Below, piece by piece: positions 1 to 64,000 of a stretch of 64,000 bases of DNA. How positions within the stretch are numbered: the first letter of the stretch is position 1; each line of letters begins with the position of its first letter. Where the stretch lies: the NCBI RefSeq assembly GCF_037975245.1, contig NC_092571.1, positions 7,972,501 through 8,036,500 on the forward strand, given 5' to 3'. The notes under the pieces are model-generated. The model made no database searches, had not been told where the DNA came from, and saw nothing but the letters and a program-made list of their open reading frames with translations. The position numbers and the translations under genes are program-made. The stretch is from Apostichopus japonicus. Taxonomy: Eukaryota; Echinodermata; Holothuroidea; Aspidochirotida; Stichopodidae.

Positions 1-14
1 ATAGTAATGATACT

Positions 15-153
15 GAATAACACACCAGACAAATTCCACTTCACGACCGGTTTCGTCCTTTTGGGACTCATCAGACAAAGGTAGGAATCGAACCCCCAGA
101 TCTTGTGTCACAAACCGAATGTCGTGAAGTGGAATTTTTCTGGTGTGTTATTC
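15..153 (-). mobile_element. tRNA-like SINE with hammerhead ribozyme, copy A
   Basis: A ~139-bp element bounded by the 15-bp inverted repeat GAATAACACACCAGA (15-29) and TCTGGTGTGTTATTC (139-153). Read on the minus strand it has a tRNA-like part with a good B-box (GGTTCGATTCC, about 81-91), followed at once by a hammerhead ribozyme fold. The inverted repeat extends inward to about 33 bp, so the 5' end of the transcript can pair with the strand that holds the ribozyme cleavage site. The same element recurs at 12844-12988 and 13520-13658. The motifs are seen directly; calling it a SINE or retrozyme-like element is inference. Confidence 0.75.
36..81 (-). ncRNA. Hammerhead ribozyme (type I), copy A
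   Basis: On the minus strand CTGATGA (74-68) is followed by stem II GTCC/GGAC with loop CAAAA, then GAAA (54-51), then ACCGGT, a self-complementary 6-mer that would form a loopless 3-bp stem III or pair between two molecules. The cleavage triplet GTC ends at 45, and the following GTGAAG can pair with CTTTGT upstream of CTGATGA to give stem I, though here three pairs are G-U wobbles. All invariant core bases are present. Very short stem III hammerheads that act as dimers are known from animal satellite and Penelope-like elements. Activity is not shown. Confidence 0.8.
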
Positions 154-164
154 AATATTATTTA

Positions 165-387
165 TTATACAACACCTAATTATATTCCGGCCATTTGATT
201 GGCCAATTGCTCGTCGATTGCATGCAAAATCCGCTCTATTGCACTCTATGAAATAGAACCATGTGTTGTACTTTTTTGATAGCACTTTTTCAATGGTAAG
301 AGAGCAGAGAACCTGTCTGTTCAAAACAATCTGTTGCATGAGTGCATTTTACATCCAATTATGTCCAAATTTGAAGGTGTTGTATAA
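165..387. repeat. MITE-like element with 13-bp terminal inverted repeats
   Basis: TTATACAACACCT at 165-177 is repeated in inverted form at 375-387. No coding sequence lies inside. The same unit is present in the second duplicated copy (from about 13668). No clear target duplication is seen, so the superfamily is not assigned. Confidence 0.5.
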
Positions 388-389
388 AA

Positions 390-550
390 CAAATAATAAA
401 TGGTTCCATTCGTGCAATGGTGCAACTATTCCATGAGTTGAAAGATGTAATTTGTTCCATTGAACTCGGCTGCGCCTCGTTGAATAGAACATTCCATCTT
501 TCAACTCATGAAATATTTGCACTATTGCACTCATAACCATTTATTATTTG
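390..550. repeat. Hairpin-forming MITE-like element
   Basis: The two halves of this 161-bp stretch are near-complementary. CAAATAATAAATGG at 390 is matched by its inverse ending at 550, and inner blocks such as GTGCAAT and GAGTTGAAAGATG recur in inverted form around a GC-rich centre near 470. It lies just upstream of the LRR gene in both duplicated copies. It resembles a foldback MITE; the family is not recognised. Confidence 0.5.
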
Positions 551-560
551 TATACTATAC

Positions 561-583
561 ATATATATATATATATATATATA
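561..583. repeat. (TA)n microsatellite upstream of LRR gene
   Basis: A short TA tract ending about 70 bp before the LRR start codon. The matching tract in copy 2 (about 14069-14096) is longer, so it varies between the copies. Confidence 0.8.
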
Positions 584-593
584 GTTTTGTTTT

Positions 594-602
594 TTTATAT
601 AG
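594..602 (+). promoter_or_regulatory. Possible TATA box of the LRR gene
   Basis: TTTATATAG lies about 55 bp before the first ATG and is kept in copy 2 (about 14109-14117). A start of transcription near 625 would suit it. The (TA)n tract nearby makes a chance match likely, so this is weak. Confidence 0.3.
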
Positions 603-654
603 TCCTGTACCTGGAGTCTTTACGTCGCCGAACGTACCGATTGAATGAACAGTC

Positions 655-2184
655 ATGATGACTGTTTTGTCCGTTGTCATTGGCATTCACCTCGTAGTTA
701 TTTTAACGGCATCACCATCATGTCAATGTGCCTGTCGAGATATATATACTACCACAACATGCGATGGCCGCAATAGTAACATTTCTTCGCTACCTTTTCT
801 TGAAAACAGGGAAACAATTGTAAATCTATTTGTTGTACATTCGAATATACCAGCCTTACGAAATGGTAGTATTCTGCTGCCAACATTTCCTAACTTGAGA
901 TCTCTTGGATTGTATTCGAACGGAATTTTTCAACTGAATGAACAGTTCTTTGCAAACGTTGCGAATGTTAGTCAATTACACCTACAAAGAAACGAACTGA
1001 GCATGGTCCCTTCTAATTCTTTGAGTGTTCTTACCAAACTCACGTACCTCGATCTTAGTGGAAATAGAATCCTGGAGTTACCAGCAAAGTGCTTCGTTAA
1101 CAACAGATATTTAAAGATTGTTATGTTATACAGAAATAACATCAGCAGCGTACACAAAGAAGCTTTCATGGAATTGCGTCACCTTGAGGTCTTAAATTTG
1201 GCATGGAATAATATCACAGAGATCAATTTGTGTGATGAGAAAACACACCACCTGACATCATTAACTTTACTTAATTTGAAACGCAACAGCATGGAATATT
1301 TCCATTGTAGTAATAACTTGTCTATGTTGACTTCTTACGATGCGGAAGATAACGAGCTATCTTATTTAGATGAATATTCATTGCACGGTCTTTCTCAATT
1401 GAAGACACTTTGGTTACCAGGAAATCATTTATCAGATGTCCACGAATTTACCTTTGGCAATACTACGCACGGACTACAACATTTAACTTTGAGCAGAAAT
1501 CGGTTTAGCGATATTCCAACACAGTTCATAAAAATGCTCACGTTTTTGGAGATGTTAAACTTGCAGTTTAACTCCATTACCGCTTTACCGGCACGGGCAT
1601 TCCAAGCCAATGAATTCCTATATCATATTAACTTAGAGCATAACTTGATTCATGTGACTGCGCCGAATTCATTGACGGGACTAACCCGTCTACGTTATCT
1701 TAATTTGGGAGGAAATGTTTTAAATGGACTCCCATCATCAGGTTTCTTGGAGGAGGAAGAAGACTTTGGAATAGTTCTCACAGGTAACCCATGGACGTGC
1801 GACTGCAATGCATTGCCTCTCTACAATTGGTTAAGTAAATCCAGATTCTACGAACATGATCTGATTTGTCAGAGCCCAATCTCTGTTTATGGTGAACAAC
1901 TTATGAAGCTCTCAGTTACGGACTTTTGCGATGTCGCGGATATGTTGACTACTCAATGGCAGTTCTACGAGTCTACCACTACACCAAGTCCAACAGTGAA
2001 CTACGATATTGCTGTTATCAGTGCAGCATTTTTGATTTCCGGAGGATTATTTCTCTTAGTTTTTCTTCTTACCAATATTCGAATGCTACAAAGTTTCATA
2101 AACTGCCCAAGGAAGCAAGATAACCGTTTGGCAGCTCCAGAGCCGGACACACCATTGGGCCAAATGCGGGCTCAAATCCCCTAA
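655..2184 (+). CDS. Single-pass membrane LRR protein (intact copy)
   Basis: A 509-residue protein in one exon. A hydrophobic N-terminal signal peptide (about residues 1-24) is followed by a cysteine-containing LRR N-cap (CQCACR...C), then about 12 LRRs (pattern LxxLxLxxNxI, about residues 75-370), and a C-cap with the typical NPWTCDC and two later cysteines (about 380-430). A Thr/Ser/Pro stretch leads to one membrane segment (about 450-473). The ~34-residue tail is basic and then proline-rich, with no TIR or kinase domain. It is therefore Toll-like only in its ectodomain and probably sits at the cell surface as a recognition or adhesion protein; its ligand is unknown. Two ATGs in a row (655, 658) could start it. 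A near-identical broken copy is at 14169-15702. Confidence 0.9.
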   Translation: MMTVLSVVIGIHLVVILTASPSCQCACRDIYTTTTCDGRNSNISSLPFLENRETIVNLFVVHSNIPALRNGSILLPTFPNLRSLGLYSNGIFQLNEQFFANVANVSQLHLQRNELSMVPSNSLSVLTKLTYLDLSGNRILELPAKCFVNNRYLKIVMLYRNNISSVHKEAFMELRHLEVLNLAWNNITEINLCDEKTHHLTSLTLLNLKRNSMEYFHCSNNLSMLTSYDAEDNELSYLDEYSLHGLSQLKTLWLPGNHLSDVHEFTFGNTTHGLQHLTLSRNRFSDIPTQFIKMLTFLEMLNLQFNSITALPARAFQANEFLYHINLEHNLIHVTAPNSLTGLTRLRYLNLGGNVLNGLPSSGFLEEEEDFGIVLTGNPWTCDCNALPLYNWLSKSRFYEHDLICQSPISVYGEQLMKLSVTDFCDVADMLTTQWQFYESTTTPSPTVNYDIAVISAAFLISGGLFLLVFLLTNIRMLQSFINCPRKQDNRLAAPEPDTPLGQMRAQIP

Positions 2185-5100
2185 TCTATTGTCCCCTAAC
2201 ATTATTAAAAAATATAAAAACAGTTAATAGAAACGAGGAAGACTGGGTGGGATAGCGACATATTCGTATATCTTTCCTATATTACTTGATATTACATAAT
2301 ATTACTTTCCTAATTATGTAGTACATTATATAATTATGTGGTATAGCAAATAACTTATTCATCAATCGAAAGATATCGTGAGCGAAATCTTTACAAAACA
2401 TTGCATTGCAGATTTATGATGTATGCATACATAATTACTGTGCAACTCACAAGTAAAATGTCGACACAACGCAAGCCTTGGTTGCCACACGGACATCCGA
2501 GGGCCCTAACAGTAGTTTATCAGGACCAGCCCCCGCCCTTCCCCCACCCCACAAAATGGTAAATTTGGCCCCAAGGCAGAACAATGAGATTAATGCATAA
2601 CATTAAATGCCTCGAAGTATTCTTGACGTTTGGTGTGAGGGGATATGCGAGGGGTGGGGTGGTAGGGGGGTGATATATGTGTTCTCTTTTTTATTACGTA
2701 ATCGTGATACGTATATACATAACACCTAACGTAGCATAACATGGTGAGATTTCCATTGTTCATTCTCTGACTTGGGCTTCTTTTCTTAAAAACGTGGTAA
2801 AATATGCAAACAACTGTCAACATCGCGAGGAGTCCGGTTAATATATGCACTTGCTTATAAACTCTCTTTTTCCTTCTATGTTTTTTTTTTGCAAGTCTGC
2901 TAATATCTTTCCCCCGATACTTATTTCACTAAAAATCTCAGAATGGACCATATTTATTAAATGCTTGTTTCAAAAGGTGTGATAGACATATCGTCCTTGA
3001 AATGAACCAAAGAAGCAAAATATGGTGGAGACAAGCATTTAAAATCTAACCTGTGCGAATATTTTGGCATTTCTTTTCTTTGCTTTTATCTAATTTCTTA
3101 GTCGATTTTGTCGTTTCTTGATTAATTAATTGTGTTTATTTTGTACATAACTCCTAAGCTCACAAACTTGTCTCCAAGCACGACGAAAGACTCTTTCTAT
3201 TGATTGAGACACATTTTTATCCCTTGTTATAAGCGCTGATTTAGTGTAATATTCAGGGGCGTAGCTACAAGGAGGAGGGGGGGGGGGGGAACGGGTTCTC
3301 ATCCCCAAATAATTGAGTTGAATCTTCAATAGTTAGAAAAGTCGGTGGTTAAAAACATGACAGTTGGAAAATGTAATCTATGTCACATCTCTTAAAAAAA
3401 AATTAAGCTTGATCGCAATCTCGACAGGATAATTTTGATTCAATATAGGTTGTTTCTAATTTTAGGCTTACATTATTTACAAGATTTGACGAAATTCGAA
3501 CTTACTTATTAACCGAAATCTTGTTTCTAACTCCTTGTACAACCCATAGTAAAGTTGGAAATATACTACTGAATGTAACTTTAAAATTGTCTAAAGACGG
3601 TCAATTGGCGTTCGATTTAGCACCTTAGTATCCGGTATGGCAATTAAGAATTGACAACCAACTTCGTGTTATGCTGCTGAAAATGTCGAAATTGGATATT
3701 TCAATGAGGTATGTTGTATGTATTCACAGTGTTTGGGGACAAAAAATTATGTTCTGCATTGCATGTTGTCGGCGCACTGTTAGTGATTAATGTATGTTCT
3801 TCTTGTTACACCAATATGAGATATAATTATGCAGATTGGCAAAGGAAAAATGAATAGTTATGATATATTATACTGTATAGGCAACTTGTTTTTATTGTGA
3901 TCTGCTTCTCACAAGGTTTTCCTCCTTAGCAATACCAAACATAGAAACGAGATTTTTTTACACAATTAGCTAACTTTGATTCAGTCATTGACTCTTCTAA
4001 TCAAAGTTTCGTGAGTCGTTTGGAAATTGATTGTCTTCTTACAAACAATGCACATCTCCATTTGATATATGCGATACCTGCGTATACCTATACCATGCAC
4101 ACGTAGGAATACTATTATGTTATTATAAATGTTTGATATCGTTAAATATAATGTATGTAATCTATTTAATATGATTTATATGTTTTTCATCTGTGAATAA
4201 GTTAATTAAATATAACAAATACAAATGAAAGCTTTTCAGCTGAAATTCCATGGTGACATCATTCACTCTGCATTCACACAAACAAAAAAATACCACCAAA
4301 TTTGAAAGAGAAATATTTTCGTCATGCAAAATGCCATGACGATGAGGGGTTGAACTAAGAAAATAATTTTCGGTTTGTTACCATGGAGTCAACTTCAAGC
4401 ACCGAAATATTTCTTGACGGATCATCACGTTCATTTGACGAGTTGTGTATAAGTCAATGGAGAATTGATTTACAGTTTAGTGCTACAACATGTGCTCCCG
4501 TTCTGATCCCAAACGAAGATCGTGTACCGTCTATATACATTGGGTATAAAAAATATATGTGAAATATGATCGTCTATACTTTGTAAGAACATAGTGCTAG
4601 TGACTATTTTAATGTGTTGTCAATATATTTGGAACTTAAATTTAAAGTAAAAAACAGCGTTGTTCTTTTTTCTTATTCTTCTTTTCCATTTATTGTCTGC
4701 CAATCTACTACTCTACTTATCTACTAAATTGATGACTAATTAATTTTTAAATAAGCTTGATCGTCTCTCAATGGAATTCCTGAATTGCCTAGTTACCTCA
4801 TTTCTTTGGTTTAAAAGCGGGGCAACGCGTCCTGTGGGAGGGGTCCAGTGCGTACCTTCCCTTTGAAGAAATGTTGGAGTTTAAAGGAGGCTAAGCGTAT
4901 CAACTGGTAGTATATAGCCCTATATATCTTATTTACAGCATAAATACCTACCGAAACTAAAGTATCGCGAAATCGCGTATGTCACTTCTTGCAACTATGT
5001 AGCAGACGTCACATAACTCTTCCCGCCAAGCTTGAGGGGCTCATATGCGGCCATCGATCGTGTTTGTATGTCAAAGGTGATTATGCGTCATACTTCCGAA

Positions 5101-7185
5101 ACGATCCCGTAGAATGATGTTTACTAAATGACGTGTGTACTTACGTTGAGCTTGCATATCGTATCGTAAGCGGAACCAAATAATTTCGTTGGAAAGACGA
5201 AAAGGTCCATCAGTATTTCACGTATTGCAGTATGCTAGAAAGTACAATAATGGTCACGCCTCTTCAATCCAGTACATGTCATCTCTGCGACCCTTGAAGT
5301 ACTGTTGTACGTCACTGCGTGACTAATTAAAACAATTAACTACCTCTGTACTCTGCATATTAACTAGAGTCACTGACACCATGACACCATGCTCCCCCTT
5401 TGCCAATAATGTAAGAAAGCACAGTGATTTTCGGGCAGACCGACGCGGTGCCACAACGGACAGCAATTCCAACACCAAGGAACATTGAACTGACTCCTGC
5501 CCTTTCACGGACCCCAGCCCCCCGGTTCCTATGCCCTTGAGATAAATGATTGAAAGTTGTGCAATAGAAGTCCCAGTAGATGCTTGGAAGTACAGGCCAA
5601 AAAACGACAAAGAGAAAACATAAGGCATTTTCGACTTGTAAAGTTTCTTTATTGAAATGAGTTCAAGCAGTTGCTAAGAATACCTTCTCAACTCTTACTG
5701 CTGAAAACATGTACCCCCAACAAATACTAACTTATCAAGTAGAACTCAAAGTAAGAGTAGTAGTATTTCATTCTAAAACATTTAAAATTGTATCGCCAGT
5801 ACATCTTCCGTGTATAGGCTTTAAATATCATTGGTAACCCATTGCTATTTAAATTCTCAAAAAAAAATAAATAAATAAATAAATAAAAAAAACATGTTCT
5901 TTCAACATTTCTTTTAACAACCCAGCATCCATGGGTGATATTTAAACACCATTTTTTCCTAGACAAAGTTGCAATGTAATTATAAACATGTTACTTGAGG
6001 TCATACAAGTCTTATGTAATGCATCCAAGGTACTTGACCTAGATGGTCTATGTTGTCCAGCCGTTTTTATTGATGATACTCAGATGTTTAAAGCATCATT
6101 ACCCAAAATGAAAGCGGTATGTAAATGCAAGCTGCACTGTTAACCTAGGACATTAAACGGTCTACAGAATATCAAATTAAAAATTGACGTCTTATCTTGT
6201 CCGTTACGTAAGAATTAGGAGTTGATGATTCTCTTGTCTCAAAAAAGTTGTGGCCAGGACACTTATTCGTTTATTTTGAACCAAATGCAATATGAGAATA
6301 CCGGCAAAAATGTTGTTATTGCTTTTCCTTTTATCATATCAAGTGAGAGTGGAAGAGCCAAGTTTACTTAATGGACTAAATTGATTTGGAATATTACTAT
6401 CAAATGATCATCTTAAATTATTAAATCATTATCTTTTGTAGTGAATTTGACATATTGATGTGGTACCACCGAAATGATTGTTCAAGGAAAGATATGATAC
6501 TATGTTACCTTAGGCAATGAAAATTGCACGAAAAGTCATGAAATTGAAGCATAAAATTCCAAACTTTGAAAATCACAGATTACATTAAATTTGCGAGACG
6601 CCAAAAAAAACACCTTCCTTTTTTTCTGAACCTGGATTAAAATGGGTTAATAGTACGGAGCAGTGAAATGGTTCAAATTATATAAATCTCATAGTTAGTC
6701 TTAGTGGTATTTAAATATATAAATAAATAATCATACAGAACTCACAATGCTAGCTTTAAATAAAAAATGTTACGCAGAACAAGTTAATAACTCAATATTG
6801 TGTATTCAGTTTTCAACATATATGCCACACTCAACAGAATGATTTAAGCTTCCTTATGCATTAAATCTCGACAGTTTGACTTTTAATTGTTATTGGGTGG
6901 GGGGGGGGGGGAGTACTACTGATTAGTAATAAAATAATCTCACAACCCTAACTGAACTAACATTTCCGTATAATCGTGAGTCATTTGGAAGGACACACTT
7001 CTCAAGTAGTGTGCAGTAGCAGGAAGTTGTTATGTTTCCATAACAACACCCTGGCAACAGTGGGTATACAAGCTGTACAAGCGGTTTACTTAGTCTTGTG
7101 ACCTTTATGTAGGCCTACAACCTAGTGTACTCTGCTTTTTCACAAAGCTATTTTCCTGGATCTATTTGCTGTACTAAATTGCTCT
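2185..7185. other. Non-coding part of duplicated segment, copy 1
   Basis: This aligns along almost its full length with 15703-23735, so it is the downstream part of the segmental duplication. I see no exon with convincing coding signal. It contains short G runs (about 3279-3290, 6899-6911) and the clean empty site matching the hAT insertion of copy 2: CTCTACTT occurs once near 4711-4718. Similarity ends near 7175-7185, where copy 2 switches to unrelated sequence at about 23736. Confidence 0.75.
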
Positions 7186-9180
7186 CAGATACCTTTAAGG
7201 AACACAGAAGATGCCTGCATGTCCCAGTGAAGCAAATTTCCTCGAAGAACGGTAATAAAATAGTTTAAGAATTTTGACCCAAGGTGACCATATTTGAGTA
7301 TCTAGCATATTTGGGCCCAATACAGCATACTTTTAAGATGGAGTGACTCATTTACAACTCATAAAACATACATACAAAAGACAGATATGTGTTGTCCATA
7401 TATTACATCACAGATGTGATGGACAATGTATTTATCCAAATATTATTTGAAATTTCAAAAAAAAATTGTATTTATAATGATATAGCAACGAAAAAAAGCT
7501 ATCAAGATCATTTTTGGATCAAAGTTTTTCTCTCAAGTTTATCTGTTGTGCATTATGATTTTTACTTAATTTTTCTTTGGTGCCTCAGTGTTATAATTCT
7601 AAACTGAAAGAGAGATCCTTTCTGTAAAAAAACAGTCCATCCTTTCCATGACAAGTTCAAATGATGACTGAATTTCCATAATTACTTTTGAAGGAATGTG
7701 GCAGTTCTTGTCAACTTCGCACGTAAAGAAATAGGGAATGGTATCTCTGGCATTTAAGGACGTGGGTGTGTGTTAGTCGCACATGCCGAACTGAACTGTC
7801 CAAAAAAAAACACAAAGGTTCATGCTATTATGAGATTGAAACATAACAGTCTCACTTTCACCGTTAATTTTGGGAAGGAAGAAATTTATGTTATAGGAAA
7901 CAAAAGGAGGACAGACGCATCGGTCAGTTGACAGGATATATCTCACATGAGGTGGGGGGGGGGGGGAGGCTATTGCCACTAGGTTGGATCAGGGGCTTAT
8001 TGCCCGGATCGATGTCTTTCAAGGGGTTATTTACCCAGAAAAGTGGCTTTCAGGGGCCTATTGCCCGCAGGGCCTATTGCCTTCAGGGGCCTTTGTCCCT
8101 CCAGCCGAGTCACTGGCTTGACGGCTCAGACTCGTCCTAAAGTCGAAAAAATTAATTGCAATAATAATTTCACACCAAGATAATGGCCAATTTGATGGTG
8201 TCCACCGGTGTCAAAAGGAGGATTAACGTTCTATTTTCGTATCTTGGTGCAGGGGGGATCTGTTTCAAATATTGGGGGGGGGGGGACATTTGCTTTGGTG
8301 CAGGCGTGTAGCAACTTTCATCCCAAAAATTGTTTGCGCCAGGGCTGGGATTTGAGTTGTGAAAGTAGGGAGGGGGGAGGGGCAAACCTGCCAGCAAGAC
8401 TATCTAAGCGGAGCGCCACCATCGGTTGGCGCGGATCGTATAAGAATTTTTGGGGCTTCACAAACCCTCCAGATGGCCGGAAACAGCACTTCCCGAGTGC
8501 TCTAAGCTGCATGTATCCATCCTTGAAATATGGATCTCATGTCTGCAATTGTATCTAGATAGTTAATTATCGTTTATAAATTTGAAGATGATTGATAGTA
8601 GAACATATGGTCAGATGGTGATGTACAACTTTTGTTATACGTCACTGTCTAAGCGGAGCGCCATCATCGGTTGGTAAGGAGCGTCGAAATTTTCGATGAA
8701 AGGTACCCTTAGATAGGTAAAATTAACACCCATATAGGCTTTAAACTGCATCTAAACAATTAATGAACGTGTGTTAATTTAGGGAGGACGGATAGAAGAA
8801 CTTATATGGTGATGTACAACTGAAGCTTATACGTCACTATTTAGGCGGTGCACCACCATCAGTTGGCGCGGCGCGTCGAGTTGTCTTGGCGGACATACCA
8901 TTCCCAGAGACATTACACATTACTTGTTTTATTAGACGCCCGATTTTGTTTATCATATTGTAACGGCGTTTCTTTAATTTGCGACTTTGGTCAGTTTTTG
9001 TGCTGTAATTAGGTCCAGTGGGAAACAATTAACACAAACGTGCAAGTTTTAGAAAGAAAACATTTCTAGCTAACGTGCTCAGTCTATTTATATCTACTGA
9101 TAAAGCGATTTTACGTTAAATTCAACCCAATGTACATCGCTCGATCTACAGGTGTTTATGCTGATACTTTGATAGTACTA
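7186..9180. other. Intergenic DNA with hAT-related fragments
   Basis: No gene is supported. Three degenerate copies of a block containing GCGGAGCGCCACCATCGGTT occur near 8406, 8650 and 8845, each with related flanking sequence. The first extends to about 8560 and matches, inverted, 52830-52915. The same block occurs inside the hAT elements at 18210-20132 and 43716-44061, so these are probably old hAT remnants. A GGGCCTATTGCC-type short repeat lies at about 7990-8100. Confidence 0.55.
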
Positions 9181-9191
9181 TTTAGGGGTCT

Positions 9192-10497
9192 GCCCGATAT
9201 TCATAAGGTCCGCTATTCATAAGGGTCATTGTTCATAAGGTTCGTTATTCAAAACGTGCCATTTTTCGATAAAAAGGTTCGCTATTCATAATGGAAATAA
9301 AGGTTCGTCATTCATAATAAAAAGGAATCATAATTCATAAGGTCCGGTATTCATAATGGAAACAAAGGTTCGATATTCATAATGGGCAAAACGGTTCGAT
9401 ATCCATAATGGACAAAAAGGTTCGATATTCATAATGGGACAAAGGGTTCGATATTCATAATGGAACAAAGAGTTCGTAATCCATAATAGACAAAAAGGTT
9501 CGTTATTCATAATAGGAAGAAAGGTCCGATATTCATAATGGAGCAAAGGGTCCGTTATTCATAATGGGAAAAAGGTTCGTTATTCATAATAGGAGAAAGG
9601 GTCCGATATTCATAATCGATCAAAGGGTTCGTAATCCATAGTGTGAAAAAAGGTTCGTTATTCATAATAGGAGAGAAGTGCGTCATACAAGTGCAAAAGA
9701 CGTCCTCCATTTTCGCGAACGCCTATAGTGTTCAATCAGTGACAGACTTTTTATCCGGGGGGGGGCACAGCAGTTCTATGGGGGCACCACCAGATGGTGG
9801 CGGATGCATAAATTTTGCAGAGAATATGAGCCACACACTATCAAGACCATGCTTCACCCTACCCCCTGCAGCAAAACCTACATTTTCGACATATTAACGG
9901 CATAAACTTGTACGTTTCCTAAAGGGGGTCTTTTCCTAATTGTGAATGATACCGAACCTTTTTGGCTAGGCCTATTATGAATAACGAACCCTTTTTTTCC
10001 ATAATGAATATCGTCTCATCTACCTATTGGCATTTGTCACATATTGTTGGTGTAATTTGGCGATGACACCTATTTATTCTTCGTTTATCTGCAAATTAGC
10101 CAGGCCCGGAAAGGGTCATTTCCGGCGATCTAGGGAGTATCTTTACTCAAAAAGTTTCTGTACGCTACGCGCCAACCTGTGGTGGCCCTCCGCTTAGATA
10201 GTGTCGAAAGCGCCCCTAGAGACCATTATCGCCCCTCCTGGCCAATACCCCTAGCTCCGCCACTGCTTTTTCACCATTATGAATATCGAACCCTTTCACC
10301 AATTATGAACAACGAACCTTTTTCACCATTATGAATATCGAACCCTTTTACCAATTATGAACGACGAACCTTTTTTTTTTTCATTATGAATAACGAACCT
10401 TATGAACAATGAACCCTTTTGCTCATTATGAATAGCGAACCTTATGAACAATGAACCTTATGGATAATGACCTTTATGAACCTTATGAATATCGGGC
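9192..10497. mobile_element. Foldback-type element with minisatellite arms
   Basis: The left arm (about 9192-9670) is a run of ~28-bp units built on TTCGATATTCATAATGG. The right arm (about 9945-10497) carries the same motif inverted (CCATTATGAATATCGAACC). The outer ends match as GCCCGATATTCATAAGG and its inverse. The middle holds unrelated G-rich sequence and a fragment of a hAT element. There is no coding sequence. The layout resembles foldback transposons, whose long inverted ends are made of tandem repeats. No target duplication is seen. Confidence 0.6.
10012..10264 (-). mobile_element. Truncated hAT MITE inside the foldback element
   Basis: On the minus strand this begins with CAGTGGCGGAG (right edge 10264) and follows the 43716-44061 element through the GCGGAGGGCCACC block and CTATTTATTC-type sequence, then stops near 10012 where that element continues. 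It is a partial copy that inserted into, or was captured by, the foldback element. Confidence 0.6.
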
Positions 10498-11740
10498 TGT
10501 CACCGTTGCTGATTGCAATAAGTTTGTAACACATAAGTTCGTGCTTCACAACCAGCTGGTTAAAGCTATAGCTATAGTTGACTCTTTGCATCCCATACAG
10601 ACATGCACTCCTTTTCATTCTTGCCCTTATAGTTTTTTTTTTTCCTGTGTAAGAGGCTTGTGGGGGTGGAGATGAGGAGGGATGTGGGGTGGAGATGAGG
10701 AGGGAGAGGAATAGGTGAGGAGGGAAGGGAAGGGAAGAGGATGGAGAAAGAATTTTAAGTCTTCCTATCATTTCAAAATGCAAGTTTACACCAATTCATT
10801 GTGGTGGTGTGGATTTGAACAAATAAATCATCAAATTATATTTGCTAATTGAAGTTTGTTTCTCTTTTCTCCAAGTTTTTCCCCCCTGATAGTTCACGTA
10901 AATCCGAGAGGTCCAGATTGCACCCATTTAGTCCTCAGTTTTGGGAATTAGAAGTACCCTTTTTCATTAATGATATGCACACTTTTTTTCCAGTTTTGCC
11001 AATGATAAAAAAGACACTAAATTTATTTAAGAAGTGATGACACTTAATTTATTTAAGAAGTGATCTTTTGTTTTGTGTGACCCTTGGATTTTGAACAAGA
11101 TAACTCAAAAAACAGTATGTTGGGGGAAACTTTATAATTGGTATGTGGGTGCATGTTATTGATTGCAAGAACTCCAATATTTTATGTGGAGGTCAAAGGT
11201 CATTTGAAAACTAAAATCGATAGCTCAAAAGGTAATGTAAGGTCACGGTCTGAAAACGTAAACACGATAACGCAAAAAGTAAACGGTTTTACTTGACTTA
11301 ATTCTTGGAATGTGGATCCCTATTGTTTTCAGTGGAGGTCAAACAGACAAGTCTAAAATTTTGTGAAAACAATAACTCAAAATGGTAAAAACTACTACTT
11401 TATTGAATAAAAGAACCGAGTGTTTTTTAAGGAGACCAAAGGCCATTTGAGGTCAACAGATAGATATCTGAAGACCTTGTACAAAACAGACTTCACATGT
11501 GGTATGAAGATTGACCTACAGTATTGAGTTTAACATGCCTCTGGTTTCTTTGGATGTTAAAGATCATTTTAGGTCAACATCTGAAAAACATTGTAAACAT
11601 GAACCACAAAGTAATACTTGGATCCACCTTATCTAGGAAAGGAATGTCTGACACAGTTTACGCTAAATGTACTCCGATGTCCTACAATGTGAAAGGCAAA
11701 GCTACTGCCGATACACACAGAAACAAATACACACATGTAC
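10498..11740. other. Intergenic DNA with GGTCA-rich repeat units
   Basis: No gene is supported. From about 11060 to 11600 there are four or five degenerate units of roughly 100 bp sharing phrases such as GGAGGTCAAAGGTCATTTG, GATAACTCAAAA and CTTGTAAACATGA. A related stretch lies at 52975-53200. A GA/GGAGG-rich strand lies at 10670-10745. Confidence 0.5.
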
Positions 11741-11743
11741 ATA

Positions 11744-12011
<268 letters not shown>

Positions 12012-12604
12012 CTGTATAATTATCACGTCGCCATCCCAGTCGCTCATTACCGTCCAGCGGTCGCATGTGATGGACTGCATTTTCGGCGTGAGCAAATTAA
12101 TGAGCGAACTGAAGATACGCCTAAATCTTTTGTAGAGCTTCACCGTACCATAATTAGGCGTGTTTATAAGTTTTTCGGTGACATTGCATCATTATTTGGT
12201 AAGATATAGGCTATTGTGTGACAAAGAACAATTGTCCTGTGGTTGTTGTTGTTTTTTTTTTCACTTTTAAAGTTGAAAGTCTACTTGTGTGTCGATGGAC
12301 AAAACAGCAAAAGCATCAATCCACTTTTCTCACTGTTTTTAGTGTAGCCAATAAGCGATGAACTAATTAGATACACATGACACGAGTGTCAGTTTGCAAA
12401 ACAGACGTCTGCAGTTGGAGTAGGGAATATCCGCCTTCTTGATACCGTGACACAACCGAGTTGTAGTTGGTTGGTATACTGCTGGTGTGAGTTCTTGAAG
12501 GTGAGTCAAACATCCTCCAAGGTTTTCACTGGGTCAGAGAAGAACGTTATATTTTTCGAGTCTAGAAAATTATTTGTCTCCTTTTCGGATCCTTTGTATA
12601 CGTG

Positions 12605-12619
12605 TATATATATATATAA

Positions 12620-12712
<93 letters not shown>
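12605..12712. repeat. (TA)n microsatellite
   Basis: About 108 bp of TA with minor interruptions, inside the large palindrome. Confidence 0.9.
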
Positions 12713-12715
<3 letters not shown>

Positions 12716-12843
12716 AGTGGTTATTCTGTGTAAATTTGTGTAAAGATTATCAGATTCAAAGCGCCAGGGGCGCACTCTGTACAATCTTAATACTTGGGTA
12801 TTACGCCCTTAATGACAGTTATTCAAAGCCAATTTATACGCTA

Positions 12844-12988
12844 TAACACACCAGTAGAATCACTGTGGTCGAGTGGTACGGGCTTAGGTTCGTGACACGA
12901 AGATCCGGGCTTTGATTCCTACCTTCGCCTGATGAGTCCCAAAAGGACGAAACCGGTCGTGAAGTGGAATTTTTCTGGTGTGTTATTC
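12844..12988 (+). mobile_element. tRNA-like SINE with hammerhead ribozyme, copy B
   Basis: The ends are TAACACACCAG and CTGGTGTGTTATTC. The plus strand has a clear A-box-like GTGGTCGAGTGGTA (about 12865-12878) and a B-box-like GGCTTTGATTCC (about 12908-12919), as in tRNA-Leu or tRNA-Ser-derived heads. A complete hammerhead fold follows at 12923-12964. This copy keeps the full tRNA-like 5' half, while copies A and C have replaced part of it with an inverted copy of the 3' end. It lies between the arms of the 12171-13287 palindrome. Confidence 0.75.
12923..12964 (+). ncRNA. Hammerhead ribozyme (type I), copy B
   Basis: CTGATGA (12929-12935), stem II GTCC/GGAC with loop CAAAA (12936-12948), GAAA (12949-12952), palindromic ACCGGT stem III, and a cleavage triplet GTC ending at 12958. 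Stem I pairs CTTCGC (12923-12928) with GTGAAG (12959-12964): six pairs, one a G-U wobble. It is the best-formed of the three copies and every invariant core position is intact. Confidence 0.85.
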
Positions 12989-12997
12989 TTTATTGAA

Positions 12998-13001
<4 letters not shown>

Positions 13002-13047
<46 letters not shown>

Positions 13048-13058
13048 CATATATATAT
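13002..13058. repeat. (TA)n microsatellite
   Basis: A TA tract with two CA interruptions, just after SINE copy B. Confidence 0.85.
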
Positions 13059-13339
13059 AACTGCAGACGTCTGTTTTGCAAACTGACACTCGTGTCATGT
13101 GTATCTAATTAGTTCATCGCTTATTGGCTACACTAAAAACAGTGAGAAAAGTGGATTGATGCTTTTGCTGCGTTGTCCACCGACACACACAAGTAGACTT
13201 TCAAAAACAACAACCACAGGACAATTGTTCTTTGTCACACAATAGCCTATATCTTACCAAATAATGATGCAATGTCACCGAAAAATATTTTTCGAGTCTG
13301 GAAAATTATTTGTCTCCTTTTCGGATCCTTTGTATACGT

Positions 13340-13481
<142 letters not shown>

Positions 13482-13519
13482 GTAACAAGTGGTATGACAG
13501 ATGTATAGTAAATGATACT

Positions 13520-13658
13520 GAATAACACACCAGACAAATTCCACTTCACGACCGGTGTCGTCCTTTTGGGACTCATCAGACAAAGGTAGGAATCGAACCC
13601 CCAGATCTTGTGTCACAAACCGAATGTCGTGAAGTGGAATTTTTCTGGTGTGTTATTC
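13520..13658 (-). mobile_element. tRNA-like SINE with defective hammerhead, copy C
   Basis: The counterpart of copy A in the second duplicated segment, with the same 15-bp inverted ends (13520-13534 and 13644-13658) and the same GGTTCGATTCC B-box on the minus strand. It differs in the ribozyme core. Confidence 0.75.
13541..13586 (-). ncRNA. Hammerhead ribozyme, copy C (core mutation)
   Basis: Same layout as copy A, but the GAAA after stem II reads GACA. The changed base is the core position usually numbered A14, which is required for catalysis in hammerheads. Self-cleavage is therefore expected to be lost or very weak. Confidence 0.75.
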
Positions 13659-14061
13659 AATATTATATATTATACAACACCTAATTATATTCCGGCCATT
13701 TGATTGGCCAATTGCTCGTCGATTGCATGCAAAATCCGCTCTATTGCACTCTATGAAATAGAACCATGTGTTGTACTTTTTTGATAGCACTTTTTCAATG
13801 GTAAGAGAGCAGAGAACCTGTCTGTTCCAAACAATCTGTTGCATGAGTGCATTTTACATCCAATTATGTCCAAATTTGAAGGTGTTGTATAAAACAAATA
13901 ATAAATGGTTTCATACGTGCAATAGTGCAACTATTCCATGAGTTGAAAGATGTAATTTGTTCCATTGAACTCGGCTGCGCCTCGTTGAATAGAACATTCC
14001 ATCTTTCAACTCATGAAATATTTGCACTATTGCACTCATAACCATTTATTATTTGTATACT

Positions 14062-14096
<35 letters not shown>

Positions 14097-14168
14097 GTTT
14101 TATTTTTTTTATATAGTTCTGTACCTGGAGTCTTTACGTCGCCGAACGTACCGATTGAATGAACAGTC

Positions 14169-15702
14169 ATGATGACTGCTTTGTCCGTTGTCATTGGCAT
14201 TCACCTCGTAGTTATTTTAACGGCATCACCATCATGTCAATGTGCCTGTCGAGATATATATACTACCACCACATGCGATGGCCGCAATAGTAACATTTCT
14301 TCGCTACCTTTTCTTGAAAACAGGGAAACAATTGTAAATCTATTTGTTGTACATTCGAATATACCAGCCTTACGAAATGGTAGTATTCTGCTGCCAACAT
14401 TTCCTAACTTGAGATCTCTTGGATTGTATTCGAACGGAATTTTTCAACTGAATGAACAGTTCTTTGAAAACGTTGCGAATGTTAGTCAATTACACCTACA
14501 AAGAAACGAACTGAGCATGGTCCCTTCTAATTCTTTGAGTGTTCTTACCAAACTCACGTACCTCGCTCGATCTTAGTGGAAATAGAATCCTGGAATTACC
14601 AGCAAAGTGCTTCGTTAACAACATATATTTAAAGGTTGTTATGTTATACAGAAATAACATCAGCAGCGTACACAAAGAAGCTTTCATAGAAATGCGTCAC
14701 CTTGAGGTCTTAAATTTGGCATGGAATAATATCACTGAGATCAATTTGTGTGATGAGAAAACACACCACCTGACATCATTAACTTTACTTAATTTGAAAC
14801 ACAACAGCATGGAATATTTCCATTGTAGTAATAACTTGTCTATGTTGACTTCTTACGATGCGGAAGATAACAAGCTATCTTATTTAGATGAATATTCATT
14901 GCACGGTCTTTCTCAATTGAAGACACTTTGGTTACCAGGAAATCATTTATCAGATGTCCACGAATTTACCTTTGGCAATACTACGCACGGACTACAACAT
15001 TTAACTTTGAGCAGAAATCGGTTTAGCGATATTCCAACACAGTTCATAAAAATGCTCACGTTTTTGGAGAATTTAAACTTGCAGTTTAACTCCATTACCG
15101 CTTTACCTGCACAGGCATTCCAAGCCAATGAATTCCTATATCAAATTAACTTAGAGCATAACTTGATTCATGTGACTGCGCCGAATTCATTGACGGGACT
15201 AACCCGTCTACGTTATCTTAATTTGAGAGGAAATGTTTTAAATGGACTCCCGTCATCAGGTTTCTTGGAGGAGGGAGAAGACTTTGGAATAAATCTCTCA
15301 GGTAACCCATGGACGTGCGACTGCAATGCATTGCCTCTCTACAATTGGTTAAGTAAATCCAGATTCTACGAACATGATCTGATTTGTCAGAGCCCAATCT
15401 CTGTTTATGGTGAACAACTTATGAAGCTCTCAGTTACGGACTTTTGCGATGTCGCGGATATGTTGACTACTCAATGGCAGTTCTACGAGTCTACCACTAC
15501 ACCAAGTCCAACAGTGAACTACGATATTGCTGTTATCAGTGCAGCTATATGGATTTTCGGAGGATTATTTCTCTTAGTTTTTCTTCTTACCAATATTCGA
15601 ATGCTACGACGTTGCATAAACTGCCCAAGGGAGCAAGATAACCGTTTGGCAGCTCCAGAGCCGGACACACCATTGGGCCAAATGCGGGCTCAAATCCCCT
15701 AA
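14169..15702 (+). pseudogene. LRR membrane protein gene, frameshifted copy
   Basis: A near-identical copy of the gene at 655-2184 and exactly 4 bp longer. CTCG is duplicated near 14563-14570 within the third LRR, shifting the frame to a stop at 14574-14576 after 135 residues. Beyond it the original frame stays open to the normal stop, with N-cap, LRRs, C-cap, membrane segment and tail all kept. The lack of other breaks means the damage is recent, or is a sequencing or assembly error. A truncated 135-residue secreted product is possible. Amino-acid differences from copy 1 are few and scattered. Confidence 0.85.
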
Positions 15703-18209
15703 TCTATTGTCCCCTAAAATTATTTAAAAAAATATAAAAACAGTTAATAGAAACGAGGAAGACTGGGTGGGATAGCGACATATTCGTATATCTTTCCTAT
15801 ATTACTTGATATTACATAATATTACTTTCCTAATTATGTAGTGCATTATATAATTATGTGGTATAGCAAATAACTTATTCATCAATCGAAAGATATCGTG
15901 AGCGAAATCTTTACAAAACATTGCATTGCAGATTTATGATGTATGCATACATAATTACTGTGCAACTCACAAGTAAAATGTCGACACAGTGCAAGCCTTG
16001 GTTGCCACACGGTCATCCGAGGGCCCTAACATTAGTTTATCAGGACCAGCCCCCGCCCTCCCCCACCCCACAAATGGTAAATTTGGCCCCAAGGCAGAAC
16101 AATGAGATTAATGCATAACATTAAATGCCTCGAAGTATTCTTGACGTTTGGTGTGAGGGGATATGCGAGGGGTGGGGTGGTAGGGGGTGATATATGTGTT
16201 ATCTTTTTTTAGTACGTAATCGTGATACGTATATACATAACACCTAACGTAGCATAACATGGTGAGATTTCCATTGTTCATTCTCTGACTTGGGCTTCTT
16301 TTCTTAAAAACGTGGTAAAATATGCAAACAACTGTCAACATCCGAGGATAATATATGCACTTGCTTAACAAATTTTCCTTCTACGTTTTGATGTTTTGGC
16401 AAGCCTGCCAATGTTTTTATTTTCCCATATATTTGTTTCACTGAACATCTCAGAACGGACCATATTTATTAAATGCTTGTTTCTAAAGGTGTGATAGAAC
16501 TATCTTCCTTGAAATGAACCAAAGAAGCAAAATATGGTGGAGACAAGCATTTAAAATCTAACTTGTACGAATATTTTGGCATTTCATTTCTTTTCTTTAA
16601 TTTCCGAGTCGATTTTTTTAATAATTAATTGTGTTTATTTTGTACATAACTCCTAAGCTCACAAACTTGTCTGCAAGCACGATGAAAGACTCTTTCTATT
16701 GATTGAGATATATGTTCATCCCTTGTTATAAGCGTGATTTAGTAAATTTTCAGGGACGTAGCTACGAGGGGGGGGGGGGGTGGGTGCGGGTTCTCATCCC
16801 CAAATAATTGAGTTGAATCTTCAATAGTTAGAAAAGTCGGTGGTTAAAAACATGACTGTTAGAAAATTTAATCTATGTCACATCTCTTAAAAAAAAATTA
16901 AGCTTGATCGCAATCTCGACAGGATAATTTTGATTCAATATAGGTTGTTTCTAATTTTAGGCTTACATTATTTACAAGATTTGACGAAATTCGAACTTAC
17001 TTATTAACCGAAATCTTGTTTCTAACTCCTTGTACAACCCATAGTAAAGTTGGAAATATACTACTGAATGTAACTTTAAAATTGTCTAAAGACGGTCAAT
17101 TGGCGTTCGATTTAGCACCTTAGTATCCGGTATGGCAATTAAGAATTGACAACCAACTTCGTGTTATGCTGCTGAAAATGTCGAAATTGGATATTTCAAT
17201 GAGGGATGTTGTATGTATTCACAGTGTTTGGGGACAAAAGTTTATGTTCTGCATTGCATGTTGTCGGCGCACTGTTAGTGATTAATGTATGTTCTTCTTG
17301 TTACACCAATATGAGATATAATTATGCAGATTGGCAAAGGAAAAATGAATAGTTATGATATATTATACTGTATAGGCAACTTGTTTTTATTGTGATCTGC
17401 TTCTCACAAGGTTTTCCTCCTTAGCAATACCAAACATAGAAACGAGATTTTTTTACACAATTAGCTAACTTTGATTCAGTCATTGACTCTTCTAATCAAA
17501 GTTTCGTGAGTCGTTTGGAAATTGATTGTCTTCTTACAAACAATGCACATCTCCATTTGAGATATGCGATACCTGCGTATACCTATACCATGCACACGTA
17601 GGAATACTATTATGTTATTGTAAATGTTTGATATCGTTAAATATAATGTAATATATTTAATATAATATATATGTTTTTCATCTGTGAATAAGTTAATTAA
17701 ATATAACAAATAAAAATGAAAGCTTTTCAGCTGAATTTCCATGGTGACATCATTCACTCTGCATTCACACAAACAAAAAAATACCACCAAATTTGAAAGA
17801 GAAATATTTTCGTCATGCAAAATGCCATGACGATGAGTGGTTGAACTAAGAAAATAATTTTCGGATTGTTACCATGGACTCAACTTCAAGCACCGAAATA
17901 TTTCTTGACGGATCATCACGTTCATTTGACGAGTTGTGTATAAGTCAATGGAGAATTGATTTACAGTTTAGTGCTACAACATGTCCTCCCGTTCTTATCC
18001 CAAACGAAGATCGTGTACCGTATATATACATTGGGGTATAAAAATATTTTTGAAATATGATCGTCTATACTTTGTTAGAACATAGTGCTAGTGACTATTT
18101 TAATGTGTTGTCAATATATTTGGAACTTAAATTTAAAGTAAAAAACAGCGTTGTTCTTTTTTCTTATTCTTCTTTTCCATTTATTGTCTGCCAATCTACT
18201 ACTCTACTT
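15703..18209. other. Non-coding part of duplicated segment, copy 2
   Basis: Matches 2185-4718 with small indels, mainly in G runs and A runs. I see no coding signal. Confidence 0.7.
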
Positions 18210-20132
18210 CAGTGGCGGAAAACAGGAGGGGTTGGGGGGTTTTAACCCCCCACTTTTTGAAGAGGGGGGTTGGCCCACACAATCAACCCCCCCCCCCTAG
18301 TTTTTGACAGTAATGTTCTGTTATAGCCTATGTTATGTGCTCCAAATGGCATAATAAATCAAATTATTAAATTTGAAATTGTTAAAGTCATTTCAACCTT
18401 TTACCTGGTAGGCTACATCAACAAAAAACCGAGTTAGAATTGACCCACACATTATTTCTAGCCCCTTTCCCCCACCTTGCGCATTGGAACTTGTAGCTCA
18501 TAGCGCTAACTTCACCCCACAACAGACATACACAAAATAACGTTTTGTTGCTGTAGAATAGCTTTGGAACTGTATACACTTGCCAACTTCAACGAGGTGA
18601 AGGAAGGAAGGAAAAGAAAAAGAAGAAAGAGAGAAAAGGAGAAAAGGATGGAGTAGAAAATACGGCAAGAAAACGGGAAGAGAAAGAGGAACAGTGACAA
18701 AATTATTCGATTTTGTAAAGCAAACAGCAGATATCACATCATATCAGTGAGCATGAAAATGGCGTTCCACGATAAACAGCCTCCAAACCATGGGCGCAGA
18801 TCCTGGTGAGGACAGCGGGACGCGTCCCCATCAACTTTTTTTCAGTAGTGGGGACATGATATACCGTGTCCCCACCAATTTGTCTTGACCAATAGCTGCA
18901 TTTCAAGTTCCCCTGTATTGAACTTTGGCGCAGTTTGATCCAGCATTGTGCATATGACATGCAGCAGTTCTCATTTTATTGTATTTTATCCACAGTTGTT
19001 AAATATAGGACGGATATCGCATTTGCGGCAGTCTATATTTGTTTTCTGGGAGAGGACCCCAGACCCATCGTATATACAAAAGTCTACTTGGATTATTTGT
19101 CCCCTGATTTTCTTTCTGCAGACGCCCATGTATTTCTCCAAACTAAATTTCTAAGCCATGAGATCCAAAACTTAAGGAGGTTTAGGAGCATCATTAGGTC
19201 TGGGAAGTGTTATTTCCGGCGATCTGGGAGGTATATTTGCCCCAAAAAAAATCGTACGCTACGCGCGCTCCGCTTAGATAGTGTCATAGAACAGACACGC
19301 GTCCCCACCATTATCCAAGACTGATCTGCGCCCATGCTCAAAACTGTCGATGTGTGTAGCGTTCGGTTTCGGAAATATCTGGTATATTTTTATTTCCTTC
19401 AACGAAATTTTTTAGTAGCCGTCTGAATTTTCGAAAATTCCCTAACCAACATTCTTCATCATACTTCATCATACTCGTGCAATTTTGGTTTGAAGGAGGT
19501 TTTTCTATATCGGTTGTCCATAGATGATATTTTGTGCAACATTATGGGTATGTTTTGAAGTGAATTTATTCACGAGAATTGTGAATTTTCAAATTCTGAA
19601 CAGTGGGGCTGACGGATATTGTGGGCCGCGATGAAGAATCACCTACAAAAGCAATGATCCACAGGATATGTGATGAAGTCGAACATGATGTGTGACTGGT
19701 GACAATCTTCAAAAAGGTTATAGATGAGAAAAAAAGTATTTGGAAAAAACTTGGTTCTCAGGCAAAAGTGTACATATGGTTGGTCAGTTTCAAGCCCGAG
19801 AAGTGCCATTTCCGGTGATCTGGGGGTACCAAAACCAGAAATTTGCTTGTACGCTGCGCGCCAACCAATGGTGGCGCTCCGCTTAGATAGTAATACGCCC
19901 CCCCCCCCCGGGTTAGAAAATCCTGCATACGCCACTGGTTAAATGCAGCTTTTCAAGGCCTGGGCAGTGCCATTTACTGCAATCTGGGAGGCAATATTTG
20001 CCAAAAAATTATTGTGCACTTCGCGCCAACTTATGGTGGCGCTCCACTTAGATAGTGAGCCAGCAGTTATAACTTTTTATTTCATCAATGGCCTGCAACC
20101 CCCCCACTTCCGACAAGAAATCTCCGCCACTG
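18210..20132. mobile_element. Non-autonomous hAT element with 8-bp target duplication
   Basis: A perfect 10-bp terminal inverted repeat (CAGTGGCGGA at 18210, TCCGCCACTG ending at 20132) is flanked by the direct 8-bp repeat CTCTACTT (18202-18209 and 20133-20140). The paralogous copy at about 4711 has one CTCTACTT and no insert, which proves the insertion. Terminal CAG...CTG and 8-bp duplications mark the hAT superfamily. No transposase is coded. Inside are blocks such as GCGCTCCGCTTAGATAGT shared with other hAT remnants here, and a nested element at 18789-19336. Confidence 0.92.
18789..19336. mobile_element. Nested hAT-like MITE
   Basis: Terminal inverted repeats CATGGGCGCAGATC (18789) and its inverse (ending 19336) enclose 548 bp. 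The flanks CTCCAAAC (18781-18788) and CTCAAAAC (19337-19344) agree at 7 of 8 bases, as expected of an ageing 8-bp target duplication. Both ends carry inverted GGGACGCGT-type sequence. There is no coding sequence. It inserted into the 18210-20132 element, so it is younger. Confidence 0.75.
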
Positions 20133-20934
20133 CTCTACTTATCTACTAATTGATGACTAATTAATTTTTCGATAAGCTTGATCGTCTCTCAATGGAATTC
20201 CTGATTGACTAGTTACCTCATTTCTTTGGTTAAAAAGCGGGGCAACGCGTCCTGTGGGAGGGGTCCAGTGCCCTACCTTCCCTTTGAAGAAATTTTGGAG
20301 TTTAAAGGAGGCTAAGCGTATCAACTGGTAGTATATAGCCCTATATATCTTATTTACAGCATAAATACCTACCGAAACTAAAGTATCGCGAAATCGCGTA
20401 TGTCACTTCTTGCAACTATGTAGCAGACGTCACACAACTTTTCCCGCCAAACTTGAGGGGCTCATATGCGGCCATCGATCGTGTTTGTGTGTCAAAGGCG
20501 ATTATGCGTCATACTTCCGGAACGATCCCGTAGAATGATGTTTTCTACATGACGTGTGTACTTACGTTGAGCTTGCATATCGTATCGTAAGCGGAACCAA
20601 ATAATTTCGTTGGAAAGACGAAAAGGTCCATCAGTATTTCACGTATTGCAGTATGCTAGAAAGTACAATAATGGTCACACCTCTTCAATCCAGTACATTT
20701 CATCTCTGCGACCCTTGAAGTAGTGTTGTATGTCACTGCGTGACTAATTAAAACAATTAACTACCTCTGTACTCTGCATATTAACTAGAGTCACTGACAC
20801 CATGCTCCCCCTTTGCCAATAATGTAGAAAGCACAGTGATTTTCGGGCAGACCGACGCGGTGCCACAACGGACGGCAATTCCAACACCAAGGAACATTGA
20901 ACTGACTCCTGCCCTTTCACGGCTCGCACCCCCA
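20133..20934. other. Non-coding part of duplicated segment, copy 2
   Basis: Matches 4711-5515 closely. No coding signal is seen. Confidence 0.7.
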
Positions 20935-20959
20935 TCCCCCCCCCCCCCCGTCCCCAACA

Positions 20960-21790
20960 ACCAAACGAAAACGTTTAGTGGTTTATACGTAGCCTAAACA
21001 TATTCACAGTGTGGTAGTACGCCATAAATGTTGATAAACATGAATTAGTGCACACCAAAATGAAGAGGATTATCTACATTAACCAATGCGGCAACATTTA
21101 AAGAAAGGAATCAGTTATCATGTTGACAACATGCATCAACTATTTAAATCACTGGTAAGGATTTTACAGTATAGAATTTTATTCCAATATCCTAATGCAA
21201 ACCCCTTTAAACATTTGTTATCGTAGACTGACAGCCTTACAAGAAATTGTTTGCAAGCGCGGGAAATATTTGACAATCTACAAGTCACCTGATAAAAAGC
21301 GCAAAACAAATTGCCAATTTGAGAACCTAATGAGCTATCCTGTTGATCCTTGGAGCAAATTTTTCCACCATTATAGATAACCTGTTGACTCAGAGGGTGA
21401 AACTGGCTATAGCCACTTGAGTGTGCTTCAAGCAATAACACATATCAACTTTCCTTGAACTTTCCTGGATGACTGTATGTTCTGTTCAAGATTTCTAAAG
21501 CCCCTTCATAAAACTAAACTGAACTGCATTTGACCAAACTGTGTTCACCAAAAAAACAATCATACCATTGGAGAATTGACAGATTTATTGTTAATTTAAT
21601 TTTGGAGTTACCATGGTTAAAAGGTTTTCAGAATTTGACACCTGTTGACCTCTAACCAATTTCAATAATGGAGCATCTATCTACCAAGTATGACACTGAT
21701 TCAACTTATGGTTGATGAGGTATCATGTTTAATAAGCTGTTTTTGACAATGTCTCATTAAGCCCCAACAACTCATGAATATTAATGAGGT
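20960..21790. repeat. Unclassified dispersed repeat, copy 1 of 3
   Basis: Absent from copy 1 of the duplication, so inserted (or lost there) after the split. It matches 30717-31505 and, in two pieces, 43385-43525 and 44088-44430. Shared phrases include GAAGAGGATTATCTA, AATCAGTTATCATGTTGACA and AAGGATTTTACAGT. It has no clear ends and no coding sequence. Confidence 0.6.
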
Positions 21791-22095
21791 CAAAATTGTT
21801 GTTGCAAAGAGCATATATACTTACTATGTAGTTACAACATCCTATCACCATAATATATTTCTTCCAATCAGAGCACAAGAGAACATCATGTGACCATGGT
21901 CGTACAATAAGAGCACGAGAAACCAACGTATGTCAATTTAACTGGACATATGTCAATTTCCGGACTTATGGCAGATTAGGCGCACCATACACGTTAGCAT
22001 GATTGCAAAGGTTACTGAGCGTTTGGCATCATAACCAAACCACACAGCCCACACCCAACTCAACATTTTTACTTGAATAGATCATGCCACATGCA

Positions 22096-23735
22096 GATAG
22101 ATAATTGATTGAAACTTGTGTAATAGAAGTCCCAGTAGATGCTTGGAAGTACAGGCCAAAAATGACGAAGAGAAAACTGCCAAAAAATAAGGTATTTTCA
22201 ACTTGTAAAGTTTCTTTATTGAAATGAGTTCAAGCAGTTGCTAAGAATGCCTTTCCAACTCTTACTGCTGAAAACATTTACCCGCCCAACAAATACTAAC
22301 TTATCAAGTAGAAATCAAATTAAGAGTTGTAGTATTTCATTCTAAAACATTTAAAATTGTATCGCCAGTACATCTTCCGTGTAGAGGCTTTAAATATCAT
22401 TGGTAACCCATTGCTTTTTAAATTCTAAAAAAAAAAATAAATAAATAAAAAAATAAAAAAAACATGTTCTTTCAACATTTCTTTTAACAACCCAGCATCC
22501 ATGGGTGACATTTAAACACCATTTTGTCCTGGACAAAGTTGCAATGTAATTATAAACATGTTACTTGAGGTCATACAAGTCTTATGTAATGCATCCAAGG
22601 TACTTGACCTAGATGGTCTGTGTTGTCCAGCCATTTTTATTGATGATACTCAGATGTTTAAAGGATCATTACTCAAAATAAAAGCGATATGTAAATGCAA
22701 GCTGCACTGTTAGCCTAGGACATTAAAATGGTCTACAGAATATCAAAATTTAAATTTGGCGTCTTATCCCATCCTTTACGTAAGAGTTAGGAGTTGATGA
22801 TTCTCTCGTCTCAAAAATGTTGTGGCCGGGACACTTATCCGTTTATTTTGAACCAAATGCCATATGAGCATACCGGGAAAATATTGTAATGCTACTTCCT
22901 TCATCATATCAAGTGAGAGTTGAAGAGCCACTGAACTGAATTGCTTTGGAATATTACTATCAAATGATCATCTTAAATTATTAAATCATTATCTTTTGTA
23001 GTGAATTTGACATATTGATGTGGTACCACCGAAATGATTGTTCAAGAAAAGACATGATACTATGTTACCTTAGGCAACAATGAAATTTGCACGAAAAGTC
23101 ATGAAATTGAAGCATAAAATTCCAAATTTTGAAAATAACAGATTACATTAAATTTGTGAGACGCTAAAAAAAAACACCTTCCTTTTTTTTCTGTACCTGG
23201 ATTAAACAATGGGTTAATAGTATGGAGCAGCGAAATGGTTCAAATGATATAAATCTCATAGTAAGTCTTAGAGATATTCATATATATAAATAAATAATCT
23301 TACAGAACTCACAATGCTAGCTTTAAAAAAAAATGTTATGCAGAACAAGTTAATAACTCAATATTGTATTTAGTTTTCACCATATATGCCACACTAAACA
23401 GAATGTTTTAAGCCTCCTTATGCATTAAATCTCGACGGTTTGATTTTTAATTGTTATTGGGTGGGGGGGAGGAGTACTACTGATTAGTAGTAAAAAAATC
23501 TCACAGCCCTGACTGAACTAACATTTCCGTATAATCGTGAGTCACTTGGAAGGACACACTTCTCAAGTAGTGTGTAGTAGCAGGAAGTTGTTATGTTTCC
23601 ATAACAACTCCCTGGCAACAGTGGGTATACAAGCTGTACAAGTGTTTACTTAGTCTTGTGACCTTTATGTAGGCCTACAGCCTAGTGTACTCTGCTTTTT
23701 CACAAAGCTATTTTCCCGTATCTATTTGCTGTACT
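22096..23735. other. Non-coding end of duplicated segment, copy 2
   Basis: Matches about 5545-7185. No coding signal. The similarity stops near 23736. Confidence 0.7.
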
Positions 23736-24866
23736 GCCCAGAGAACGCCCGCGGCTATGGAAGGCCATTTTGATTATAAGATGCACACAAATTATTGTGA
23801 ATGGCCTTCAGTATTGTTGATAGCACCATAAAGAGGACTTTAACCTAGGTCGGTGTTTTCACAGACAAAGACATAAACTTCAAGCATAATACATACTCGA
23901 AAATAGGCTATACGTACTTTAAAGTTAAAATTGATAAACATACCTGAAATAATGCTCTTTAGTTATGTAATATAGTTTCCCATCATGGCAATGCCAAGTG
24001 TGGAATTATTCACCCCGCCATGAACTATCAATTTTACCATTGGAATGCCAAAGTGATATCTTAATAGCCCAGGCAGCGATCACCTCTGAATAAGCTTAAG
24101 ATCCCAGGGGTATCGTATGGAATTGCATGCATGCAAAGAGACTTTGAGGCTGGAAGATATGGCCCAAAGTTTTGCACCTGAGCAGGAAGCAAGGGTTATA
24201 TGACAACATTTAGCTACAGTTTAACCGAATCTATGGCAAGATAATTGATACTGTGGAAGGAGAAAGTACAACATTAGCTCAAACAAAATGGCCTCCCTCT
24301 ACATAAAGCTTGAGATGGGTATTTGTATGGAACCGATGGTATACAGATTTTTGGGTACTGGGAGCTAGGGTGTAGGTGCTACTGAGCGGGAGGCCAGGTT
24401 ATATCACACCATTCATCTGTTACCATGTCCGATTGCAAGATGGCAGATACTGCGAAATGACAACGTAACGCAAAGCCCAAGAACTCCCGCCCAGAAAAAA
24501 AGCAGGAGGGTTCTGTTCGACCATACGGGACGTAAATATGATCTTTGGATACGGACGGAACTTATATCCACGGTTTCATTCTTATAAGAGTAAGTTTGCT
24601 TTCCTCACATATTTTAGATGAAAATGTTATGCATATACCAAGATACCACGATATTGCATGGCATACCGTCCAGGTGTAATGTGCTGGGGTGGTGTGGGGG
24701 GAGGGGGGGAGGGTTTCGGGAGTATCTACCACTGTACAGGATTACACCACCACCTGGAGCCGTTGCCCACTTCTAATGTGAGGTGTTACACGTCCTCTGG
24801 AAGTGAGAACTCCCAACAGATCCAACAAACATCCAAGTCAAAATGAAACTCTAAGAGGGCTTCAGA
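23736..24866. other. Spacer downstream of spermidine synthase
   Basis: No gene or clear repeat is recognised. It lies 3' of the minus-strand spermidine synthase stop codon. I see no AATAAA on the minus strand close to the stop, so the polyadenylation site is not placed. Confidence 0.4.
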
Positions 24867-43273
<18,407 letters not shown>

Positions 43274-43384
43274 CACCTTGAAAGGAAAATCAACAACGTA
43301 TGGAAAGTATTAGTCGGATATATACCAAGAAAGCAGGCAAATCAATTTCAGTTTAATATTATAACCAAAACATGAACATGTTTA

Positions 43385-44430
43385 TTCATGATAGTGTGGT
43401 AAGCCATACATGCTTTAATATACATGAACTTGTGCACACCAAAATGAAGAGGATTATCTATTGACTAATGCGGCAACATTTAAAGAAAGGTAAATCAGGA
43501 ATCAGTTATCATGTTGACAAAGTTTAAGTCTGTTTAGTGCCAAAGCATAACCAGAAAGCCAGTTGGCTTTGTGATTCCTTGGCTTACAATGTGCTCAAAA
43601 TTCTAAATAACTGTCTGACTAATGTAGAGCAAGTGAGTTAAATTTGTCTAAGAATTAAGTGAGAGCCAGAAAAGGTCAGAGATTTCCAACTCTTATTTGT
43701 AGCATTCTCCCTTGTCAGTGGCGGAGTTAGGGGTATTGGTCATGGGGACGAGAATGGTCTGTAGGGGCGCTTTCGACACTATCTAAGCGGAGCGCCACCA
43801 CAGGTTGGCGCGGAGCGTACAGAAATTTTTTGGGGAAAGATACTTCCTAGATCGCCGGAAATAACCCTTTCCTGGCCTTGCTAATTTGCAAATAAACGAA
43901 GAATAAATAGGTGCCATCGCCAACAAAATGTGACAAATGTCAATAGGTAGATGAGAGCGCAATAAAAAAGTAAATAATCGCGAATAAGTAAAAAGTGGTA
44001 AAAAGCTGAAAAGGGCACCGGCAGTCCATTTGAGTCCGTCAGAAGGGGGCATTCGCCACTGTCCCTTGTGGGCATAGCTTATTTCTTTCACTGGTAAAGG
44101 ATTTTACAGTTTAGAATTTTTATTCGAAAATGTTTTAATATCCAGAAAGAACAGTCTTCCTAAATGAAATATAGACACATAGATATAAGAACATTCCTTT
44201 TTCCAATTTTGGGCCAGTAAATCCCTTTAAATAATAGTTATTAATGAGAGTAAATAACATTGTTTATACACTGAAATATTTTCACAACCTTTTGCCAAAG
44301 CAAAAGTCATCTAACTAAACACAGAGAAAATGGCCAATTTTTGCCCATTTGAGAAAACCTGTTGACCCCTTGAAGCTCAGAGGATGAAAACTGATAACCA
44401 GTTTCAGAGCAAATTTACGAAATTGTATAT
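43385..44430. repeat. Unclassified dispersed repeat, copy 3 of 3 (interrupted)
   Basis: 43385-43525 and 44088-44430 match consecutive parts of 20960-21790. The gap is filled by ~190 bp of other sequence plus the hAT MITE at 43716-44061. It lies upstream of SRM exon 1. Confidence 0.55.
43716..44061. mobile_element. hAT MITE with perfect 8-bp target duplication
   Basis: The ends CAGTGGCGGA and TTCGCCACTG are flanked by TCCCTTGT on both sides (43708-43715 and 44062-44069). It shares its ends and the AAGCGGAGCGCCACC block with the 18210-20132 element. It is non-coding. Confidence 0.9.
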
Positions 44431-45319
44431 TCTTAATCAAAATTTGCTTTTGCTTTTTACATATTACATTGGCTTTGGTTTTGGGATACGTGTACTTTCA
44501 AAGCCGCTGGTTTAAGCAAACGGAATAAAACAGAACCTCTCGACCCGCAAAACTCTGAAAATCACCTGGGCACAACGTACTTTGCTAAACGAAACAAATT
44601 TCAAACGAAGCCTCCTGTAGGGCTACAACAGCTACATACTGTAGACGTACAATATAATGGTACTGTACAAGCATTTACACTTCCCTGTAAGCCTGTGTTT
44701 CTGTTGACTTCCATTACCAGCAACTTGCAACCCTAAATGGGAGCAAGAAATACTGCATTCAGTCATCCATACGTATCCTTTACACTAATACGTAGTGAAG
44801 GTCAAGTCATGAAGTTCTGTAGTACTGCAGCTGTTTATCAGAGTTGTAGTGGTTCCATTCTTCTATTCTAACTAAGCCCTTATGGAATAACACTCGTAAT
44901 CATAATCAAATTTCAATGGTACTGTGCAGGAGCTCCTATAGGACCAAATTACATACTCGTTCTCCACCTAAGAGCTGTGACTAACTACTTGTACTCAGTC
45001 TTATGCTGTTGCACTCAATCTCATGCTGTTGTACTCAGTCTCATGTTGTTGTACTCAGTCTCATGCTGTTGTACTCAGTCTCATGCTGTTGTACTCAGTC
45101 TCATGCTGTTGTACTCAGTCTCATGTTGTTGTACTCAGTCTCATGCTGTTGCACTTACAGTAGTCTCATGCTGGTACTCATTCCAAAAGAAATTCTATGT
45201 GTTATTTCGTACTCACAATCCTGTTCTCGTACAAGTCTGTCCAAAGTATACAGTTTACTGTACTGTTGGCCTATTCATCCGTTCGCAGAACATATTATTT
45301 CCACTTCCGTTCAATCAGT
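44431..45319. other. Spacer with a 20-bp minisatellite
   Basis: No gene is seen. About nine units of TCATGCTGTTGTACTCAGTC lie at 44992-45172. Confidence 0.6.
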
Positions 45320-47340
45320 TTTGAAAAACATGATAACAGTGATATAGGGCAATAATTTTGATAAGAAAATGTGTCACCTTTTTTTTGAAGATAGGTACTA
45401 CTTTTGAGTTTATCAGGAAATATGCCAGTACTAAAAGAGATATTACAGATGTGAGTCATGGGCTTGACAATAAAATGAATAACATGTTTGATATTACACC
45501 TGGCTTAAAACCATCGTAACCTGCTGCCTTATTTGATTTTAAGTTGGAGCTTGCTGTTTTAATGAACTCAGCTTCAGTAAGAGGATAACTGAAAAGAGAA
45601 CAGCTGTTTATGCTGTCATTCATTTATTTTTATTTATTTAGGTTTACAGTCTTGTTCAGGGCCAAGGCCCTCTCACACTACTTTACAACCCTGGTCATTG
45701 GTAACTTGACACACCTACACACCAAAGTGTGCACAATTCAATCAATCTCTCCTGGGGCACCACAGTGCACCACAACTACGTGTCCCCCGGGGGACTTCCC
45801 ATAGGGAGCAGCCACAAACCGGCGCACGCAACTATATTTACAAGTTACCTCGCAGGTCCCCATTTATACACCTGGGTGAAGAGAGTCAATGGAGATAAAG
45901 CGCCTTGCCCAAGGACACAACGCAATGATCTGGCCAGGGCTCGAACCTGTAATCCTTAGATCACAAGTCCACTGCCATAACCACTTGACCACAATGCCCT
46001 CATCAAGAGTGATTCATGTGTATGACTTTTGCAGCAGTGTTCTTACTTTTAATCTTACTGGCAAGTTCCTGGCCCAAGTTAAGAAAACAATTATTAGTAT
46101 GATTTGCTACTTCTTTTTTGTCACTAACTTGTTGATTGTTATCGTTAAAGGCAGTGGGATAAGTGGAATGCTTATTTTGTCCGAGAATTTCCTTTACAGT
46201 TGTCCATGTTTGGCCAATATTGTTTCTGCCATTGTTAATTTTATTACAAAAGTATAAATTCTTTGAAAAACAAATAATCTGGTTAAGTTTGTTCCGGTAT
46301 ATAGTATAGGTTGACCTACTGTCATTAGTATTGTTCTTTAGGTAGCGTCTATAGATCTGATTTTTCCTCTTAACGGATATAAAGATTCCTTTAGTTATCC
46401 AAGGGTGTTTCTTTTTCCTCCTTTTTGTTTTACTGATGTTATGCAATGGAAAACAGGAAGTGTAAGCGTCAGGCTTAGTAAGCATCTCATCCCATGTTTT
46501 ACTTTTAATTTCAGAAATAAACTTATTAATGTTCCTATTGCTATAGTTACGGACTTGCAATGGTTATACCTGACTGTACTCTGATTCACAGAGGCATGAA
46601 GGAAAATATGAAACTGGTCACTAATATCTGTAATAAGTTTTCCAGATGTCATTAGAGAATCAACATTGGATAAAATGTTGTCAATTATGGTGGCAGAAGA
46701 TGGACTAACCAGAGTAGGTTTAGTTTTTTTCGGATAAAACTCGCTCGAATAAATAAGGTTAATAATGTCAGTAGATATGCTTGGATTGCTTGCTTTTGAA
46801 AAAGCAATTAAAAATCTCCCATGATATAGGTACTGCAGTGGTCATTAGCGATGGTGCTAAGGATAATCTGCATATTTAAATTAAAATCATCATTGGGAGG
46901 TCTGTATACACAACCAACTATAAGCTTTTCATTACTAGGTGTATTCGTTTCAATGAATATCTCTTCAATACAATTGTTTAAAATAGACAAGTCTGTACGG
47001 TGTTTAAAATTATTAAGTCATTATTTATAAAAAGGCAAACACCACCACCCCTTGTTTCATTATGATGCTGTTCAATTAGTGTGTAATTGTCGATCTTAAT
47101 TTGAGGAGAGATATCATTTGTAAACCAGGTTTCAGTAAAACAAAATTATGGAAAAATCTTGATTTAACAAAGAGATAAAAGATTAACAATATCGGAAAAA
47201 TGTTTCTTTAGACTACGACTATTGGGATGTAGTAATGATATACACTTATGGGATGGTGAGTTATTATAAGAATCGATGTCATAGTACTTACAAGAAACAT
47301 TATTTTCGCTCATTTCTTCCGTGGAATTAGTGTTAAAAAG
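45320..47340 (-). pseudogene. LINE ORF2 remnant: endonuclease and start of reverse transcriptase
   Basis: On the minus strand the piece reads, from 47340 downward, an exo-endonuclease-phosphatase-type domain (HPNSRSL, FTETWF, TRGGGVCLFINN, IVGCVYRPPN, IMGDF). A linker with PWITKGIFISVKRKNQIYRR (about 46570-46010) follows, then after a SINE insertion the first reverse transcriptase motifs (SNKAAGYDGF, KKGD, NYCPISL; 45600-45345). Stops and frameshifts break it in several places. The catalytic reverse transcriptase core is absent, which is unusual because LINEs normally lose their 5' end. The layout fits the L2/CR1/Jockey group. Confidence 0.8.
45621..46000 (-). mobile_element. tRNA-derived SINE, (ATTT)-tailed
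   Basis: The minus strand starts with a tRNA-like head: A-box TGGTCAAGTGGTTA and B-box GGTTCGAGCCC. A body with CCTTGGGCAAGGCGCTTTAT follows, and it ends in AAATAAATAAAAATAAAT. It interrupts the LINE remnant. The body matches the SINE at 47579-47957 up to about 45690 and then differs. Confidence 0.85.
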
Positions 47341-47578
47341 CATGTGTCACCGAGACGACGCTCAATGAAGCTGAACCAGTAGTCGTAGGTTTTAACCCAC
47401 ATATTGCACACGTGGTTCAACAAGACCACGGTGAAAAAAATTGTTACCGGGCAAAACCGACCACACGACAAACTGTGGTATACAGGGGCTTACAGGGATT
47501 TACTGCGGCTTTCTGGGGTTTACGGCGGTTGTCTGGGGTTTGCAGCGGCTTTATACAAAGGAACAGTGCTATAGGAGC

Positions 47579-47957
47579 AATCAATCAATCAGAAGACATT
47601 TATATAGCGCCAAAGTCAACATAAATTGTTCAAAGGCGCTATTAGCCTTGGTCATTGGTAACTTGTCACACCCGCACACCAAAGTGTGCGCAATTCAATC
47701 AATCTCTCCTGGGGCACCACAGTGCACCACAACCACGTGTCCCCCGGGGGACTTCCCATAGGGTGCAGCCAGAAACCGGCGCACGCAACTATATTTACAA
47801 GTTACCTCGCAAGTCCCCATTTATACACCTGGGTGAAGTGAGGCAATGGAGATAAAGTGCCTTGCCCAAGGACACAACGCAATGATCTGGCCAGGGCTCG
47901 AACCTGTAATCCTTAGATCACAAGTCCACTGCCTTAACCACTTGACCACATGCGACG
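47579..47957 (-). mobile_element. tRNA-derived SINE, (ATTG)-tailed
   Basis: Same head and body as 45621-46000, but the 3' part reads GGCGCTATATAAATGTCTTC and ends in ATTGATTGATTG, a tail common to L2-like LINEs and their partner SINEs. Confidence 0.85.
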
Positions 47958-48501
47958 CCTCTCTGAACCAGGAGAGGATTGAAGCATATAACTCTCATAA
48001 TATGCAAGTTTGCATCGATTACGTAAGTGTGCATCGATTACATAAGTATGCAAAACAAGGAGGCGGACGGTATAAAAGATCACCAGTTAAGGGGGGTATT
48101 GACCTTTGCCCGACCTCGACCAAGCGGAAATTTCCCTTTGGTCACGCTTAGGAAATAACACACATCTGCAACGATGGCATAATGGCTAGTAGAAAGTAAG
48201 GGTTGATTGTCATTTTCACTTTAATGAATTGAGTCCAATATAGTCATTTCAGTTAGTTTCTATGGCCTCCTTTATTAGCAATTCCTGTCTGTCCTTTCTC
48301 CTTAGGGCGGAAATTGTAGGTTTTCTCGATCGCTGGTTGTGTGGTTTTCTTTTGTTGACTGGTTAACTTCTTCGGTACAGTGCAGACGTCATCGATTGAA
48401 GCTGCTCTCTTCATTCTTGTGTGTTCTGTTGCAGAGGATCAAGTTATCGGGGGTTGGGAATTTGATGTTGCAAGTAGGTTTTCTTTCTGCGTTTTATTAT
48501 A

Positions 48502-48900
48502 TTAATCTGCTGGTTTTGGTCTGTTTGTCAAATTGCTATTTTCACTATGTCTTTGCTTTGGTAAATCTTTGCTTTCTGTGTCCATGACGATCGACGTTTC
48601 ACTTTCGTCTGTGTCTAAGTACGATCTACAGGTCTGATCTGTCACTTGACTGTCTTTTCTGGTGTCTCCTTTAAGATTAGGTTGTTTGTGAACTTCATCA
48701 TGGTTCTCTTGATCGGATTCTCTCTTCTTCTCTTTGTCATGCTGATTCTCCATCTTGCTAGTAATCTTCTTCATGAATATTCAGTGCAGTTGAAGCTTTT
48801 GTGGCCAAAGCGATGACAGTTAAAGCAGTCTATTGATGGGCATCTTGATTCGGAGTGTCCCAGCGCCCAGTGTCCCAATGTTATCCTGTCTAGTTATGAC
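48502..48900 (-). pseudogene. LINE ORF1-like zinc-knuckle fragment
   Basis: On the minus strand 48827-48786 codes a CX2CX4HX4C zinc knuckle (CFNCHRFGHKSFNC), stopping soon after. A highly charged frame (MKKITSKMENQHDKEKKRES..., 90 residues) follows in another frame. This looks like the nucleic-acid-binding protein of a LINE and lies upstream of the ORF2 remnant on the same strand, so both may come from one element. Confidence 0.55.
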
Positions 48901-51466
48901 TCCTTAAAGTATCTGTATCATTCTGCTCATTCAACTTGTATATAATTTTCTTCTTTACCAGGGAGTCAATTCAGGCTTTATAGAAGACTTCCTTTCACAT
49001 TATAATATTTTGTGATAAAACAAATAAATAAACAAACAAATAAACAAATTTTGATAATATCAGCTACCAAATGGCAGAAAAATCGTATATTTTTGAGAGA
49101 TATAAATTGTGACATGTCCGAGGGTCGCGAACACTTGCCAACCATATGACAATGGTACCTCATAAAACTTCACAAGATCAAGGACTGAAATGTGATTCAA
49201 AGCAATTGTACAGTGTGGAGATTTTAATAAGGGAAAGTACCAAATAAATTCCTGAACAGCATAAGTGGGCCTGATGATTACAAAGACAAGACACTAAAAC
49301 CTCCAGTACGCACATTTCTTTACTAAAATTTAGGGGGGGAAATAGGAAATGGACCAGACTAGAAAACTGATAGAAAGGAGAGAGATGGAAGGATAAAACC
49401 TAACCACAGACAAGGAAAGACAAATATTTCAAAACAAATGAGCAGACTTTTAAGGACTGTAATGAAATGTATTCATTTGCACAACAGGTTTACATAAAAA
49501 CACATCTAGGGGAGAAAAGGAGCTAATCCTTTGAAGAAAAGGGCTTGTGATAGTTGGCAGTAAATTGGTAAGGAATCCTTTGAGTAAGCAACAAAATAGC
49601 AACACACCAGATGAAGATATCGACAAGATTTTTAGGAATAAAAGGTTCTGGGGGGGGGGGGGGGGAATACAGCAGGTAGATTCAAAAGGAAGAAGTGGGC
49701 ATTGACCAAAAATGGTTCAATAGAAGCTCATAGATAAATGTTATCAATTTGTGTAGGTTAACATACAGCAGACTGTGGTACATATGTTCATTATAGATCT
49801 ATAGCTGAGAGGGACAAGTGGGTGTAAATGTTAAAGGTTCTTTTTTGGAAGAAAATCATCCAACACAGAGACTGGATATCAAACATCTTGATCGACCCTA
49901 TGCCTCCTAATGCATTGCGATTGTAACCATGACTCATGAGATCATAGTGTTCTGTATTGAAAGTGAAATATCACAAGTCCTTTGAACAAATGTTACTGGT
50001 GTTCTTTTAATAAAGTGACTCATATGTTTATCTATCTTTTAATAAAGTTGTCTTATATGTTAAGGATATCTATTTATTTTTTTTTGGGGGGGGGGGGGTA
50101 GTTTTTTTTATAGGTGTTATGGTTTTCTATTTTCTTTGATGGGAGTACTCTATTCGATTGAGCCCAAAACTAAAACGGGATTTCTTAGTTTACTTCCTTT
50201 CACAATTTTTACTTATTTGTACTTACTGTATATTGTCTTGTTCACCTTGTAATACTATGTGATGAAACAAAATATTAATAAATAAAAATAAATAAATGTA
50301 TCCTCTCAACTAAATGACTCCTGTATCCAGCATGTACATCAAGAAACACTAATGTCAATCTACTCAAGAACATTCACATTTGGCAAACACCCTGACATAT
50401 GTCAGCACTTGGAACTTGATTTTAGCCACTAGATTCCTTTTTCACTTGCATTCAGCAAGAGATTAAACTAAATATTTTGAAAATTCCAGGGCTGGATATT
50501 TAGATGGCATTTCAACTAACACTGGTGTGGAATATTTTTCCCCCAATAAAAGTTTTAAATAGGCAGCCCCCAGAATTTTAAACTTTAAAAGGTAATGTAT
50601 AAACACTGTTCGCATTGTTAATACTTAACCATCAACATTAACGATTACATAATTAGAAAACTGATTCGCAAATGTAACGGCCAGAAACAGTGACATTCAC
50701 GGACAGTGGCAGTCCTCATTTATTGATGCTTCGTGCTGAGTTACTGTACCACAGTGTTGCATATACTGTACGATACACATTTACTCTCGCGAAACTGGGC
50801 CTACCTAGAACAGACCTACAATAAATAATGCCAGAGTTTCTGTCAAATTTACAAACGTTCTAAAACGGTAACCTCCGCCCTATAAAGCTTAATCAACCTA
50901 CGCAGTTTATAAGTAGTAATATCGTTATTTAAGAAACTTCGGGCGTAAGGTCCAAATCCTCGATGACGGGTTAAGTAAGGCTATCATGGGTATCACTAGT
51001 ATCAGTAACATTTACGGCCATGTACAGTATATATCTTTAACCTGGATGTATACAGGGTAAGGATCAAGCCTTCAATAAATCACGGTGAGGTCGTTATGAA
51101 TGGTTGATATTCGGAATACTTACGCCTGCGTTAACCAGAAACCAAACAGCTTTAAATTCAAATCGATAAAAGGACGTCGTTTTAGTCACGGTTCTAACGT
51201 ACTTAAGACATATACAAGAATCTCCGGCCAATGAGATTTTCAGATCTGTGTAGTACTAGCAGAAGTAGTAAACTAAATGCTAAGCGGCGCACTGCAGCAC
51301 ATGTGCAATATGCCAAATAATGCCCACATGGTGTAATTCTATGTTGCTCCCCGACTGTATATGGAACGCCAAATGCAATCCTACGAACATAGTTAACGAA
51401 GTTGCACCTACACTTTTTGGTTTCGATGATAATCGTAACCTACGTAGTCATGCAGGCGGATGAGTG
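48901..51466. other. Spacer without recognised genes
   Basis: Only short frames. G runs (49650-49664, 50085-50098) and small A-rich repeats are visible. I see nothing else I can support. Confidence 0.4.
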
Positions 51467-52698
51467 CAGGCGCGGATCCAGAGGGGGGGGGGGGGGGTCC
51501 AGGGGTCCCCCTGCTCTTGGCCAAAAAAAAAGAGAGAGAAAAAAATAATTAAATTAAACGTCAATTTTAAACATGTACAGGAGAATTGGAAGTGGGATGG
51601 TGAAACCAAAAAGCGGGCTCAAGGTTTCTTAGCGAACTTAGGCAACTTTGAGATGATTATGTGCCTAGTGATCCTGAAGAACGTTCTGCACCCGCTGCGC
51701 GCAATTACCACCAAGCTGCAGAAGAGGGACATGGATATTAGATCCGCCTACACATCACTGACAGAGGTCAGCAACGATATAGTAGCAATCCGAAGGGATA
51801 TTGATGCCAGGTTTGCCCTTTGGTACCAGGATGCCCTAGACCTCGCCAAGGAGCTGGATGTCGAAGAAGCTAGACCTCGGGCGAAGGGAAGGAATGCATA
51901 CCGGGCAACGCATCCAGCTGAGACCCCAAAGGATTATTTCAAACGAGCAATCGCCATACCATTTGTAGATGATGTCTGTTCCCAAATGAAGGAACGTTTC
52001 GCCACCGACTCCAACGGTGCAATATTAGCACTATTTACCCTCATTCCTTCAGTGATGATAAATATGGAGGTATCGGAACTCCCAAAAGTTGTAGAGGGTC
52101 TAGTCATGTACAGAGATGATTTTCCCCGGTTCAAGAGCCTCCGCACAGAATTGGAAGTATGGCACTCCAAATGTAAGAACATGCAGAATCCCCCAGATTC
52201 ACTGTTGCTAGCACTGCACACATGTAACAAAGACCTTTTCCCTAATTTGGTGGTTCTTCTACAGATCGCATCTGTCATTCCGGTGACAAGCTGTAAAGCA
52301 GAGAGATCGTTTTCTGCGGTGAGAAGGCATAAAACTGTTCTCCGATCAACAATGGGCGAGGAACGTCTCACAGCTCTTGTTCTCATGAACACGTATTATA
52401 ACACTCCTATCGACACTGACGAAGTGGTCCGAAAGTTCATTGAGAAACATCCACGGCGTTTGTTCTCTCCAATCTACCATGAATAGATCATCAATAAAAC
52501 TAGCTAACTCGTACTGATGCAGATACATTTCGAGTGAGTTTTTGTAGGTGCTTTGCATGGCTAAATTGAAGGGGGTTCCCTGTTGTACTTAAATATCCAA
52601 GAATTTCACAATGGATAGAGGGAAACCCACTCCCCTTAGACCCTAGGATCACTGGAGGCCAAATCCCTCACCCTTCCAGAATCCTTGATCCGGCCCTG
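51467..52698 (+). mobile_element. Internally deleted hAT element
   Basis: The ends CAGGCGCGGATCCAG and the inverse CAGGGCCGGATCAAG agree at 12 of 15 bases and enclose 1,232 bp with the C-terminal half of a hAT transposase. I see no matching 8-bp flanks (GATGAGTG versus CATCAAAC), so the insertion is old or the site was rearranged. Confidence 0.75.
51545..52486 (+). pseudogene. hAT transposase, C-terminal half
   Basis: About 313 uninterrupted codons ending at a TAG. The C-terminal region contains the hAT dimerisation motif (SCKAERSFSAVRRHKTVLRS... and LTALVLMN). The upstream part resembles the ZMYM1/DUF4371-type hAT proteins of animals. The N-terminal zinc finger and the first catalytic aspartate region are missing, since full proteins are usually 600-800 residues. 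The open frame continues upstream into the terminal repeat, which is not coding. It may be mobilisable but should not be active. The intact frame suggests recent loss of the 5' part or possible selection. Confidence 0.8.
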
Positions 52699-52829
52699 CA
52701 TCAAACAGTGGTGACGGAACGGGAGGGGATTGGGGGCTAAAGGCATTATGATTTTTGTATTATCTCAACTCATCTGATATGTATTACCATATTTCATAGA
52801 TTGTTTTTTTCTCATCAATTGAGAAATTG

Positions 52830-53215
52830 CAGACATGAGATCCATATTTTCAGGCTAGGTACATGCAGCTTAGAATACTCGGAAAGTGCCGTTTCCGGCC
52901 ATCTGGGGGGTTTGAAAAGTCAAAAATTTTCTCAAGAAGGGAGACTTGGACCAATCTAATATTGGAAAGGAGTACCACATGAAATAAAAGAAACTACTTG
53001 TGTTTGGTGGAGGTCAAAGTTCATTTGGGGTCACTAGGGGTCAAATTGTGAAAACCTTGTAAACATGATATATCAAGAAGGGAAGCTTCGGCCAATCTCA
53101 TATTTAGTATGTAGTTGTCACACGTTAAGCAAAAGAATCCTATGTTGTTTCTTGGAGGTTAGAGGTCATTTGGAGTCACCAGAGGTCAAAATGTGGAAAC
53201 CTTGTTTCACAATCT
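52830..53215. repeat. hAT fragment and GGTCA-rich repeat
   Basis: 52830-52915 matches 8445-8560 inverted (a GTTTCCGGCCATCTGG block). 52975-53200 has two units resembling the 11060-11600 repeat (GGAGGTCAAAGTTCATTTGG, CTTGTAAACATGATATATCA). Confidence 0.55.
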
Positions 53216-54859
53216 ACCGTATCTCCAACCGACCAGCGTATAAGATAACATGCCGCGTTACTCCTCATAAGAATAGGAGAGGTTGTTGGCAATTGGAAAT
53301 TAGATTATGGGCATCCGTAGATAGTAGCAGACGGAGAAGTCCCACCAAACCGTCATTGGTTTAACGGTGTCGCTACCTGCATACGGCGCTGCGTGCATGT
53401 ATTGCTTGTATACATACAACGTTGCTATTGGAATAGATGGTATTATATCTTGAGTTTCCGTTGTTGAAGTTTTCCGTCGTACTTCGCAATTGTTGAGATG
53501 GCAGTGCAAAATAAAAACTTCAGGTGTGGATATAGTTTCGTTGGGGAAATGACCAGGTGCCGCTTACGAAACTTAACTGTCGCGTAGTTAGGTTTTTCAT
53601 CCATGACTAATCTCAATGCAAATTAACTGTGTAAAATGGTTCGCTATCTGCATGTTCATTATGTACGGGAAGTTTTCAGGTTCGCAGATTGTTCACAAAC
53701 TTCACGTTCAATTTCCAAACATACAGCGGAAACATCATATAAAATACCAATTTATTACACGGAACGTTTGGTTCATATATTAATTTCTCAACCAATTTTA
53801 ATAATTGATTAAACTTCGATATCACCACACCATGGTTATGCGTAGGCAACCCCGACATAGTAGAGTTGGTATACCAGTGGCCCAGGTATAGGCTACTAAC
53901 AATATACATGGGACATTCCCATCTGAAGTTTAGATATAAGAGCATTAAATTACCATAGTAAACAAACTTTATCAAGTTGTAGCCACTTTATTCCGAGTTT
54001 TGCAATATTAAAATTCATAACTTAATGACACAAGACTATTTTCGAGTTGATCTGCAAAAAACAAATCCACAATACACGATTACCTGTCATGTTGGTAAAA
54101 CATATTCGACGCCAAAGAATGAAACTGCCGAGTTACTTAGACTTCAACGTGCCAGGGTAAAATTGGGTTCATTAACACAAAAACGTGAAGGAAAAAATGT
54201 TTCGTGTCAGAATATTAATTATCTTAAGGTGGCCAAACAACTCCTAAATTACTTCTTAAGGCATTTCCTACATGCCATCAGTCATAATTCTCAAAATATA
54301 CATCATTTTAAGGAGTTTTGAGACAAGTTTACTGTTATTGCTGCTAGGTGTTTTGCAAAGATTTTCACTCAACACCAGTTGCGACCTTAGATTTTTATTG
54401 CGTAAAAGATCGCTTTGATTTAGACAGTGTAATGGAGTAATAGCGATAGTTTTCGCCCACCAATCTGCAGCTAAAAGACAAGATAAATATATGGGAAAAT
54501 GTACGAAGTCGTGCTAATCGAGTAGCGGTTCAAAGTAGCAGTGATGTTCTGTATAGGCTTAGGACTCGCGCACACCTATAGCTACTGTATAGTACATACG
54601 CCTAGAACTAGAGGAGCCCTAATGTAACAGAAGCCAAGCTATCTTCGTAGGTATTTTTGCGGATGTTTTATATTTAATTGTTTGAGACACTACAGTAGGC
54701 CTAGCTGCTTATTTATGATTCTGCGACATGTTTTACTTTGTTCGTCACTTGCTTTTGGTGGAAAAAAAAGTTTAAATTTCATACAAGTGCACAGAAATGA
54801 TTTGGTCTACACTTAATTTGACATTGAAGTTGAAAGTTGAAGATGAAGGTCATATCAGT
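53216..54859. other. Spacer without recognised genes
   Basis: Short frames only; no domain, splice-supported exon or repeat family is recognised. Confidence 0.35.
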
Positions 54860-55150
54860 TTACAATACCGCTCAATTCAAACAGTCCCGGACTCGCACGA
54901 GAGTGCGCCACATCTACGTGTCTCATGGAGGGCTTCCCATACATAGGGTTCAGCCACAACTTCCGGCGCAAGCAACAATATAATGTAAAGGTTAGCTCAC
55001 ATGGTATACCACATTTATACACATGTGTGAAGAAAGACAATGAAGAATGAATGCCTTGACCTAGAATAGAACGTAACGATCTATTTATAGGACTCAAACC
55101 TGCAATCCTGACATCGCACGTCCATTGTATTTCCATTCGACCAGCACACG
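54860..55150 (-). mobile_element. Decayed tRNA-derived SINE
   Basis: On the minus strand CTGGTCGAATGG and GCAGGTTTGAGTCC correspond to the A and B boxes of the 45621 and 47579 SINEs, and the body follows the same order (TACACATGTGT, CTTCCGGCGCA, GGGAAGCCC). It is clearly older and more diverged. Confidence 0.7.
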
Positions 55151-55771
55151 TTTTAGACAATAGTACCAGTTTGAGCGTTTTCGCTGCGTGACCATATTAG
55201 AGTTACTCCTGCTTTCCAGAATTCTACGGTATACCTATAGGTCATTCTCGCAAAATATAGTGACAGTAATTTAATATACATGAAGGGAATTAGGGATACT
55301 AATTGGTGTTCTATTTTGAAATCAACTTGGCTATCGATTATTTTTCACGCCTCAACGATTTTAATCATCGCAATATGTACATCAATTGAATCCCTTAAGT
55401 CTTCTCAGCTCGGGGCCGGGACTGGCATCGTTCCAATATTATACACTGTTTGGATGAGTTGTCAAAAACAATTGTATAAGATGCATCGCGAGTTTTTTTT
55501 TTTTTTTTTTGACTCATGGGAGAAGAAAAGGGGGGAAATCAATTTTTCTCTTTTGTGTGCTCTGTAGCAGACGACTATACTTAATTGATTTATTAAATAG
55601 ATCATTAGTAAGAACTGTATTCATATCGTCATTAATTATAACTTGGTATATACTATCTTTACAAGTTCACTTTTTTTTCATACCCGCAATCATAAAGTGA
55701 GGTGCGTTTTTCTGTAAGCGGTGTTTTTCTCAAAGGAATTTGAAAGACTGGTATATACACGGTACTTCAAG

Positions 55772-58605
<2,834 letters not shown>

Positions 58606-58617
58606 GTTCATTTCGGC

Positions 58618-58623
58618 AATAAA
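58618..58623 (+). terminator. Polyadenylation signal AATAAA
   Basis: A canonical hexamer 13 bp after the stop of the PAN-like gene, followed by a GT/T-rich stretch, as expected of a 3' end. Confidence 0.7.
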
Positions 58624-58909
58624 ACATGTGGGCTTTTTTTTATTTTGATGAGTTGTTTCACATATGCGATGGCCTCTACGGTATACATACATTCGAGGTA
58701 TATAGTGTGTAATCCGATCTATATCATTGAAACGTAACCTACACATTCCAAGTACAGTGTGTCATCCGATGTGTAACACTGCTAAAGTTACCTACCTCTG
58801 TCCATAAAATAGGTGGCATCTACCGATGCGTATCACTATAAATGTATGCTTTCATATAAGAGACATTATATGAATTCAAAATGAATCTCTTTTTAAGTTA
58901 CTTGTATCG

Positions 58910-59665
58910 CTGATACGATACCTCCATATTGTAGGTAGTGTGGCATCCGATGTACATCACTGATAAGGTTACCACCATATTATAGGTAATATATCATACA
59001 GTGTTTATCACTGATAAGGTTACCACCATATTATAGGTAATGTACCATACGATGTTTATAACTGATAAAGTTACCGCCATATTAGGGGTTATATATCATA
59101 CAATGTTTATCACTGATAAAGTTACCGTCATATTATAGGAAATATGTCATACAATGTTTATCACTGATAAGGTTATTGTCATATTATAGGTAATATGTCA
59201 TACAATGTTTATCACTGATAAGGTTACCGTCATATTGTAGGTAATATGTCATACAATGTTTATCACTGATAAGGTTACCACCATGTTAGAGGTAATATAT
59301 CATACAATGTTTATCACTGATAAGGTTACCGTCATATTATAGATAATATGTCAAACAATGTTTATCACTGATAAGGTTACCGTCATATTATAGGTAATAT
59401 GTCAAACAATGTTTATCACTGATAAGGTTACCACCATTTCCTAGGTAATGTACCATCCAATGTTTATCACTGATAAAGTTACCGCCATATTAGAGGTTAT
59501 ATATCATATGATGTGTATCACTGATAAAGTTACCGCCATATTTAGAGGTAATATGTCATACAATGTTTATCACTGATAAGGTTACCACCATATTATAGGT
59601 AATGTACCATCCGATGTTTATCACTGATAAAGTTACCGCCATATTAGAGGTAATATTGTGTATAA
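58910..59665. repeat. ~54-bp minisatellite, about 13 units
   Basis: The unit is CAATGTTTATCACTGATAAG followed by GTTACCGTCATATTATAGGTAATATGTCATA. Diverged edges and more uniform centre (59090-59420). Confidence 0.88.
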
Positions 59666-60970
59666 CTAATAAAGTTTTCTTCATTTTCTCATTCCCCCGA
59701 GTGTATTAACATTAAACTAACTACTTTATTGTTATAACAAGAAAAGCTCGTGAACTACATTTTCACACGCATTTTGGTATCATGAACTCAAGGAAGCTAT
59801 AAAGTAAGAGTATAAATACTAATAGATCTATACATTTAAGACAAATCTTACATTCGAATCTGAAATGAAACAGTTTTGTTGCTTTTGACAATTTTAATAA
59901 AGACCTTCGATCAGTTTGTTAGAGCTATACCTGCACATTTAAATGAATTTAAATGAAAATCCGTAAAAACTATTATATACATAAGGACTGTAGTAAATTA
60001 ATTAGTTTGTTATCTGTCTGTAAATTTAATGAATAAATACCTTCGATCAGCTTGTAAGAATTTTCTCTCATGGCAATGATGGTTCAAATCTTCAACCTGC
60101 AGTAGTTAATGCGCTTGACGTTTGTATACAAAGATGTACCGGCAGAAAGTCCACGTTTTTGTGAATTAAGCCGGTTTAGTTTTAACAAAAAACAATCTCA
60201 TTACACATCAGTGGTTTTATTAAGAGATGGAGAAAAGAATGTTTCACAACTATGTATACTTTATTCGAAATCTATAAATAAATATTTCACTCTGCCAAAA
60301 AGAAATTGTAATAAGTCACTGAATAAATAATAAATTATATACGAAATATGCTATAAATTATACATCTATATGATTGTTATGGAACGCCAAATGAATCGCA
60401 AATTATGATGGTTATTTTAGACATTCTGCATCATTATATGCTAGATCCTATTGACTTTAATTCAAGGAAGACCACATAACATTTAATCGCCATCCCTACT
60501 CCCTCCCCCCCCCCTTCTTTTTTACCGCAACACACGTTTTCACACGTATCATGTAATATAATAAATATGAAAATATTGGTACGATATATCACCCTGCTAT
60601 AATCCGTAAATAAAATGTTACAAACGTTGCTTTAATCATAATTATAAAACGAATGCTGGGTCCCCCTAAAAACCCCATGCCGAAATGATAATAATAATTT
60701 AACAATACTAATTTTTTACTATTAAATGTCACAGACTGATAGGTTTCGGCATGACTAGTCACGGCATGACTAGACTGGTCACTTTGATATATCGCCCTAT
60801 ACATAATATATATTATAACGAACTGAGTTCATATGACGATTCAGTACCACAAATTAAATTAAGTACGACAATCTCGAAGTCTTAAAATTGAACAATAAAT
60901 ATAGAATCCATTCAACAATGCCTTTTGTTCATTTTTGTTCTTGATTTTCCAACTCACTACGACTTCAATT
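59666..60970. other. Spacer without recognised genes
   Basis: AT-rich; short frames only. Nothing further is supported. Confidence 0.35.
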
Positions 60971-61005
60971 ACATATAAATATCTATCTATCTACCTATCT
61001 ATCTA

Positions 61006-61072
<67 letters not shown>
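60971..61072. repeat. (TCTA)n and (TA)n microsatellite
   Basis: ATCTATCTATCTACC-type tetranucleotide grading into a TA tract (61008-61072). Confidence 0.88.
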
Positions 61073-61075
<3 letters not shown>

Positions 61076-61559
61076 TTGCCTCGAACTTCCAATCCGCTAC
61101 TGAACGTAAAGAAATCGATTGGATCTTTCGCATTAAGTCTCACACAGTGGGACACCTTAACAACTATCAGTTCTACAAGCATATATAATTCGTTCTTTGC
61201 TCCTTAATCCGCTTCCTGTATAGTCAAGGTTTATTTGGTTCTTATTCCATCAATGCAACCAGCGTCATACTTTCATTGTGTTACATTTTGTACTTTTCAT
61301 TCGACTGCCACGTATTGCTGACGAAGGTCCCAGGGGGACCGAAAATTCCAATAGATTTTCTAAACATTAGCCTATACTCCTCATTTGTCATTATGAGTCG
61401 AATCTTATTTCTTGGGTTTTCTCTAATAATATTTTCTTTTGAAGTAAACTTGGATTTCTTTATAATATGGGGTGTCCTCATATAAAGCGGGAGGCCCGGG
61501 TTCGAATTCGATGTTGATGTTGGAAGTTTTTTCACTGTTCTGGAACTCACTACGATTTC

Positions 61560-61560
<1 letters not shown>

Positions 61561-61630
<70 letters not shown>
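61561..61630. repeat. (TA)n microsatellite
   Basis: A 70-bp TA tract. The preceding CACTACGATTTCAATTA also occurs before the 60971 tract (CACTACGACTTCAATTA), so the two tracts share a flank and probably a common origin. Confidence 0.88.
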
Positions 61631-61633
<3 letters not shown>

Positions 61634-63087
61634 CTAGGCCTATACATTAAAATGTGTAATAGAAACATAAAACTAAACATTTCGCTAAGACATAAACGTA
61701 TATACATAACAACATAGGTGGGTGACCGATATGCCTCGAAGCTGGGAAGGTCATCGTATGATGACCGGGTCACCGAGAACAAGGTCGGGACACAAGGACA
61801 CTTGTGCTTTCATTTTCTCAGTACGACTTTCTTAAGAAACTCAAAATTTGTATCCCATATTTCCACTGGCATCCTTTCGTTGACCATGGGCCCGGGTTTT
61901 TAGCCTAGCACCCTTTCTCGTTAAAACATGTACGTTTTGACCCGTTCCGCGAGATGAGTTCAGAAATGTAACGGTTGCGTGTGGGAATTTGGCCAACCAT
62001 ATATTAGCCGAGCTATTTGTTGATAATGAAACCACTCCCTTCTGTAAGTCAATCAGCGATACTGTAATGCATGTGAGGAACCCCGAATGGTTTGTAGTTT
62101 AAACTTCGCGCCCCTGAGTCGCTACCCAATTCGCACTTTTATCTCATTTGTTTTTCTGATTTGAAAACCAATTCGTTGCCATGCCAACTTTGTTTTACCT
62201 ATTTTGAGTTCACATTCATCATATATCTTTAAAGCGTCGATTCGTTATCGCACGTATATATCTAACGGTGAAGCTCCTTATATATAGCGTCTCGGTATAA
62301 GCATTGTGCCCCTCCTTAAACTGTTTGTGCCACGCCCACTGCCACCTACCCCACCTCCCCCCCCCCCAACACTTAGAATTTGTCGCTACACGGGCCTGGA
62401 TTGAATACGTATTATTTTACTCATGTCCTTCTACTGAGACACACGCTGTAAACACTACTCTATACGTATACATAACTACACTATATGACCATTGCCTATG
62501 TTGATTTTTGGTTGCCCTTCATTTGAAGTCATATAAGGAAAATTCTTCCTCGTTATATCCCGAAAACACTGTTGCTTTCATGTTGAATTTATGCTATATA
62601 TATATATTATAGGCAAACACACAACTTATATCAAAAGTTATACATATAGGCATACCTGCAGGAGCTATAAGACCGAAAAGAATGAAGCAATTTAAAGCCA
62701 TTGGATGACAAATAAAAGCAGGTGTACAAACATTCCGCTATCCCTAATTTCAATAATTGTAACGCGGGCTTTATTGAAAATATTATTCAAAACTTCAGAA
62801 TTCGAAGCAATGTAAATAACTTCAAACTATATACATATACGCGAACAGTGTCTGTACATCGCAGCTTACATACAGATATATATAGTTCAGTTCACAAAAC
62901 TGCGCATTGAAATCATAGTCCTTGTAACATTAAATCGCTTAATATCGATATGGGCGTCCGGAAGAATTTATCCATGTCTTGATTGAGGGTGAGGGGAGGA
63001 GAGGGGGGGGAAGCCGCGGATGGAGGGTAGAAGAAGGTGAACGAAAATAAACGTGACTCGTTTTTGGTTAAATCGTGTCCTATCTGA
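61631..63087. other. Spacer without recognised genes
   Basis: No supported gene. A C run lies at 62357-62368. Confidence 0.35.
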
Positions 63088-63150
63088 GGAGGAGGAGGAG
63101 GAGGAGGAGGAGGAGGAGGAGGAGGAGGAGAAGGGGAGGAGGAGGAGGGG
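63088..63150. repeat. (GGA)n microsatellite
   Basis: About 20 GGA triplets with slight interruption. The strand is purine-only over ~80 bp and could form a triplex or G-rich structure. Confidence 0.9.
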
Positions 63151-63335
63151 GAGAAGGAGAGATCCATTTTTCCTTTATGAAATAATAAATATGAAATAAA
63201 ACGTGTTCTTCATGGTACCAATTCAGTTGAAAAGTTATGCAAAATGATTGCCCCCCCCCCCGCTATCCTACCCCCATCCTGTCCTACCCTCCTCACTCCC
63301 CTTGGAAGTTCACACATTCGGTTACACTTACGCAG

Positions 63336-63504
63336 AATTCAGCCAGTTTTTCACCAGAGGCGATGCTCCAAATCCCGACTGATGTTTGACCAGCTCCCTG
63401 AGTTTGACCAAAAGAGGGTTCTTTTTACCCCCGCTACTTTTCATGACCCTCTCCTGACCCGGTCGATTCTCTCAATATCATCTAACCGGAGTTTGATTAA
63501 CCAG
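63336..63504 (+). CDS. Possible internal exon, product unknown
   Basis: A frame open across 169 bp lies between an acceptor-like TTACGCAG (ending 63335) and a donor CAG|GTAAAATG. The reading contains RRCSKSRLMFDQLPEFDQKR and ends SLINQ, with no known domain. The neighbours give no context, as no partner exon is recognised in the last 500 bp. It could be chance. Confidence 0.25.
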
Positions 63505-64000
63505 GTAAAATGAGACACAAATCCACCCATCATATTTGATCTATGTGATAGAGATACCTGGCATACAGAAGCTCCTAAAAATCTCATTCCATTTGCAAGA
63601 CTTCAAAGATTTTTTTTTTTGGCACTGAGACTTGAGCAAGTCTAAATATGACATCATCAAGTCAAATGTGATCAACTATTTCTTTAGCTTTTAATAATTA
63701 CAGCGTTTCATTTTCTGTTACGGAGATGCAAATGCTGACTGTAACATATTCAAGTTTTCTACCATGACCTAATGATGACATCGGTTTCAATGTCAACACT
63801 GTTGCAAATTATATGTAAAGATAAACGAAGAGAAAATCATTGGTCTCATATCCTATAGTGGCTCTATGACATCACAGAAATGACACAGAAATGACAGACC
63901 CCAGACAGGCCTTTTTAAACTATAGGATCTTCCAAACGGAGCAAAACGTTTCTCAACTGTTTGGGGAAGTTGTTTACCAACAACGATCTACGGAAGCTTA

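Follow-up and report, generated by a model that had tools for sequence, protein, structure and literature searches.

Hammerhead-bearing retroelements comparable to the family

The non-LTR retrozymes of animals are tandem repeats with type I hammerhead ribozymes, which give rise to RNAs of 170-400 nt (Cervera and de la Pena 2020, PMC7229834). For axolotl motifs whose stem III is a single pair and whose loop is palindromic, the same report describes activity mainly as dimers (PMC7229834). Two papers from 2020, one of them PMC7229834, name Penelope-like elements (PLEs) as a strong or likely helper candidate for retrozymes. The Penelope enzyme of Anolis has been purified, and is reported to use two start sites and to cut and extend both DNA strands (PMC11167929). 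The Anolis PLE is further described as having AT-rich targets and an optional tail of 30-40 bp, and mutating its ribozyme does not stop insertion (PMC11167929). Within the ORF, the cut is at 26 bp and the main start site at 111-118 bp; subtracting one from the other gives a cut-to-start distance of 85-92 nt. The two strands showed no start-site difference (PMC11167929). Sm-alpha of Schistosoma is described as SINE-like, tRNA-Gln-like and hammerhead-bearing (PMC2770079; PMC8490949).

The family found in Apostichopus japonicus belongs to the non-LTR animal retrozymes, which are an already known class. Similar to the retrozymes described by Cervera and de la Pena (PMC7229834), it has a type I hammerhead, tandem units within 150-450 bp, a GC content below 45%, co-existing PLEs and a highly self-paired RNA, and it shares a weak palindromic stem III with axolotl HHR_Amex1 (PMC7229834). 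In contrast, the main text of that report is without echinoderms or polymerase III (pol III), and 3' end sites and inverted twins of the kind reported below are undescribed there. An echinoderm or pol III retrozyme case was not found in the open-licence retrozyme literature searched; the family would be an echinoderm retrozyme case with pol III boxes. What is new about the family is the anatomy of its insertions, namely their ends, targets and twins.

Sm-alpha and Sj-alpha (PMC2770079, PMC8490949) also carry a hammerhead within a short SINE-like repeat, a likeness that we draw from their description. However, Sm-alpha resembles tRNA-Gln predictions, whereas the A. japonicus family possesses boxes only and matches no tRNA model. 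The initial annotation was not aware of a described family that combines a tRNA-like head with a hammerhead in this way, and the suggestion of novelty falls, as Sm-alpha already combines both (PMC2770079). Poseidon of Anolis (PMC11167929) shares with the family a hammerhead upstream of two start sites 30-40 nt apart, AT-rich targets and the use of both strands. Differences from Poseidon and the PLEs are the 341-nt unit of the retrozyme and its tail, which is not significantly similar to those of two local PLE families.

The retrozyme copies in the window

The analysed window is a stretch of 64,000 nt on a 28.4-Mb contig of the A. japonicus assembly (671.6 Mb, which was used for all genome-wide counts). 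It harbours a retrozyme copy on the plus strand at 12710-13008, which corresponds to positions u104-u391 of a circular 341-nt unit (BLAST to the concatenated unit). In this numbering u1 is the base just 3' of the ribozyme cut, and u391 is u50 of the next turn. The copy has (TA)n at both flanks, and its 3' end, at 13003-13008, runs into (TA)n at a site named S1 (u45-50). Taken as a whole, the feature is best explained as a copy, truncated at its 5' end, of a non-autonomous non-LTR animal retrozyme, and we consider this very likely. The motifs named in the initial annotation (hammerhead core, stems, ACCGGT, GTC, A box and inverted repeat) were all present at the places given for them.

A second insertion is located on the minus strand at 13478-13664, and consists of a 5'-to-5' inverted pair of family segments without an A box. 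It shows a single base change in the hammerhead core, from GAAA to GACA. Its duplicate (1-169, minus strand) is part of a duplicated block and is clipped by the window start. The window contains the hammerhead string three times, and 100 shuffles gave none; the two minus-strand strings are at 50-74 and 13555-13579, within copies that span 18-150 and 13523-13655. Since the minus-strand copies lie in one block that is present twice, they count as a single insertion. The three copies first proposed are therefore correct for the hammerhead string, but the A-box half is present in one of the three only, both minus-strand copies being without it, and two of the three represent one insertion.

The duplicated block that holds the minus-strand copies is adjoined by a leucine-rich-repeat (LRR) gene, which is found in two copies, at 655-2184 and 14539-15702, with matching flanks. 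LRR domains were confirmed in the first copy, and in the second the reading frame opens later and seems broken near the start. The protein encoded at 655-2184 is 99% identical, along its full length, to a protein of A. japonicus, which identifies the species. A 131-bp inverted repeat (98% complementary, 12286-12416 and 13059-13189) brackets the (TA)n tracts of the retrozyme.

Copy number and the 341-bp unit

A 36-nt ribozyme pattern, with up to two mismatches, gave 417 matches in the genome, and its reversed control gave none. A looser pattern of the hammerhead core matched 319 times (control 0), and a 26-nt pattern taken from the remaining half of the unit gave 289 matches (control 0). The search with the 145-bp query yielded 1117 candidates, 40 of which were scored; the best 40 places were full-length or nearly so and 96-100% like the query. 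The Rfam hammerhead models, with 74 of 66307 candidates scored, listed 59 matches in the genome, 50 of them over the cut-off; all 20 further matches that were examined among the 59 belong to the same family (78-97% over the best stretch). Hundreds of copies are thus dispersed over many contigs, in agreement with the repeat family first suggested, and most listed copies are solitary. A search for relatives in viral contigs gave no exact match.

The length of the unit, 341 bp, was set by head-to-tail copies, for instance by the 341-bp spacing in locus L032, whose unit has a GC content of 41.6%. Each unit carries one type I hammerhead. The arrays include dimers and, in locus L116, three units at 341-bp steps with a fourth, inverted ribozyme. 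The 145-bp stretch that had been proposed as a unit of about 140 bp is the middle of this larger one.

Adjacent units differ at 1 of 523 sites in L116 and at 1 of 140 sites in L010, and unlinked copies differ on average by 0.132 per site. More divergent arrays are L038 (18 of 75 sites) and L083 (102 of 384). Near-identical adjacent units suit repeated turns of reverse transcription on one circle, and a later tandem duplication would give the same likeness. L083 and L084, which look like duplicates of each other, hold an array of over two units that has diverged to 74% identity with the L032 unit.

The hammerhead ribozyme

The hammerhead at 12923-12964 (plus strand) matches the Rfam type I model RF00163 with 38.8 bits, above the gathering score of 34 (E 2.8e-6), which bears out the initial identification as a genuine type I hammerhead. 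The core reads CTGATGA...GAAA, stem II has four base pairs (GTCC/GGAC) and stem I six (CTTCGC/GTGAAG). The trinucleotide GTC directly precedes base 12959, so that the predicted cut falls between 12958 and 12959. Beyond stem I there is an internal loop UACC, followed by an outer helix AUUCC/GGAAU, in which ATTCC of the B box pairs with GGAAT at 12966-12970. In the core, in loop II and in the UACC internal loop, the ribozyme aligns with HH9 (RF02275); it differs in that its score, 40.8 bits, stays under the gathering cut-off of that family (52). HH9 ribozymes are found in amniotes.

With the palindrome ACCGGT, very little stem III can form in cis. When two strands are folded together, ACCGGT pairs between two ribozymes and the energy is -39.1 kcal/mol, compared with -17.5 kcal/mol for a single ribozyme. 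Taken alone, the 70-nt ribozyme region has no unusual stability (z -0.46), and in its lowest-energy fold the start of the core makes extra pairs with the stem III side, which the active fold must lose. One copy, in L138, has ACGCGT in place of ACCGGT, and keeps the self-complementarity.

Among 109 distinct copies, 93.9% of the stem cells were paired, and slid controls gave 33-51%. The compensatory changes between genomic copies called for by the initial annotation did not exceed shuffles (181/500 for the percentage paired, 68/500 for cells in which both sides had changed), in an alignment whose variation is limited as most copies were picked by ribozyme patterns. Covariation was dropped as a proof of the fold, as shuffles do equally well. 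Judged from the aligned copies, hammerheads appear to decay one stem side at a time. This result, like the tandem runs, would suit a DNA-level tandem satellite in which the hammerhead is a passenger without a current RNA cycle. However, the solitary and dispersed state of most listed copies, their recurrent 3' ends in (TA)n and the 96-100% likeness to the query of the best 40 of the 1117 candidates argue against a satellite, which we regard as very improbable.

Inverted arms and folding of the unit

The ribozyme region is enclosed by a perfect 11-bp inverted repeat, with the 5' arm TAACACACCAG at 12844-12854 and the 3' arm CTGGTGTGTTA at 12975-12985, both given for the plus strand. The initial annotation had placed the ends of the element at these arms. 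A foldback or terminal-inverted-repeat DNA transposon (MITE) with TAACACACCAG/CTGGTGTGTTA ends, which contains a hammerhead by chance, would account for this repeat, for the TA adjoining it and for the longer inverted arms of the minus-strand copies. Nonetheless, family sequence runs on outside both arms in most of the 38 extended loci, the tandem units contain both arms internally, and the minus-strand insertions owe their long arms to a 5'-to-5' twin of the element's 3' end. The element extends beyond the inverted repeat, and the transposon explanation, mainly refuted by the extended loci, is the most improbable of those considered.

The retrozyme unit of 341 nt folds with -97.2 kcal/mol, while shuffles average -80.8 (sd 5.0; z -3.25) and none out of 100 was as low. 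In the predicted fold a stem made of TAACACACCAG and CTGGTGTGTTA encloses the A-box hairpin and the ribozyme region. The 11 pairs of this stem are kept in 73-98% of cells (113-122 copies), the second pair being the least often paired, broken by a common variant. As the arms pair in the unit fold and stay paired across copies, they are, according to the folding model, arms of an internal RNA stem, and not transposon ends. MicroRNA-like Rfam matches in the inverted arms and in (TA)n were all far under the gathering scores.

Pol III boxes and tRNA likeness

Upstream of the ribozyme the plus strand possesses two pol III-type motifs, TGGTCGAGTGG at 12866-12876 and a second one at 12909-12919, which resemble the A box and the B box of the pol III consensus. 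The B box is degenerate in the window copy (GCTTTGATTCC), and perfect in many genomic copies (GGTTCGATTCC). The two boxes start 43 nt apart, and the L032 unit has a single match to the pattern; a spacing of 43 nt is close to that of tRNA genes. Per-site conservation of both boxes is about 95% (127-156 copies), and the values of 0.954 (A) and 0.951 (B) are not above those of their neighbours (0.89-0.99 elsewhere).

ARAGORN detected no tRNA at the window copy. With Rfam, the region 12300-13700 yielded no tRNA match at E<=1, and a genomic copy whose B box is perfect yielded none at E<=5. A true tRNA gene or tRNA head is excluded by these results. Pol III-type boxes are thus present as first described, and the tRNA-like head holds as far as two boxes at tRNA spacing, but the tRNA models remain silent. 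Sm-alpha of Schistosoma has a pol III promoter.

A run of five T (T5) at 12970-12974 (plus strand, u12-16) closes stem I, and resembles a pol III terminator, a function that we assign to it from its sequence. A pol III transcript would read the A box, the B box and the ribozyme, and would stop at T5. Nearly all mapped ribozyme copies continue past T5, and two end at it (L089 at u17, L133 at u16). Copies that extend beyond T5 imply pol III read-through, or a template made by another polymerase. The chances that the retrozyme is actively transcribed by pol III appear to us evenly balanced. Pol III transcription, RNA circles and self-cleavage of the retrozyme are inferences.

Ends, targets and twins of the insertions

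BLAST segments were placed on the circular unit to map the ends of the insertions, which gave 136 segments of at least 60 bp, two of them cut by the edge of the locus. Among the remaining 134, the 3' end was at u44-53 (S1) in 66, at u70-88 (a second site, S2) in 36 and elsewhere in 32. Measured from the ribozyme cut, S1 ends lie about 45-50 nt and S2 ends mostly 76-87 nt downstream. The exact edge of S1 is blurred by (TA)n, since S1 is itself TATATAT within the unit.

None of the 134 3' ends was within five bases of the ribozyme cut, a zero that is partly built in since the 36-nt pattern requires six bases past the cut; as most loci were recruited via the hammerhead, 3' ends before the cut are also under-sampled. 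Loci L077-L115, recruited by a pattern that stops at the cut, gave 20 ends at S1, 9 at S2, 13 elsewhere and none at the cut (n=42, three duplicates taken out). Twenty loci selected among the listed matches to the unit's other half gave 24 segments once those running off the locus were excluded; 9 of these end at S1, 4 at S2 and 11 elsewhere, with no end at the cut, and L119/L120 and L134/L135 look like duplicates. As the 3' ends lie past the cut and none at it, the template would have been continuous across the cut, either circular or uncleaved. The sampled copies cross the cut, so that RNA linearised by cleavage was not their main template, and 27 segments span more than one unit.

The 20 bases beyond the S1 and S2 ends were TA-like in 61 of 102 cases, compared with 51 of 5000 random window positions, and the flank was TA-like at 16 of the 136 5' ends. 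Inspected by eye, the (TA)n flanks hide any target site duplications.

Forty abutting inverted pairs were found in 101 loci, and all 40 are oriented 5'-to-5'. Allowing wider gaps added one more 5'-to-5' pair and one 3'-to-3' pair. Both outer ends are at S1 or S2 in 18 pairs, one is in 20 and none in 2. Of the 17 twins whose outer ends both fall at known sites, 14 combine S1 with S2 and 3 combine S2 with S2 (permutation p 0.008); the pair at the window edge is left out of this count. Some of the pairs are duplicates of a single event.

The 5' ends are scattered; two are about five bases or less from u1, and 8 of 136 are at u220-228, a short way upstream of the A box (L018 and L019 probably represent one event). 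These eight ends, the 43 nt between the box starts and the precedent of Schistosoma Sm-alpha, SINE-like with tRNA-Gln-like sequence (PMC2770079), speak for a tRNA-derived, Sm-alpha-like SINE which acquired a hammerhead and moves with the help of a LINE. However, the tRNA models do not match, most 5' ends lie elsewhere, many of them upstream of the likely pol III start, and tandem units, two 3' ends in (TA)n and 5'-to-5' twins are found, for which reasons a SINE is unlikely. Head-to-tail units together with two 3' ends in (TA)n and 5'-to-5' twins are unusual for LINE products. The LINE help first envisaged gives way to PLEs, which the insertion anatomy of the retrozyme fits instead.

Penelope-like elements as probable helper

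The genome contains at least 99 GIY-YIG matches, with 150 of 626 candidates scored. Locus L117 (C4:9028500-9033500) carries RVT_1 and GIY-YIG domains, and is therefore a PLE. It is flanked by (TA)n on either side, and the tract immediately 3' of it contains an inserted, head-to-head retrozyme fragment. On contig C3 (L055), a GIY-YIG match lies 2.6 kb from a retrozyme copy, on its upstream side; it was rejected as a source, as the 3 kb around the copy, read by eye, were unsupportive.

We compared 17 PLE 3' ends, those of L117 and of 16 loci picked from the 99 matches (L158-L173). Ten form a family P1, which includes L117 and the more distant L169, and in which L160 and L161 have a common flank; the other seven form a family P2. 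The 3' end abuts (TA)n in 16 of the 17 (P1 10/10, P2 6/7). Read by eye, the 3' region of P1 possesses a minimal hammerhead-like CTGAAGA...GAAAGCTC, and P2 shows only GGG...CCCGAAACGTC, with no recognisable CTGANGA. Rfam detected no hammerhead in L117 at E<=5. The 3' ends of P2 are near +52 in L159 and L164, and a little before that in L172; in L158, L163 and L171 an optional 29-nt tail takes them to +81 after GTC.

The tail of the retrozyme is not significantly similar to those of the PLEs, since 344 of 1000 shuffles for P1 and 330 of 1000 for P2 were as good. A sequence tie to either local tail was therefore set aside, and the helper is deduced from geometry and target only. The possible Penelope link of the initial annotation gained from this geometry, as two 3' ends, (TA)n targets and 5'-to-5' twins match PLE behaviour. 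The mobiliser of animal retrozymes has so far been a guess, and the two-site, two-strand record of this family is evidence for PLEs; a Penelope-like helper probably mobilises the retrozyme, and the P2 family is a candidate only. With its hundreds of insertions, the family allows a comparison of ends, targets and twins with a purified Penelope enzyme.

Proposed life cycle

The RNA might be transcribed by pol III, using the A and B boxes, or arise through read-through. The hammerhead may act best between two copies, in tandem units or in two molecules, as ACCGGT gives little stem III in cis. Monomers might then be circularised, or uncleaved multimers might persist. A Penelope-like enzyme would cut both strands of a (TA)n tract, and reverse transcription would begin inside the RNA at two sites, yielding cDNAs that are truncated and often joined head to head.

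A more specific model is put forward tentatively, and we hold it to be less likely than not. The retrozyme would parasitise the PLE enzyme by mimicking the layout of its RNA, with a circular template and with the B box serving as outer stem I. Both cut DNA strands would be used simultaneously, one primed at the near site (S1) and the other at the far site (S2), so that a single RNA could give a head-to-head twin. The strand result from the Anolis enzyme is neutral towards the pairing of S1 with S2, and neither supports nor excludes it.

Other features of the window

The ORF at 51464-52486 encodes a hAT dimerisation domain (PF05699). An open frame at 29334-30308 is composed of repeated 16-residue units, and is probably a minisatellite.
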